Positions 1 to 64,000 of a stretch of 64,000 nt of DNA are shown piece by piece. The stretch lies in NCBI GenBank assembly GCA_017307375.1, contig JAFKFH010000005.1, positions 248,001 to 312,000 on the forward strand, written 5' to 3'. Numbering within the stretch: the stretch's first letter is position 1; the number at the start of each line of letters is the position of its first letter. Made by a program: the position numbers and the translations under genes. Origin of the DNA: Alphaproteobacteria bacterium (lineage in GTDB: Bacteria > Pseudomonadota > Alphaproteobacteria > Ferrovibrionales > Ferrovibrionaceae). The notes below the pieces were generated by a model that saw only the letters and a list, made by a program, of their open reading frames with translations, was not told the origin of the DNA and searched no databases.

Positions 1-110
1 ACCGCTTCAAGGCGGAGATCGCCGATCTCGGCGTGGTCACCCATGTGCGGCTGAACAATATTCCGGATGGAGGCATCAGCCGGCTGCGTATCCTCGGCCG
101 CCGGCCATGA
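1..110 (+). CDS. alc: Allantoicase, C-terminal fragment (5' end outside window)
   Basis: Reading from base 3, the frame gives about 35 residues ending at the TGA at 108-110. It contains [20 protein letters not shown], which matches the conserved end of allantoicase (allantoate amidinohydrolase), the enzyme that yields ureidoglycolate and urea. The stop overlaps the allA start as ATGA, so the two genes are translationally coupled in a ureide-degradation operon. Only the tail is visible, so catalytic residues cannot be checked. The assignment rests on this motif plus the allA neighbour. Confidence 0.8.
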
Positions 111-607
111 TCGAATTGACGCCACGGCCGCTGACGGCGCAAGCCTTCAGGCCGTTCGGCGACGTCATTGCCGTCGACGGCCGGGATCATATCGAGATCA
201 ACGAGGGCATGGCGCGTCGCTACCATGACCTCGCCACGGTGGATGTCGAGGCCGAGGGCGGGCGTCCGCTGATCTCGATCTTTCGCGCGCGGCCGTGGTT
301 CCGGCCGATCCGGTTGCGGGTGATGGAGCGTCACCCGCTCGGATCGCAGGCCTTCGTCCCGATGCACGGCCACCCGTTTCTGGTGGTCGTCGCCCCGCCG
401 GGCCCCGCCCCGTCCCCCGCCGCTCTCAGCGCCTTCGTCACCGACGGGCGCCAAGGGGTCAATTACGGCCGGGGAGTCTGGCATCATCCATTGCTCGCGC
501 TCGACCGTATAACGGACTTCCTGGTGGTCGACCGCGGCGGGGATGGCCACAATCTGGACGAGATCGACTACCGGATCCACGACGTATCGGTCGTCTTGCC
601 GGACTGA
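107..607 (+). CDS. allA: Ureidoglycolate lyase AllA
   Basis: This 166-residue protein has the length and single cupin-like domain of ureidoglycolate lyase, which splits ureidoglycolate into glyoxylate and urea in the last step of allantoin breakdown. Family landmarks are the N-terminal [14 protein letters not shown], the central [20 protein letters not shown] and the later [10 protein letters not shown], with metal/substrate-binding His and Gln residues in the last two. The start is fixed by the ATGA overlap with the allantoicase stop. A small GC hairpin (629-642) lies just downstream and may mark the operon end. Confidence 0.93.
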
Positions 608-628
608 TCGCGGAGGTTTTATGACGCA

Positions 629-642
629 CCCCGCTTGCGGGG
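629..642 (+). terminator. Short GC hairpin after allA, weak terminator candidate
   Basis: CCCCGC and GCGGGG arms with only two bases between them, followed by ATTTACC rather than a clean T-run. It lies 20 bases past the allA stop. It may contribute to termination, but the loop is too tight and the tail too weak for a firm call. Confidence 0.3.
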
Positions 643-691
643 GATTTACCTCACGGTTCATCTCGTTATCATCGAGCCGTAGTGGTAAGCT

Positions 692-755
692 GTTGCGTTG
701 AAAGAATTGTTCGCAACGACTGAGGTCGCTGGCATGACGAAACCGAGGACTCGGT
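692..755. promoter_or_regulatory. Two inverted repeats upstream of the response regulator
   Basis: The 170-base gap before the response regulator holds GTTGCG (692-697) paired with CGCAAC (712-717), and a tighter repeat ACCGAG-GA-CTCGGT at 742-755. The second lies about 22 bases before the start codon, a plausible place for autoregulation by an OmpR-type regulator. The repeats are seen directly. The operator role is inferred. Confidence 0.35.
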
Positions 756-777
756 CTCGAGGAATGGGGAACCTGGA

Positions 778-1503
778 ATGAACAACCCGGCCGGCACCCG
801 CGTGCTGATCCTCGAAGACGACAAAGAACTGTCCCAGGTCGTCTCGGCATATCTCGAATCGGAAGGCTTGAAGGTCAAGACCGCCACGGCGGTCGAGGCG
901 GCGATGAAGCTGGTGCTGGAGTGGAAGCCCAGCGCCGTCGTGATCGACATCAACCTGCAAGGGGAAAGCGGCCTGAACCTCGTCCGCCGGTTGCAGGACC
1001 GGACCGATATCGGCCTGCTCATCCTTACCGGCCGGGGCGATCCGCTCGACCGCGTGCTAGGCCTGGAACTCGGCGCCGACGACTATATCGTCAAGCCGGT
1101 GCTGCTGCGCGAATTGCTGGCGCGCATCAATTCGGTGGTCCGCCGGGTCGAGCGCAGCGCGGCCGAGGCCACCGAAGCCGGCGGCCGCTATGGCTTCGGC
1201 ACGTTCGAGCTCGACTGCAACGCCCGCATCCTCTCGGACGCACAGGGGAACGAGATTCCGCTGACCACAGCGGAATACCGCCTGTTGCAGGCATTCGTCA
1301 GCCACGCCGGCCGGGTGCTGAACCGTGACCAGTTGCTCGATCTCGCACGCGGGCGCAAGGCTGCGCATATCGACCGCTCGATCGACATGCTCGTGTCGAA
1401 GCTGCGCGCCAAGCTCGAAACCGACCGCGACCACCCCACCCTGATCAAGACGGTGCACGGCTCGGGCTACGTCTTCACCTCGGCGGTCAATCGGCTGGCC
1501 TGA
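778..1503 (+). CDS. OmpR/PhoB-family two-component response regulator
   Basis: This 241-residue protein has a receiver domain (about 8-122) and a winged-helix DNA-binding domain (about 140-236). The receiver is complete: acidic cluster E13-D14-D15, phospho-acceptor D57 in VVIDINL, switch T84 and invariant K106 followed by proline. The C-terminal part has the OmpR pattern LTTAEYRLLQAFVSHAGRVL and the recognition region ending in VHGSGYVF. It is expected to bind DNA as a phosphorylation-dependent transcription factor. The convergent kinase-like gene overlaps its 3' end by 17 bases and may be its partner, though that protein lacks obvious ATP-binding motifs. The target genes are unknown. Confidence 0.93.
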   Translation: MNNPAGTRVLILEDDKELSQVVSAYLESEGLKVKTATAVEAAMKLVLEWKPSAVVIDINLQGESGLNLVRRLQDRTDIGLLILTGRGDPLDRVLGLELGADDYIVKPVLLRELLARINSVVRRVERSAAEATEAGGRYGFGTFELDCNARILSDAQGNEIPLTTAEYRLLQAFVSHAGRVLNRDQLLDLARGRKAAHIDRSIDMLVSKLRAKLETDRDHPTLIKTVHGSGYVFTSAVNRLA

Positions 1504-2620
1504 CGCCGTCCAGGTCGATGCGGGGCAGGAGCAGGCTGAGCCGCGCCGCCCCGCCGGCCATCTCCTCGCGAACCATCGCCCCGCCCGATCGCTGGGCAAA
1601 GCTCGCGACCGCGGCGAGGCCGTGATCGTCGACCGAAATCCGACGACCCGCCTGGGCCGAGAAGCTCAGCGACAGCATGGCGTACGGACCGGGGATCACC
1701 CATAGCCCGTCGGCATCGGTTTCGGCGAGCCAGCGCGGCTCGACCGCAAGGGTCAGCCGGCCATGGCCGTCCAGAACCTTTCCGGCATGCCGGATCAGCT
1801 GCAGCAATGCCGCCTCGAGTTGCGCGCGGTCGGCTCCCACGGTGACGACCGAACGGCCACGGCGGTAGAGCACCTCGACGTCGTCGCCGATCAGTTCGGG
1901 CAAGGCCGGCCCAAGCCCCACCATCAGGTCGTTCAGGTCGACGGGGCCGGTCGGCGGCAGCCGTTCGCCGGCGATCAACTGGCGCACCATGTTGGTGCCG
2001 CGATCGGTCGCCGACACGATGGCGGTAAGATGCCGGCGCAAGGCGGCGTCGGCAGGGCTGAGCTTCTGCGCCATCTCGACATTGGCCGAAATGACCATCA
2101 GCAAATTGTTGAAGTCGTGCGCAATATCGGCGGCCAGCCGGCTCAGCGCGTCGGCCGTGCGCGTCTGGGCCCGGCGATATTCGTTGCCACGCCGCGCCGT
2201 CACATCGACGATATAGCCGGCATAGACGGCGCCCGGCCCGCCGGTCGTGTCGGGCACGGCCTGGAGCAGGGCGACACGTTGCTGGCCATCGCGGGGGGTC
2301 AGTCGGAATTCCCGGCGAAATGCCGCGCCGGCAAGCTGGGCGTCATGCAGATCCGCCAGCACCGCGTCGAATTCGTCGGCATGCAGCGCTGCGGTCCAAC
2401 CCTCGCCGAGCGCCGCGGCCTCGGCCATGCCAAGCAGCGCTGCGGCGGCCGGGTTCAGGGCGACGAGGCTGAGCCCTTCCAGGCGCAACAGGCCGATCGG
2501 CGCCTGCAGGGCAAGTGTGCCTGCGGCGTCAGCATCAGCGGCCTTGCGGCGCCGCGGCCGTTTCGTCGTCTGTTGCCGTTGGGTGGACACAGCGCCTCGC
2601 CGGGGGGCCTCCAATCTCAA
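1487..2620 (-). CDS. PAS/histidine-kinase-like protein with degenerate ATPase domain
   Basis: A PAS-like region (about 38-143) is followed by a dimerisation/phospho-acceptor helix, LAADIAHDFNNLL, with the candidate histidine near residue 168, as in CckA-like kinases. The following region should be a HATPase_c domain, but its motifs are absent. The N-box position reads ALLQLIRHAGKVL without the expected asparagines, and no DTGxGM or GLGL glycine boxes are visible, only DHGLAAVASFAQRSGG. It could be a pseudokinase, a histidine phosphotransfer or phosphatase partner, or a very divergent kinase. The longest frame starts at TTG (2620). A GTG at 2590 is an alternative start. No membrane segment was seen, so it is probably cytosolic. 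It converges on and overlaps the response regulator. Confidence 0.75.
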   Translation of the reverse strand: MRLEAPRRGAVSTQRQQTTKRPRRRKAADADAAGTLALQAPIGLLRLEGLSLVALNPAAAALLGMAEAAALGEGWTAALHADEFDAVLADLHDAQLAGAAFRREFRLTPRDGQQRVALLQAVPDTTGGPGAVYAGYIVDVTARRGNEYRRAQTRTADALSRLAADIAHDFNNLLMVISANVEMAQKLSPADAALRRHLTAIVSATDRGTNMVRQLIAGERLPPTGPVDLNDLMVGLGPALPELIGDDVEVLYRRGRSVVTVGADRAQLEAALLQLIRHAGKVLDGHGRLTLAVEPRWLAETDADGLWVIPGPYAMLSLSFSAQAGRRISVDDHGLAAVASFAQRSGGAMVREEMAGGAARLSLLLPRIDLDGVRPAD

Positions 2621-2691
2621 TCAGGAGAATATAGTGTCGCGGCGTGCAACGTCTGTAATTTGAGTGAGATTCTCATTTTCGTTACAACAGT

Positions 2692-3573
2692 TTACATTCG
2701 CCGCCGCCGGGTCTCGCGATAGAGGATGTAGAGGCCCGAGGCGATCACGATCGCCGTTCCGACCCAGACCCAGCGGTCGGGGACCTCGCCCCAGAACATG
2801 TAGCCGAGCCCCACGGCCCACAGCATCGACGAATATTCGAAGGGGGCGATCACCGCGACGGGGGCCTGGGTGAAGGCCCTGGTCATCGTCAGCTGGGCGA
2901 TGCCCCCGAGCAGCCCGATACCGATCAGCACCGGCCAGTCGGCCAGGGTCGGCGTCACCCAAAGGAACGGCATCGCCGCCCCGGACACGACGGCCGAGGA
3001 GAAAGTGAAATAGAGCACGATGGTCGCCGGATGCTCGGTCGCCCCGAGCTTGCGGATCACGACGACGACCAGCGCATAGAGAAAGGCGCCGAAAACCGCA
3101 ACCAGCGAAGCGACCTCGAGCATGCCGACCCCGGGCCTGGTCATCACCAGTACCCCGGCAAAGCCGACCAGCACCGCGGTCCAGCGGCGCCAGCCGACCG
3201 CTTCGCCCAGCATCGGCACCGACAGCGCGGTCATGAACAACGGGGCCGAGAAGCCGATCGCGATGACCGTCGCCAGTTCCAATTCGCCATAGGCATAGAA
3301 GAAGCAGCACATCGAGATCAGGCCGAACACGGCACGCAGGGCGTGGCCGATCGGCCGCTTGGTGCGCAAGAGCTTCAACCCGCCGCCGGCGACGATCGGA
3401 AACATCACCGGAATCAGCGCAAACAGGTTGCGGGCGAAGACGAGCTGCAGGGTCGGGTAGCGGCCGGCGAGATGCTTGATCAGCGCATCCATCACCGTGA
3501 AGCACAAGACGGCGGCGCACATCAGCACAATGCCGCGCAGCGGGTTGCCGCGGGCTTGGCCAGGGTTATCCAT
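2692..3573 (-). CDS. EamA/DMT-family transporter
   Basis: This 293-residue integral membrane protein has about ten hydrophobic helices arranged as two EamA repeats, e.g. GIVLMCAAVLCFTVMDALIK at the N-terminus and PFEYSSMLWAVGLGYMFWGE in the second half. That is typical of drug/metabolite exporters of the RhaT/YdcZ superfamily. Substrate cannot be read from the sequence. The gene starts 24 bases after the oppF stop on the same strand, so it is probably the last gene of the opp operon. That would suggest export of an amino acid or related product of peptide uptake. Confidence 0.85.
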   Translation of the reverse strand: MDNPGQARGNPLRGIVLMCAAVLCFTVMDALIKHLAGRYPTLQLVFARNLFALIPVMFPIVAGGGLKLLRTKRPIGHALRAVFGLISMCCFFYAYGELELATVIAIGFSAPLFMTALSVPMLGEAVGWRRWTAVLVGFAGVLVMTRPGVGMLEVASLVAVFGAFLYALVVVVIRKLGATEHPATIVLYFTFSSAVVSGAAMPFLWVTPTLADWPVLIGIGLLGGIAQLTMTRAFTQAPVAVIAPFEYSSMLWAVGLGYMFWGEVPDRWVWVGTAIVIASGLYILYRETRRRRM

Positions 3574-3597
3574 GAAACTTCAGAGCTCCCGAGGCGG

Positions 3598-4599
3598 TCA
3601 GGCCCCCTGCGTAGACCGATCGCGCCAGCGATGGCAAGCCGCCAGATGGAGGGCGTCGTCGTCGATCGCCTCGGCTGTCGGCATCGTCGTGGCACAGATC
3701 TCGATGGCCAACGGACAGCGCGTGCGGAACGCACACCCGGAAGGCGGGTTCAGCGGCGAAGGCGGTTCGCCCGTGAGCCCGGCCCGGCGTCGGCCACGCG
3801 CCGCCACCGGATCGGGGGGCGGGACCGCGGCGAGCAAGGCCCGGGTATACGGATGGCAGGGATCGGCAAACAGGGCCTCGGCCGGCCCGATCTCGGCGAC
3901 GCGGCCGAGATAGAGCACGAGGATCCGATGGCTCAGATGCCTGACGACCGCAAGATTGTGCGAGATGAACAAGAGCGCCACCCCGGTCTCGCGCTGCAGC
4001 GCCGCCAGCAGGTTGACGATCTGCGCCTGGATCGAGACGTCGAGGGCCGAGACCGCCTCGTCGCAGACGATCAGCCGCGGCTCCAGGATCATCGCGCGGG
4101 CGATACCGATGCGCTGGCACTGGCCGCCGGAGAATTCATGCGGGTAGCGGTCGAGGGCCGTGTCGTCCAGCCCGACCCGGGCGAGCCAGCGCGACACCGC
4201 CTCGCGCATCTGGATCCGCGTCATGTCAGGCCGGTGGGTCGCCAGCGGCTCGGCAATCGACTGAAACACGGTGGCGCGCGGATCGAGGGCGGCGAGCGGA
4301 TCCTGGAAAACGATCTGCAGGTCGCGGCGCAACGGACGCATCGCCCCCTCGCCCAGGCGGCGCAGGTCCTGGCCCAGCCAGACGATCTGGCCGGCTTCGG
4401 CCGGGATCAGCCGGAGAATGGCCCGGCCCAGCGTCGACTTGCCCGAGCCCGATTCGCCGACGATGCCGAGCGTCTCGCCGGCGCCCAGGTCGAAGGAGAC
4501 GCCGTCGATCGCGGTCAGGACCCGGTCCGGGCCGAACAGCCCGCGTCCGAGATCGAAGCGGACGATCAGATCCCGCACGGACAGGATGGGCCGGCTCAC
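3598..4599 (-). CDS. oppF: Oligopeptide ABC transporter ATP-binding protein OppF
   Basis: ABC ATPase of 333 residues with Walker A GESGSGKSTLGRAI, signature EFSGGQCQRIGIARA, Walker B LIVCDEAVSALD and the switch histidine in LLFISHNLAVVRHL. The C-terminal oligopeptide/dipeptide extension carries the cysteines of the OppF/DppF class (CAFRTRCPLAIEICATT), which may bind an Fe-S cluster as in related proteins. The GTG start at 4599 gives a GTGA overlap with the oppD stop. The longer upstream ATG frame would lie inside oppD and was rejected. It forms a heterodimeric ATPase with OppD at the cytoplasmic face. Confidence 0.93.
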   Translation of the reverse strand: MSRPILSVRDLIVRFDLGRGLFGPDRVLTAIDGVSFDLGAGETLGIVGESGSGKSTLGRAILRLIPAEAGQIVWLGQDLRRLGEGAMRPLRRDLQIVFQDPLAALDPRATVFQSIAEPLATHRPDMTRIQMREAVSRWLARVGLDDTALDRYPHEFSGGQCQRIGIARAMILEPRLIVCDEAVSALDVSIQAQIVNLLAALQRETGVALLFISHNLAVVRHLSHRILVLYLGRVAEIGPAEALFADPCHPYTRALLAAVPPPDPVAARGRRRAGLTGEPPSPLNPPSGCAFRTRCPLAIEICATTMPTAEAIDDDALHLAACHRWRDRSTQGA

Positions 4600-5561
4600 G
4601 GCGCACCGACCTTCCGGCAGGCGACCTGGCGGCCCGGCGCGACCGGTGCCAGCACCGGTGGCGCATGGCGGCAACCGTCATCGGCAAGCAGGCAGCGCGG
4701 GGCGAAGGCGCAGCCCGGCGGCAGTCGGGCCGGATCGGGCGGCTGCCCGGGTATGGTGGCAAGCAGGTCGACGCCCGGCCGGTCGACCCGCGGCATCGCC
4801 GCAAGCAGCCCCTGGGTATAGGGGTGCAGCGGACAGGCAAACAGATCTTCGACCCCGGCGACCTCGACCAGGCGGCCGGCATACATCACCGCGACCCGGT
4901 CCGCGAGGCCGGCGACAACACCGAGATCATGGCTGATCAGGACCTGGGTCAGGCCGCCATCACGCTTCAGTTCGGCAAACAGGTCGAGGATCTGGGCCTG
5001 CACGGTGACGTCGAGGGCGGTGGTCGGCTCGTCCGCGACGAGAATGTCGGGCCGGCCCAGCAGCGCCATCGCGATCGTGGCGCGCTGGCGCATGCCGCCG
5101 GAAAACTCGTGCGGGTAGAGGTCGATGCGCCGGGCCGCATCCGGGATGCCGACGCGATCGAGCAGGTCGAGCGCGGCCCGGCGCGCCGTCGACCGATCGG
5201 CGCCGTGATGGCGCTCGACCACCTCGGCGAGCTGCCGGCCGATGGTCAGATACGGGTTCAGGGCGGTCATCGGGTCCTGGAACACCATGGCGATGCGCCG
5301 GCCGCGGATATCGGCGAGTTGCCCCTGCCCTGCCCCGACCAGTTCGGTATCGCCAAGCCGGGCACTGCCGGTGACGACGGCGCCAGGCGGCACGAGGCCG
5401 AGCACGCCCAGCCACAACAGGCTCTTGCCCGATCCGGATTCGCCGACGAGGCCCAGGGTCTCGCCCTCGCCCAGCGTCAGCCCGACCTCGCGCACCACGG
5501 TGCGCGGGCCGGACAGGGTCCCAAGCGTCACGGTCAGGCCATCAACGATCAGCCGGCTCAT
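4596..5561 (-). CDS. oppD: Oligopeptide ABC transporter ATP-binding protein OppD
   Basis: ABC ATPase of 321 residues: Walker A GESGSGKSLLWLGV, signature EFSGGMRQRATIAMALL, Walker B ILVADEPTTALD, H-loop LISHDLGVVAGLADR. The C-terminal segment has the Cys-rich oligopeptide-type tail (CAFAPRCLLADDGCRHAPP). The ATG at 5561 overlaps the oppC stop as ATGA, and its own stop overlaps the oppF GTG, so D and F are translationally coupled for 1:1 synthesis. It energises peptide uptake through OppBC. Confidence 0.93.
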   Translation of the reverse strand: MSRLIVDGLTVTLGTLSGPRTVVREVGLTLGEGETLGLVGESGSGKSLLWLGVLGLVPPGAVVTGSARLGDTELVGAGQGQLADIRGRRIAMVFQDPMTALNPYLTIGRQLAEVVERHHGADRSTARRAALDLLDRVGIPDAARRIDLYPHEFSGGMRQRATIAMALLGRPDILVADEPTTALDVTVQAQILDLFAELKRDGGLTQVLISHDLGVVAGLADRVAVMYAGRLVEVAGVEDLFACPLHPYTQGLLAAMPRVDRPGVDLLATIPGQPPDPARLPPGCAFAPRCLLADDGCRHAPPVLAPVAPGRQVACRKVGAP

Positions 5562-6427
5562 CGCCCGTCCCGCGGGTCGAGCGCGTCGCGCAGGGCGTCG
5601 CCGAGCAGGTTGAGGCACAGCAGCGTCAGGGCGAGGAACGTGCCGGGCAGCAGCAGCAGCCACGGCGCCTCCTCGATGTTCTGCGCGCCCTCCGAGATCA
5701 GCACGCCCCAGCTGGTCATCGGCTCCTGAACGCCGAGGCCGAGAAACGAAATGAAACTCTCGATCAGCATGACCTCGGGGATCGTCAGCGTCAGAAAGAC
5801 GATGACCGGGCCCAGCACGTTGGGCACGATATGGCGGCGGACGATGGTCAGGCCGGGGACGCCGATGGCCCGCGCCGCCTCGATGAACTCGCGCCGCTTC
5901 AGGCTCAGTGTCTGGCCCCGCACGATACGGGCCATGGTCAGCCATTCGACGGCCCCGATGGCCACGAAGATCAGGACGATATTCCGCCCGAAATAGACCA
6001 TCAGCAGGATAACGAAGAACATGAACGGCAGCGCGTAGAGGATATCGACCACGCGCATCATCAGCCCGTCGACCCGGCCGCCGACATACCCGGCGACGGC
6101 GCCCCAGGACACCCCGATCACCAGGGCGACCAGACTGGCGATCAGGCCGACCAGCAGCGAGATGCGGCCGCCGACCAGGGTACGGGCCAGCAGGTCGCGG
6201 CCGTTCGGATCGGTGCCGAACCAGTGGCCCGAGGCCCAGTCGGGTCCGGTCAGGATGCTGTCCCAGGCGACGGCATCGTAGCTGTGGGGGATGACCCAGG
6301 GCCCGGCGACGCAGAGCACGACGATCAGGCCCAGCACCGTCATCGCCGCCATCGCCGACGGGTTGCGCCGCAGGCGGAACCAGGCACGGCCCCCGGGGCT
6401 GCGTGGCAGAGCCGCGGCATCAGTCAT
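5558..6427 (-). CDS. oppC: Oligopeptide ABC transporter permease OppC
   Basis: Permease of 289 residues with an N-terminal helix (MAAMTVLGLIVVLCVAG), the extended periplasmic OppC-type loop containing FGTDPNGRDLLART, and five further helices. The EAA coupling loop appears as EAARAIGVPGLTIVRRHIVPN. The ATG at 6427 overlaps the end of oppB by eight bases (ATGACTGA), so the longer upstream start was discarded. It pairs with OppB to form the transmembrane channel. Confidence 0.93.
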   Translation of the reverse strand: MTDAAALPRSPGGRAWFRLRRNPSAMAAMTVLGLIVVLCVAGPWVIPHSYDAVAWDSILTGPDWASGHWFGTDPNGRDLLARTLVGGRISLLVGLIASLVALVIGVSWGAVAGYVGGRVDGLMMRVVDILYALPFMFFVILLMVYFGRNIVLIFVAIGAVEWLTMARIVRGQTLSLKRREFIEAARAIGVPGLTIVRRHIVPNVLGPVIVFLTLTIPEVMLIESFISFLGLGVQEPMTSWGVLISEGAQNIEEAPWLLLLPGTFLALTLLCLNLLGDALRDALDPRDGR

Positions 6428-7343
6428 AACGCACCCGGGGATCGAGCCAGCCATAGGCGAGATCGGCCAGCAGGTTCAGCAGGATGATCAGCGTGCCATA
6501 GAACAGCACGATACCGAGGACCAGGGTGTAGTCGCGATTCAGGGCGCCCTGCACGAAGTAGCGCCCAAGGCCGGGAATGCCGAAGATCTGCTCGATGACG
6601 ACCGAGCCGGTAAGCAGCGCGGCGGCCGTGGGGCCGAGATAGGAGACGACCGGCAGCAGGGCCGCACGCGCCGCATGGCGGGCCAGGATGGTGCCGTTGC
6701 GCAGGCCCTTGGCCCGCGCGGTGCGGATATAGGGGCTGCCCAGCACCTCGGCGAGCGAGCCGCGCGTCAGCCGCGCCACATAGGCGATCTTGGGCAGGGC
6801 CAGCGCCACGACCGGCAGGATCAGGTAGCGCACGGCCCCGTCGCCCCAGCCGCCCACCGGCAGGATGCGCAGATAGACGCCGAGCAGCAGGGTCAGGGCG
6901 GGCGCCACCACGAAGTTCGGGATGGCGATCCCGGTCATGGCCAGCGTCATCACCAGCCGGTCGACCCAGCTATTGCGTCGGAGGGCCGCGACCGCGCCGC
7001 AGGCGACCCCGATCACCACGGCCACGACCAGCGCCGACAGCCCGATCCGGGCCGTGACCGGCAGGCCGGTCGCGATCAGCTCGGCGACACGATAGTCCTT
7101 GTACTTGAACGAGGGACCGAGGTCTCCGCGCGCAAGATCGCCGAGATAGCGCAGATACTGCGCCGACAACGGCGCATCGAGATTGTAGGCGCGGCGCAGG
7201 TTGGCCTCGATCTCCGGCGGCAGCTGCCGCTCCTCGTCGAACGGCCCGCCAGGGGCGAGGCGCACCAGGAAGAAGGCGATCGTGACCAGCGCGAACAGCG
7301 TAGGAATGGCGCCGAGCAGCCGCGCCACGGCATAGCGGAACAT
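6420..7343 (-). CDS. oppB: Oligopeptide ABC transporter permease OppB
   Basis: Permease of 307 residues, very close in length and sequence pattern to enterobacterial OppB. It begins MFRYAVARLLGAIPTLFALV and contains LGPSFKYKDY and the EAA loop YIRTARAKGLRNGTILARHA. It ends GWLDPRVRYD, and the family-typical GIPGLGRYFVQGALNRDYTL is present. Six transmembrane helices are expected. It follows oppA by nine bases and overlaps oppC. The resemblance is to OppB rather than DppB, which supports oligopeptide rather than dipeptide uptake. Confidence 0.94.
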   Translation of the reverse strand: MFRYAVARLLGAIPTLFALVTIAFFLVRLAPGGPFDEERQLPPEIEANLRRAYNLDAPLSAQYLRYLGDLARGDLGPSFKYKDYRVAELIATGLPVTARIGLSALVVAVVIGVACGAVAALRRNSWVDRLVMTLAMTGIAIPNFVVAPALTLLLGVYLRILPVGGWGDGAVRYLILPVVALALPKIAYVARLTRGSLAEVLGSPYIRTARAKGLRNGTILARHAARAALLPVVSYLGPTAAALLTGSVVIEQIFGIPGLGRYFVQGALNRDYTLVLGIVLFYGTLIILLNLLADLAYGWLDPRVRYD

Positions 7344-7352
7344 CTGAAGGCG

Positions 7353-8948
7353 TTACTTCGCGACCGACATCCAGCGGCTGGGATGGAAGTCCTGGACGTT
7401 GTCGATGCGCCCCTTGACGTAGGGCTTGACCAGGGCGCGGCTGACATAGTGCCAGATCGGGATGATCGGCACGTCGTTCAGCATCATCACCTCCGCCTCG
7501 GCCATCAGCCTGGCCCGGGCGTCGAGGTCGCGCTCGCCGGCGGAACGGCGCAGCAGATCGTCATAGGCCGGATTTTCGTAGCGCGCCGGGTTCTGCTTGC
7601 CGACATCGGACTTGAGCAGTTCCAGGAAACTCCAGGCATCGTCGTAGTCGCCGATCCAGGCGGCGCGGCGCACGTCGAACTGCATCTCGCGCCCCATGTC
7701 GAGATAGACCTTCCACTCCTGGTTCACCAGCCTGGCCTTGACGCCCAGCTTCTGTTCCCACATCGCGGCGACGGCGATGGCAACGCGCTTGTGCAGGTCG
7801 TTTGTATTATAGAGGATCTCGACCTCGACAGGCGGCTTGCCCGGTCCGAAACCGGCTTCGGCCAGCAGCGTCTTGGCCATCGCCTCGCGCTCGCCCTGGG
7901 TCTTCGACGCGATGGCGATGGCGGGGTTCCGGTAGTTGCCGGTATTGGGCGGCACCCAGGCATAGGCCGGCATCTCGCCGGCCTTGGCGACCTTCTCGAC
8001 GATCGCGTCGCGGTCGATGGCCAGCGACAGCGCCTGGCGCAGCTTGACGTTGTCCTTGAACGGGGCGCGGGTCAGGTTCAGGGCGTAGTAGTAGGTGCCG
8101 AAATAGGGCACGATGCGGACATCGTTGGGCATGTCGCGGCGGGCCGCGGCGATCTGGTCGGGCGGAATCAGGTAGGTGATGTCGAGTTCGCCGGCGCGAT
8201 AGCGCTTGTACTCGGCCTGGATATCCTCGGTCGGGTAGTAGTAGACGCTGTCCAGGGCGACATTCGCCACATCGTGAAAGGTCTTGGACCGGTCGATGCG
8301 AATGCGGTCCTGCGGTGTCCATTCGGCAAGGGTGAACGCCCCGTTGCCGACAAGATTGCCCGGCCGCGTCCAGCGATCGCCGTGGGTCTCGATCGCCTTG
8401 CGGTTGACCGGGTAGGACGCGTGATGGGCCAGCAGGCCGATCAGATAGGGCGTCGGCCGCTCCAGCGTCACCACCAGCGTGCCAGGGCCTTCGGCCTTCA
8501 CGCCGATCTCGGCGGCATCCTTGATCTCGCCTTTCGAGAATTTCTCCGCGTTCTTCAGCGGCCACAGCATGAAGGCGTACTTGGAAGCCTGGGCCGGGTC
8601 GAGCAGGCGGCGCCACGACCAGACGAAATCTTCCGCCGTCACCGGCGTGCCGTCGGACCACTTGCCGTCGGGCCGCAAGGTGAAACGATAGGTCAGGCCG
8701 TCTTCCGACGCGGTCCAGGCGGTCGCCGCCCCGGGAATGAGCTTGCCGTCGGCCGCCTCGGTCACCAGCCCCTCGAACAGGTCGCGCTGCAGATTGGCCT
8801 CGGGCACGCCGGTGGACTTCTGCGGATCGAGGGTTTCCGGCTCGGCCCCGTTGCCGCGATGCAGGACACCGGCGGCCTGGGCGGTGATCGGCAGCAGCGC
8901 GATGGCCGTCGCGGCAACCAGGTGACGAAGGGCTGAGGGCAGCGACAT
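7353..8948 (-). CDS. oppA: Periplasmic oligopeptide-binding protein OppA
   Basis: Solute-binding protein (SBP_bac_5 family) of 531 residues. The chosen ATG at 8948 is preceded by AGGAGG at good spacing and opens a classical signal peptide (LRHLVAATAIALLPITAQA). The longer frame has a basic extension with no ribosome site. Mature features include GAEPETLDPQKSTGVPEANL, LRPDGKWSDGTPVTAEDFVW and YYALNLTRAPFKDNVKLRQA, all characteristic of OppA/MppA. It is the first gene of oppABCDF, delivering peptides to OppBC in the periplasm. Confidence 0.93.
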   Translation of the reverse strand: MSLPSALRHLVAATAIALLPITAQAAGVLHRGNGAEPETLDPQKSTGVPEANLQRDLFEGLVTEAADGKLIPGAATAWTASEDGLTYRFTLRPDGKWSDGTPVTAEDFVWSWRRLLDPAQASKYAFMLWPLKNAEKFSKGEIKDAAEIGVKAEGPGTLVVTLERPTPYLIGLLAHHASYPVNRKAIETHGDRWTRPGNLVGNGAFTLAEWTPQDRIRIDRSKTFHDVANVALDSVYYYPTEDIQAEYKRYRAGELDITYLIPPDQIAAARRDMPNDVRIVPYFGTYYYALNLTRAPFKDNVKLRQALSLAIDRDAIVEKVAKAGEMPAYAWVPPNTGNYRNPAIAIASKTQGEREAMAKTLLAEAGFGPGKPPVEVEILYNTNDLHKRVAIAVAAMWEQKLGVKARLVNQEWKVYLDMGREMQFDVRRAAWIGDYDDAWSFLELLKSDVGKQNPARYENPAYDDLLRRSAGERDLDARARLMAEAEVMMLNDVPIIPIWHYVSRALVKPYVKGRIDNVQDFHPSRWMSVAK

Positions 8949-9063
8949 GATCTTGAACCTCCTGGCCTGGCGGTACGCCGGCTCCTGTCGGTGGGCGGCC
9001 GGCTTTCCGGGCAACGATAGACCCGAACGGGCCGGCCGCGTCAACGCCGCCGGCCCCCCGGTG

Positions 9064-9639
9064 TCACTTGCGCTGGGCGCGCAGCGGCACCAGGGCCTCG
9101 GCCCAGCGATGCATCTCGTTCAGCATCGTCGTGGCGCCGGCATCGATCAGGTTGTTGGAGGTGAACTTGCGATCCTGGTCCAGCAGCGTGGCCACCATCG
9201 GGATGCCGACGCCCTCGGTCATCGGCACCATCTTCAGCGTCGAAACCAGCAGCTTGACGTTCTGCACCGCCCGCAGGCCGCCGGAGACGCCGCCATAGCT
9301 GACGAATCCGGCGGGGGCGTAGTTCCATTCGAGGAACACGTAGTTCAGCGCATTCACCAGCGCCGGCGGCGGGCCGTAGTTGTATTCGGGCATGACGAAC
9401 ACGAAGGCATCGGCCGACTTGACCGACGCCGCCCACTTCTTCGTGTGCTCGTGGTGATAGGACTGCTTGGTCGGATGCTCCGGCTCGTCGTAGATCGGCA
9501 GGTTGAAACTGGCGAGGTCGACCAGTTCGACGTCGAACTTGCCATGCGCGGCGGCAAAGCCCTGGAACCAGGCCGCCACGGCAGGGCCGACACGGCCAGG
9601 CCGGGTCGAGCAGATGATCGTCTGGAGCTTGAGCGCCAC
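9064..9639 (-). CDS. NADPH-dependent FMN reductase (flavodoxin-like fold)
   Basis: This 191-residue protein carries the FMN phosphate-binding loop STRPGRVGPAVAAWF near the N-terminus and the family motif MPEYNYGPPPALVNALNYVF, followed by SYGGVSGGLRAVQNVK. These place it with ArsH/YieF/chromate-reductase-like NADPH:FMN reductases. The GTG start at 9639 has AAGGAG seven bases upstream. The longer ATG frame adds residues without a family match. It lies 115 bases upstream of oppA on the same strand and probably has its own promoter. The physiological electron acceptor cannot be told from sequence. Confidence 0.88.
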   Translation of the reverse strand: MALKLQTIICSTRPGRVGPAVAAWFQGFAAAHGKFDVELVDLASFNLPIYDEPEHPTKQSYHHEHTKKWAASVKSADAFVFVMPEYNYGPPPALVNALNYVFLEWNYAPAGFVSYGGVSGGLRAVQNVKLLVSTLKMVPMTEGVGIPMVATLLDQDRKFTSNNLIDAGATTMLNEMHRWAEALVPLRAQRK

Positions 9640-9717
9640 CGGGAATCTCCTTGGGGTTGCAGATGCGGCAGTAATCTGCGGCTTTACCCCGGCGGCGGCA
9701 AGAGAACAAAGCAAGCG

Positions 9718-9750
9718 AAAGCCGCCGTCCCCTCGACCGGGGACGGCGGC
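9718..9750 (-). terminator. Rho-independent terminator after the phoX-like gene
   Basis: A perfect 12-bp stem (9721-9732 with 9739-9750, loop TCGACC) lies 16 bases past the stop of the phosphatase gene. Read on the minus strand it is followed by TTTCGCTTGC, an imperfect T-rich tail. Its position after the only gene entering from the right supports a terminator. Confidence 0.6.
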
Positions 9751-9766
9751 GACGATGGGGCGGGTG

Positions 9767-11716
9767 TTACGCGCTGGCGATGCGGATCTGGGTCTTCTCC
9801 GCCGTCAGGTAACCGACCGCGGCGCCGAAGCGGTCCTTGTAATTGGCCCGGACCAGCGGATCGAGCGTGGCCTGCACCTTGGCGTGCAGCGACTTCGACC
9901 AGTCGCCGGGATGCTGGAAGTTCGACATGATGTAGGTCCAGCCGTTCAGTTCGTCGACGGCGTGCAGGCCGGTCGATTCACCGCCCGACGGCACCGACAT
10001 CAGCCGCGCCAGCTCGCCGGTGTCGACGTTGTAGGCCCACAGGAAGTTGTTCACGTGCGAGCCCGAGTCCTCGCCGATGAACAGCGTGCGCATCTTCTCG
10101 GAGAACTTCAGGTTGTCGGGGTTGGCAACCATGTCGGCCCTGGCGGTATTGCCGAGTTCGTCGGCGGGGATATCCTCGCCGATCAGCAGCATGCGCGACT
10201 GGACAGGCACCCATTCGCTGGCGATCTCCACGCCCGAGGTATCCTTCTGGCCGCCGGCCAGGTTGTGGGCGACGACGCCGCCGGCGACCAGCGGCTTGTC
10301 GAGCGCGATGTTGCTCTCGGCATTCCAGCCCTTGCCGCCCTTGACCATCGAATCGACGATGTTCTGCAGGGCCGAGTAGGCGACCTTGTCCTTGATGTTG
10401 ACGGTGGTGCCTTCCATCTTGGTGAAGCCCATCGAACCGCCCATCAGATAGGCATAGCGGTGGGTTTCGAGGAAGGCGGCCGCCTTCTCCATGCCGGGCT
10501 TCAGCTTGACCCAGTTCGGCGCGCCATTGGCGAAGATCTTGGTGAACGACGGATCGTTCGGATCGGTCTTCGACACGGTCATGATGTCGGCCGGCTTCAG
10601 CGTGTCGGCCAGCTTCTCGATCTCGGCCGAGGTGGCATGGCCGAGCTTGATCCAGCTCAGCTTCGCGCCCGGCGCCTTGGTGTCGAGGGTGAAGCCTTCG
10701 CCCAGCTTGGCGACGTAGAGCGTTCCGGCCGACAGGTCGCGCTCGCGGTCGGCGACGAACATGAACAGGCCCGAATTGGTCGCATCGTCGCCCATCAGTA
10801 CGGTGCGGTTGTCGGGCATCACCTGCACCAGCTCGTGCGAGATGCGGCCGAGATTGTAGTGCTTGGTCACCGTGCCGGTGCCGTCCGGGTTCACGGTGAT
10901 TTCCGGCAGGTGGCCGTAGTGATAGGGATTGGCCTTGGTCTCGTCGCCGTAGAGGTTGCGGCTGAACGCCTTGAACGTCTTGTTGGTGTCGACGAACGGC
11001 GCGTCGGGCTCGTACTCCTCGCTCGACAGATGGGTGTTCCACGGCGACAGGCTGGCGCCGCAGGTGATCCACAGGCCATGGGCCTTCGAGGTATCGACGT
11101 TGAAGTACTTCACCAGGCTCAGCTTGCCGGTCGACTGGTCCTGGTCGAGCGTCAGCACGGCGATCGGCGACGGCAAGGTGCCGTAGGCATCGGCGCCCGA
11201 CTGATCGGCGGTGGTGTATTCGAACTGGACGACGGCGAAGACCGGCTTGCCCTTCACGCCGGGCACCGAGGCGTTCGGCAGCGCGAGCAGCGAGGTGCCG
11301 TCGGGCGAATCAGAGAACACCTGGCGCTCCTTGCCCGGGACCGACTTGTCGATGATCGGCTTGTTCTCGATGTCGACATAGCCGCCGGCCAGGATGGTGC
11401 CGCCCTTGCCGTCCGGGACCATGTCGCCGGTGATGAAGAACGGCTGGTAGGCCAGCTTGAAGTCGTGGGTCGACTTGTCGCTCAAGGTGACGGTCAGGGT
11501 CGAGCCGACCGAGGTCGTGGCCATCGCGGCGGCGTCTGCCAATGTCGGCGCCGCCATGCCGGTGAACCTGGCCGAGACGAACTCGGCCGAGGAGGCGGCG
11601 GCGGCTTCGTGGGCGAAAAGAGCCGCGGCGCTCGATGCGGCCAGCGGCAGCATCGGGGCGCCACCGAGGAACTTCAGGGCATGACGACGCGAGATTTCCG
11701 GCATGACGTTATCCAT
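9767..11716 (-). CDS. phoX: PhoX-family (DUF839) Tat-exported phosphatase
   Basis: A 649-residue protein with a twin-arginine signal (ISRRHALKFLGG followed by a hydrophobic stretch and AHEAAAASS) and a large beta-propeller-like body matching PhoX/DUF839. Landmarks are DKSTHDFKLAYQPFFITGD, AHGLWITCGASLSPWNTHLS, YEPDAPF, YNLGRISHELVQVMPDNRTV and HVNNFLWAYNVDTGELARL. PhoX proteins are Ca/Fe-dependent alkaline phosphatases active in the periplasm or extracellularly on phosphate esters. No Pho-box was identified. It is a single-gene unit with its own terminator. The exact substrate within the DUF839 group is uncertain. Confidence 0.85.
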   Translation of the reverse strand: MDNVMPEISRRHALKFLGGAPMLPLAASSAAALFAHEAAAASSAEFVSARFTGMAAPTLADAAAMATTSVGSTLTVTLSDKSTHDFKLAYQPFFITGDMVPDGKGGTILAGGYVDIENKPIIDKSVPGKERQVFSDSPDGTSLLALPNASVPGVKGKPVFAVVQFEYTTADQSGADAYGTLPSPIAVLTLDQDQSTGKLSLVKYFNVDTSKAHGLWITCGASLSPWNTHLSSEEYEPDAPFVDTNKTFKAFSRNLYGDETKANPYHYGHLPEITVNPDGTGTVTKHYNLGRISHELVQVMPDNRTVLMGDDATNSGLFMFVADRERDLSAGTLYVAKLGEGFTLDTKAPGAKLSWIKLGHATSAEIEKLADTLKPADIMTVSKTDPNDPSFTKIFANGAPNWVKLKPGMEKAAAFLETHRYAYLMGGSMGFTKMEGTTVNIKDKVAYSALQNIVDSMVKGGKGWNAESNIALDKPLVAGGVVAHNLAGGQKDTSGVEIASEWVPVQSRMLLIGEDIPADELGNTARADMVANPDNLKFSEKMRTLFIGEDSGSHVNNFLWAYNVDTGELARLMSVPSGGESTGLHAVDELNGWTYIMSNFQHPGDWSKSLHAKVQATLDPLVRANYKDRFGAAVGYLTAEKTQIRIASA

Positions 11717-11799
11717 CCATGTGGGGAATGCGGGGCCTGGGTTCGGCCTTGCCTACAAGGACCAGATGACAGGTCGATGACGGATCGACACCGCTTTTG

Positions 11800-12954
11800 T
11801 TACGCCGGCGGATGAAGCGTCAGCGATCGGTCGATGGCCGGCCCCATCGCGTCCACATTTTGCTCGGCGGTGCGCCTGTGCCCCTCCTCGGCCAGGATCG
11901 CGCAGGCCTCGTCGATGTCCTGCGCCGCATGGATCGCCGACGGCTGCAGGCGCAGCCGCGCCTGCCCCCTCGGCACGATCGGCCAGGTCATCGCCGGTGC
12001 CACGACGCCGCGCTCGGCCAGGGCTCGGGCGAAACCCTTCGCCTTGTCCTCGTCACCGATCAGGATCGGCGTGATCGGGGTGCCGCCGCCCAGCAACGTG
12101 AAGCCCGCAGCGGTCAGGCCGGCCCGCAGCCGTGCGGTATTGTCGCGCAGCCGCGCCCGGCGCTCCTCCTCCTCGGCCAGCGCGACGCCGACCAGGGCTG
12201 CGCCGACGGCCGCGACGTGCATGCCGGTCGAGAAGATGTAGAAGCGCGCGGCGCGCCTGATCTCCTCCATCAGGGCCGCCGGGCCGGCAACATAGCCGCC
12301 CCCGCCGGCGCCGAAGGCCTTGGCGAAGGTGCCGGTGAAGGCGGTCACGTCCCGACGCGGATCGAGGCCGCAGGCTTCGGCGGTGCCGCGGCCGATGACA
12401 CCGGCGGCATGGGACTCATCGAGCACCAGGCCGGTCCCGGCCCGCTTCGCCGCCGCGGCCAGCGCCCGGCCGGGCGCGATGCCGCCTTCGACCGAGAAGA
12501 CACCGTCCGACACGATGGTGCGGCGCCCCTCGGATTCGGCCAAGGCCCGGTCGAGGTCGGCGAGGTCGCGGCTGCGATAGACCAGCGTGCGCCCGCGGGC
12601 CAGGCGGCAGCCGTCGACGATGCTGGCATGGTTGTCGGCATCGGACAGGATGGTGCCCTCGGCCCCCAGCGTCGTCAGCAGCGCGATATTGGCGGCGGTG
12701 CAGGAGGCGAACAGCAACGCCGCCTCGGTTCCGGTGAAGGCCGCGATGCGCTCGCGCAGCGCCTGGTGCAGCGGCGTGGTGGCGAAGGGCTGGTTCATCG
12801 CGTGCCCGGCGCCGTATCGCCGCAACGCCGCGATCGCCCCGTCGATCACCGCCGGCTCGCCGGCCAGGCCCAGATAGTCATTCGAACCGAGCATCAGCAG
12901 GCGTCGCCCGCCGCTCGACGGCCGGCCCGATTGCCGGCCGGTGAGGACATGCAT
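11800..12954 (-). CDS. AONS/KBL-type PLP-dependent acyltransferase
   Basis: A 384-residue fold-type I PLP enzyme of the alpha-oxoamine synthase family (8-amino-7-oxononanoate synthase, 2-amino-3-ketobutyrate CoA ligase, serine palmitoyltransferase). Motifs are LGSNDYLGLAGEP, GVFSVEGGIAP, the PLP aspartate/histidine in VLDESHAAGVIG and the Schiff-base lysine in FTGTFAKAFGAGGGG. Only about 20 residues precede the NDYLGL motif, shorter than usual for KBL/BioF. No biotin genes are adjacent. It follows the M20 amidohydrolase gene by three bases and is therefore its operon partner. The pair probably handles an N-acyl or amino-ketone compound. BioF itself is less likely. Confidence 0.82.
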   Translation of the reverse strand: MHVLTGRQSGRPSSGGRRLLMLGSNDYLGLAGEPAVIDGAIAALRRYGAGHAMNQPFATTPLHQALRERIAAFTGTEAALLFASCTAANIALLTTLGAEGTILSDADNHASIVDGCRLARGRTLVYRSRDLADLDRALAESEGRRTIVSDGVFSVEGGIAPGRALAAAAKRAGTGLVLDESHAAGVIGRGTAEACGLDPRRDVTAFTGTFAKAFGAGGGGYVAGPAALMEEIRRAARFYIFSTGMHVAAVGAALVGVALAEEEERRARLRDNTARLRAGLTAAGFTLLGGGTPITPILIGDEDKAKGFARALAERGVVAPAMTWPIVPRGQARLRLQPSAIHAAQDIDEACAILAEEGHRRTAEQNVDAMGPAIDRSLTLHPPA

Positions 12955-12957
12955 TGT

Positions 12958-14133
12958 TCAGGCCCCGGTGCGCGGCAAGGTGCTCTCGACCAGCCGCGAC
13001 CAATAGCTGGCGCCCAGCGGCAGGATCTCGTCGTTGAAATCGTAGCGCGAGGAATGGAGACCGACGCCGTCGACGATCGCGCCGTTGCCGATCCACAGAT
13101 AGCAGCCGGGGCGCGCGGCCAGCATGAAGCCGAAATCCTCACAGCCCATCGAAGGGATGACATTGCGCCGGACGTTCTCCTCGCCGGCCACCATCACTGC
13201 GGCCCGGGTCGCCTGTTCGGTCGGTTCCTCGGCATTCACCGCCGGCGGGATCGGCTTGTAGTAGGAGAACGAGGTCCTGACGCCATGGGTGGCGGCGATG
13301 CCCTCGCTGATGCGGGTCAACGCGTCTTCCAGGACCTTGCGCAGCTCCGGCTTGAAATAGCGGCAGGTGCCGCGCAGCACGACCTCTTCCGGCACGATGT
13401 TCCAGGTGTTGCCGCCATGGATCTGGGTGATCGAGACGACGACCTCGTCCTGCGGGTTGGTGGTGCGGCTGACGATGGTCTGGATCGCGTTGACCATGGC
13501 GCAGGCGGCAACGATCGGATCGTCACCCAGATGCGGCATGGCCGCATGCGCACCGCGGCTGCCGATGACGATCTCGAACTTGTCGTCCGCTGCCATGATC
13601 GGCCCGGCACAGACGCCGAACGAGCCGACCGGCACACCCGGCCAGTTATGCATGCCGAACACGGCCTCGACCGGGAATTGCTCGAACAATCCGTCCTGCA
13701 CCATCTTCTGGCCGCCGCATTCGTTCTCCTCGGCCGGCTGGAAGATGAAATGGACGACTCCGTCGAAGTTCCTCGTTTCGGCCAGATAGCGCGCGGCGCC
13801 GAGCAGCATGGTGGTGTGCCCGTCATGGCCGCAGGCATGCATGACACCGTCATGCGTCGAGGCATGCGCGCAGCCGGTCTTCTCGTGGATCGGCAGCGCA
13901 TCCATGTCGGCGCGCAGGCCGATGGCGCGCCCGCCCGAACCGTTGCGCAGCGTGCCGACGACGCCGGTGCCGGCGAGGCCGCGATGGACCTCGATGCCGA
14001 AGCTTTCGAGCGTGCGCGCGACGAAGTCCGACGTCCGGTGTTCCCTGAACGCCATCTCCGGATGGGCGTGGATATCGTGCCGCCAGGCCTTCATGTCGGC
14101 GTGGAAATCGGCGATGCGGTTGATGATCGGCAT
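12958..14133 (-). CDS. M20-family amidohydrolase (hippurate hydrolase-like)
   Basis: A 391-residue M20D peptidase/amidohydrolase. Metal ligands are visible in HACGHDGHTTMLLG, PAEENECGGQKM and the C-terminal GCEDFGFMLAARPG, with RADMDALPI near residue 80 and the dimerisation-domain region SRGAHAAMPHLGDDPI. Such enzymes cleave N-acyl amino acids, hippurate or related amides in the cytoplasm. The ATG at 14133 has AAGGGAG upstream. The longer upstream frame was rejected. First gene of a two-gene operon with the AONS-like enzyme, close to the AraC regulator gene on the same strand. Confidence 0.9.
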   Translation of the reverse strand: MPIINRIADFHADMKAWRHDIHAHPEMAFREHRTSDFVARTLESFGIEVHRGLAGTGVVGTLRNGSGGRAIGLRADMDALPIHEKTGCAHASTHDGVMHACGHDGHTTMLLGAARYLAETRNFDGVVHFIFQPAEENECGGQKMVQDGLFEQFPVEAVFGMHNWPGVPVGSFGVCAGPIMAADDKFEIVIGSRGAHAAMPHLGDDPIVAACAMVNAIQTIVSRTTNPQDEVVVSITQIHGGNTWNIVPEEVVLRGTCRYFKPELRKVLEDALTRISEGIAATHGVRTSFSYYKPIPPAVNAEEPTEQATRAAVMVAGEENVRRNVIPSMGCEDFGFMLAARPGCYLWIGNGAIVDGVGLHSSRYDFNDEILPLGASYWSRLVESTLPRTGA

Positions 14134-14192
14134 GGGCAGCTCCCTTGGTGACGAGATGAGCCTAGCCAGGCGGCGGCCGCCTTGATTGCATG

Positions 14193-15011
14193 TTATTGCA
14201 GGCGCCGTCGCCGGCCCGCCCGGCCGAGATATTCGCCCGGCGTGACGCCGTAGGCCGCCTTGAACTTGCGGATCAGATGGCTCTGGTCGGTGAAGCCGGC
14301 ATCGACCGCCGCCATGGCCGGGGTTTCGCCCGCCAGCATCAGGCGACGGGCATGGCGGAGCCGCAGCTGGGTCTGGTAGAGATGTGGCGGCAGGCCCATG
14401 CTGCGCTGGAACGCGCGCAGCAGGTTGAAGCGGTTGACGCCGGCCAGGGCGGCGAGATCCGCCAGCGCGCAATCCTCGGCGAAATTCTCGGCGAGATAGT
14501 CGAGCACCCGGGCGACCCCATGATGGCCGATCGGCCGCCCCTCGACAGTGGCGCGGCCATGGCGGCGCGCGAGATCGACCAGCGTGGTGAGCAGACGGGT
14601 ATCGCGTTCGAGCTGCGCCTCGCTGCCTTCCAGCAGGCGATGCAGATCCAGCAGCCGGCGGCCGAGCGCCGCGTCGTCGACCACCGCCTCGGCAAACAGC
14701 GGCTGTGGCACCGGATGACCGGCGGCCTCGCCCAGCGCCACGGTCAGCATGCCGGCGTCGACATAGATCATCCGGTAGGAATAGGCCTCGCCTCCCGTCT
14801 CGGGGCCGCCGTCATGGGCGTCGTCGGGATTGACCACGATGATGCGGCCGGGCACGGCGGTCCAGCGACGGCCCCGCGCGGCGAAGCCATGCGCGCCGGC
14901 CTCGACGATACCGATCGCATAACCTTCGTGCGAATGCCTGGTGTAACGATGGGTCGAGCCGGCCAGTCGCAGGAGATCGATGCCGTCGAGCCGACGATAG
15001 CGCAAGGACAT
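14193..15011 (-). CDS. AraC-family transcriptional regulator
   Basis: This 272-residue regulator has an N-terminal cupin-like sensing domain (HSHEGYAIGIVEAGAHGF, VPGRIIVVNPDDAHDG) and a C-terminal double helix-turn-helix: LADLAALAGVNRFNLLRAFQ and AAVDAGFTDQSHLIRKFKAA, then GVTPGEYLGR. The internal ATG at 15011 has GGAGG five bases upstream and is preferred to the ATG at 15026. It lies upstream of the M20/AONS operon on the same strand and is divergent from the Lrp gene. It probably controls one of these, or an amino-acid exporter outside the window. Confidence 0.9.
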   Translation of the reverse strand: MSLRYRRLDGIDLLRLAGSTHRYTRHSHEGYAIGIVEAGAHGFAARGRRWTAVPGRIIVVNPDDAHDGGPETGGEAYSYRMIYVDAGMLTVALGEAAGHPVPQPLFAEAVVDDAALGRRLLDLHRLLEGSEAQLERDTRLLTTLVDLARRHGRATVEGRPIGHHGVARVLDYLAENFAEDCALADLAALAGVNRFNLLRAFQRSMGLPPHLYQTQLRLRHARRLMLAGETPAMAAVDAGFTDQSHLIRKFKAAYGVTPGEYLGRAGRRRRLQ

Positions 15012-15129
15012 GGGTGCCTCCTTCACCCGGAAGCCTACCCCATGCGACGGACAATTTTGTTGCTCAGATCAGGAATACTACCAAAATCCTGGCATCCCAT
15101 GCCCTATTTTTAGGATATTTGAGCATCCG

Positions 15130-15594
15130 ATGCCAGAAATTGACGCCACCGACAAGCGCATCCTCCGCGCCCTGCAGCGCGACGGGCGATTGCAGAACAT
15201 CGATCTGGCCCGCGAGGTCGGGCTGTCGCCGTCGCCCTGTCTGAGACGGGTGCGGTTGCTGGAGGAGGCCGGCGTCATCGATCGCTACGTCGCGGTGATC
15301 GCTCCGGCCAAGGTCGGCCTGCCGTTGTCGCTGTTCGTGCGGGTGTGGCTGACCGCCCAGGATGCCGAAACCATCGACATCTTCATCGCGGCGATGGAAC
15401 AGCTGCCGCAAGTGCTGGAATGCTACATCATGCTGGGCGAGAGCGATGCGCTGCTGCGCGTGGCGGTATCGGGCTTCGACGATTACCGCCGTTTCCAATC
15501 GACGCATCTGACGCGCCGGAACGGCATCCAGAACGTCAAGACCGACGTCCCGAGCCAGGTGGTCAAGCAGACCTACGCGCTGCCGATCACCTAG
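15130..15594 (+). CDS. Lrp/AsnC-family transcriptional regulator
   Basis: A 154-residue protein with the Lrp N-terminal helix-turn-helix (ATDKRILRALQRDGRLQNID, VGLSPSPCLRRVRLLEEAGV) and a C-terminal RAM ligand-binding domain (PQVLECYIMLGESDALLRVA). The ATG at 15130 matches the family length. The longer frame would add an unrelated N-terminus. Such regulators sense amino acids and often act on a neighbouring transporter or catabolic gene. The divergent AraC gene 118 bases away is the nearest candidate. A hairpin terminator follows the stop. Confidence 0.92.
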   Translation: MPEIDATDKRILRALQRDGRLQNIDLAREVGLSPSPCLRRVRLLEEAGVIDRYVAVIAPAKVGLPLSLFVRVWLTAQDAETIDIFIAAMEQLPQVLECYIMLGESDALLRVAVSGFDDYRRFQSTHLTRRNGIQNVKTDVPSQVVKQTYALPIT

Positions 15595-15598
15595 CCTG

Positions 15599-15628
15599 CG
15601 TCACTGCCGGCACGATCCGGCAGTGACG
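15599..15628. terminator. Bidirectional hairpin between lrp-like and hydrolase genes
   Basis: Perfect 12-bp stem CGTCACTGCCGG / CCGGCAGTGACG with loop CACGAT, located between two convergent stops (15594 and 15646). No strong T-run on either side, but the location and stability favour a shared terminator. Confidence 0.6.
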
Positions 15629-15645
15629 AAATTCCTGGACGCCGC

Positions 15646-16446
15646 TCAGACCCCGAGCGTCTGGGCCAGGACCTCGGTGTAGGCCGGCGGGTTGACGACG
15701 TAGGGATAGTGCTGGCCGGTGTCGAAACGGACGTGCCGGCCCTTGCGGTAGCGCTTGACCACGTCGTTCTGCACCTTGCGCGGAATCAGCGGGTCGTCGG
15801 CGCAATCGACGACGACGATGCGCTCGGGCGCCAGATCGATCTTGGGCACCGCCGTCGCCTGCTGCACCGCCAGCACCCTGGCCTTGAGGGCCTTGGCCGA
15901 CAGAAGCTTTTCGCCGCTGTGCAGCAGCACGGCCTTCAGTGTCGCGATCTCCGGGCTCGATTCTGGCCAGGAGCGCACCGACGACAGGATGAAGCCGCGA
16001 TGGACACTGCCCGGCAGGTCGGCCAAGCCCTCGCGCGGGCGGCCGGTCGGGTTCAGCAACTGGGGATCGGACAGGGAGTTGCCGATGATGATGCTGTCGA
16101 CCTTGTCGGGATGGCGCGCCGCGTACCATTGGGTCAGAAAACCGCCCAGCGAGGAGCCGACGACGCTCGCCTTCGCGATGCCCAGATGGTCCTGCAGCTT
16201 GGCCAGGCCGTCGGCCAGCCGCTCGATCTCGGTGATGACCGGATAGGTGACGGAAACGATGTGCGCGCGCCCGGCCAGCGCCGCGATCTGGTTCCACCAG
16301 ATCTCGGCCGTACCGAGGGTGCCCGGCAGCATCAGCAGTGCGGGGGCGCCCTTCTTCTTCGGCTTGGCCTCGATGACGCCCCAGGTCAGCCCGCCGACCT
16401 TGATCTGCCTGACCGGGTACTTCTTGCGGAAAGCGGCAATGTCCAT
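15646..16446 (-). CDS. Maspardin-like alpha/beta hydrolase
   Basis: A 266-residue alpha/beta hydrolase. The oxyanion-hole region reads LLMLPGTLGTAEIWWNQI and the nucleophile elbow GSSLGGFLTQW. The acid region is VDCADDPLIP, and the late histidine lies in GQHYPYVVNPPAY. The overall pattern resembles maspardin/SPG21-like hydrolases. The ATG at 16446 is 10 bases after the stop of the M81 gene, so it is the last cistron of the TRAP operon. An enzymatic role in processing the transported compound is likely but unproven. Confidence 0.8.
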   Translation of the reverse strand: MDIAAFRKKYPVRQIKVGGLTWGVIEAKPKKKGAPALLMLPGTLGTAEIWWNQIAALAGRAHIVSVTYPVITEIERLADGLAKLQDHLGIAKASVVGSSLGGFLTQWYAARHPDKVDSIIIGNSLSDPQLLNPTGRPREGLADLPGSVHRGFILSSVRSWPESSPEIATLKAVLLHSGEKLLSAKALKARVLAVQQATAVPKIDLAPERIVVVDCADDPLIPRKVQNDVVKRYRKGRHVRFDTGQHYPYVVNPPAYTEVLAQTLGV

Positions 16447-16456
16447 CGTCGACGTC

Positions 16457-17926
16457 TCATTCTGCCAGGGGATGGGGATCCATCGGCCACATCGGCCGCT
16501 GGATCCGGCGATAGTCGAAGGTCTTGAGGTCGGTAGCGATCGCGCCGGGGCCGCCGATGTAGAGCACTTCCCGCGCGATCGGGGCGAAGGCGGCATGGAA
16601 ATGCTGGCTCGACTTGACGATGACCAGCCGCTTCTTTTCGGGATCGATACCCAGGCCGGTGAACAATTCACGGCCCGATGCCTGGTTGCGATGGCTGACC
16701 ACGACGATGTCGAGGCCGTCGGCCCCGCCCAGGATGCGCAGGGCCGCGGCATCGCCCAGCGCCATCCGCCCGGCCCCGAAGCTCTGCGAATGGTCGCGGG
16801 CCAGCGCCAGCACCTCGACCTTCAGGTCGAGCGGCCGGCCCGACATTGGCCCGACCTTGCCGCCGATGCGCAGGTCGAGACGGGCGCCGACGCCGGCGGC
16901 GAAGGAGAGTTCGACGGCCACCTTGTCCCAGAACGGGCCGTAGGCCACGTCGCCGATGCCGCGATCGATCAGCCGTTCCAGCACGAAGGTGGCATCCGAT
17001 GGCGCGCCGCCGCCGGGATTGTCGGCGGAATCGGCGATGACGGCCGTGCCTTCGTTGTGCGACAGGCCCTTGTCGAGGGCTTCATCGATCGTCAGGTAGT
17101 CGGGGCCGGTCTGGCCACGCAGCGCGATCAGTTCGCGGCCGAGCCTTTCCGCCAGCGCCGCCGCTGCGGCCTGGTCGTCGTCGGTCGTCACCAGGATCTT
17201 GGTGCCCATGTCGGGCACGTCGCCCCAGGGGAAGGAATGCGCGACCGAAACGGTCAGCACGCCGTCGCGGCCCTCGAGCGCCTTGATGCGATCGACATAG
17301 GATCGCATCGGTTCGCGCGGCGTATGATAGATGCCGATCATCCGGCAGTCGAAGCACGCGGTGACCGGCTTGACCTCGGCGCGCGCCGCGCGATGGCAGA
17401 GCTCGACCAGTTCCTCGGCCCGCTCCATGAAGTCGATATGCGGATATTCCTTGAAGCAGACGATGAAATCGGCGGCTTCGAGCATCGTCGTCGAGACATG
17501 GCAATGCGGATCGAGCTCGGTGCCGATCACCGTCTTCGCGCCGACAATCTCGCGAAGACGGGCCAGCAGGTCGCCTTCGCAATCGTCATAGCCGTCGGCG
17601 ACCATCGCGCCATGGGCGCCGAGCAGCACGATGTCGAGCGGCAGTGCCGCCCGCACCTCGGCCAGGATCTTGTCGCGCAGCGTCTCGTAAGCGGCCCTGG
17701 TCGTCGGTCCCGCCGGCTCGGCGAAGGTCGACAGCCCCTCGATCAGCGTCCAGCCCTCGGCCTTCGCGCGGCGGCGGGCCACCATCAGCGGCCCGGTGAA
17801 CAGGAACAGCTGGTCGGGATGGGCCCCGCCCTCGAAGAAGAAACCGTTGCGGAACGAGGCTTCGCCGGTCGGGATCGGCGAGAACGTGTTGGTCTCGGTG
17901 CCGAGACAGGCAGCAAAAACTCTCAT
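16457..17926 (-). CDS. M81-family metallopeptidase, MlrC-like
   Basis: This 489-residue protein matches the microcystin-LR degradation protein MlrC family: MRVFAACLGTETNTFSPIPT at the N-terminus, LLGAHGAMVADGYDDCEGDL, GTELDPHCHVSTTML (probable zinc ligands), FKEYPHIDFMERAEEL, VIADSADNPGGGAPSDAT and KSSQHFHAAFAPIAREVLYI near the end. These proteins hydrolyse small peptides or related amides. In most genomes the substrate is not microcystin. The ATG at 17926 overlaps the dctQ stop as ATGA, tying it to the TRAP transporter and suggesting that the imported ligand is its substrate. Confidence 0.9.
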   Translation of the reverse strand: MRVFAACLGTETNTFSPIPTGEASFRNGFFFEGGAHPDQLFLFTGPLMVARRRAKAEGWTLIEGLSTFAEPAGPTTRAAYETLRDKILAEVRAALPLDIVLLGAHGAMVADGYDDCEGDLLARLREIVGAKTVIGTELDPHCHVSTTMLEAADFIVCFKEYPHIDFMERAEELVELCHRAARAEVKPVTACFDCRMIGIYHTPREPMRSYVDRIKALEGRDGVLTVSVAHSFPWGDVPDMGTKILVTTDDDQAAAAALAERLGRELIALRGQTGPDYLTIDEALDKGLSHNEGTAVIADSADNPGGGAPSDATFVLERLIDRGIGDVAYGPFWDKVAVELSFAAGVGARLDLRIGGKVGPMSGRPLDLKVEVLALARDHSQSFGAGRMALGDAAALRILGGADGLDIVVVSHRNQASGRELFTGLGIDPEKKRLVIVKSSQHFHAAFAPIAREVLYIGGPGAIATDLKTFDYRRIQRPMWPMDPHPLAE

Positions 17927-18447
17927 AGCTCCGGCCTGACGGGTTCGGGGGCCGGCGGGCGGAACCCGGCGGCGGCAAGATGGATGAAGACGATGGTGAT
18001 CGCGACCGGCAGCGACGCGGTCACCCATACCAGCGGCACGCCCAGCGCCTCGGTATCGCGCAGGGCGGTACGCGCCAGGTAGCCGCGGGTAAAGGTCATG
18101 CCCGGCCCGAACAGGCAGTACCACCAGACCGGTCCCAGGAAGGTCAGGGTGGCGGCCGCCCGCAACAGCCCGCCCAGCAGGCGCATCACGCCGCTGTCGA
18201 ACATCTGCAGCCGCATCAGGATCGGATCGGCCCCGGCGCGGAAGGCGATGGCGATGCCGAGCAGGCCGCCCCAGACCATGGCGTAGCGCGCGCCCTCGTC
18301 GGTCCAGGACGGCGGATCGGCCAGCAGATAGCGGGCGACCACCTGGATGATGATCAGCACGATCATCAGGACGAAGAAGGCCGCGGCCGCGAACCGGCAA
18401 AGCCGGTCGAGACCGTCGGACAAGCCGACGAGGGCGCGCGCCAGCAC
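17923..18447 (-). CDS. dctQ: TRAP transporter small permease DctQ
   Basis: This 174-residue protein with four predicted helices fits the small TRAP membrane subunit: FFVLMIVLIIIQVVARYLLA, then WTDEGARYAMVWGGLLGIAI, the conserved family core. It starts three bases after the dctP stop and its stop overlaps the M81 start. It forms the membrane complex with DctM. The gene order M-P-Q is less common than P-Q-M. Confidence 0.88.
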   Translation of the reverse strand: MLARALVGLSDGLDRLCRFAAAAFFVLMIVLIIIQVVARYLLADPPSWTDEGARYAMVWGGLLGIAIAFRAGADPILMRLQMFDSGVMRLLGGLLRAAATLTFLGPVWWYCLFGPGMTFTRGYLARTALRDTEALGVPLVWVTASLPVAITIVFIHLAAAGFRPPAPEPVRPEL

Positions 18448-18450
18448 GGA

Positions 18451-19449
18451 TCAGCGCGTCTGGTTGGCCGCGGCGACGAACTTGTCGACGTCGGCCTGGC
18501 TGAGGATCGCGGTGTAGGATGTCTTCGACAGGTCCTGGAACTGCGTGCGGCCCTCGGGCGTCAGGCTGGTGATCTTGATCCCGGCCTTTTCGAGCTGCGC
18601 GATCGCCGCCTTGTCGCTTTCCACCACCCAGGCGCGGTTGGCCGACTGGGCCTTGGCGACCGCGGCGTCGAACTTCTGCTTCTGGTCCGGCTTCAGGCCC
18701 TTGTACCAGTCTTCCGACACCATCGCGACGCGCAGCGCCTGGGAAACATTGGCGTCGGTGTAGAACTTGAGCAGGTCGGTATGACCGAACAGGAACGGCA
18801 CGAACGGAGGGTTGAGATACCCGTCGGCGATGCCGGTCTGCAGGGCGTTGGCGACTTCCGGCATGGTGATCACGACGCCGTTGGTGCCCCAGGCCTTGAA
18901 CAGCTTGAGCTGGTTCTCGTCGAGCGCGCGGATGCGCAGGTCGGAGAGGTCGGCCGGCTTGGTCACCGGGTGCTTGGTGTTGAAGATGCCGGAACCGCCG
19001 CCGACCGAGACCAGCGCCACGATGCGCGCGCCCTTGGGCACGGTGCCGCTGTTGACCTGGTCGAGCAGCTTGCCCTGCACCGTCGCCTTGTCGAGATGAT
19101 CGAGCGAATCGAACAGATAGGGCAGCATGAAGCCGAAGGTGAACTTGTTCAGCTGGGCTGCCCGCGCCAGGTCGGCGAAGTTCACTTCGAGCAGGCCCTG
19201 CGTCACCTGATCGAGGCGCTCGGCCTCGCCGCCGATCGAGTTCACCGGCTGTTCGCGCACCTGGAAGCCGGCGGCCTTCAACTCGTCGATCAGGGTGGCG
19301 GCAAAGACGTAGGAACCGCACTTGACCTTGTCGGGCGGACAATCCAGCGCGACCTTGACTTCCTGCGCGGCGGCCTGGCCGGTCCAGAGGACGAAGGCGA
19401 CGCCCGCGGCAAGGGCCGCGCGCTTCAGATGACTGGAATGAGCGGTCAT
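18451..19449 (-). CDS. dctP: TRAP transporter substrate-binding protein DctP
   Basis: A 332-residue periplasmic binding protein with signal peptide (HLKRAALAAGVAFVLWTGQAAA then QEV). DctP landmarks are LLDQVNSGTVPKGARIVALV, LRIRALDENQLKLFKAWG with the ligand-binding arginine, the PEVANALQTGIADGYLNPPF segment, and KFYTDANVSQALRVAMVSED. The ATG at 19449 has GGGAGG about ten bases upstream. The ATG at 19458 abuts the ribosome site and is less likely. Substrate unknown, presumably a carboxylate or N-acyl compound. Confidence 0.9.
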   Translation of the reverse strand: MTAHSSHLKRAALAAGVAFVLWTGQAAAQEVKVALDCPPDKVKCGSYVFAATLIDELKAAGFQVREQPVNSIGGEAERLDQVTQGLLEVNFADLARAAQLNKFTFGFMLPYLFDSLDHLDKATVQGKLLDQVNSGTVPKGARIVALVSVGGGSGIFNTKHPVTKPADLSDLRIRALDENQLKLFKAWGTNGVVITMPEVANALQTGIADGYLNPPFVPFLFGHTDLLKFYTDANVSQALRVAMVSEDWYKGLKPDQKQKFDAAVAKAQSANRAWVVESDKAAIAQLEKAGIKITSLTPEGRTQFQDLSKTSYTAILSQADVDKFVAAANQTR

Positions 19450-19466
19450 GGTTTGCATACCTCCCG

Positions 19467-20750
19467 TTATTTGATGAAACCGAACAGACGCGGCAGGAAC
19501 AGACTGACTTCGGGCACCAGGGCGATGACGAAGAGCAGCGCCAGTTCGACGAAAACGAACGGCATGATTGCCCGGTTCAGCTCCCAGTAGCTCAGCTTGG
19601 TGACGGCCGAGACGATCAGGAGACTGCCGCCCATCGGCGGCGTGATCATGCCGATGGTCAGGTTCAGGCAAAGCGTGATGCCGAGGTGGACCGGATCGAT
19701 ACCGAGCAGGATCGCGGGCGGCGCAAGCAGCGGCACCAGCAGCGCCAGCGCCACCGGCGCCTCGAGGATCGTGCCAGCGATGATGAAGGCGATGTTCATC
19801 ACCAGCATGTATTCGGTCTTGCCCAGGCCCATGCCGGTGATGAAATTCGCCAGCACCTGGGGCAGATGCTCATGCCCGGCGAGCCAGTCGAACATCGAGA
19901 TGGCGCCGAGCAGCACGAAGATCGTGCCGGTCAGCACCGCGGTCGTCTGCAGCCCGTTCCACAGGCCCTGCCAGCTCATGCCACCGTAATGGAGCCCGAC
20001 CAGCAAGGCCGCGATGACGGCGAGCGCCGCCGCCTCGGTCGGGGTGACCACGCCGAAGACGATGCCGCCGAGGATGATGATGGGCAGCGACAGCGCGGGC
20101 AGCGCGCGGATCAGGGACGGGATGAACGGCGGCACGACCTCGTGCCGCCCGCCGGGATGATCGTGGCGATGGGCAAACCAGGCATTGGCACCGAACAGGA
20201 AGCCTGCGAGCAGCAGGCCCGGCAGGATGCCGCCGACGAACAGCGCGGCGACCGAGGTCTGCATGATCGCGCCATAGAAGATCATGACGATGGATGGGGG
20301 GATGATCGGGCCGATCATCGATGCCGCCGCCGTCAGGGCGGCGGCGTAGCGCATCGAGTAGCCCTTCTCGACCATTGCCGGCACGACGGTCGAGGACAGG
20401 GCGGCGGCATCAGCGACCGCCGAGCCCGAGATGCCGGACAGGAAGACCGCGGCGAGGATGTTGACGTGGCCAAGGCCGCCTTTCAGCCGCCCCAGCATCG
20501 AGTTCGCGAAATCGATCAGGGCGCGGGTGATGCCGCCCATGTTCATGATCTCGCCGGCCAGGATGAACAGCGGCATCGCCATCAGGGCGAAGACATCGAC
20601 CTGGGCGATGATCCGCTGAGGCAGGATCGCCAGGTAGCGCGCGTTGTCGGTCGCGATGAAGGTCAGGACCGAGGCCGCGCCGAGCGCATAGGCCACGGCC
20701 GCGCCGGCCAGAAGCAGCACCAGGCCGACAATTGCGGCAACCCAGGTCAT
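19467..20750 (-). CDS. dctM: TRAP transporter large permease DctM
   Basis: A 427-residue DctM-family protein with about twelve helices. Typical motifs are AILPQRIIAQVDVFALMAMP, FILAGEIMNMGGITRALIDF, GISGSAVADAAALSSTVVPA, AAASMIGPIIPPSIVMIFYG and GMITPPMGGSLLIVSAVTKL. It is the first gene of the TRAP-M81-hydrolase operon, 17 bases before dctP, and its promoter must lie in the 160-base region shared with the divergent XRE-cupin gene. Confidence 0.93.
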   Translation of the reverse strand: MTWVAAIVGLVLLLAGAAVAYALGAASVLTFIATDNARYLAILPQRIIAQVDVFALMAMPLFILAGEIMNMGGITRALIDFANSMLGRLKGGLGHVNILAAVFLSGISGSAVADAAALSSTVVPAMVEKGYSMRYAAALTAAASMIGPIIPPSIVMIFYGAIMQTSVAALFVGGILPGLLLAGFLFGANAWFAHRHDHPGGRHEVVPPFIPSLIRALPALSLPIIILGGIVFGVVTPTEAAALAVIAALLVGLHYGGMSWQGLWNGLQTTAVLTGTIFVLLGAISMFDWLAGHEHLPQVLANFITGMGLGKTEYMLVMNIAFIIAGTILEAPVALALLVPLLAPPAILLGIDPVHLGITLCLNLTIGMITPPMGGSLLIVSAVTKLSYWELNRAIMPFVFVELALLFVIALVPEVSLFLPRLFGFIK

Positions 20751-20848
20751 GCCGGCATTCCAGGCATCGTCATGTCGAAACCGCCCCCGTCCCCCGACTG
20801 GTCACGGTATAACTATCCGCGCATCGCCGCGTCATCGTCCAGACATTT

Positions 20849-20864
20849 TTTTCCGATCGGAAAA
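20849..20864. promoter_or_regulatory. 16-bp perfect palindrome in divergent TRAP/XRE promoter region
   Basis: TTTTCCGATCGGAAAA is identical to its reverse complement. It lies in the 159-base gap between dctM (start 20750) and the XRE-cupin regulator (start 20910), centred about 54 bases before the regulator start. It is a natural candidate for that regulator's operator, controlling both the transporter operon and itself. The palindrome is seen. Binding is inferred. Confidence 0.6.
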
Positions 20865-20909
20865 TCCGTCAACCTATCGCGGCAGACCGGTTCGTTGCAT
20901 GATAGGGCC

Positions 20910-21542
20910 ATGTCCGAACGCCGCCCCCCGCCCCGCCTGTCGCTGATGCCCGCCAAGCCGGGCGAGACGATCGACCGTGCGGCGCTCGGCCGCCACCTGC
21001 GTGCGATCAGGCGGGCCCGGGGCTGGACGCTGCAGGAAGTCTCGCTGCGCACGGGACTGGCGGTCTCGACGATCTCGAAGGCCGAGCGCGGCCTGATCGG
21101 GCTGGCCTACGACAAGTTCATTCTGCTGGCCCAGCGCCTGGAACTCGACGTCTCCGACCTGTTCCAGCCGGGCGGGCGCGGCTATGCCAACACGACCCTG
21201 TCGGTCACCCGCGCCGGCGGGGCACCGACCTACGAGACCGAGACCTATGTCTACCGGATGCTGGCATCCGACCTGCGGGCCAAGCGCATGGTGCCGATGT
21301 GGGGCCGGATCAAGGCCCACGACGTGCGCGCCTTCACCGATTTCATCAGCCATCCCGGCGAGGAATTCCTGTTCGTGCTGGAAGGCACGCTGACGGTACA
21401 TCTGGAAGACCGCGCCCCGATCAGGCTGGAGCGCTACGACAGCATGTATTTCGACAGCGCCATCGGCCACGTCTACGTCTCGGCCGGCACCGAGGATACG
21501 ACGATCCTGGTGGTCTGCGTCGACGATCCGCCGGGCGGCTGA
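20910..21542 (+). CDS. XRE-family regulator with C-terminal cupin sensor domain
   Basis: A 210-residue protein with a helix-turn-helix near residues 28-85 (LGRHLRAIRRARGWTLQEVS, GLAVSTISKAERG) and a cupin_2 domain (about 130-205: FISHPGEEFLFVLEGTLTVH, LERYDSMYFDSAIGHVY). HTH-cupin proteins sense small ligands or metabolites and repress or activate adjacent catabolic or transport genes. It is divergent from the TRAP operon, which is the likely target. A much longer frame upstream is antisense shadow of dctM. The ATG at 20910 gives the family-typical length. Confidence 0.92.
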   Translation: MSERRPPPRLSLMPAKPGETIDRAALGRHLRAIRRARGWTLQEVSLRTGLAVSTISKAERGLIGLAYDKFILLAQRLELDVSDLFQPGGRGYANTTLSVTRAGGAPTYETETYVYRMLASDLRAKRMVPMWGRIKAHDVRAFTDFISHPGEEFLFVLEGTLTVHLEDRAPIRLERYDSMYFDSAIGHVYVSAGTEDTTILVVCVDDPPGG

Positions 21543-21549
21543 CGGACCG

Positions 21550-22008
21550 TCAGCCTTCGACGCGCTTTTCCATGAAGATGCTGGTCGGGCTGTCGGGATA
21601 GCCACTGAACGGCCCCCGCTCGCGATAGCCGGCGCGGCGATAGAGGCTCAGCGCCTCGCGGCTTTCCGGCCCGGTCTCGAGGCGGATGCGGGTTACGCCG
21701 GCATCGCGCGCCGCGCCTTCGATTGCCTCGAGAATGCGCCAGCCGATCCCCTTGCCGCGGGCCGAGGCGTCGACGACCATCCGCTTGATCTCGGCCCGCC
21801 CGCCATCCTTGACGACCAGCGCGCCGCAGCCGACGACACGCCCGTCGTCGCGCGCGACGAAGAAGCGGACGCGGGGCTTGGCGAGATAGTCGACCCCCAC
21901 CAGGAACTGGCTTTCCCCGGGATAGCGGGCCGTCGAATAGGCGTCGGACTGGGCGAGCAGCGCCTTGACGTCGTCCTGATCCGGCGATTCCTTGGCGATC
22001 GTGACCAT
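21550..22008 (-). CDS. GNAT-family N-acetyltransferase
   Basis: A 152-residue single GNAT domain. Motif A reads IKRMVVDASARGKGIGWRIL with the acetyl-CoA pyrophosphate loop R-G-K-G-I-G, preceded by VGCGALVVKDGG and followed by TRIRLETGPESREALSLYRR and AGYRERGPF. Acceptor unknown: small amine, amino acid or protein. Stops converge closely (8 bases) with the XRE-cupin gene. It is divergent from the exonuclease-ligase pair. Confidence 0.9.
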   Translation of the reverse strand: MVTIAKESPDQDDVKALLAQSDAYSTARYPGESQFLVGVDYLAKPRVRFFVARDDGRVVGCGALVVKDGGRAEIKRMVVDASARGKGIGWRILEAIEGAARDAGVTRIRLETGPESREALSLYRRAGYRERGPFSGYPDSPTSIFMEKRVEG

Positions 22009-22104
22009 GGCGGGTCCCCCTGCGACGCGTACCGGCCCCCAGCATGCCCATTCCGCAGGTGCGAAGAAACTGGTTTTTCATGACCGGCGCACTACGTTGA
22101 CGGC

Positions 22105-23118
22105 ATGTCGCAGCCCGCCCCAGCCGACTGGATCAAAGTGACGCCCGTCGGCCTGCATGTCGTCCCCGCCGACCTGCATGTCGACCCGGTCCGCCCGGTG
22201 GCCCGGGCGGCCATCACCCATGGCCACGGCGATCATGCCCGGCCGGGCCATGACGCGGTGCTGGCGACGGCCGAGACGCTGGCCATCATGAAGGCGCGCT
22301 TCGCCGACGACAGCGGCCGGCAGCCGCAGGCGGCACGCTACGGCGAACCAATCCGGCTGGGCGAGGTCGAGGTGACCTTCATGCCGGCCGGCCATGTGCT
22401 CGGCTCGGCCCAGATCCTGTTCGAGTATCGCGGCAGCCGGGTCGTCGTCTCCGGCGACTACAAGCGGCGGCGCGACCCGACCTGCCCGCCGTTCGAGCCG
22501 GTGGCCTGCGACGTCTTCATCACCGAAGCGACCTTCGGCCTGCCGGTCTTCCGCCACCCCGACGATCGCGACGAGATCGCCAAGCTGCTGGCCGCCCGCG
22601 ATCGCGAGCCCGAGCGCGCCATCCTGGTCGGCGCCTACGCCCTGGGCAAATGCCAGCGCGTCATCGCACTGCTGCGCGAGGCGGGCCACGACGCGCCGAT
22701 CTACCTGCATGGCGCGCAGGAGGCGCTGTGCCGTCTTTATGAAAGTTTCGGCGTCGCGCTCGGCCCCCTGCGCTCGGCGACCGAGGCGACAAAGGCCGAG
22801 CTTGCCGGCGCCATCGTGCTCGCCCCGCCCGGCGCCACCGCCGATCGCTGGATGCGCCGCCTGCCCGATCCGGTTACCGCCGTCGCCTCGGGCTGGATGC
22901 GCATCCGCCAACGCGCCAAGCAGCGCGGCGTCGAACTGCCGCTGGTGATTTCCGACCATGCCGACTGGGACGAGTTGCTGCAGACCGTCGAGGACGTGAA
23001 TGCGCCCGAGGTCTGGGTCACCCATGGCCGCGAGGAAGCGCTGATCCACGCGGTCACGCTGACCGGCCGTCGCGCCCGGGCGCTGGCCCTGGTCGGGTTC
23101 GACGAGGAAGGGCAATGA
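22105..23118 (+). CDS. Ligase-associated DNA exonuclease (metallo-beta-lactamase fold)
   Basis: A 337-residue MBL-fold nuclease of the beta-CASP-like family linked to bacterial ATP-dependent ligases. The metal site is visible in THGHGDHARPGHDAVLA and MPAGHVLGSAQILFEY, with the phosphodiesterase-type aspartate in VVVSGDYKRRRDPT and the C-terminal histidines in LVISDHADWDELL and VWVTHGREE. It is expected to resect DNA ends for the adjacent ligase. The stop overlaps the ligase ATG (ATGA), indicating coupled synthesis. Confidence 0.92.
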   Translation: MSQPAPADWIKVTPVGLHVVPADLHVDPVRPVARAAITHGHGDHARPGHDAVLATAETLAIMKARFADDSGRQPQAARYGEPIRLGEVEVTFMPAGHVLGSAQILFEYRGSRVVVSGDYKRRRDPTCPPFEPVACDVFITEATFGLPVFRHPDDRDEIAKLLAARDREPERAILVGAYALGKCQRVIALLREAGHDAPIYLHGAQEALCRLYESFGVALGPLRSATEATKAELAGAIVLAPPGATADRWMRRLPDPVTAVASGWMRIRQRAKQRGVELPLVISDHADWDELLQTVEDVNAPEVWVTHGREEALIHAVTLTGRRARALALVGFDEEGQ

Positions 23119-24686
23119 AGGCTTTCGCCGAGTTGCTCGACGGCCTGGTCTACACCCCGGGCCGCGAGGCGAAGCTGCGCCGGCTGACCGCGTATTTCCG
23201 CGACACCCCCGACCCCGACCGCGGCTATGCGCTGGCGGCACTGACCGGCAACCTGTCGCTGAAGACGGCCAAGCCGGCGATGATCCGCCAGCTGGTGGCC
23301 GAGCGGGTCGACCCGATCCTGTTCGGCTGGTCCTACGACTATGTCGGCGATCTGGCCGAGACCTGCGCGCTGATCTGGCCGACCGTGGCCGAACCGGCCC
23401 AGACCCCGCGCCTGGCCAGAGTTATCGAAGACCTGCAGGCGGCCCATCGTGCCGAGGTGCCCGGGCTGATCGCCCGCTGGCTGGACAGCCTCGATGCCGG
23501 GCCGCGCTATGCGCTGCTGAAGCTCGTCACCGGTGGCCTGCGGGTCGGGGTCTCGGCAGGCTTGGCCAAGACCGCGCTGGCCCGGCTGGGGGCGGTGCCG
23601 CCCGAGGAGATCGAGGAAGTCTGGCATGCCCTGGCGCCCCCCTACGAGGCGCTGTTTGCCTATGCCGAGGGTCGGGGCCCGCGCCCGGACACGACCGAGA
23701 AGCTGACCTTCCGCGCCCCGATGCTGGCCCATCCGATCGACGAGGACGAGTTCGCAGCGCTGGATCCGGCGGATTTCCGCGCCGAATGGAAATGGGACGG
23801 CATCCGCGTTCAGTTGGTCTTGCGGGGCCACGAGGTGCGGATGTTCTCGCGCACCGGCGAGGATGTCGGGCCGGCCTTTCCCGATCTTCTGGAAACCCTG
23901 CACGGCGAGGCCACCCTCGATGGCGAACTGCTGGTCGGGGAAGCGCTCAGCCCCAGTGGTTTCGCCGACCTGCAGCAGCGGCTGAACCGCAAGACGGTGG
24001 ATCGCGCGCTGATGCAGCGCTACCCCGCCTTCATGCGCGTCTACGACATCCTGTTCGAAGGATCCGAGGACCTGCGCCCCCTGCCCTTCGACGCGCGGCG
24101 GGAACGGCTGGCCGCCTGGATTGGCCGCACCGCCCTGCCCCGGCTGGACCTGTCGCCGCTGATCGCCTTTTCCTCCTGGGACGACCTGGTCGACCATCGC
24201 CTGTCCTCCGGCGCCAGCGCCGCCGAGGGGTTGATGCTGAAACGGCGCGACAGCCCCTATGTCGCCGGGCGGCCCAAGGGCCTGTGGTACAAATGGAAAC
24301 GCGACCCGCACCTGGTCGACGCGGTGCTGATGTATGCCCAGCGCGGCCACGGCAAGCGGTCGTCGTTCTATTCCGACTTCACCTTCGGCGTCTGGGCCGA
24401 CGACGACGCGCTGGTGCCGGTCGGCAAGGCTTATTTCGGCTTTACCGATGCCGAGCTGGTCGAACTCGACAAATGGGTGCGCAACAATACCGTCAACCGC
24501 TTCGGGCCGGTGCGCGAGGTCCGCGCCGGTCTCGTGCTGGAGATCGCCTTTGAAGGCCTGGCCCGGTCGAACCGGCACAAATCGGGCGTGGCCATGCGCT
24601 TTCCCCGCATCAGCCGCATCCGCTGGGACAAGCCGCCGGCCGAGGCGGACCGGCTGGAAGCGCTGAGCCGGCTGCTGCCACCTTGA
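23115..24686 (+). CDS. Cisplatin-damage-response ATP-dependent DNA ligase
   Basis: A 523-residue ATP-dependent ligase. Motif I is AEWKWDGIRVQLVL, with the lysine that receives AMP. Later motifs are SRTGEDVGPAFPDLL, TLDGELLVG, AAEGLMLKRRDSPYV and LWYKWKRDPHLVDAVLMYAQ. An N-terminal helical DNA-binding domain (about 1-190) precedes the catalytic core, and an OB domain follows. Length and the upstream exonuclease match the accessory repair ligase implicated in DNA crosslink tolerance rather than the essential NAD-dependent LigA. The usual partners, a DEXH helicase and the PdeM-type phosphoesterase, are not next to it here. Confidence 0.92.
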   Translation: MKAFAELLDGLVYTPGREAKLRRLTAYFRDTPDPDRGYALAALTGNLSLKTAKPAMIRQLVAERVDPILFGWSYDYVGDLAETCALIWPTVAEPAQTPRLARVIEDLQAAHRAEVPGLIARWLDSLDAGPRYALLKLVTGGLRVGVSAGLAKTALARLGAVPPEEIEEVWHALAPPYEALFAYAEGRGPRPDTTEKLTFRAPMLAHPIDEDEFAALDPADFRAEWKWDGIRVQLVLRGHEVRMFSRTGEDVGPAFPDLLETLHGEATLDGELLVGEALSPSGFADLQQRLNRKTVDRALMQRYPAFMRVYDILFEGSEDLRPLPFDARRERLAAWIGRTALPRLDLSPLIAFSSWDDLVDHRLSSGASAAEGLMLKRRDSPYVAGRPKGLWYKWKRDPHLVDAVLMYAQRGHGKRSSFYSDFTFGVWADDDALVPVGKAYFGFTDAELVELDKWVRNNTVNRFGPVREVRAGLVLEIAFEGLARSNRHKSGVAMRFPRISRIRWDKPPAEADRLEALSRLLPP

Positions 24687-24687
24687 T

Positions 24688-27600
24688 TCACGCCGGGCTG
24701 CGCGCGCCCTCGAGCAACCCGGCGAGATCGCCGGCCGGCATCGGCCTGCCCATCAGGTAACCCTGGCCCTTGCCGCAGCCGACCGCGAGCAGATAATCGC
24801 GCTGGGCCGCCGTCTCGATCCCTTCGGCAACGATGCCGACGCCCAGCGCGGCGGCCATGTTGACCATCGCCGAGACCACGGCGCAGTCCGAGGCGTCGCC
24901 GGGCAGCCCGGCGACGAAATCGCGGTCGATCTTGATCGACCCGATCGGCAACTGCCGCAGCCGCAGCAGCGACGAATAGCCCTTGCCGAAGTCGTCGAGG
25001 GCGATGTCGATGCCCTCGGCGATCAGTTCGTCGAGCAGCGCGGCGGCGCGGCCGTCATCGGCCATCAGGCCGGTCTCGGTGATCTCGACGGTCAGCCGGC
25101 TGAGCGGCACGCGGGCGGCGCCGAAAATCTGGCGCAAGGTTTCAACCAACTCGGCATTGGGCGCGAACTGGCGGGGCGAGACGTTGACGGCGATCCGGAA
25201 GCGGTCAGGCAGGCAGGTCTGCCAGGCGGCCAGGTCGGCCGCGACCTGGCGGACCACATGCTGGCCCAGGGCGACGATCATGCCGGTCTGTTCGGCGGCG
25301 GGAATAAAATCGTCGGGCCGGCGCAGGCTGCCGTCCGGCAGCCGCCAGCGCACCAGCGCCTCGGCCCCGATCATGCGGCCCGAGGCCAGGTCGACCTGCG
25401 GCTGGTACAGCACGAACAGCTCGTCCTCGGCCAATGCCCGCCGCAGGTCGCGCTCGAAGGTCAGCCGGCGGGTCAGGCGATCATTGAGATCGTCGGTGAA
25501 ATAGCGGACGCCGCCACCGTTTTCCTTGGCGTGGTACATCGCGGCATCAGCGCTGCGCACCAGGGCGTCCATGTCGCGACCGTCGTCCGGAAACAGGGCG
25601 ATGCCGACCGAGGCGCCGACATCGAGCTGCTGGCCGGCCAGTTCGAACGGCTGGATGATCGCCTGGCGCAGACGCTCGGCGACGGCGGCGACCGCCTCGG
25701 CATCGGTGACCGAGGGCATGATCACGCAGAATTCGTCCCCGCCGTAGCGCGCGACGGTATCGGACGGTCGAACCTGTTCGGCCAGCCGGGTTGCCGCCAC
25801 CCGCAGCACCTGGTCGCCGACATGATGGCCGAGCGTATCGTTGATCAGCTTGAACTTGTCGAGGTCGAGAAAGCACAGCCCGACCTTGGCACCCGAGCGC
25901 CGCGCCGCGTCGATCACCTGGCCCAGCCGATCCTGCAGCAGCCGGCGATTGGGCAGGTTGGTCACGTGGTCGAAATTGGCATAACGCCAGATCTTTTCCT
26001 CGTGCTCCTTGCGCTCGGACAGGTCGGTGAACATCGCGAAGCGGTGGGCGACCCGGCCGCTTTCGTCGCGCACCACCGCGATCGACAGCCAGACCGGCAC
26101 CAGGTTGCGCGCCTTGGTCAGCGCCATCACCTCACCCTGCCAGGCGCCCTGGCGATCGATCGCCGCCTCGATCGACTGGCGCAATTCGGCATCGTGCCGG
26201 GTGGACAGCAAGTGGCGCAGGTCGAGGCCGCGGGCCTCGCGCGCGCTGTAGCCGAACAGCCTGGCGAACGCGTCGTTGGTATCGGCGACACCACCGAGGT
26301 CGTTGAAGATCGCAATCGCCTCGCCGGTGCCCTGGAAGACCGAGGCGGCAAGACGCAGGGCTTCTTCGGCACGCTTGGCGGCCGAGATGTCCTCGACGAT
26401 CGCGATCAGCACCGCGCCGTCGCCCAGGCGCATCTCGGCCGCAGCGAAAGCCAGGCGCACCCATGTGGTCTGCCCGGCCGCGGTCTGCGCCCGCGCCTCG
26501 ACCGGCGGCGCCGTCTCGCCCTGATTGCCCTGCGCGATCGCCATGGCGTCGGCGACGCCCATCCGGTCGCCGGGGCGGATCAGATCCCCCAGGCGCTGGC
26601 CCACCAGCGACGCGGCGGGGCGGTCCAGGATCGTCGAGAAGGCGACATTGACCTCGACGATGGTGCCGTCGGGACGCAGCAGGACCAGGCCCAGCGCGGC
26701 GTTCTCGAACATCGTGCGGAAGCGTTCCTCGCTCGACCGCAGCGCCGCCGCGGCCTCGCGCCGCGCGGTGATGTCGTGCAGGGTGGCCAGCCAGTAGACA
26801 TGCCGGCGGGTCTGGACCTCGACCAGCGACAATTCGACCGGCACCAGCCCGCCATCCAGTCGCCGCGCCAGCATTTCGCGGGCGATGCAGGGCACCGGCC
26901 CGGTCATCAGCAGGGCCGGCATCAACTCGCCGATCCGCCCGCCGGTCAGGTCGCCTGCCGGTTGGCCGAACAGGGTCTCGGCCTGGGGATTGGCATAAAG
27001 CACGTGGCGACCGTCCTGGTCGAGGATCAGGATCGCGTCGGTGGCGGCGGTGACGATGGTCTGGGTGCGGGCGACCGCTTCCTCGACGCGGTCGATCAGC
27101 GCGTTGTAGCGGCGGGCGATCCGGCCGACCTCGGTAAACGGTTCCTCGGGGACGCGCAGCGACAGGTCGGCGGTTTCGGCCTGACGCTCGATCACCTCGA
27201 AGAAATCATGCAGTTCGGTCCGGGCGCCGTGTTCGGAGACGTTGAGACCGGCGGTCTCGGCCTCGGCGGAAACCCGCAAGGGGAAGAAACGGGCGAACAC
27301 CCACAACAGGGCCAGCGGCACGATGAAGGCGGCGACGAAGCAGGCAGCGATACCCTGCAGTTGCGCGCCGATCTGGCCCAGCCGGGACAGGCCGGTCCCG
27401 AGCGCTGCCGGATCGCCGAACAGCCCCACCGCCAGCGTGCCCCAGACACCGGCGCCGAGATGCACCGGCACGGCGCCGACCGCATCGTCGATCCGCAGAC
27501 GCAGCAGCAGTGCCTCCAGCCCGGTCATCGCCAGGGCGCCCACGGCACCAATCAAGAGGGCGGCTTCCGAGGTCGTCGCGTGCGCGCTGGCCGTGACCGC

Positions 27601-28446
27601 GACCATGCCGGCGACGATGCCGTTCAGCAGGCCTTCGACCCGCATCGTGCCGCTGGCCATGCGACCGAGCGCCAGGCCCGCGGCCCCGCCTGCCGCAGCA
27701 CCGAGCGTCGTGTTCAGGATGATCAGCGGCACGCGCTCGTCGAACTTCAGGGTCGACCCGCCGTTGAAGCCGAGCCAGCCGAACCAGAGGATCAGCACGC
27801 CCAGGCTGACCAGCGGCAGGCTGGACGGCACGATGTCGCGCGGCCGGCCGTTCGCATCGAAGCGACCGAGCCGCGGGCCGAGCAGGACCAGCAGCGCCAG
27901 CGAGAACCAGCCCCCGACCGAATGCACCGCGCTCGACCCCGCCCAGTCGACGAAACCGGCCTGGCCGAGCCAGCCGGTGAAATGCCCGGTCTCCGATCCG
28001 CCCCAGGCCCAATGGCCGAACAGCGGATAGGTCAGCCCGGCCATCATCGCCGAGGTGAACAGATAGGCGGTGAAGCCCATGCGCTCGGCCACCGCACCCG
28101 AGATGATGGTGACCGAGGTCGAGCAAAACACGGTCTGGAAGATGAAGAAGGCCAGGAGATAGCCGCCGGCATCCGCGGGCACCAGGAAATGGCTGGTCCC
28201 GATCAGACCCGCGGCCGACCGGCCGAACATCAGCCCGAACCCGACCGCCCAGAACACCAGCACCGCGACGACGAAGTCGGCGACGTTCTTCATCGCCACG
28301 TTGATCGCGTTCTTCGACCGGGTCATCCCGGTTTCCAGGCACAGGAAGCCGGCCTGCATCAGCATGACGAGGGCGGCGGCAACAATGATCCACAGGAGAT
28401 CGAGCGGGGAAGGCGCAACCATGGGCGGTTGTCCAGCAAGAAGCAT
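24688..28446 (-). CDS. Ammonium transporter (Amt) fused to PAS-PAS-PAS-GGDEF-EAL
   Basis: A roughly 1,252-residue fusion. Residues about 10-410 form a full Amt/Rh channel with FLCLETGMTRSKNAINVAMK and both pore histidines, H175 (SSAVHSVGG) and H329 (GAVPVHLGAG). The latter are spaced like the twin-His of AmtB. A linker and three PAS regions (about 460-830) lead to GGDEF (motif at 902-906, preceded by the inhibitory RxxD as RPSD) and EAL (motif at 1029-1031, with DDFGKGYSSL and EGIET). Both c-di-GMP domains look catalytically intact. The protein should couple ammonium binding or transport to c-di-GMP turnover at the inner membrane. The start is uncertain: TTG 28488, ATG 28446 and ATG 28422 are possible. 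No PII gene is adjacent. Confidence 0.93.
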   Translation of the reverse strand: MLLAGQPPMVAPSPLDLLWIIVAAALVMLMQAGFLCLETGMTRSKNAINVAMKNVADFVVAVLVFWAVGFGLMFGRSAAGLIGTSHFLVPADAGGYLLAFFIFQTVFCSTSVTIISGAVAERMGFTAYLFTSAMMAGLTYPLFGHWAWGGSETGHFTGWLGQAGFVDWAGSSAVHSVGGWFSLALLVLLGPRLGRFDANGRPRDIVPSSLPLVSLGVLILWFGWLGFNGGSTLKFDERVPLIILNTTLGAAAGGAAGLALGRMASGTMRVEGLLNGIVAGMVAVTASAHATTSEAALLIGAVGALAMTGLEALLLRLRIDDAVGAVPVHLGAGVWGTLAVGLFGDPAALGTGLSRLGQIGAQLQGIAACFVAAFIVPLALLWVFARFFPLRVSAEAETAGLNVSEHGARTELHDFFEVIERQAETADLSLRVPEEPFTEVGRIARRYNALIDRVEEAVARTQTIVTAATDAILILDQDGRHVLYANPQAETLFGQPAGDLTGGRIGELMPALLMTGPVPCIAREMLARRLDGGLVPVELSLVEVQTRRHVYWLATLHDITARREAAAALRSSEERFRTMFENAALGLVLLRPDGTIVEVNVAFSTILDRPAASLVGQRLGDLIRPGDRMGVADAMAIAQGNQGETAPPVEARAQTAAGQTTWVRLAFAAAEMRLGDGAVLIAIVEDISAAKRAEEALRLAASVFQGTGEAIAIFNDLGGVADTNDAFARLFGYSAREARGLDLRHLLSTRHDAELRQSIEAAIDRQGAWQGEVMALTKARNLVPVWLSIAVVRDESGRVAHRFAMFTDLSERKEHEEKIWRYANFDHVTNLPNRRLLQDRLGQVIDAARRSGAKVGLCFLDLDKFKLINDTLGHHVGDQVLRVAATRLAEQVRPSDTVARYGGDEFCVIMPSVTDAEAVAAVAERLRQAIIQPFELAGQQLDVGASVGIALFPDDGRDMDALVRSADAAMYHAKENGGGVRYFTDDLNDRLTRRLTFERDLRRALAEDELFVLYQPQVDLASGRMIGAEALVRWRLPDGSLRRPDDFIPAAEQTGMIVALGQHVVRQVAADLAAWQTCLPDRFRIAVNVSPRQFAPNAELVETLRQIFGAARVPLSRLTVEITETGLMADDGRAAALLDELIAEGIDIALDDFGKGYSSLLRLRQLPIGSIKIDRDFVAGLPGDASDCAVVSAMVNMAAALGVGIVAEGIETAAQRDYLLAVGCGKGQGYLMGRPMPAGDLAGLLEGARSPA

Positions 28447-28511
28447 GCCCTTGCTTTTCGTGAAGGCTATCGCCGGATCGACGCCCAATTACCAGGCAAT
28501 CACGGAAGACT

Positions 28512-28528
28512 TGCCCATAAAATGGGCA
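28512..28528. promoter_or_regulatory. Perfect inverted repeat in Amt-fusion/cytochrome b divergent region
   Basis: TGCCCAT-AAA-ATGGGCA, seven-base arms around AAA, lies between the divergently transcribed Amt fusion and cytochrome b561 genes. It is flanked by a wider pair, ATCACGGA (28499-28506) and TCCGTGAT (28570-28577). This could be an operator for either gene. No sigma-54 or NtrC consensus was seen. Confidence 0.45.
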
Positions 28529-28622
28529 TATCAGGTCAAGAGACCCGCGGGCATTGCCGGGCGCGGCGATCCGTGATTCTCTGATCCACGAAAGGGCACA
28601 GCAACCTCAGCGAGAAAGTCGG

Positions 28623-29297
28623 ATGAATCGTCCCACGGACGCCGCCCCCCGCCGGATCAAGGTCTGGGATCTGCCGGTCCGCCTCAGCCACTGGGTGATG
28701 GCCGGCCTGGTCGCCGCGTTGCTGGTCACCGGGTTCAAGGGCAATCTCGGGCTGCATGTCCAGCTGGGGCAGATCCTGCTGGTCGTGCTGGCCTTCCGCA
28801 TCGTCTGGGGCTTTCTCGGCTCGACCACCGCGCGGTTCACCGACTTCATCCGCGGGCCGGCGGCGATCATCGGCTATCTGCGCACCGGCTTCTCGGCCAC
28901 GCCCGGGCACAGCCCGGTCGGCGCGCTCAGCGTCGTCGCGCTGCTGGGGATCCTGTCCTGGCAGGTCGGGACCGGGCTGTTCTCGCAGGACGAGATCGGG
29001 ATCGACCAGGGGCCGTTCGCGGGCAAGATCGCCGGCGAACTTTCCAGCCGCATTTCCGGCTGGCATTCGACCAGCAAGTGGATCGTGCTGGCCCTGATCG
29101 TGCTGCACATCCTGGCGATCTTCTATTACGCGATCGCCAAGCGGACCGACCTCGTCGGGCCGATGGTCACCGGATCGAAGAAAGTGGCGCCCGGATTGCC
29201 ATGGCGCGATACGTCCGGCTACAGCCTGTTGCTGGCGACCGCCATCCTGGCGCTGATCGCCGGGGGCTGGTTCGCGATCCTGAAACTGGCGGTCTAG
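28623..29297 (+). CDS. Cytochrome b561-family membrane protein
   Basis: A 224-residue dihaem cytochrome b with four core helices plus a C-terminal helix. It opens IKVWDLPVRLSHWVMAGLVA, where the histidine is a haem ligand. Further histidines are in LGLHVQLGQILL, RISGWHSTSKWIV and ALIVLHILAIFYY. The ATG at 28623 is preceded by GAGAAAG. This type often transfers electrons to or from periplasmic cytochromes and nickel-dependent or other oxidoreductases. The convergent cytochrome c' gene directly downstream supports a functional pair. Confidence 0.9.
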   Translation: MNRPTDAAPRRIKVWDLPVRLSHWVMAGLVAALLVTGFKGNLGLHVQLGQILLVVLAFRIVWGFLGSTTARFTDFIRGPAAIIGYLRTGFSATPGHSPVGALSVVALLGILSWQVGTGLFSQDEIGIDQGPFAGKIAGELSSRISGWHSTSKWIVLALIVLHILAIFYYAIAKRTDLVGPMVTGSKKVAPGLPWRDTSGYSLLLATAILALIAGGWFAILKLAV

Positions 29298-29303
29298 AAT
29301 GCA

Positions 29304-29333
29304 GCAGGCGCTGCCCGCGGGGGCAGCGCCTGC
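29304..29333. terminator. Shared bidirectional hairpin between cytochrome b561 and cytochrome c' genes
   Basis: Perfect 13-bp GC stem (29304-29316 with 29321-29333) around the loop GCGG, seven bases past the cytochrome b stop and 17 bases from the cytochrome c' stop. No long T-run, but the stem is very stable and sits exactly between two converging genes. Confidence 0.7.
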
Positions 29334-29350
29334 ATCAGGACGGGAAAGCT

Positions 29351-29800
29351 TCAGCCGGCGCGGTAATCGTCGTGGCAGGCCTTGCAGGCGCCGCCGGCGG
29401 CGCCGAACGCCGCCTTCAGCTTGTTCATGTCGCCCGACTTGGCGGCCGCGGCGATGTTCTCGGCGGCAGTGCCGAAATTGGCCGCCTTGGACTTGAAGTC
29501 GTCGAACTTTGCCCAGATCTCGGGCTTCGCCTTGGTATCGCCCTTGTCCGAGCCGGCGGGGAACAGCGCGGCGATGTTCTGCGCATTGGCAACCATCGTC
29601 AGCGCCGGGGCCTCGGCACCGGCGGTCGCGCCGTTGGCATCGATCACGGCCTTCACCGCGCCCATCGCCGTGCGGTTCGATTGAAACAGGGCCTTGCGGG
29701 CGGCAATCGGGTCGCTCTGGGCCATCGACATGGCCAGCGGCACCGCGACGGCCGCCGCAGCCAGCGCGGCCACGGCAGTCAAGCGCAACGAAACAGTCAT
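29351..29800 (-). CDS. Cytochrome c'
   Basis: A 149-residue periplasmic c-type cytochrome with signal peptide (LRLTAVAALAAAAVAVPLAM then MAQSDPI). It has a four-helix body and a single C-terminal haem motif C139-K-A-C142-H143, as in cytochrome c'. The length (about 120 residues mature) and the N-terminal SDPIAARKALFQSNRTAMGA fit the family. Cytochrome c' binds NO and can protect against nitrosative stress. The convergent cytochrome b561 gene is a common partner. Confidence 0.92.
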   Translation of the reverse strand: MTVSLRLTAVAALAAAAVAVPLAMSMAQSDPIAARKALFQSNRTAMGAVKAVIDANGATAGAEAPALTMVANAQNIAALFPAGSDKGDTKAKPEIWAKFDDFKSKAANFGTAAENIAAAAKSGDMNKLKAAFGAAGGACKACHDDYRAG

Positions 29801-30040
29801 GAAAGTCTCCTCGGTTCCCCGTCAGGTTCCTGGCGCATGCACCGCGCCACAGCGAACGATAGAATGATGCCGGGGCCCGCGGCAATTCGTCCCACCCGGC
29901 TGCGGCGATCACAAAATCGGCATCGTCCGCGTCACGCGGGTGTCGGTTGCGCGGCATGGTGAAGAATCTGGACGGATTGGCGAGATTGGCCCATCTTCGC
30001 CGCTTTCCGGTGACCGGACTGGCTGAAATCGAGTGGCGTG

Positions 30041-30625
30041 ATGGCTGAAATCAAGTCGATTTGCGTATATTGCGGTTCGCGCAACGGCGTCGACCCGCGG
30101 CATGTCGAGGCGGCGCGGACGCTGGGCACCCAGATGGCCCAGGCCGGTATCGAACTGGTCTATGGCGGCGGGCGCATCGGGCTGATGGGTGTCACCGCCG
30201 ATGCGGTGCTGGCCGGCGGCGGGCGGGTCTGCGGCATCATCCCGCATCATCTGCAAACGGTCGAAGTCGGCCACCAGGGCCTTACCGAACTGCATGTCGT
30301 CGACTCGATGCACATCCGCAAGCAGATGATGTTCGAGCGCTCCGATGCCTTCGTGGTGCTGCCTGGGGGCATCGGCACGCTGGACGAAACCTTCGAGATG
30401 ATCACCTGGCGGCAGTTGCGCCTGCACGACCGCCCGGTGGTGGTGGTCGACGTCGGCGGCTATTGGCAGCCTTACATCAAGATGATCGACCACATCATCG
30501 CGCAGGGTTTCGCCGGCCAGGAAATCCGCCGCCTTTACGACGTCGTCGACAGCGCGGAGGCGGTGCTGCCGCTGCTGGCGCGACTGCCGGAACCGGCGAT
30601 CGAAGCCAAGCCCGAACGGCTCTAA
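30041..30625 (+). CDS. LOG-family protein (cytokinin riboside 5'-monophosphate phosphoribohydrolase-like)
   Basis: A 194-residue Rossmann-like protein (TIGR00730 family). It begins IKSICVYCGSRNGVDPRHVE and has the diagnostic LPGGIGTLDETFEMITWRQL with the catalytic-site glycines and glutamate, plus MHIRKQMMFERSDAFVVLPG. LOG enzymes remove ribose 5-phosphate from nucleoside monophosphates (in plants, activating cytokinins). In bacteria the role is often nucleotide salvage. GTG 30038 immediately precedes ATG 30041, and either could start translation. It probably forms a single-gene unit ahead of icd. Confidence 0.92.
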   Translation: MAEIKSICVYCGSRNGVDPRHVEAARTLGTQMAQAGIELVYGGGRIGLMGVTADAVLAGGGRVCGIIPHHLQTVEVGHQGLTELHVVDSMHIRKQMMFERSDAFVVLPGGIGTLDETFEMITWRQLRLHDRPVVVVDVGGYWQPYIKMIDHIIAQGFAGQEIRRLYDVVDSAEAVLPLLARLPEPAIEAKPERL

Positions 30626-30749
30626 ACCACCCTTTGACGGTCCTGGCCGTGGTGCTAAGGTCGCGCCCGCGCGGGGCGCGCCGTCCGGGGGCGGGCTGTC
30701 TCGATCATGAAATATTCCTGCAAGTAACTGCTGAAGGACGCAACTGACC

Positions 30750-31964
30750 ATGGCGAAGATCAAGGTTGCCAAGCCGGTCGTCGAACTCGACGGCGATGAG
30801 ATGACCAGGATCATCTGGGACTTCATCAAGAAGAAGCTGATCCTGCCCTATCTCGACGTCGACCTGCACTACTACGACCTCGGCGTCGAGAACCGCGATC
30901 GCACCAACGACCAGGTCACCATCGATTCGGCCAAGGCGATCCAGGAGCATGGCGTCGGCGTGAAGTGCGCCACGATCACCCCGGACGAGGCGCGCGTCGA
31001 GGAATTCAAGCTGAAGGAAATGTGGAAGTCGCCGAACGGCACGATCCGCAACATCCTCGGCGGCACCATCTTCCGCGAGCCGATCATCTGCTCGAACGTG
31101 CCGCGCCTGGTGCCGCATTGGACCAGCCCGATCGTCGTCGGCCGCCACGCCTTCGGCGACCAGTACCGCGCGACCGACTTCAAGGTGCCGGGCAAGGGCA
31201 AGCTGACCGTCAAGTTCACGCCGGAAGACGGCTCGGCCCCGATCGAGAAGGAAGTGTTCAACTTCCCCGGCGCCGGCGTCGCCATGACCATGTACAACCT
31301 GGACGATTCGATCCGCGATTTCGCCCGCGCCAGCATGAACTACGCGCTGGGCCGCGGCTGGCCGCTCTACCTCTCGACCAAGAACACGATCCTCAAGGCC
31401 TATGACGGCCGCTTCAAGGATATCTTCGCCGAGACCTTCGAGAAGGAATTCGCCGACCAGTTCAAGGCGGCGGGCATCGGCTACGAGCATCGCCTGATCG
31501 ACGACATGGTCGCGGCCGCGCTGAAGTGGTCGGGCAAGTTCGTCTGGGCCTGCAAGAACTACGACGGCGACGTGCAGTCGGACATCGTGGCGCAGGGCTT
31601 CGGCTCGCTCGGCCTGATGACCTCGGTGCTGATGACGCCGGACGGCAAGGTCGTCGAGGCCGAGGCGGCCCACGGTACCGTCACCCGCCACTATCGCGAG
31701 CATCAGAAGGGCCGCGAGACCTCGACCAACCCGATCGCCTCGATCTTCGCCTGGACCCGCGGCCTGCTGCATCGCGCCAAGCTCGACGACAACGCCGACC
31801 TGAAGCGTTTCGCCGAGACGCTGGAGCGCGTCTGCATCGAGACCGTCGAGAGCGGTTCGATGACCAAGGACCTGGCGCTGCTGATCGGCCCGGACCAGCC
31901 CTGGCTGACCACCGAGAAGTTCCTCGACAAGATCGACCACAACCTGCAGGCCGCCCTGGCCTGA
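30750..31964 (+). CDS. icd: NADP-dependent isocitrate dehydrogenase
   Basis: A 404-residue enzyme of the eukaryote-like homodimeric NADP-IDH subfamily: [20 protein letters not shown] at the N-terminus, substrate-serine region [20 protein letters not shown], metal ligands in [20 protein letters not shown], and the NADP-binding [20 protein letters not shown]. It converts isocitrate to 2-oxoglutarate in the TCA cycle. This subfamily is standard in alphaproteobacteria. A strong terminator follows. Confidence 0.97.
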
Positions 31965-31989
31965 TCGGCCTCTGAGCCCTGAAAAGAAG

Positions 31990-32022
31990 AAGGCCGGCGG
32001 TGTCACCACCGCCGGCCTTTTT
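31990..32022 (+). terminator. Strong rho-independent terminator after icd
   Basis: A 13-bp perfect stem (31990-32002 with 32007-32019, loop TCAC) followed by five T residues. The complementary A-rich left flank (AAAAGAAGAA) may also serve the convergent alaS transcript, whose stop is at 32040. Confidence 0.9.
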
Positions 32023-32039
32023 CGTTGGGCGCGGTTTGA

Positions 32040-34691
<2,652 letters not shown>

Positions 34692-34703
34692 AGGCACCTA
34701 CCC

Positions 34704-34742
34704 GGTCGCCCCGGCTTGGACGGTGCCGGCACGAGGGCGACC
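34704..34742. promoter_or_regulatory. Inverted repeat in the alaS leader
   Basis: GGTCGCCC (34704-34711) and GGGCGACC (34735-34742) are perfect complements, with a further CCGGC/GCCGG pair nested inside. On the alaS transcript this would fold 13 bases upstream of the ATG, next to the presumed ribosome site. E. coli AlaRS is known to repress its own gene through a palindrome at its promoter, so autoregulation is plausible. Attenuation is another possibility. Confidence 0.45.
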
Positions 34743-34920
34743 TGGAGGCGCCGGCACAAGACTTCAGTTATTAGCTGAGGCGGACGGGCGCTGTCCAGAA
34801 CACCAAGATTCCAGGCCTTATCAAAGGCGGAACGCTCCCCCCTATCTGCTATCGGTGGCCTGTTTGGTCGGCTGAATTGACCTAATTAATCTCGCGGGGA
34901 GCTTGTTGCAAATCGATAAC

Positions 34921-34970
34921 AAAAAAGGCATTTCCGCAGCGACGAATTTTCCCTTCAAAACAGCGCTGCG
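34921..34970 (-). terminator. Terminator-like repeat after the island operon
   Basis: CGCAGCG (34935-34941) and CGCTGCG (34964-34970) form a 7-bp stem with a 22-base loop, eight bases past the stop of the 311-residue island protein. On the minus strand a T6 run follows after a short spacer. The long loop makes this a weak candidate. Confidence 0.35.
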
Positions 34971-34977
34971 TATTTTA

Positions 34978-35913
34978 TTAATCACCACTGATGGGTCTCA
35001 AATTTCTCAATTTATGAGTCTGTTTAGTTTCTTGCGTTGCGTATTCAGTCACAGATTGGACCATTATGTCAGCAACGTACGGGCTATTAATTGCCCATTT
35101 TTTTTCTAAGGGGAAATCGTCAGCCAGTCCACCCGAGTAATCTAGTCCGTCTGGATCCACGAACCTGAATCGCTTTTTCACAGAATCGATGCCGACCAAG
35201 GTACCTCTGGACTCAAAGCTGTCCTCCGCGACATCGGAAGTTTTCTCAATCAAGTCAACTATGCGACCAAGAGCCTCCATGTCTATAGCACCACCGCGCC
35301 TCACTCCATCTACAGAACTCCAAATAATATCAATATTGTATCCAGAAAAATAATTTACTTTAGACCAGTCATAAACCTTCTTTACGACTGCATCACCTAA
35401 GTTTTTCGCAACATCACGGACAGCAAATTCATCTTCAATTCGAAGCACCTGATTAAACGCCTTCACCGCTTCATCAAATTTTCCACTAAAGAGGTTTTTC
35501 TCGCTCGCAACCATTAAGGCAATCCCTAGCGATCCAGGATAAGAAAATCCAAAATTAAAAGCAGTTTCAGCGCTTATAATACCCGAAATACGAGGGCGCT
35601 TTTTAACGCCATTTTTCAGCGAATCAAAAATTTGCGAAAAAAGTTCTTGAAAATCTAGAAGAGACTTAGCCACAGATGCTAGATCATAATTTTCATCATG
35701 AGCAGGTATCAGCCGGTACCGACACACCTCGACCTGATCAGATCGGCACTCTTCCTCCCAAATACTCTCTAACCGAGAGGCCTCCCGTTTAAGGGCAGTC
35801 AGGTTGGCAAGCACAAATTTGTCACCAGGTGCATTTGCAGCAACCCGCTCTACCTCGTTTATCGCGGCGTACGATTCTCTAAGACGATCAAGCAAAGAGT
35901 CTAAGTCCGACAT
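34978..35913 (-). CDS. Unrecognised 311-residue protein, second gene of AT-rich island
   Basis: No named family was recognised. The N-terminus (1-60) is helical and charged (LDSLLDRLRESYAAINEVER), resembling a short coiled coil. The middle contains KRPRISGIISAETAFNFGFS and SYPGSLGIALMV, then a helical segment ending KKVYDWSKVNYFSGYNIDII. The C-terminal third looks beta-rich (RGTLVGIDSVKKRFRFV, YSGGLADDF), perhaps a small barrel. No signal peptide or membrane helix. The ATG at 35913 has AGGAGA upstream and overlaps the nucleotidyltransferase-like gene by 26 bases, so the two are co-translated. Codon use is far more AT-rich than in the flanking alaS and recA. Likely horizontally acquired. A partner or effector role is inferred from coupling only. 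Confidence 0.75.
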   Translation of the reverse strand: MSDLDSLLDRLRESYAAINEVERVAANAPGDKFVLANLTALKREASRLESIWEEECRSDQVEVCRYRLIPAHDENYDLASVAKSLLDFQELFSQIFDSLKNGVKKRPRISGIISAETAFNFGFSYPGSLGIALMVASEKNLFSGKFDEAVKAFNQVLRIEDEFAVRDVAKNLGDAVVKKVYDWSKVNYFSGYNIDIIWSSVDGVRRGGAIDMEALGRIVDLIEKTSDVAEDSFESRGTLVGIDSVKKRFRFVDPDGLDYSGGLADDFPLEKKWAINSPYVADIMVQSVTEYATQETKQTHKLRNLRPISGD

Positions 35914-36391
35914 CGGTCTCTCCTAGCTTGATTACCGCGTAACCTTTTATGTGGTCATCCCACCCCTTTGACCAATGAGCTCCCCAATAAGTGGAGGAAT
36001 CCGCAACTCGTCGAGGATCTTCGCGTAGGAATCTTGCGCAAAAGTACGTATCCAAAGCGGGGCTGTAATTTTTCCCGCCATTTAAGTCAGCCAACAAAGC
36101 GTTCTGGAGTTGAGGACTGAGAGTCTCCAGATGATGCACCCAAGCGACAAACGACAAATCTATATCATCCGGTTCTGGCTTCTCGGTCAAAAAGCTGCCA
36201 TCGATCCATAGCTCACAAACTACGTTAGCTATGGAAAGATCATTGGCTAGGCGCTCAAGTTCGGAAAATAGCGTCGGACGCCGCACAGAGGAAGGGAAAC
36301 CCGCAACGGTCAGCACTCGAAGCCGAGCCATGGTCATTACGTGCCGTCCGGGAGGAAGGAGCGGAGGGTAAGCCTTCTTCTTACCTGCCAC
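35888..36391 (-). CDS. DUF6932-like minimal nucleotidyltransferase-fold protein
   Basis: This 167-residue protein has the arrangement I associate with the uncharacterised DUF6932 group: an N-terminal PPLLPPGRHVMTMARLRVLT and a central LWIDGSFLTEKPEPDDIDLS. The second segment fits the polymerase-beta nucleotidyltransferase signature GS-X9-D-X-D (GSF...DID), the metal- and nucleotide-binding core. The C-terminal half (AHWSKGWDDHIKGYAVIKLG) is family-like but unassigned. The GTG at 36391 keeps the conserved N-terminus. ATG 36343/36337 are alternatives that would lose it. It is the first gene of the island pair. Substrate is unknown: it could modify RNA, protein or a small molecule, or be an inactive sensor. 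Confidence 0.7.
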   Translation of the reverse strand: MAGKKKAYPPLLPPGRHVMTMARLRVLTVAGFPSSVRRPTLFSELERLANDLSIANVVCELWIDGSFLTEKPEPDDIDLSFVAWVHHLETLSPQLQNALLADLNGGKNYSPALDTYFCARFLREDPRRVADSSTYWGAHWSKGWDDHIKGYAVIKLGETDVGLRLFA

Positions 36392-36665
36392 TATGAGCCA
36401 GCCAATGTCAGCTAACTCGAAGAGCGCCAGCGGCGCTCCCGTAGTTGAGCATACCCAAACATAACGTCGGGATTGCGGCGTTAATCGCTTCCCATTGGGT
36501 ATCTTCTAACAACCATCTGAACGGACAAATGTGCATTCCTCAGTGTTGCATAAGAATCGAACTAGGAACAGAGAATCTAACGGAATTTCGACAACCTCAA
36601 TTTAACACCAAGTTTCACTAAGGGGCGTCCCGCACCGCTGCACAGAACGCCCAGTAAGAAAACCC
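36392..36665. other. Intergenic region between the island and recA
   Basis: AT-rich, 274 bases. It contains the two inverted repeats listed separately, a stop-free in-phase extension of the nucleotidyltransferase frame back to a TAG at 36506-36508, and a loose GGGCGT/ACGCCC pair (36623-36628, 36647-36652) that might end recA transcription. No tRNA, integrase or insertion-sequence remnant was recognised. It should contain the island promoter and the right-hand island boundary. Confidence 0.5.
36422..36502. promoter_or_regulatory. Tandem inverted repeats upstream of the island nucleotidyltransferase gene
   Basis: A perfect 7-bp hairpin GAGCGCC-AGC-GGCGCTC (36422-36438) and a wider pair ATACCCAA (36451-36458) / TTGGGTAT (36495-36502) with a nested TAACG/CGTTA lie 31-111 bases before the gene start. 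They could form leader RNA structure or protein-binding sites. Note that the same DNA is an open reading frame in phase with the gene, so it may be a coding remnant. Confidence 0.4.
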
Positions 36666-37742
<1,077 letters not shown>

Positions 37743-37806
37743 CCGACGGCTCCCTTTATTCCATGGCGGCCCAAGGTTGGCAACGCTGGTAGCCATTCTG
37801 TACCAT

Positions 37807-37821
37807 GAACGTTCACGGAAC
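37807..37821 (-). promoter_or_regulatory. LexA (SOS) box of recA
   Basis: Read on the minus strand the site is GTTC-CGTGAAC-GTTC, an exact match to the alphaproteobacterial LexA consensus GTTC-N7-GTTC. It lies 65-80 bases before the recA start codon. DNA-damage induction of recA by LexA release is therefore expected. Confidence 0.9.
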
Positions 37822-37877
37822 ACAAAGGGAATATACAGTGGAATCTGCTGTGGAACCTTACAGTCGGGATGGCGGGG

Positions 37878-39937
<2,060 letters not shown>

Positions 39938-39941
<4 letters not shown>

Positions 39942-41050
39942 TGCGCCGCCGGATCCTCGACCGGCTGGGTCGGGCGGTATTGCGCCCCCGGCAGCTTGCG
40001 CTTGAGCCGCATGACGTAAGAGATCACCTCGGCGACCGCGCGGTAGTACTTTTCCGGAATTTCCTGGTCGAGGTCGACGGTGTAGAGGGCACGCGCCAGC
40101 GGCGGGTTCTCGACGATCGGCACCTCGGCCTCGGTCGCCATCTCACGGATGCGCAGCGCGATATGGTCGAGGCCCTTGGCCACCACCTTGGGCGCGCTGA
40201 GATCGACGCCGATATATTTCAATGCCACTGCGTAATGGGTCGGGTTGGTGACCACGACGTCGGCGGTCGGCACCGCCGCCATCATGCGCTGGCGCGCGCG
40301 CTGCATCCGCAGCGAGCGCAGGCGGCCCTTGATCTGCGGGTCGCCTTCCTGCTGCTTGTGCTCTTCCTTGACCTCCTGCTTGGTCATCATCAGCTTCTGC
40401 CGATGCTGGTAGCGCTGATAGACGTAATCGGCCAGGCCCAGCACGATCAGCGCGCCGACCACCGACTTCAGCATCGCCATGACCAGCCGCTCGGTCTCCT
40501 TCAGCTGCAGCATCGGTTCGAGCTGGGCCAGCAGTTCGATCTTCTTGAAGTCGACGGCCAGGGCCGAGATCGCCGCCCCGCCGACCAGCACGAACTTGAA
40601 GATGTTCTTGCCGAGTTCGACCAGGTTCTGCTTCGACAGGATCTTCTTCAGCCCGGCGATCGGACTGAGATGCGACAGCATGTCCTCGAACTTGTTCGAC
40701 GCGATCGTCGGCGGATTCTGGATCACCGACGAGGCGATCGACAGGATCGCCATCACGGCGAACAGCGGCGCCACGGTAAGCGCCAGGTTGATCGTCAGGT
40801 CGCGCATCATGTCGATGAAGCCGCCCTTGTCGACCGCGATGCGATGGGGCTGCTGCACGAAGACGATCAGCATGTCGTAGACCGACTTGCAGATCGTGCC
40901 GGCCAGGGCCGAGACCGCGATCGTCGCCCCGCCGATCATCACGATATGCTGAAGCTCCATCGACCGCGGCATGTCGCCGCGCGCCGCCGCCTCGGACAGC
41001 TTCTTGGATGATGGCTCTTCCGTTTTGGAGGAATCGTCTTCGTCCGACAT
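39938..41050 (-). CDS. flhB: Flagellar export switch protein FlhB
   Basis: A 370-residue inner-membrane protein with four helices and a C-terminal cytoplasmic domain carrying the self-cleavage site NPTH in VVTNPTHYAVALKYIG, followed by GLDHIALRIREMATE. It is part of the flagellar type III export gate and switches specificity from rod/hook to filament substrates. It lies three bases after the fliR stop and overlaps cckA. Confidence 0.96.
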
Positions 41051-41053
41051 CGC

Positions 41054-41824
41054 TCAGCGCACCAGGAAGTGGGAGAGATGGTCTTCGAGATGACCGACGA
41101 AATACGATCCGACCAGGCCGAGCGTCGTCGCCATGACGAACAGGCCGCCGAGAATCTGGATCGGCTGGGTGATGTAGGTGATCTGGATCATCGGCATCAG
41201 CCGACCCAGTATGCCCTGTCCGACCGCGAAGATCATGCCGTAGATGATGAAGGGGCCGGCGAACTGGATGCCGAGGAACCAGGAATCGGCCACGGCCCGG
41301 GTGGCAAGCTGGGCGAAGTCGCCCGGCGGCAGCATGCGGACCGGCGGAAAGAGCTGATAGGAATCGGCCACGGCCCGTAGCATGACGAGATGCAGATCGG
41401 AGGTAAAGACGAAGAACAGCCCGAAGATCGACAGGAAGGCCGAGACCAGCGCGCTCTGGCTGGCCTGGGCGGGGTCGTAGAACTGGGCAAACGACAGGCC
41501 GGTCTGCATGCCGATGATGTTGCCGGCGGTGGCCAGCGCGGTCATCAGGATGCGGCATGAAAAACCGATGAACACGCCGATCGCCACTTCCGACGAGATC
41601 ATCCACAGCAACCGGGTCAGTTGCACCGGCGGATCGGGCAAGGTCGGCGCGATCGGCAGCATGATCACGAACGATATGGCGAGCGCGAGCGTCAGGCGGA
41701 TCGAGACCGACACGTAGTTCTCGCCGATGCCGGGCAGCATCATGATCAGCGCCCCGACCCGGGCGAAGACCAGCATGTAGGCAAATACCCCGAACGGCAG
41801 GATCTCGCGGATCAGTGCGCCCAT
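41054..41824 (-). CDS. fliR: Flagellar export gate protein FliR
   Basis: A 256-residue hydrophobic protein with about six helices. The family regions include FARVGALIMMLPGIGENYVS, GFSCRILMTALATAGNIIGM and QTGLSFAQFYDP near the N-terminal half, and the later FAVGQGILGRLMPMIQITYI. FliR forms the export gate core with FliP and FliQ. Gene order fliQ-fliR-flhB is the usual one. Confidence 0.95.
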   Translation of the reverse strand: MGALIREILPFGVFAYMLVFARVGALIMMLPGIGENYVSVSIRLTLALAISFVIMLPIAPTLPDPPVQLTRLLWMISSEVAIGVFIGFSCRILMTALATAGNIIGMQTGLSFAQFYDPAQASQSALVSAFLSIFGLFFVFTSDLHLVMLRAVADSYQLFPPVRMLPPGDFAQLATRAVADSWFLGIQFAGPFIIYGMIFAVGQGILGRLMPMIQITYITQPIQILGGLFVMATTLGLVGSYFVGHLEDHLSHFLVR

Positions 41825-41836
41825 GGCGTCCGGCCC

Positions 41837-42112
41837 TCAGCCCGCCCCGCCGATCCTGATGATGCGGGCCGCGATGTCGCGCCAGAACTGTTCGAGAAAG
41901 GCCGTCATCAGCGGCAGGAACAGCAACAGCGAGACGAAGATCGCCAGGATCTTCGGAATGAAGACCAGCGTCTGTTCCTGGATCTGGGTCAGGGTCTGGA
42001 TCAGCGACACCACGATGCCAACGACCAGGCCGACCATCATGACCGGCCCTGCCACCTTGATCATCACGATGACGGTTTCCCGGCCGAGATCGAGAACGTC
42101 GGCCGGGTTCAC
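41837..42112 (-). CDS. fliQ: Flagellar export gate protein FliQ
   Basis: A 91-residue protein with two helices: VNPADVLDLGRETVIVMIKV, then GPVMMVGLVVGIVVSLIQTL and TQIQEQTLVFIPKILAIF, standard FliQ features. The GTG at 42112 gives the family length. The ATG at 42220 would add a Cys/Arg-rich tail of unlikely composition. It lies between fliE and fliR on the same strand. Confidence 0.93.
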   Translation of the reverse strand: MNPADVLDLGRETVIVMIKVAGPVMMVGLVVGIVVSLIQTLTQIQEQTLVFIPKILAIFVSLLLFLPLMTAFLEQFWRDIAARIIRIGGAG

Positions 42113-42225
42113 GCGCGGCACCCGCGCCGGACGGCACCTGGATCGACAACGCCCTGGACCAACCGTTCCTCCGGCATGGCACGCGGCCGCGGCCCCGAGG
42201 GGCGCAAGGGCCGGCGCCACGGCCC

Positions 42226-42546
42226 TCAGATCGGCATGCGCATGATTTCCTGATAGGCGCCAATCACCTTATCACGCACCGCCGCCACGGTCTGCAAGGT
42301 CAAATCGGCGTTGTTCACCGCCGATACCAGATCGTTGATGTCGGCCTTGCCGATCGAGGCGGCCATCGACGACAACTCGGCCTTGCCGGTCGCGCCGACG
42401 GCCGAATCCATGGCCGAGGACAGCAGATCCTTGAACGACGAGCCCTTGACGGCCGCGTCTTCGGCACCGGGCTGCGCCGGATCGACGATCGACGAGGCGC
42501 GGGCATAGGCCTGTGCCGCGCGGGTAAGATTGACGTCCATCGCCAT
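42226..42546 (-). CDS. fliE: Flagellar hook-basal body protein FliE
   Basis: A 106-residue protein, with the FliE C-terminal pattern LVSAVNNADLTLQTVAAVRD and KVIGAYQEIMRMPI. It is the MS-ring/rod junction protein and an early export substrate. It is 26 bases after flgC. Confidence 0.94.
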   Translation of the reverse strand: MAMDVNLTRAAQAYARASSIVDPAQPGAEDAAVKGSSFKDLLSSAMDSAVGATGKAELSSMAASIGKADINDLVSAVNNADLTLQTVAAVRDKVIGAYQEIMRMPI

Positions 42547-42572
42547 CGTTCAGCCGCTCCCCGGTCCCGGCG

Positions 42573-42980
42573 TCAGCGCATCAGGTCGATGGTGCGCGAC
42601 AGCATCGTCTTGGCGGTATCGACCAGGTTCAGGTTGGCATCGTAGCTGCGCTGGGCTTCGCGCATGTCCGCCATCTCGATCAGCGTCGAGACGTTGGGAT
42701 ACTTCACATAACCTTCCGCGTTCGCCGAGGGATGGTTGGGTTCGTAGCGCAAGTCGAACTCGCCCTTGTCCTCGCGGATCGCCGAGGGCTTGACGATGCG
42801 GGCGCCGGTCGCGCGGTCCAGCTCGGTCTTGAAGTCGATGACCTTGCGCCGGTACGGGTCGCCGTCGGGCGTCGTGGCCAGCGAATTGGCATTCGCCACG
42901 TTCTCGGCGATCACGCGCATGCGCTTGGACTGCGCCGCCATGCCCGACAGCGAGGTCTGCAACGTATCCTTGAGGTCCAT
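42573..42980 (-). CDS. flgC: Flagellar proximal rod protein FlgC
   Basis: A 135-residue rod protein. N-terminal LQTSLSGMAAQSKRMRVIAE is followed by NVANANSLATTPDGDPYRRK, and the C-terminus is SYDANLNLVDTAKTMLSRTI, the heptad-rich rod/hook signature. Follows flgB by 18 bases. Confidence 0.95.
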   Translation of the reverse strand: MDLKDTLQTSLSGMAAQSKRMRVIAENVANANSLATTPDGDPYRRKVIDFKTELDRATGARIVKPSAIREDKGEFDLRYEPNHPSANAEGYVKYPNVSTLIEMADMREAQRSYDANLNLVDTAKTMLSRTIDLMR

Positions 42981-42998
42981 GGCCCGATGCCTCCTGCG

Positions 42999-43403
42999 TT
43001 ACTGGCCGGTCCGGCCGAGCGCCGTGCGGATGAAGCTTGCCTGCTTGCGGTAGAGATTGATCATCGTCTGGTATTCGAGCTGGGTATCGGCAACCTTGGC
43101 CAGCTCGGTGTCGAGATTGACCGCGTTGCCCGACGGCGCGCTCTCGAACTTGCGCTCGGTCCGGGCGCGGCCGGGACCGGTCTGGCTCGGCGTCGAGATA
43201 TGGCGCGGGTCGGTCACCGCCTGATCGACGCGGAAACGGCTGTCCTGCATCAGTTCGCGGAACCCGACGGGCACGAGATCGCGCGGCTTGTAGCCCGGGG
43301 TGTCGGCATTGGCCACGTTTTCGGCCAGGACGCTCTGCCGCTGCTGCAGCCATTGCTGGCGCTTCTGCAGCGCGACGAAGACGGGCAGGTTCGAGTAATC
43401 CAC
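42999..43403 (-). CDS. flgB: Flagellar proximal rod protein FlgB
   Basis: A 134-residue rod protein with LPVFVALQKRQQWLQQRQSV, then LAENVANADTPGYKPRDLVP and a C-terminal DTQLEYQTMINLYRKQASFI. The GTG at 43403 has AAAGG nine bases upstream and gives the normal length. Earlier starts extend into the promoter. It is the first gene of flgB-flgC-fliE-fliQ-fliR-flhB-cckA, with a 133-base divergent region to the fliOP cluster. Confidence 0.92.
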   Translation of the reverse strand: MDYSNLPVFVALQKRQQWLQQRQSVLAENVANADTPGYKPRDLVPVGFRELMQDSRFRVDQAVTDPRHISTPSQTGPGRARTERKFESAPSGNAVNLDTELAKVADTQLEYQTMINLYRKQASFIRTALGRTGQ

Positions 43404-43536
43404 GCGCCTGAACCTTTCTGTCACTCCGAAGGGCACGGCCCAAATGCGCGCGCCCCCTGTCCCAGGCATCCCCAGTCTCGGGGCAAGAGGGTTGAGATTC
43501 GGTAAATTTGTCGGAAACGCGCTAAGCTCCGCGCCG

Positions 43537-43863
43537 ATGCAGGACGATTCGCGACATCCGCCCGCCCCTGCCCGCCAGCAGAAGGCGGTGGCGCTGACCT
43601 ATGACCAGGCCGCCGGCGAAGCGCCGCGAATCTCGGCCACCGGCCGGGGTGCGGTGGCCGAACAGATCCTGGCGATCGCCTTCGCCAACGGCGTCAAGGT
43701 GCGCGAGGACGCCGATCTCGTCGAGATCCTGTCGCTGATCGACGTCGATTCGCCGATCCCGCTGGAAGCCTTCGCGGCGGTCGCCGAAATTCTGCGCTAC
43801 GTGTACCAGGCCGAGCATCGCCTGCCCGGCGTGCCCAAGCCGGAGCCGCGCCGTGGAGCTTGA
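43537..43863 (+). CDS. FlhB C-terminal-domain-like protein (FlhX/YlqH type)
   Basis: This 108-residue soluble protein resembles the cytoplasmic half of FlhB/YscU: KAVALTYDQAAGEAPRISAT, then GRGAVAEQILAIAFANGVKV and a C-terminal VAEILRYVYQAEHRLPG. It lacks the membrane part, and the NPTH cleavage motif is replaced by LTYDQAAGE. Such stand-alone homologues can partly replace the FlhB C-domain in export switching. It overlaps fliO by 11 bases and is first in the fliO-fliP operon. Confidence 0.85.
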   Translation: MQDDSRHPPAPARQQKAVALTYDQAAGEAPRISATGRGAVAEQILAIAFANGVKVREDADLVEILSLIDVDSPIPLEAFAAVAEILRYVYQAEHRLPGVPKPEPRRGA

Positions 43864-44146
43864 GCAAGGCCTGCGCGCGGTTTTCGCGCTGGTGGCGGTG
43901 ATCGGGCTGATCGGCCTGCTCGGCCTCGGCCTGCGCCGCTTTGCCCCGGCCTCGCTGATCGGCGGTCGTGCCGGCAAGCGGTTGACGGTGGTCGAAGCCC
44001 TGACGCTCGACCCCAAGCGCCGGCTGGTCCTGGTCCGCCGCGACGACGTCGAGCACCTGCTGCTGGTCGGCCCGGAAACGGCTATGGTCGTCGAACGCGG
44101 CATAACCCCGCCGCAGCAAGCTGAACAAAAGGAAGAGCAGGCGTGA
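43853..44146 (+). CDS. fliO: Flagellar biosynthetic protein FliO
   Basis: A 97-residue protein with one N-terminal transmembrane helix (LRAVFALVAVIGLIGLLGLG) and a small cytoplasmic domain with the FliO pattern LTVVEALTLDPKRRLVLVRR, then DVEHLLLVG. It assists FliP assembly. The GTG at 43853 overlaps the preceding gene, and its stop overlaps the fliP start by four bases. Confidence 0.9.
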   Translation: MELEQGLRAVFALVAVIGLIGLLGLGLRRFAPASLIGGRAGKRLTVVEALTLDPKRRLVLVRRDDVEHLLLVGPETAMVVERGITPPQQAEQKEEQA

Positions 44147-44886
44147 CGCGACGATTGGCCCTGTCGTTCGGAACTGTCGTCCTCGTGGCCATCGCGCTGA
44201 CGGGAGCGGCTGCGGCACAGAGCGTGTCGATCGACCTGGGCGCCGACGGCGGCGCGCTGACCGGCCGCGTCTTCCAGCTGATCGCGCTGCTGACACTGCT
44301 GACCATCGCCCCGTCGCTGCTGCTGATGGTCACATCGTTCACCCGCATCGCCGTGGTCTTCTCGCTGCTACGCACCGCGCTCGGCACGCAGGGCTCGCCG
44401 CCCAACCAGGTGCTGGTCGGCCTCTCGCTGTTCCTGACCTTCTTCGTCATGCAGCCGGTGTTCGAGCGTGCCTACAACGACGGCATCCAGCCATTGATCG
44501 AGGAGCGCATCACCGAACGCGAGGCGTTCGACCGGGCTGCGCAGCCCTTCCGGGAATTCATGCTGAACCACACGCGCGAACAGGACCTGATGCTGTTCGC
44601 TCAGATGGCCCGGCGCCCCATCGCGACACCGAATGAAACGCCACTGCAGGTGCTGATCCCGGCCTTCATGCTGTCCGAGCTGAAGCGGGCCTTCGAAATC
44701 GGCTTCCTGCTGTTCATCCCGTTCCTGGTGATCGACATGGTGGTCTCGTCGATCCTGATGGCGATGGGCATGATGATGCTGCCCCCGGTGGTGATCTCGC
44801 TGCCGTTCAAACTGATCTTCTTCGTGCTGGTCGACGGCTGGAACATGCTGGCCGGCGCGCTGGTCCAAAGCTACGGCATGCAGTAG
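44143..44886 (+). CDS. fliP: Flagellar export gate protein FliP
   Basis: A 247-residue protein with cleavable signal (VVLVAIALTGAAAAQS) and the FliP core: TSFTRIAVVFSLLRTALGTQ, PPNQVLVGLSLFLTFFVMQP, and VLIPAFMLSELKRAFEIGFL followed by FIPFLVIDMVVSSILMAMGM. It forms the export gate pentamer with FliQ and FliR. The stop converges with the acyltransferase stop seven bases apart, leaving no room for a terminator. Confidence 0.96.
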   Translation: MTRRLALSFGTVVLVAIALTGAAAAQSVSIDLGADGGALTGRVFQLIALLTLLTIAPSLLLMVTSFTRIAVVFSLLRTALGTQGSPPNQVLVGLSLFLTFFVMQPVFERAYNDGIQPLIEERITEREAFDRAAQPFREFMLNHTREQDLMLFAQMARRPIATPNETPLQVLIPAFMLSELKRAFEIGFLLFIPFLVIDMVVSSILMAMGMMMLPPVVISLPFKLIFFVLVDGWNMLAGALVQSYGMQ

Positions 44887-44893
44887 CGGGCGG

Positions 44894-46048
44894 TCAGGCA
44901 GGTTTCAGGCCGAACCAGGGGCGCGCCCAGCCCAGCCGGCGGACCAGTTCATAGGACAGGCCGCAGGCCGCTACCGTGACGGCGATGATGACGGGGGCTT
45001 CGATCCAGGCCGGCAGACCGGACCCGCGCAGCAGGTGCGCGGCGATCACGATGACGGTCTGATGGACGATGTAGTAGGTAAATACCGCGTCGGTCAGGTA
45101 ACGGCGCGCCGGGTTGTCGGCGGTCAGCCAGCGCCGGCCGAAGCCCAGCACGGCGACGATGCAACACCACTGGTAAGCGCCATAGCCGGCGCGGCTCAGC
45201 GCAATCCCGAGCATCGTCGCCTCCTGCGTCGGAATCTGGCGCGCCAGCATCATCACCGCATAGAGGATTGTCGCCAGGCCGAGGGCGAGCCAGCGCAGCC
45301 GGCTCATCGCGGTCCATACCGCCCGCTCCCGCGCCAGGAAGAACCCGGCCAGGAACAGGAAGCCGTACAGGGCATGGTCGTACCAGTCGTCGGTCAGCGC
45401 GTGGGTCTGCGGGAAACGCGGAAAGAGCAAGATCCGGCTGGCAGCCAGCACCACGATCGGCAGGACCAGGAGACCCGGGCCGGAAACCAGCCGCCCGGCC
45501 CAGTTTCCGGCCGCCGCCAGCCGCGCCCGGCCCGACATCGCGATCAGCCCGGCGAGGATCATCGTGTAAACCCAGAGATAGGCGACGAACCACAGGTGGT
45601 TCCAGGTCGGCATGATGAGGCAGCGCCCGCCCTCGCAGACCGTGGCGAAGGCAAAGTAGCGGGTGGCCCAGAAGGTGAGAAAGCCTTGCGCGTAACCGCC
45701 CTTCTCGACCAGTTCGAGATAGCTTTGCGGCGGCACGATCACCGCCATCCCGAAGATCAGCGGCAGCAGCAGCCGTCGGCTGCGCCCGATTGCCAGTTCA
45801 CCGGCACCGCGCGCGCCCGTCATGAAACGGGTGGCGCAGCCAGAGACGAAGAAGAGCAGGCCGAGCCGCCATGGATTGACCACCCACATGACGTATTCCA
45901 GGCCCGGAACGCGGTGATCGCTCTTCACATGGAAGTCCCAGGGTACGTAAAGCATGCCGATGTGATAGAGAATGACCAGTCCGAATGCGGCGATCCGGAT
46001 CCAGTCGAGGTCCACCCGCCGCCCGCCGTCCATGTCGCGATCCATCAT
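44894..46048 (-). CDS. Membrane acyltransferase (acyltransferase_3 / OpgC-like)
   Basis: A 384-residue protein with about ten helices. It opens RVDLDWIRIAAFGLVILYHI, where the arginine/aspartate and the helix-end histidine match the acyltransferase_3 active-site pattern. It then has GLLFFVSGCATRFM and NHLWFVAYLWVYTMILAGL. Such enzymes O-acylate (acetylate, succinylate) envelope glycans or lipids at the inner membrane. The ATG at 46048 has AAAGGAA upstream. It is divergent from the LytTR gene 22 bases away, suggesting joint control. Confidence 0.87.
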   Translation of the reverse strand: MMDRDMDGGRRVDLDWIRIAAFGLVILYHIGMLYVPWDFHVKSDHRVPGLEYVMWVVNPWRLGLLFFVSGCATRFMTGARGAGELAIGRSRRLLLPLIFGMAVIVPPQSYLELVEKGGYAQGFLTFWATRYFAFATVCEGGRCLIMPTWNHLWFVAYLWVYTMILAGLIAMSGRARLAAAGNWAGRLVSGPGLLVLPIVVLAASRILLFPRFPQTHALTDDWYDHALYGFLFLAGFFLARERAVWTAMSRLRWLALGLATILYAVMMLARQIPTQEATMLGIALSRAGYGAYQWCCIVAVLGFGRRWLTADNPARRYLTDAVFTYYIVHQTVIVIAAHLLRGSGLPAWIEAPVIIAVTVAACGLSYELVRRLGWARPWFGLKPA

Positions 46049-46070
46049 CCCGGTTCCTTTCGGCCTGCCC

Positions 46071-46985
46071 ATGTCACGCACCAGCACGCTCATCCGACGG
46101 CTTGCCGGGCGCCCGGTCGAGATGGCGGGTGACGATTCCGGCCGCGCCCGGGACGAACGGGGGGCGGGCGGGACGAATGGTGCGAATTCGGGGACGGGCG
46201 GCAGGCGGATTTCGGCCGGACTGGCGATCGCCGGCGTGATCCTGGCGGTCGTCGTGGTCAACGCCCTGTCGGCCGCCCACGACACCGCGCGCCGCGGCGG
46301 CGGCTACGATCTCGGCCCGCCGCTGTTCTTCGAACTGACATCCGGCGCCGTGATGATCGCCCTGCTGCCGCTGGTCCGCCGGGCCGTCCACTTCCTGGCA
46401 CGGCAGGCGACGCGGTGGCAGGCAGCAGCACTCGCCTTCGGCATCGCGATCGCGTTTTCCGGTCTCCATATCCTCGGCATGGTCGGGCTGCGCGTGGCCG
46501 GTGCCGCCGTGGTCGGCAGCAGCTACGATTTCGACTGGGGCAACGATCTGCCCTACGAGTTTCGCAAGGACCTGCTGGCGCTGCTCGCCATCGGCGCCGG
46601 CTTCTGGCTGATCGGCCGCCGGACGCGCCAGCCGGATGCGCCGGCCGACGAAGCACCCGAAATCCTGTGGCTGAAGGATGGCGCCGCCTCGATCCGGGTC
46701 GAGCCGCGCGCCGTGCTGACCGTGACATCGGCCGGCAACTACGTCGAATATGACGTAGGCGACCGTCGCCACCTGGTCCGCGGCACGCTGACGGGCGAGG
46801 AAACCCGCCTCGCCCCCTACGGCATCGTCCGGATCCATCGCACCCGCCTCGTCAACCTCGCCCGGGTCGTGCAGGTGCAGCCGACACCGGCGGGCGACTT
46901 CACCCTGTGCCTCGATACGGGTGCGACCGTGGCGGGCAGCCGCCGCTATCGCGAGGCGGTCGCGTCAGCCCTGGTCCGGGTCTGA
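46071..46985 (+). CDS. Membrane-anchored LytTR-family DNA-binding regulator
   Basis: A 304-residue protein with four predicted helices (about 46-182, e.g. SAGLAIAGVILAVVVVNALS and AALAFGIAIAFSGLHILGMV) followed by a cytoplasmic LytTR domain (about 200-300: ILWLKDGAASIRVEPRAVLT, SAGNYVEYDVGDRRHLVRGT, IVRIHRTRLVNLARVVQVQP). There is no receiver domain, so it probably senses a membrane or periplasmic cue directly. The likely target is the divergent acyltransferase. The start is uncertain (ATG 46071, or ATG 46119). Its end overlaps the ycjF-like gene by 21 bases in convergent orientation. Confidence 0.87.
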   Translation: MSRTSTLIRRLAGRPVEMAGDDSGRARDERGAGGTNGANSGTGGRRISAGLAIAGVILAVVVVNALSAAHDTARRGGGYDLGPPLFFELTSGAVMIALLPLVRRAVHFLARQATRWQAAALAFGIAIAFSGLHILGMVGLRVAGAAVVGSSYDFDWGNDLPYEFRKDLLALLAIGAGFWLIGRRTRQPDAPADEAPEILWLKDGAASIRVEPRAVLTVTSAGNYVEYDVGDRRHLVRGTLTGEETRLAPYGIVRIHRTRLVNLARVVQVQPTPAGDFTLCLDTGATVAGSRRYREAVASALVRV

Positions 46986-47960
46986 CGGGCGGGGCAGCGG
47001 CCGGCAGGCTGCAATCGCCGCCTGCCCCAGCCGGTACATGCGTTGCCAGGCGGCGGCCGCGCCGGCGACTTCGCCGCCGAGTTTCTGGGCCAGGGTCGAG
47101 GTGACCAGCGCCTGCATCGCAACGCCGCCCGCCAGATCGGCGGCCGCGACGGTCGCCGCCCCGAGCATCACCCGGCGCAGCAAGGTCCAGGTGCCGAGAA
47201 TGCCCGGCCGCAAGCCGTAGATCTCGGCGATCTCGCGGACCAGCCGGACGCCGCGCCACATGAACAACGCACCGTCGAGCCAGGCCTTGGGGCTGAGCGC
47301 CGCGGCCGTCGCGATCTGCATCGCCGCCTTGCGCAGCGCGGCATCGGCCTCGCGGTCGAGCCGCTTGAGCACCGACGACGCCAGCGCCGCACCTACTGCC
47401 TCGACGCTGCCGGCACGGTCGAGCCCGCCGCGCGAAAGGGCGACATCGACGCCGCGCCCCTCGACGGCGTCGAGCCAGCGCGCCGCCGCCTTGGCCGAGG
47501 CGACGGGATCGGCGGCCGACGGGCCAAGCGCGGCTTGCAGCCGGTCGACGGCGTCGACCGACCACAGTCCCGACACCTCGCGCCAGATGCCCAGGCCAAG
47601 CGCCCCGAATGCTCCACCGACGATCAGCGCAGTGGCCCAGCCCGCCCAGGCCGCGCGGGCGAACTGCGCCTCGACATAACCGATACCCTCGACCGCACCG
47701 ATGCCCAGGATCAGCAACGTCGCGGCAATGGCAAACCAGGACAGCGAGGACAGCCGCCGCCGGCGCGGCACCAACGGGCCGCGCGCGACCTCGTCCCAAT
47801 TATGGTCGATCGGTCCGGCGGCCTCGTCGGTGTCGATCAGCACCGGGCGGGCGGGGGCCGGCGGTGCCGCGGCCGGTTCGGCCGGCCGCAATTCCGGCCG
47901 GGCGACGATGCGCCCTTCGTCATCGAACAGAATGGGGCCGCGCGGCGGTTCTGGCGTCAC
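46965..47960 (-). CDS. ycjF: YcjF/TIGR01620-family membrane protein
   Basis: A 331-residue protein: a Pro-rich cytoplasmic N-terminus (PRGPILFDDEGRIVARPELR), two adjacent helices (about 77-130), and the family C-terminal region DGALFMWRGVRLVREIAEIY, GLRPGILGTWTLLRRVML. The GTG at 47960 overlaps the ycjX stop as GTGA. YcjX and YcjF are conserved partners, stress-linked in enterobacteria, with function not established. Confidence 0.88.
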   Translation of the reverse strand: MTPEPPRGPILFDDEGRIVARPELRPAEPAAAPPAPARPVLIDTDEAAGPIDHNWDEVARGPLVPRRRRLSSLSWFAIAATLLILGIGAVEGIGYVEAQFARAAWAGWATALIVGGAFGALGLGIWREVSGLWSVDAVDRLQAALGPSAADPVASAKAAARWLDAVEGRGVDVALSRGGLDRAGSVEAVGAALASSVLKRLDREADAALRKAAMQIATAAALSPKAWLDGALFMWRGVRLVREIAEIYGLRPGILGTWTLLRRVMLGAATVAAADLAGGVAMQALVTSTLAQKLGGEVAGAAAAWQRMYRLGQAAIAACRPLPRPSDPDQG

Positions 47961-49333
47961 AGCTTGTCTCCCATCAGGAATGCCACCGCCGCGTCGAGGT
48001 CGAGATTGGGAATTCCGGTCGTCCCCCGCGGATCGAGCCGCGGCGGCAGGAAGCCGGGCATCGTGAACAACGCATTGGTCCAGAATTCGGGCGGTGGCGG
48101 CTTCAGCGGAATATCGCCGGGGAACAGTTTCTTGGGCGTATCCGAACCCGGAACCAGCCCCTTGACCACGGCAACCGTTTGGCCGTCGAGCGTGGCCACG
48201 TCGTCGACGGTCGAGCGGACCGAGGCCAGCGTGCCGAAACCGAGCCGCGCCTGTTCGGCCGCCCGCCCGGCCAGATGCCGCAGCAGCGCCTCCAGCGCAT
48301 CGCGCCGGCCCGCCGGCACGTGGTCGGCCTTGGTCGCGGCGAAATAGACGCGGTCGATCCGCGCCCCGAACAGGCGCTGGAACAGCGAGCCGCCATAGGC
48401 GAAGCCGCGCGCGATCTCGCCGATCGCGCGGGCGGTATCGGCGAAGGCGTCCTCGCCGGCATTGAGGGCGCCGAGCACGTCGACCAGGACGATCTGGCGG
48501 TCGAAGCGCTGGAAATGCCGCTCGAAGAACTTGGCCCGGATATCGGCGCGGTAGGCGTCGAAGCGGGCGGCCATCAGCGCCGCGTTCGACCCGGTCTTGA
48601 GCTTGGCCGGCACCTCCGGCAACGGCGCGAACCACATCAGCGGCAGGTCGCCCCAGGGACCAGGACAGAGAAATCGGCCGGGTTGCAGAAAACGCAGGCC
48701 GTGGCGGTCGCGGCAGGCTTCGAGATAGGCCTTGTAGGCTGCATGCGCCCGATGGATGGCCGCTTCGTCGGCCGGTGCGTCAGGATCGATCGTCGCGGCG
48801 CAGACCAGGAAATCGCCGGACAGACCGGCGCGGATACCGTGGCGCGCCGCCTGAATCGTATCGGCCGACCAGGCCGCATAGTCGCGGTCGAGCAGCGGCA
48901 GGTCGAGCAGCCATTCGCCGGGATAGTCGAGGATTTCCAGCGTGATCTTGCGCGCGCCGAGCAGCCGGCCGAGACCGGCGGGATCGCGCTGGACGGTCAG
49001 CTCGAGGCTGATCTGGGCGATATCGGCGGTGGTCGGCGGCCAGGCCGGCTCGGCCGCCGCCATCGCCGCAAGATTTTCGGCATAGGGGAAGCGCGCAATC
49101 GCCTCGATCGCCGGCGGCACCACCCGCGCCCCGGTCAGCCGCTCGGCGATACCGGCATCGTGCAGCCGCGGCAGGGCGCCGCGATGGCCGCGGGCTACCG
49201 CCAGCAGGTTATGGATCAGCGACGTGATGAAGACGGTCTTGCCGGCCCGGCTCAAGCCGGTCACGGCAAGCCTGACGGTGTCGGTCCCGGTCAGTCGTCC
49301 GGCCAGTTCCCTGACCTGTTCGAATCGTGCCAT
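47957..49333 (-). CDS. ycjX: YcjX-family (DUF463) P-loop GTPase/ATPase
   Basis: A 458-residue protein with Walker A GLSRAGKTVFITSLIHN, family motifs LEILDYPGEWLLDLPLLD and CPGPWGDLPLMWFAPLP, and a late VYFAATKADHVP resembling the TKAD base-recognition motif of GTPases. It begins immediately after the tamB stop with no intergenic base, forming tamA-tamB-ycjX-ycjF. Confidence 0.92.
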   Translation of the reverse strand: MARFEQVRELAGRLTGTDTVRLAVTGLSRAGKTVFITSLIHNLLAVARGHRGALPRLHDAGIAERLTGARVVPPAIEAIARFPYAENLAAMAAAEPAWPPTTADIAQISLELTVQRDPAGLGRLLGARKITLEILDYPGEWLLDLPLLDRDYAAWSADTIQAARHGIRAGLSGDFLVCAATIDPDAPADEAAIHRAHAAYKAYLEACRDRHGLRFLQPGRFLCPGPWGDLPLMWFAPLPEVPAKLKTGSNAALMAARFDAYRADIRAKFFERHFQRFDRQIVLVDVLGALNAGEDAFADTARAIGEIARGFAYGGSLFQRLFGARIDRVYFAATKADHVPAGRRDALEALLRHLAGRAAEQARLGFGTLASVRSTVDDVATLDGQTVAVVKGLVPGSDTPKKLFPGDIPLKPPPPEFWTNALFTMPGFLPPRLDPRGTTGIPNLDLDAAVAFLMGDKL

Positions 49334-52300
49334 TCAGTAATCGTACTGCCAATCGACCCCGACGAGACTGGATGATCCGCCGACGGCGCTGCGGGCCGTC
49401 ACGCTGGGCAGCACCTCGATCTCGACCGTCGCCCGCGTCGAATTGGCCTTCGCCCCCTGCTCGACCCCGACGAAGACCCCATCCGCAATGTATTTGCCGC
49501 CCGACACGGTCGGCCCGCCCGCCGGATCCGAGCCGCCGAGGTCGAGGCGATCGAGCCCGGTCGACTCCCGCAGCCGGTCGATCAGCCCGGGACCGCCGGT
49601 GGTCAAGGTCCGCACCGCATAGGCCAGTTGCACCCCCTGGGCCGCGGTGATCGACCCCGGGCTCTTGCCGAACAGGACCCGCGACAGCACCTGATCCTGC
49701 GGCAGTTCGGGCTGCGAGGTCAGGGTGAGGCGCGGCGACAGCGGGCTGCCCTGCAGCAGCACCTGGGCGACGATGTCGGCGGCGCGGTGCTGCGCCAGGA
49801 TGTCGAGATACGGATCGGCCGAAAGCCCCGATGGAAACGAGATTTCGCCGCGCTGCAGGGTGAAGCTGGTGCCCAGCAGCTGGACCGTGCCCTGCACCGC
49901 CTCGATATCGGCGCGCAGGACCGGCGCCGCGCTGGTCCCGGTCACGTTGATCGAGCCGCGCCATTCGCTGTCCAGGCCGCGGCCGCGGACGAAGGTCTGG
50001 CCGGGCACGTCGAGCTGGACGTCGAGTTGCACGACCAGCGGCGGCGACTTCTTGGGCGCCTCGGCCCGCGCCTGGCTGCCGGCCGGCTTGCGGCTGTCGA
50101 TTTCCTCGACCTCGAGGTTGACCACGCTGGGGGGCAGGCGATCCGGGATCAGGAACTGCGCCCGCGGAATCTGGATGCGGGCGAACAGGCTGGGCGCCGC
50201 CACGGTGCCACCGACGCGAATCTCGGCATTCGACGTCGCCCGCATCGCATCGCTGGCCGCCAGTTGGAACTGCTGCAGCCGTGCGCGCAGGTCCAGGGCG
50301 GGTGCAGGCTTGTTCTTCAGATCGACCCGCCCCTCGGCGGAGATGCGCCCAGAATTGGCGTCCGTCCCCTCGAACCGGGTCAGCCGCAGCGCGTCGCCGT
50401 CGCCGGCCAGTTCGACGTTCAAGTTCAGCAGCTGGGTACCGAACCGCTGGTTCAGATAGCGCCCGCCCGAAATCTGCACCCGGCCCGCCGCCTGCGGATC
50501 GGCGAGGTTGCCGTCGATCGTCAGCGCGACCCTGTAGGGGCCGGCCATGTGATCCTCGCCGATCGGCAGGAAGTCGTCGAGCTGGTCGAGATCGCCCTCG
50601 CCGCTGGCCTTCAGGGCGATCGGTGCGGTCTGCGACACCTCGAAGGCAAACGGCCGCAGGCTCAGCCGCAGCGGCAGCCCGCCGGTCACGGCGAGCAGCA
50701 CGCGCTGGCTTGCCGCCACCTTGGCCTCGATATCGGCGCGCTCGGGACCGGGCTGCACGACGGCCGAAACATCCAGCGGCGGGCTGCCTTCGTCGCCGGC
50801 GCCGGGAATATGCAGCTTGCGGGCAACGACCGCGACACGGCCGCGCGGCGCATCGGGTGCGCCGGACAGGTCGACGTCGATATCCGCCGTGCCGGCCTTG
50901 AGCTCGACGCCGCCGAGGCTTGCGAGCGTCGGCAGCGGCAAGCCGGCCACCTTGACGCGGATCGCGGCAGCGGCCTTTTCCAGCATCATCGATCCGTCGA
51001 TCCGGCCGCCACCGAAAGTCAGCGCCAGATCGTCGAGGCGAAGGGTGTCGCGCTGGGCTGCAAGCTTGAGCGGCCGGCGCAGGCCGATCGCCTCGGGGCC
51101 GAGCCGGCCGCGCAGCGTGGCGATCTCCGCCCGCTGGCCGGCTGTGTCGATCAGGAGTCTCCCGGCGGCGGCCAGGTCGAGCGGCGTGCCGGGCCTGACC
51201 TCGCCACGGGTCGCGGCCTCGACGGCGATGTCGCCGGGCTGGCGCGCCGTCGCGGCCAGCGTGGTGCGTGAAAGCTTGACCGTTCCGGCGGCGAAATCCT
51301 GGAGTTCCGCGGCCGCGCGGCCCATCGGCTTGCCATCGAGCCGGCTGCCCTGGCCCGACAAAGCGACGCGACCGACCGCCATGTCGCCGGCGCGCAGCCC
51401 GGCACCGCTCAGGCTGACCTCGGCGGTCTGGCCATCGCGCGTTCCCAGGGTCAGGTCGAGGGCGAGCTGTCCGCCCAGCGGCAGGCCGGCAAGCCGCGAC
51501 AGCGGCGCGAGATCGGGCAATCGGCCATTGAGCCGGCCGGAAGCGCGCCGGGTCCTGAGCCCGATATCGAGGGCCCCCGTCACCTCGCCCCCGGCCGCGG
51601 CCAGGGCGATGCGGCTGATCCGAAGCATCTCCATGTCCTGCAGCGCCGCCACGACCTCGGCCCTCGCCGGCATGCCTTCGTAGGACGCGTCGGCGGTGGC
51701 CCGGGCCTGGAGGCGGGGTTTGTCCAGCGTACCGCCGAGATCGGCGGTCAGTGCGGCGCGCCCCGCGAGCGGCAGGCCGAGCGTCTGGCCCAGCACCGCG
51801 AGCCGCGGCAGCTCGACGGCGACTTTGGCGCCAAGCACGCCGCTGGCGGGGTCGAACTCGCCGCTTCCTTCCGCCGAGACATGTCGGCCGCCGATGTCGA
51901 TCCGGCTCAGGGCAAATCGACCGTCCGCCGTGCGGGTCCCGGCAAGACGAACGGCAAGCATGCGGCCGATCAACGGGTCGAGCTCGCGAATTCCCGTCGC
52001 GATCTCGTCGGCTTTGGCATCGACGGTCGCCGTCAACCGGCGATCGGCGTCGAAACCGAGGTCGGCGGCCAGATCGATCCGGCCGCGCAGCCCCGGCAGA
52101 CCGGCAAGGGATTTGAGCGCGGCGAGATCGGCGAGTGCCGCCTTCAGCGCCAGTTTGCCGTCCGCCGGACCCAGCAGCCCCGAGGCCTCGACATCAAGCC
52201 CGGCGCTGGTGACGGCGAAACGATCGACCGCCAGCGCACGCGTATCCGGATCAGCAATGGCGGCCAGCGTCCAGTCGAGCCTGCTGCCAAATCCGGCCGG

Positions 52301-53596
52301 CAGCGCCGTGCCATCGGCGGTGACGGCACTGATGGTGCCATCCCCCTGCAGGCGCCAGGCCGCGCCGTCGGCACGCGTTGCGGCGAGGCGCACCGCGAGC
52401 CGGTCGACCGCGAGCCGGTCGGCGGCAAGGCGGTTGCCGGCGAGCCGCAGGTCCAGCCGGGGTTTGGCCACGGTGCCGCCAAGCTCGGCATCAAGATCGA
52501 GCCGGCCGGCCAGCCCGGTCCCGGCCAGCTGGCCGAACGGGGCGATGTCCGGCAAGCGCAATGCCGCGGTACCACTCAAGCCCTGTGTCGCCTGATCGAA
52601 GCTGGCGGAAGCGTCGAGGGTCGCGAGCGTCGTCGCCACTGCCAGGCGTTCCAGGATCAGCACGCCATCATGCCGCCACATCGCCACCGCCCCGACCGTC
52701 AGCCCGTCACGCAGCAGACCGGCGATATCGGGCGGCAGCAGCCCGTCCTGGCGCATCGTGCCGTCGAGGGTCAGCCGGTAGTCCGGGCCGTCGCCAAGGG
52801 TCAGATCGGCCTGCGCCGCGACGAGCTTGCCGGCGGCGAGTTCAAGCCGGCCGCGCCAGGCGCCGAGCGGGCCGGAACCGGCAAGCGTCAACCGCACCGG
52901 CTGGCGCGGATCGCCAGGCGCCAACCGCTCGATCAACCGGCCGTCGGGATCGTCGAGCCGGGCATCGAGATCGAGCCGCGCCCCGTCGAAAGCCAGCGCA
53001 AGCTTCAGCATGCCCGGCTCGTCGTCGATGCGGCGGAGATCGACATGCGCGGCAATGTCGGAACCGGCGGCACGCGCATCCGCGGCAAGCGTCAGCACGG
53101 CCGGGGACCCCAGCACGGCAGCGCCGAGCTCGATACGCGCGACGGCGACCTGATCGAGCGATACCGCGATCGGCAGCCGCGGCACTTCGATCCGGGGTGG
53201 CAGCGCCGGCCCGCTCGAAGACGGGGGTGCCGATGGGGGATCGGCAGGCAGCCGCAGCACGGCGATGCGGTCGGCCGACAGCCGGTCGATCTTCACCTGG
53301 CCGCGCAGCAGCGCCCAGGGCGACAAGGTCACCTTCGCTGCCTCGACGATGGCCCAGGCCCCCTGGTCGTCGGCAATGCGCAGCGCGGCAAGCGTCAGAT
53401 CGAACGGCAGAGTGCCGCCAAGCCCCTCCAGGGTGACGGATTGGCCAGGGCCGGACGCTGCCCGGCCGATCTCGGCGGCGAGCCGGGTGCGCACCGCCGT
53501 GGTCTGCAGCGCCAGCCAGCCGGCCGTCAGGAGCAGCACGAGGACACCAAGGACCGACGCAATGGACAAAGCCGACAAGGTGATGGCGCGGCGCAT
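49334..53596 (-). CDS. tamB: Translocation and assembly module protein TamB
   Basis: A 1,420-residue inner-membrane-anchored protein: N-terminal helix (LSIASVLGVLVLLLTAGWLA), a very long repetitive beta-rich body (AsmA/DUF490 type), and the conserved C-terminal DUF490 region with SFTLQRGEISFPSGL, LTLTSQPELPQDQVLSRVLF and a final beta-strand ending DWQYDY. TamB spans the periplasm and works with TamA in outer-membrane protein insertion or phospholipid transport. The ATG at 53596 lies two bases after the tamA stop. Confidence 0.95.
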   Translation of the reverse strand: MRRAITLSALSIASVLGVLVLLLTAGWLALQTTAVRTRLAAEIGRAASGPGQSVTLEGLGGTLPFDLTLAALRIADDQGAWAIVEAAKVTLSPWALLRGQVKIDRLSADRIAVLRLPADPPSAPPSSSGPALPPRIEVPRLPIAVSLDQVAVARIELGAAVLGSPAVLTLAADARAAGSDIAAHVDLRRIDDEPGMLKLALAFDGARLDLDARLDDPDGRLIERLAPGDPRQPVRLTLAGSGPLGAWRGRLELAAGKLVAAQADLTLGDGPDYRLTLDGTMRQDGLLPPDIAGLLRDGLTVGAVAMWRHDGVLILERLAVATTLATLDASASFDQATQGLSGTAALRLPDIAPFGQLAGTGLAGRLDLDAELGGTVAKPRLDLRLAGNRLAADRLAVDRLAVRLAATRADGAAWRLQGDGTISAVTADGTALPAGFGSRLDWTLAAIADPDTRALAVDRFAVTSAGLDVEASGLLGPADGKLALKAALADLAALKSLAGLPGLRGRIDLAADLGFDADRRLTATVDAKADEIATGIRELDPLIGRMLAVRLAGTRTADGRFALSRIDIGGRHVSAEGSGEFDPASGVLGAKVAVELPRLAVLGQTLGLPLAGRAALTADLGGTLDKPRLQARATADASYEGMPARAEVVAALQDMEMLRISRIALAAAGGEVTGALDIGLRTRRASGRLNGRLPDLAPLSRLAGLPLGGQLALDLTLGTRDGQTAEVSLSGAGLRAGDMAVGRVALSGQGSRLDGKPMGRAAAELQDFAAGTVKLSRTTLAATARQPGDIAVEAATRGEVRPGTPLDLAAAGRLLIDTAGQRAEIATLRGRLGPEAIGLRRPLKLAAQRDTLRLDDLALTFGGGRIDGSMMLEKAAAAIRVKVAGLPLPTLASLGGVELKAGTADIDVDLSGAPDAPRGRVAVVARKLHIPGAGDEGSPPLDVSAVVQPGPERADIEAKVAASQRVLLAVTGGLPLRLSLRPFAFEVSQTAPIALKASGEGDLDQLDDFLPIGEDHMAGPYRVALTIDGNLADPQAAGRVQISGGRYLNQRFGTQLLNLNVELAGDGDALRLTRFEGTDANSGRISAEGRVDLKNKPAPALDLRARLQQFQLAASDAMRATSNAEIRVGGTVAAPSLFARIQIPRAQFLIPDRLPPSVVNLEVEEIDSRKPAGSQARAEAPKKSPPLVVQLDVQLDVPGQTFVRGRGLDSEWRGSINVTGTSAAPVLRADIEAVQGTVQLLGTSFTLQRGEISFPSGLSADPYLDILAQHRAADIVAQVLLQGSPLSPRLTLTSQPELPQDQVLSRVLFGKSPGSITAAQGVQLAYAVRTLTTGGPGLIDRLRESTGLDRLDLGGSDPAGGPTVSGGKYIADGVFVGVEQGAKANSTRATVEIEVLPSVTARSAVGGSSSLVGVDWQYDY

Positions 53597-53598
53597 GG

Positions 53599-55404
53599 TC
53601 AGAATGCCTGGCCGAGGCTGATATAGAGCTGGAAAGCGGCGTCGCCGCTGCGCCGTTCCAGCGGAAAGGCGATGTCGAAGCGAACCGGGCCGATCGGGCT
53701 GTAGTAGCGCGCCCCGACGCCGGTGCCCCACAGCATCTTCTGGCTGAAGTCGGGAAATTCGCGATCGGTGACGCTGGCCCCTTCGAAGAAGGCGACGGCA
53801 CCGATCGTGTCGGTGATCCTGGTCCGCAACTCGGTGCCAATCTCGAAGGACGAGCGCCCGCCGATCGGCTTGGCGTTCTCGTCGATCGGCCCGGCGCGCT
53901 GGTAACCATAACCGCGCACCGAGCCGCTGCCGCCGGCATAGAGCCGCTTGTCGCGGGGAAGGCTGTCGAGGCTGGTACCGACGATCGATCCGATCGCGGC
54001 AAAGCTGGCCAGGACGAGACGATCGCCGTCGGTCAGCCGCAGATAGTTGGACGCGTTGAGGCGCGAGGTCACGAAGGTGTTGATCGGGCCGGCGGTGACC
54101 GGCCGATAGGGCGTGACGCTCAGGCCGCCCCGCCAGCCGCGGGTCGGATTGAGCGTGTTGTCCGATCCGTCATAGCGCAGGTAGCTCGGCAGGCCGACCA
54201 GGCTGTAGTCTTCGGTACCTTCGTCCGATTCCACATGCGCGCGCTCGAACTGCGGCCCGGTGCCGAGGGTCAGCCGCGGTGTGAGATGATACTCCACCCC
54301 CGCCCCGACCTGGCCGCGGGTCGAATTATAGGCGACGACCCGCTCCTGCAGCAGCGAGACGTTGGCGACGAGGTCCATGTTGCGATAGAGGAAGCCCGGT
54401 CGCCGAAAGGTCGAGGTCAGTCCCGGCCCGGTCTCGCCGAACTTGCCTTCGATCCGCAGCTTCTCGGCGTTGCCGAGCAGATTGCGATGTTCCCAGAACA
54501 CCCGGCCGCCGAAACCGTCGGTCGTATCGTACTGGACGCCCGCGCCGATCGAGCGGGCGGGCCGCTCGATCAGCTCGATCCGCATCGGCACGCGCCCCTC
54601 GACCGCCGGTGCGACCGGCTGGATCATGACGGTCGAGAACAGCGTCGAATCGACCAGCGCCTTGCGCGTCGCCTCGACCTTGCGGCTGTCATAGGGGTCG
54701 CCGTCGGCCCAGGCGAGCTGGCGGTCGATATAGCCGCGCTCCAGCCCTTCCAGCCCGATGACGGTCACCTGGCCGAAGCGCGCGGCCGGTCCGGTATCGA
54801 CGGTGTAGGTCACTTCCATCGTCTGGGTGCCCCGGTCGATCACGGCACGACGGTGCAGGACCTTGGCAAAGGGCCGTCCACGTTCGGTGTAGAACGTGGC
54901 AATGCGGCCCTCTGCGTCGACGATCGGCGCGGCAGTGGCCGGCTCGCCGACGGCAAGCCCGATCGCGGCGGGGTCGAAATCGGCGGGAAGAGGAAGCTTC
55001 TGCTCGTCCGGCGCAACGAGATGAACCGCCGCAAGCCGATAGACGGCGCCCGGCTCCACCTTCAGCGTCACTTTCAGCGGCGTGACGTTCTCGTCGATCT
55101 CGAAGGCGACTTTCGCATCGTAGTAGCCCGCCGACGAGGCCACCTGCCGCATCAGCCTTGCATCGGCCGCCGCCCGCCGCTGCAGCGCACCAAGCGAGTC
55201 CACCGTGCCTTCCCTGGCCACCAGGGCCGACGATTCCCGCATCGTCCCGAGCAGGGCATCATCGTCGACGCCGACGATCTCGACGGCATAGGTCACGGCC
55301 GCAGATGCAGGAACGGCCGCCAGCCACAGGATCGACAGGAACGCCAGTGCAATGAATGCGCGCAGCAAAACAACCCCGCGGGTTTCAGGGAGCCTTTGTA
55401 GCAA
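53599..55404 (-). CDS. tamA: Outer-membrane assembly factor TamA (Omp85 family)
   Basis: A roughly 600-residue Omp85 protein: signal peptide (AFIALAFLSILWLAAVPASA), POTRA repeats (about 37-270, e.g. GYYDAKVAFEIDENVTPLKV) and a 16-strand barrel with the family RGY motif GGSGSVRGYGYQRAGP. The last strand ends in phenylalanine (LYISLGQAF), the outer-membrane insertion signal. The longest frame begins at TTG 55404. TTG 55368 is an alternative nearer the signal peptide. First gene of tamA-tamB-ycjX-ycjF. Confidence 0.94.
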   Translation of the reverse strand: MLQRLPETRGVVLLRAFIALAFLSILWLAAVPASAAVTYAVEIVGVDDDALLGTMRESSALVAREGTVDSLGALQRRAAADARLMRQVASSAGYYDAKVAFEIDENVTPLKVTLKVEPGAVYRLAAVHLVAPDEQKLPLPADFDPAAIGLAVGEPATAAPIVDAEGRIATFYTERGRPFAKVLHRRAVIDRGTQTMEVTYTVDTGPAARFGQVTVIGLEGLERGYIDRQLAWADGDPYDSRKVEATRKALVDSTLFSTVMIQPVAPAVEGRVPMRIELIERPARSIGAGVQYDTTDGFGGRVFWEHRNLLGNAEKLRIEGKFGETGPGLTSTFRRPGFLYRNMDLVANVSLLQERVVAYNSTRGQVGAGVEYHLTPRLTLGTGPQFERAHVESDEGTEDYSLVGLPSYLRYDGSDNTLNPTRGWRGGLSVTPYRPVTAGPINTFVTSRLNASNYLRLTDGDRLVLASFAAIGSIVGTSLDSLPRDKRLYAGGSGSVRGYGYQRAGPIDENAKPIGGRSSFEIGTELRTRITDTIGAVAFFEGASVTDREFPDFSQKMLWGTGVGARYYSPIGPVRFDIAFPLERRSGDAAFQLYISLGQAF

Positions 55405-55460
55405 ATCCTGCCGGGCGCAACCGCCCTTTCGGAAGGTCAGGCTTCCGGCGCTTCCAGTGC

Positions 55461-58400
55461 TCAGTTGATCGCGCTCACGCCACCGCGCGAGAGCTTGTCG
55501 CGATAGCTCGCCATGAAACTCTCGAGCTGGCTGATCTGGGCGATCGCGCTGGTGCGCTGGCGGATGCCGTCGGCGTCAGCCGGATCGACCGCCGCCGTGA
55601 TCACCTGGAAGGCGTCGGCCTCCGCCGAGCCTTTCAGCCGCTCGGTCCATTGTCCGCGCAGCTGTTCGAGCGCCTTGCGATCGTTGGCCAGCGCCAGCGC
55701 CACGGCGAGTTCCAGCAGCCGCCGCCGCTCGACGCCGTCCAGCGGCTTGGCCGGGTCCTGGGCGGCCGCATTCAGGGTCGTCTGCAACGATCCCGCCGCC
55801 TTCTGCCAGTCCTTCTGCCGCCAGTAGATATCGGCGCGCAGCAGGTCGCCGGCCTGCGTCGTGTCGCCCTGCAAGGCGCCGAGCGCTTCGGGATAACGGG
55901 CAAGATCGGCGAGGGCACGTGCCTCGAGATGCTTGCGTTCGAGCTGAATCGCTGCGGGAATGTCCGGACCCGCGGTGTCCTGGATGGTCTTCAGCGCCGC
56001 TTCGGCCCGCTTGTCGAGCAACTGGATCACCGCGAGCCGCACGGCCGTCCGCGCCCGCTCCTCGCCCTTGAGGCGGTTGCGCACCTGATGATCGAGCAGT
56101 TCGGCCGCCCGGCCCAGCAGGTCGACCTGCGCCAGCCGGTCGGCCAGCTTGCGGATCATCTCGTCGCCGCGCGACCCGGCGGGGGTCAGTTCGCGGAAAT
56201 CATAGAACAGGCCGAGCGCCACGACCGGCGGCAACGCATCGGCACCGCCCTGCAGGAACAGCTTCTCGAACACATCGCTCATCTTCCGGCGTGCCTCCTG
56301 GCCCTCCTTCGACTTGGGGAAGTTCTGCGCCACCTGCTTGAGCGCCAGCAGGCCGTTGCGGTAGTCGCCATCCTCGATCTGCAGTTCGCCCAGCCGCCGC
56401 AGCAGCTTGATCTCGAAATCGTCACCCCGCCAGGCATAGCGCAGGCGGTCGAGACGATTGATGGCATCGCGCGTCGGGATCTCCTTGTCGGCCAACTGGC
56501 GCTCGACCTGGTCGTATTCCGCCTGGACACGCACGAGGCGATTGCCGGAATTCAGCGCCTGTTCGAGGTACTCCTTGGCCTGCGGCGCCTCGCCCATTTC
56601 CTGGTAGACGCGAGAGCGAAGCAGGTCGACGGCGCCGTCGTCCGAACGGGAAAGCAGGTCATCGTCGATCTGCTCGAACTCGTCGCGCGCCGCCTGGAGA
56701 TCGCCGGTCCGGTAGAACGTCTCGGCCATCGCCAGGCGGATACGGGCGACGACATCCTTCGGGTAATATTGCAGCGCGTCGCGCCCATCCTGGAACGATC
56801 GCCGCGCCGCCTGGTAGTCGTGCTGTTCGGCCTGCAGCACCCCGCGCCACAGCACCATGTCGGCATCGGTGGCCAGGCTGACATGGTTCAGGTCGACCGC
56901 CGCCTCGTTCAGGCGATGCAGGCCAAGGCGGGCAAGACCGCGCAACGCGCGGAAATTGCGGTCACGCTCGATCGAGGGATCGGCCCGCTGCATCTCGCGC
57001 AGCACGGACAGTGCCTCGGCGTTCATGTTCCAGGCCACGTAGAAGCGCGCCAGATCGAGCCGGGCACCGTTGCGTGCCTCCGGCCGGGTATTGGCAAAGG
57101 TGTTTTCGAGCGCCTGCTTGTTGACGACATATTTGTCGAAATCGCCGCGTCGCCACTCGTCGAACTTCATCAGGGCGCCGCCACCCGCCCCGGTGACGGC
57201 GCCGCGCGACAGGATCAGGCCGGTCGCGGCGCCGATCTCGACGGTCTCGCGCGTCGATTCGACCGTCACCCCGTCGGCGCGCGGCTGAACGACAATGCCC
57301 TGGTTGGTCGGCAGCAGCGCGAACTGCACATAGTCGCGCTCATCGACCACGCCGCGCCCGGCCGGGGTCGGAACCGCCCAGAAACCGTCCCCGACTTCGG
57401 GATCGGCCAGCGGCACCGGTTGCGCCGGCTCCATCACCGGAAGGAAAATATTCTCACCCGCGGCCTGTTCGCCGCGCTTGACCTCGATTGCGGCCGGCGG
57501 CCCCTGCGGCTTGCCCTTGTGCAGGGCGATCGCCCATCCCCGTTCGTCGGCGGTCAGCGCCGCCCAGCTATCGGAGGGAGGAGTGAAGCGCATGACGGTG
57601 GCCTGCGCGTGGGGCAGCTGGGCGGCCGCCGGAAACAGGTCGTCCCGTTCCAGCACCGGCTTCATGTCGATCTCGGTCGGGCGCGAGAACACCACCCAGA
57701 AACGGCCGTTGCGCATGAACCCGGCCCCCTGGACCGGTTCGGCGAACGGAAAGCGCAACATCGGGCCATCGGTTCCCGGCTCGATCTGCGGCACCAGCGG
57801 GTTGAGCGGCGCCGTCGGCAAGGGCGGCGCCTGGGCGAGGCCGACGGGAACGGGCCTGACCGCCGGGGCAGCGCCGGCCGCATCCCCAGCCGGCTGCTCG
57901 CCGACGGCAAGCTGGTCGGCCGGAGCCTCGCTGCCGGGACGGAAACGGGGCAGCGGCGGCCAGGTCGATGCTTCGACGGCGCCGCGCGGCGCCGCCTGCG
58001 GTGTCGGGAAAACCGGGCCGCCGGCGGTCGACGGCGGATTGGCCGGTGGTGGTGGATTGGCTGGCGGCGGATTGGCGGGCGGCGCGGCCGGCGGTTCCGG
58101 TGCGACGTTGGCCTGGGCCGGCGGGTTCGCCGCCGGCTGAGCCGGGCGCTGCGGCTCGGCCTGACGCGGCGCCGGCGGCGTGGCCGCCTGGCTGGCCGCG
58201 GGCGGCGGCGACTGTGTCGCGGGCGGCGACGGCTGTGCGGGCGACGGCGGGGACGGTCGCGCCTGCGGTACAGGCGGCTCGGCGGCAGCGGTCGCCGCCG
58301 CCGGCGGTACGGGCTGGGGGGCGGCAGGCGCGGCTTCGGCCGCCGGCACCGGCGGCGCGGCGGCGTCCAGAACATCGAGGACGATGTTGCTGCCATCGCG

Positions 58401-58808
58401 GAAATGGCGGATCGACGACCCGGCCGGTACTGCCAGGCGGACGACCGTTCCCCCCGCCTCCTGCGTGCTGCCGATCAGCCGCACGCCCCGAGGCGCCCGC
58501 GCCTGCAGCGCCGCGAGGTCGATCCGCGCGGGCCCGGCAAAACGCAGCGCCACCGTGCCGCCGCCATCGGTCACCTGATAGTCGACGAGCTGCGGCCAGT
58601 CGAAAACGATCCGGCCATAGCCGGCATGCTCGCCGGTGCGGATCCGCACGACCGGCCCCGCGGCAGCCTGAGCCGCCGGCGCCTCCTGGGCAAGGGCAGG
58701 CAATCCCACCGGGGTCGCGAGGACGAGGGCCGCGACCAGCGCACCATCCAGGGCGCGGCGCGCGCGGCGGGCCGCCTTGTCGCCTGGTTGATCGCGCCTG
58801 GTCGCCAT
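55461..58808 (-). CDS. Large periplasmic AMIN-like/TPR protein
   Basis: About 1,115 residues. After a signal peptide (DGALVAALVLATPVGLPALA) comes a small beta domain (about 50-145; GRIVFDWPQLVDYQV and VVRLAVPAGSSIRHFRD resemble AMIN-type peptidoglycan/secretin domains). A Pro/Ala-rich linker of about 140 residues and a globular middle region follow. A long series of TPR-like helical repeats runs from about 540 to 1000 (VLWRGVLQAEQHDYQAARRS, AMAETFYRTGDLQAARDEFE). It is conserved in flagellar neighbourhoods, to my recollection, but I know no assigned function. A structural periplasmic scaffold linking motor and cell wall is possible. The ATG at 58808 is preferred to the TTG at 58835. Confidence 0.8.
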   Translation of the reverse strand: MATRRDQPGDKAARRARRALDGALVAALVLATPVGLPALAQEAPAAQAAAGPVVRIRTGEHAGYGRIVFDWPQLVDYQVTDGGGTVALRFAGPARIDLAALQARAPRGVRLIGSTQEAGGTVVRLAVPAGSSIRHFRDGSNIVLDVLDAAAPPVPAAEAAPAAPQPVPPAAATAAAEPPVPQARPSPPSPAQPSPPATQSPPPAASQAATPPAPRQAEPQRPAQPAANPPAQANVAPEPPAAPPANPPPANPPPPANPPSTAGGPVFPTPQAAPRGAVEASTWPPLPRFRPGSEAPADQLAVGEQPAGDAAGAAPAVRPVPVGLAQAPPLPTAPLNPLVPQIEPGTDGPMLRFPFAEPVQGAGFMRNGRFWVVFSRPTEIDMKPVLERDDLFPAAAQLPHAQATVMRFTPPSDSWAALTADERGWAIALHKGKPQGPPAAIEVKRGEQAAGENIFLPVMEPAQPVPLADPEVGDGFWAVPTPAGRGVVDERDYVQFALLPTNQGIVVQPRADGVTVESTRETVEIGAATGLILSRGAVTGAGGGALMKFDEWRRGDFDKYVVNKQALENTFANTRPEARNGARLDLARFYVAWNMNAEALSVLREMQRADPSIERDRNFRALRGLARLGLHRLNEAAVDLNHVSLATDADMVLWRGVLQAEQHDYQAARRSFQDGRDALQYYPKDVVARIRLAMAETFYRTGDLQAARDEFEQIDDDLLSRSDDGAVDLLRSRVYQEMGEAPQAKEYLEQALNSGNRLVRVQAEYDQVERQLADKEIPTRDAINRLDRLRYAWRGDDFEIKLLRRLGELQIEDGDYRNGLLALKQVAQNFPKSKEGQEARRKMSDVFEKLFLQGGADALPPVVALGLFYDFRELTPAGSRGDEMIRKLADRLAQVDLLGRAAELLDHQVRNRLKGEERARTAVRLAVIQLLDKRAEAALKTIQDTAGPDIPAAIQLERKHLEARALADLARYPEALGALQGDTTQAGDLLRADIYWRQKDWQKAAGSLQTTLNAAAQDPAKPLDGVERRRLLELAVALALANDRKALEQLRGQWTERLKGSAEADAFQVITAAVDPADADGIRQRTSAIAQISQLESFMASYRDKLSRGGVSAIN

Positions 58809-58900
58809 ACGCTCGGCCAAGTCCTCCGCCGTCAATCCGGATTCGTTCGCGCGCAGTCTAGCATGGCGGCCGCCATTGCGATGGCGGTTGCGCGAGAATC

Positions 58901-58936
58901 AAAAGGCGGCCGACGGCATGACTGCCACCGACCGCC
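58901..58936 (-). terminator. Rho-independent terminator after cheY
   Basis: On the minus strand a 14-bp stem with three G-U wobbles (58923-58936 with 58905-58918, loop GTCA) is followed by four T residues, 29 bases past the cheY stop. It separates cheY from the TPR gene. Confidence 0.75.
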
Positions 58937-58964
58937 CGAAACCTGCGATGCGGAAAAACCCGGG

Positions 58965-59351
58965 TCAGAAATCCCCGAGCACCGCCACCATCTTCTTCTT
59001 CAGCGTCTCGGCGTTGAACGGCTTGACGATGTAGTTGTTCACGCCGGCCTGCTTGGCCGCGATCACGTTCTCGGTCTTGGACTCGGCGGTGATCATGATG
59101 AAGGGCGTGGCCTTGAGCTTGTCGTCGGCGCGGACTTCCTTCAGGAGCTGGAGGCCGGTCATCGGCTCCATGTTCCAGTCGGAAATCACCAAGCCATAGG
59201 CTTTTTCCTGCATCTTGCCGAGAGCCATGCTACCGTCGGTGGCTTCGTCGATATTGGAGAAGCCGAGCTGCTTCAGCAGGTTGCCGACGATCCGCAGCAT
59301 CGTCTTGTAGTCATCGACGATGAGGACGTTCATGTTCTTGTCGACAGCCAT
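58965..59351 (-). CDS. cheY: Chemotaxis response regulator CheY
   Basis: A 128-residue single receiver domain: acidic pair in VLIVDDYKTMLRIV, phospho-acceptor aspartate in LVISDWNMEPMTGLQLL, switch threonine in FIMITAESKTE and lysine in NNYIVKPFNAETLKKKM. The NMEPM(T/D)GL pattern and aromatic switch region are those of CheY. FliM downstream in this cluster carries the CheY-binding motif. It is monocistronic, with its own terminator. Confidence 0.92.
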   Translation of the reverse strand: MAVDKNMNVLIVDDYKTMLRIVGNLLKQLGFSNIDEATDGSMALGKMQEKAYGLVISDWNMEPMTGLQLLKEVRADDKLKATPFIMITAESKTENVIAAKQAGVNNYIVKPFNAETLKKKMVAVLGDF

Positions 59352-59588
59352 TAGTACCTCTTCTCACTCCCACCCAAGCGAAACCGTCGAACCGCTTCGC
59401 CGACCAGGGACTGCCCGCCGCAGTACTCCCCGCCGCAGTGCCGATCCAGCTTACATCTCGGCAAGTGGGGAGACATCACGACTCCGCCCCTGCCCGTCGC
59501 CTGAGAAATTACGGTAGCCCGGGTCCAAGCGCAACCCGCAACCCGCCGTTTCTAGGACTAGTTGTCTAAAGTTATCGAAAGTTACACT

Positions 59589-60353
59589 TTAGCCATTGCC
59601 AACGCCCGATCGGCGTTCGCCGTTGATCAGCCGCCTTTTGGCTAGGTCGACCGTAATCTGCTGGGCCACCTTGGGATCCAGTTCGGCCAGTACCGGCGCC
59701 AGCTTTGCTTCCTTCATCCGTTCGACCACGCCGAGCAGGACATCGGGCTCGAGCTGGGCGAAGATGCGCGCGGCATCCTTGGGCTTCATGTTCTCGTAGA
59801 CCTTGACCAGCGAGCGCAGATTCTGCTCGGCCTGCTCGTCGGTCTTCTTCAACGCATCGTTGATCCGGCCCTCGATCTTCTTCAGCTCGGCGATCCGTTC
59901 GTCGATGCGTTTTTCGGCCGCGCCGAGCACCTGTTCGCGCAGGTCGAGTTCGCGCGACCGGGCGTCGAGCGCGTCGCGCCGCTTGGACAGTTCCTGCAGG
60001 ATCTCGACTTCGGCCCGGCTGAAATTCCGCGTATCGGCATCCGAGATCGCCCGCGTCGCCGGCGCGGCCGCCTGGGTCGCGTCGCCGGCCTGGGTCGCAG
60101 AGGGGGCCTGGGTCGCGGCCGGGGCCGGCGGCTGGCCCTGCGCGCCCTGCTGGACAGGGGTCTGCGGCGAAGCCTGCGGCGTGGGTCCCTGCTGGGCCAG
60201 CGCGGGCGGCGGGCCGCCGATCATCACGAAACGGGCACCGTCCCAGACCTCGGCCAGCTTGACGCCGAACAGCATCATCGTGCCGAAGATGGTCAGCGGC
60301 AGCAGGCGCAGCCGGGTGCGGGCCATGAGCTTGCGGGGCGAGATACCGGTCAT
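59589..60353 (-). CDS. motE: Flagellar motility protein MotE
   Basis: About 254 residues: an N-terminal membrane helix (LLPLTIFGTMMLFGVKLAEV), an Ala/Pro/Gln-rich periplasmic stretch, a coiled coil (about 120-180: EILQELSKRRDALDARSREL) and a MgtE-N-like C-domain (VYENMKPKDAARIFAQLEPD, VLAELDPKVAQQITVDLA). This is the layout of MotE, a periplasmic chaperone/scaffold for MotC in alphaproteobacteria. ATG 60356 and 60353 are adjacent. GAGG spacing favours the second. It lies seven bases after the DUF6468 stop. Confidence 0.88.
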   Translation of the reverse strand: MTGISPRKLMARTRLRLLPLTIFGTMMLFGVKLAEVWDGARFVMIGGPPPALAQQGPTPQASPQTPVQQGAQGQPPAPAATQAPSATQAGDATQAAAPATRAISDADTRNFSRAEVEILQELSKRRDALDARSRELDLREQVLGAAEKRIDERIAELKKIEGRINDALKKTDEQAEQNLRSLVKVYENMKPKDAARIFAQLEPDVLLGVVERMKEAKLAPVLAELDPKVAQQITVDLAKRRLINGERRSGVGNG

Positions 60354-60360
60354 CATCGCC

Positions 60361-60885
60361 TCACTTGAACCGCTGCAGCGCCTGCATCAGATCGCGCTCG
60401 GCCTGCGAGCCGCGATCGGCACCGCCGCGCGGGGGGGCGGCGGGGCCGCGTGGGGCTTCGGCCGGCGGACTGACGGGTTGTGCCGTCGGTCGCGAGACCG
60501 GCGCCGCCGGCATGGCGGCCGCGGGGGGCAGGCCGCCGGGAACGACAGGGGCCGGCGCCGTGCGCCGGGCATCGGTCACCCGCTCGGTCAGCCGCTCGGC
60601 CAGACGGTTGCCGGCCTCGACCGCATAGGCCAGTTCGTCGCCGATCTCCTTCGCCGCATCGATCCGGGCCTGCAATTCCGACCCGGCCTTCTCGCTTGCC
60701 CGGCGCAGATCGCTGATCGACCCCTGGGCGGTCTGGGTGGCGCGGTCGAATTCCTGGATCAGGCGCTGCATCTCGACCTGGGCGTCGCGCAGCGTCGTCA
60801 GCCGGCGGTTCAGCAGCACGCAGTACCAGATCGTCGCGACCAGCAGGCCCGCCACGATCAGATCGAGAATGATGCCGTACCACAT
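60361..60885 (-). CDS. DUF6468 membrane protein in flagellar operon
   Basis: A 174-residue protein with one N-terminal helix (MWYGIILDLIVAGLLVATIW), a helical segment (about 25-100: LTTLRDAQVEMQRLIQEFDR) and a Pro/Ala-rich tail ending QAERDLMQALQRFK. This matches the DUF6468 group found between fliM and motE in alphaproteobacteria. The ATG at 60885 has GGGAGG six bases upstream. Role in motility unknown, perhaps stator or C-ring support. Confidence 0.82.
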   Translation of the reverse strand: MWYGIILDLIVAGLLVATIWYCVLLNRRLTTLRDAQVEMQRLIQEFDRATQTAQGSISDLRRASEKAGSELQARIDAAKEIGDELAYAVEAGNRLAERLTERVTDARRTAPAPVVPGGLPPAAAMPAAPVSRPTAQPVSPPAEAPRGPAAPPRGGADRGSQAERDLMQALQRFK

Positions 60886-60902
60886 CGCCAGCCTCCCCGC
60901 CG

Positions 60903-61994
60903 CTAGAGCCGCGGCACGCGCTTCAGCGCGCGGTCGACACGCACGGCGATGCGGTTGCCCATCCGCCCCATCCGGCCCGACACCATCGGCACGCCGCCGC
61001 AGCGCAGATCGACCGGGCTTTCCGGCGTGGCATTGAACAGGATGGTCGAGCCGATCTCGAACTTCATGACGTCGCGCAGCGACATCACCTGCTCGTCCAG
61101 CACCGCCTCGACATCGACGTCGGTCGACCACAGCTCGGTCGCCAGATGGTTTTCCCAGATCGAGTCCCGGCCGAACTTCTCGCCCATGAACATCTGGAGC
61201 AGAAGTTCGCGGACCGGTTCGAGCGTGGCGTAAGGCAGCAGCAGTTCGAGGCGGCCGCCGCGATCGTCCATGTCGATGCGCAGCCGGGCGACGATCGCCG
61301 CATTGGCCGGTCGGGCGATGGTGGCAAAGCGCGGGTTGGTCTCGACCCGGTCGAAGTTGAACGAGACGGCGGCAAGCGGCTCGAAGGCGGTCTGCATGTC
61401 GGCGAGGACCACCCCGACCATGCGTTCGACCAGGTTGCGCTCGATCGTCGTGTAGGGCCGCCCTTCGATACGCATCGCGGCGGTACCGCGGCGCCCGCCC
61501 AGCAACACGTCGACGATCGAGTAGATCAGGGCGGAGTCGACCGTCAGCAGACCATAGTTGTCCCACTCGACCGCGCGGAACACCGCCAGGATTGCCGGCA
61601 GCGGGATCGAGTTGAGGTAGTCGCCGAAGCGGATCGAGGTGATGTTGTCGAGGCTGACTTCGACATTGTCCGAGGTGAAGTTGCGCAGGCTGGTCGTCAT
61701 CAATCGGACGAGACGGTCGAAGACGACTTCGAGCATCGGCAGACGCTCGTAGGAGACGAGCGCACTGTTGATGATCGCCCGCATGCCGGTGCGGTCGGAA
61801 TCCTCGTCCGAGCCGGCATCGAAGCCGAGCAGGCTGTCGATTTCATCCTGGTTGAGGATGCGGGTCGACTGGCCGTCGCCGCCCCCGCCGCCACCGAAAT
61901 CGGCCGCGCCGCCACCGCCCGGGCCGCCCTCCGCCATCGCCGCCCATTCGGCAGCTAGCGCGTCGGCATCCTTCTGTGCGTCGTCGTCGGCCAT
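60903..61994 (-). CDS. fliM: Flagellar motor switch protein FliM
   Basis: A 363-residue C-ring protein with the CheY-P binding motif LNQDEIDSLLG (about 48-58), the middle domain with TSIRFGDYLNSIPLPAILAV and VDVLLGGRRG, and a C-terminal SpoA domain with the family glycine RMGNRIAVRV. It sets rotation direction. A Gly-rich stretch (GGPGGGGAADFGGGGGGDG) precedes the CheY motif, an unusual but unstructured insertion. Between fliL and DUF6468. Confidence 0.95.
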   Translation of the reverse strand: MADDDAQKDADALAAEWAAMAEGGPGGGGAADFGGGGGGDGQSTRILNQDEIDSLLGFDAGSDEDSDRTGMRAIINSALVSYERLPMLEVVFDRLVRLMTTSLRNFTSDNVEVSLDNITSIRFGDYLNSIPLPAILAVFRAVEWDNYGLLTVDSALIYSIVDVLLGGRRGTAAMRIEGRPYTTIERNLVERMVGVVLADMQTAFEPLAAVSFNFDRVETNPRFATIARPANAAIVARLRIDMDDRGGRLELLLPYATLEPVRELLLQMFMGEKFGRDSIWENHLATELWSTDVDVEAVLDEQVMSLRDVMKFEIGSTILFNATPESPVDLRCGGVPMVSGRMGRMGNRIAVRVDRALKRVPRL

Positions 61995-62021
61995 TCCTTC
62001 AGCCTTCCGCCTGCCGGCCCG

Positions 62022-62525
62022 CTACTGGACCAGCATCTCCTTGAACAACACATCCGAGATCTTGGCCGGCGCGATCGCCGCGTTGACCCGGTAGAGCAAT
62101 TCCTCCTTCAGACGCTGCAGCCCCGCCGATCCGGCCAGATCCTCCGAGCGCATCTCGCGCAGATAGACCTGAAAATTGTCGATCACCCGCGGCATCTTCT
62201 GGTTCAACTGCACCAGCGTATCGGCCTGGTCGTATTCCAGCGCGACCTTGAGCTTCAGGAAGCTCTGCGTCCGGCCGGTCGACTGCAGGTTCACAAGGAT
62301 ATCCGGCAGGTCGAGGAACGCCAGGATCTTCGGTTGCGCCGGCTTGGCCGCTTCCTCGGCATGCTCGGCCGGTTTCTTCTTGAACAGGAAGAACCAGGCA
62401 GCCCCACCGCCGCCGCCCAGCAGGATGAGGGCGATCAGCGCGATCAGGATCAGTTTTTTGCCGGCGAGCTTCTTCTTCGGTGCGCCTTCGCCGCCTTCGC
62501 CGTCCGTTGCTTCCTCGTCGGCCAT
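62022..62525 (-). CDS. fliL: Flagellar basal body-associated protein FliL
   Basis: A 167-residue single-pass protein: Lys-rich cytoplasmic start (GAPKKKLAGKKLILIALIAL), transmembrane helix, and periplasmic domain with FLDLPDILVNLQSTGRTQSF, then LKVALEYDQADTLVQLNQKM, the FliL core. It supports stator function. First gene of fliL-fliM-DUF6468-motE, with a 159-base upstream gap. Confidence 0.94.
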   Translation of the reverse strand: MADEEATDGEGGEGAPKKKLAGKKLILIALIALILLGGGGGAAWFFLFKKKPAEHAEEAAKPAQPKILAFLDLPDILVNLQSTGRTQSFLKLKVALEYDQADTLVQLNQKMPRVIDNFQVYLREMRSEDLAGSAGLQRLKEELLYRVNAAIAPAKISDVLFKEMLVQ

Positions 62526-62684
62526 CGCCTCAACCCAACGGTAGCGGTCCCGCAGCCGCCGCCCTACTAAATCAGGAATACGGGAGTCTAACCCGATTAA
62601 CTATAGGGCGCGAGTGTAAACAAGGCGTTAGCCGCGAGCCCCCACCCGATTGGGCGAGAGTGCAAATATTACCGAATTCAGCGT

Positions 62685-64000
62685 TCAGTTGCTTTTCGGG
62701 ATCTCGAAACTAGGCGGCTGCACCTCATCGTCCATGCCGTTGTCCGGCAGGATGATCTCGATCGAGTTGGGATCGACCGTGCTCGGCGCTTCGAGGAAAA
62801 CGGTCACGATCTTCGGGAAGGCGATGACCAGCGCGACCATCACGAGTTGCAGCAGCACCCAGGGAATGGCGCCCCAGTAGATATCGGCGCTCTTGACCTC
62901 CTTGGGCGCCACGCCGCGCAGGTAGAACAGCGCGAAGCCGAATGGCGGGTGCATGAACGAGGTCTGCATGTTGACGCAGAGCATCACGCCGAACCAGATC
63001 AGCGCCGCTTCCGGCCCGACGATCGGGGCCAGCAGCTTCTGCGCCACCGGCGCCAGCATCGGCAGAATGATGAAGGCAATCTCGAAGAAATCGAGGAAGA
63101 AGGCGAGGAAGAAGATGAACAGGTTGACGACGAGCAGGAAGCCCCAGACCCCGCCGGGCAGTGAGCTCAGCAGATGCTCGATCCACAACCCGCCGTCGAC
63201 CCCCTGGAAGACGATCGAGAAGCAGGTCGAGCCGATCAGGATGAAGGTGACCATCGCGGTGATGCGCATGGTCGACTGGTAGGCCTGGACGATCAGGTCG
63301 CGCAGGTCGGGCAGCACCAGCACGCGCAGGCACAACCAGACCACCGCCAGATAGGTGATCGCGAAGGCGATCTTGAACGCCACGTTTTCGGTGAACAGCA
63401 GGGCAATGGCCACGCCGATGCCGCAGGACACGAGGCCGACCAGGAAGATGCGGTGCGACGCCTGGCCGAGACGGGGATGGTGCAGCACGGCCAGCACCAC
63501 GGCACCGATCGCGCCGACGGCGCCGGCCTCGGTCGGGGTGGCTAGGCCCATCATCATGGTGCCCAGCACCAGGAAGATCAGTACGGCCGACGGCACGATG
63601 CCGCGCAGGCACTTCCTCCACAGCGCCCAGCCCGTCAGGGTGCGGTCCTCCTTGGGGACCGCGGGCACCCAGGTCGGCTTGATGATCGACACGGCGAAGG
63701 TGTAGGCGGCAAACAGCGCGATCTGCAGGATCGACGGCCCCCAGGCGCCGAGATACATGTCGCCGACCGACTTGCCGAGCTGATCGGCCAGCACGACCAG
63801 CACCAGCGACGGCGGCACCAGCTGGGTGATGGTACCCGACGCCGCCAGCACCCCGGTGGCATAGCGCATGTTGTACTTGTAGCGCATCATCACCGGCAGC
63901 GAGATCATCGCCATGGCGATGACCTGGGCGGCAACGGTCCCGGTGATGGCGCCCAGGATAAAGCCGACGATGATCACCGAATAGCCGAGGCCGCCGCGGA
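62685..64000 (-). CDS. dctM: TRAP transporter large permease, partial (5' end beyond window)
   Basis: At least 437 residues, open to the window edge. An ATG at 63977 exists, but the frame continues upstream with DctM-like residues (RGGLGYSVMIIVG). Landmarks are SGTITQLVPPSLVLVVLADQ, MMMGLATPTEAGAVGAIGAV, FFEIAFIILPMLAPVAQKLL and NMQTSFMHPPFGFALFYLRG. The last two are characteristic of the mannitol/chloroaromatic-type large TRAP permeases. The protein lies upstream of fliL but is unrelated in function. Its small and binding subunits should lie outside the window. Confidence 0.9.
   Translation of the reverse strand, partial: RGGLGYSVIIVGFILGAITGTVAAQVIAMAMISLPVMMRYKYNMRYATGVLAASGTITQLVPPSLVLVVLADQLGKSVGDMYLGAWGPSILQIALFAAYTFAVSIIKPTWVPAVPKEDRTLTGWALWRKCLRGIVPSAVLIFLVLGTMMMGLATPTEAGAVGAIGAVVLAVLHHPRLGQASHRIFLVGLVSCGIGVAIALLFTENVAFKIAFAITYLAVVWLCLRVLVLPDLRDLIVQAYQSTMRITAMVTFILIGSTCFSIVFQGVDGGLWIEHLLSSLPGGVWGFLLVVNLFIFFLAFFLDFFEIAFIILPMLAPVAQKLLAPIVGPEAALIWFGVMLCVNMQTSFMHPPFGFALFYLRGVAPKEVKSADIYWGAIPWVLLQLVMVALVIAFPKIVTVFLEAPSTVDPNSIEIILPDNGMDDEVQPPSFEIPKSN

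Follow-up and report, generated by a model that had tools for sequence, protein, structure and literature searches.

An Amt-PAS3-GGDEF-EAL fusion protein of an alphaproteobacterium as a putative ammonium receptor controlling c-di-GMP

Described ammonium receptors and the fusion gene

The Amt fold has been reused as a receptor in Ks-Amt5 of Kuenenia stuttgartiensis (6eu6), which binds ammonium without efficient translocation, although all pore motifs are kept (PMC5764959). Its ammonium site comprises residues Q24, E31, N47, D50, T51, T109 and T112, the blocking residues are F27, Y30 and F34, and methylammonium evokes no response from the protein (PMC5764959). Ks-Amt5 has a histidine kinase as output and no HAMP. 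In Sd-Amt1 of Shewanella denitrificans (8qj3, OFF; 8qj4, ON; 8qpf) the output is a GGDEF domain alone, no PAS or EAL domain being found in its chain of 661 amino acids. Structures of this Amt-GGDEF receptor in the ON and OFF states, as named in the titles of the PDB entries, were released in 2024; in part, they supersede the view of the initial annotation that the signalling logic of such fusions is little studied. In AmtE of Azoarcus olearius BH72, finally, an Amt is combined with GGDEF/EAL; the protein has been called a likely transceptor, and amtE is up 36-fold under nitrogen fixation (PMC8467165).

The window analysed here, 64,000 nucleotides of contig JAFKFH010000005.1 from a member of the Ferrovibrionaceae, contains an uninterrupted open frame of 1252 amino acids counted from its ATG (24688-28446, minus strand); a TTG upstream is an alternative start that would add 14 amino acids. 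The following features were assigned to it.

24688..28446, minus strand: whole gene, Amt-(HAMP-like)-PAS-PAS-PAS-GGDEF-EAL, 1252 amino acids (open frame; Pfam)
27220..28401, minus strand: putative Amt sensor module, residues 16-409, 11 transmembrane helices (Pfam PF00909; AlphaFold; Foldseek)
28276..28356, minus strand: predicted ammonium site, helix 1-2 part, Q31, E38, N54 and D57 (columns of Ks-Amt5 Q24, E31, N47 and D50)
28099..28110, minus strand: predicted ammonium site, helix 4 part, T113 and S116 (columns of Ks-Amt5 T109 and T112; S116 as in Sd-Amt1)
27076..27216, minus strand: HAMP-like linker, residues 411-457, with helix 411-425, connector and helix from 439 onward (AlphaFold model; alignment with Sd-Amt1)
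26731..27069, minus strand: PAS 1, residues 460-572 (Pfam)
26347..26721, minus strand: PAS 2, residues 576-700 (Pfam)
25999..26340, minus strand: PAS 3, residues 703-816 (Pfam)
25516..25980, minus strand: GGDEF domain, residues 823-977, intact motif GGDEF at 902-906 (Pfam, E 8e-50)
25759..25770, minus strand: I-site RPSD, residues 893-896 (R893-D896; residue check)
24742..25452, minus strand: EAL domain, residues 999-1235, all catalytic residues present (Pfam, E 4e-68; alignment to MorA and MucR)

The observation on which the initial annotation was based, a single-protein fusion of a complete Amt channel, three PAS regions, GGDEF with an RxxD inhibitory site and EAL with all motifs intact, was confirmed throughout, the three PAS domains included. 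Its interpretation was supported in part: the role as a sensor stood, that as a transporter did not, and the proposed link to flagella is weak. We consider it likely, from sequence comparison and structural modeling, that the protein senses ammonium at the membrane in the manner of the receptors Sd-Amt1 and Ks-Amt5 and thereby controls c-di-GMP, and that it is orthologous to the AmtE-like Amt-PAS3-GGDEF-EAL proteins of other proteobacteria. It would add a member with two intact enzymes to a receptor class for which sensor structures of the ON and OFF states are known, so that the link between ammonium and c-di-GMP can be tested directly.

The Amt module: reception versus transport

Pfam places an Ammonium_transp domain at residues 18-409 (E 9e-109). 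The AlphaFold model of residues 1-480 (pLDDT 87.6, pTM 0.85) gave the ON and OFF states of Sd-Amt1 (8qj4, 8qj3; TM 0.94 by target length) as top fold matches in Foldseek; the first four matches are the three Sd-Amt1 entries and the sensor 6eu6, and all transporters rank below. The best sequence matches in the PDB were similarly 8qj3/8qpf (452 bits, spanning Amt, linker and GGDEF), and also 6eu6. Identity of the Amt amounts to 45% with Sd-Amt1 and 41% with Ks-Amt5, compared to 26-31% with canonical AmtB/Af-Amt1, which share the fold, the twin histidines and the Phe gate but have no fused output. Alignment with Ks-Amt5, Sd-Amt1 and Af-Amt1 identified H175 and H329 as the twin histidines, and F107, W148, F227 and S231 as Phe gate and selectivity filter; the loss of conserved pore residues, named in the initial annotation as an observation that would speak against it, was seen at none of these positions. 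Since Ks-Amt5, the closest characterised relative for which transport data exist, keeps the same histidines and Phe gate yet translocates inefficiently, intact pore residues do not argue for transport, and the designation as a transporter is not upheld. Likewise, methylammonium uptake, originally suggested as an experiment, would be a poor assay here because Ks-Amt5 is unresponsive to this compound.

The residues of the Ks-Amt5 ammonium site are kept at five of seven positions (Q31, E38, N54, D57 and T113), with a conservative T to S exchange at one, and Sd-Amt1 has the same residue as the window protein in each of the seven columns (Q31, E38, N54, D57, F58, T113 and S116). Site residues occur in nearly all fused Amts fetched, whereas they are absent from the canonical Amts checked, Af-Amt1 and the paralogue of the same genome. 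As the site is largely kept and the nearest structures are receptors, the term sensor is better supported than transporter, and the homology to Sd-Amt1 and Ks-Amt5 lends good support to the proposal that an ammonium sensor sets c-di-GMP. The protein thus appears to combine an Amt fold with pore residues, the residues of an ammonium site and a fused cytoplasmic output, as expected for such a receptor. Features of an assimilatory Amt transporter were not observed: the window Amt lies on a separate tree branch, and neither of the genome's two P-II genes is on the contig of the fusion gene. Conduction of ammonium by the fused protein is probably slight or absent; the second, canonical Amt, encoded on another contig (C41), can serve uptake.

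Alternatively, the Amt part might still transport ammonium, so that flux rather than static binding would set the c-di-GMP output. Such a transceptor would agree with the intact pore, with the change of two of the three bulky blocking residues of Ks-Amt5 (Y30 to L37 and F34 to M41, F27 being kept as F34), and with the description of AmtE (PMC8467165). Stand-alone Amts bear on the question as well. Among 34 of them with the complete Q/E/N/D/T set, about 24 share a locus with a P-II gene, mostly directly adjacent (L024, L027, L028, L049, L057, L061, L063 and others; matches near 6001-7200). In seven of the 17 genomes checked (L028, L049, L054, L057, L061, L063 and L066), no Amt other than a site-bearing stand-alone one was found; several are draft metagenome assemblies from which a second Amt could be missing. 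It is difficult to regard such P-II-linked Amts as receptors only, and the site is probably older than the fusions and probably does not prevent transport by its mere presence. Being shared with them, it is a property of the clade rather than proof of reception or of lost transport, and the statement that assimilatory Amts are without the site is called into question. A P-II gene was present at only two loci with fused Amts, directly adjacent at neither, a comparison weakened by short flanks. As sequence and fold of the window Amt are closest to the receptors and a separate canonical Amt is present, we regard transport-coupled signalling as unlikely.

The Amt module is followed by residues 411-477, for which the model predicts a helix-linker-helix arrangement with the plan typical of HAMP. 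This region aligns with the same region of Sd-Amt1 in the PDB sequence match, and Sd-Amt1 is said to have a HAMP; the Pfam search of the 1252 amino acids returned no HAMP match. The linker, absent from the domain list of the initial annotation, is therefore referred to as HAMP-like. Given the three serial PAS domains in front of GGDEF-EAL, an arrangement comparable to the PDB matches PA0861 (RbdA) and DosP, it might also be speculated that the Amt is mainly a membrane anchor and that internal redox or metabolite signals perceived by the PAS domains decide on c-di-GMP activity. Among the relatives, conservation of the Amt site and pore extends over large distances, while one, two or three PAS domains may be present, the reverse of what would be expected for an anchor, which leaves this idea very improbable.

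Predicted output and genomic context

The GGDEF motif is preceded by the I-site RPSD, and the EAL residues are intact (EAL at 1029-1031, N1088, E1121, E1124, D1151, D1152, K1172, E1208 and Q1228). The residues required of a bifunctional GGDEF-EAL enzyme are thus present, and both activities are predicted. Across 20 Amt-GGDEF-EAL proteins compared, the GGDEF motif is kept in all, an RxxD at the I-site in 16, and the checked EAL residues in 19. In the exception, an Amt-PAS2-GGDEF-EAL protein (L152:4055-7516), the GGDEF is intact and the EAL site has degenerated (DD to DH, E to K).

Based on these domains, the function of an ammonium receptor might be envisaged as follows. External ammonium would pass the W148/S231 filter and bind to the intramembrane site Q31/E38/N54/D57/T113, a role suggested by the residues seen there. 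By analogy to Sd-Amt1, binding may shift the HAMP-like linker along with the C-terminal helix. Two GGDEF domains would then be brought together by the pairing of linkers and PAS domains, leading to c-di-GMP synthesis with ammonium, which the RPSD I-site would limit. Without ammonium, the EAL phosphodiesterase would be expected to dominate. Through the PAS domains, an internal signal probably enters as a second input. Ammonium is assigned to synthesis because of the ON state of Sd-Amt1, and this direction, with breakdown when ammonium is lacking, is the least certain step, proposed tentatively and with slightly more doubt than trust. A more far-reaching reading, a true reversal of sign within one protein between synthase with ammonium bound and phosphodiesterase without, with an internal second input through PAS and a trimeric sensor driving dimeric enzymes, is speculative and rather doubtful.

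Net phosphodiesterase activity is common among PAS-GGDEF-EAL proteins in which both sites are intact, and MorA, which is among the closest GGDEF-EAL structures, is a phosphodiesterase in vivo. The best NCBIfam similarity, far below the cut-off, is to the phosphodiesterase DibA. It might thus be hypothesized that the protein acts one-sidedly in vivo, the GGDEF domain serving as a GTP-binding regulator and ammonium gating breakdown alone, which would be compatible with a receptor. The intact GGDEF motif and I-site, the retention of the motif in all 20 relatives and the GGDEF-only output of Sd-Amt1 speak against this, and we consider it a somewhat unlikely, if reasonable, option.

The initial annotation had further linked nitrogen supply to a flagellar system encoded nearby. 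Flagellar genes do occur in the window on the minus strand, encoding FlhB, FliR, FliQ, FliE and FlgC at 39.9-43 kb (39938-42980) and FliM and FliL at 60.9-62.5 kb (60903-62525). They lie at least 11 kb from the fusion gene, and with 57 GGDEF and six PilZ matches in the genome, gene closeness says little about the target of this one GGDEF locus. With neighbourhood as the argument, a connection of its c-di-GMP to flagella is therefore weak. A link to nitrogen fixation, the condition under which AmtE is induced (PMC8467165), was dropped as no nifH over the cut-off was found in the genome.

The fusion gene is solitary, its flanking genes both being on the other strand: an ATP-dependent DNA ligase gene is convergent, its end lying two bases from the fusion gene, and on the upstream side a gene for cytochrome b561 has the opposite direction. 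In the upstream region, matches to a sigma-54 (nitrogen-control) promoter pattern were no more than expected by chance, and no sigma-70-like site was found. Synteny with same-family genomes was considered and rejected; the ligase neighbour is kept in only two, on contigs other than that of the Amt-kinase gene.

Relatives and origin of the fusion

Among 30 relatives, the Amt of same-family genomes is about 50% identical, with frames of 713-763 amino acids, and those fetched are Amt-linker-histidine kinase proteins; in these (L004-L012) Amt and linker are alike at about 50% identity, while the output is a kinase and the Amt falls on a separate branch of the tree. Above 450 bits, about 30 matches were obtained from 385 genomes of the class, and nearly all those read were histidine kinase fusions; among them, a GGDEF-EAL output was seen in the window protein and in one other genome (G140). 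A sample of the phylum yielded about 14 further Amt GGDEF-EAL fusions. Six of these, from genomes of another class, have the exact Amt-PAS3-GGDEF-EAL architecture (L153-L156, L158 and L162; 61% Amt identity to the nearest), and fusions with one or two PAS domains are present in Halochromatium roseum, Marinomonas sp. TW1 and Vreelandella stevensii. The architecture is thus not new, in accordance with the published AmtE and with the earlier statement that such fusions exist.

The window Amt groups with the six Amt-PAS3-GGDEF-EAL proteins (support 100/99), and so does the GGDEF-EAL part (95/92) in a tree that took in four paralogues from the same genome. As both ends give the same placement and the architecture is kept in six genomes, the protein appears to have been inherited as a whole and not joined by chance, and domain order and joint placement identify it as an orthologue of this group. 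Constraining the window Amt to group with the Amts of kinase fusions from its own class was rejected (p 0.013, for a group picked after the tree had been seen). The Amt tree rejects a single origin of all Amt-GGDEF-EAL proteins (p-AU 1e-61); the GGDEF-EAL tree with its few outgroups does not (p 0.095). The gene has a GC content of 69%, and 89% at third positions, as do its neighbours; a recent transfer was rejected on this basis, and any transfer must be old. The likeliest history is acquisition of an AmtE-like gene from a donor outside the class, at a time remote enough for its base composition to have adjusted since; a less likely alternative is an ancient paralogue lost elsewhere.

Among the relatives, the same Amt module is fused to histidine kinase, MCP, SpoIIE and GGDEF-EAL outputs, a variety as expected of a sensor. 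Best matches in the plasmid collection were 46% identical and, where annotated, listed only as 'ammonium transporter'. In Pelagibacteraceae the module is joined to a SpoIIE-type phosphatase domain (L016:5959-8127, L017:5965-8121, L018:5968-8121, L023:5974-8127 and L062:4558-6732), which suggests ammonium control of a phosphatase in SAR11. Fusions to an MCP domain, likely ammonium chemoreceptors, occur in Salibacterium, Terasakiella, Halonatronum, Orenia and others (L022:5896-8274, L026:5956-8334, L047:922-3171, L059:5869-8139, L161, L165 and L166). A Planctomycetaceae genome, finally, carries an open frame of 1367 amino acids for an Amt-PAS-histidine kinase-receiver-receiver protein (L020:5785-9885).
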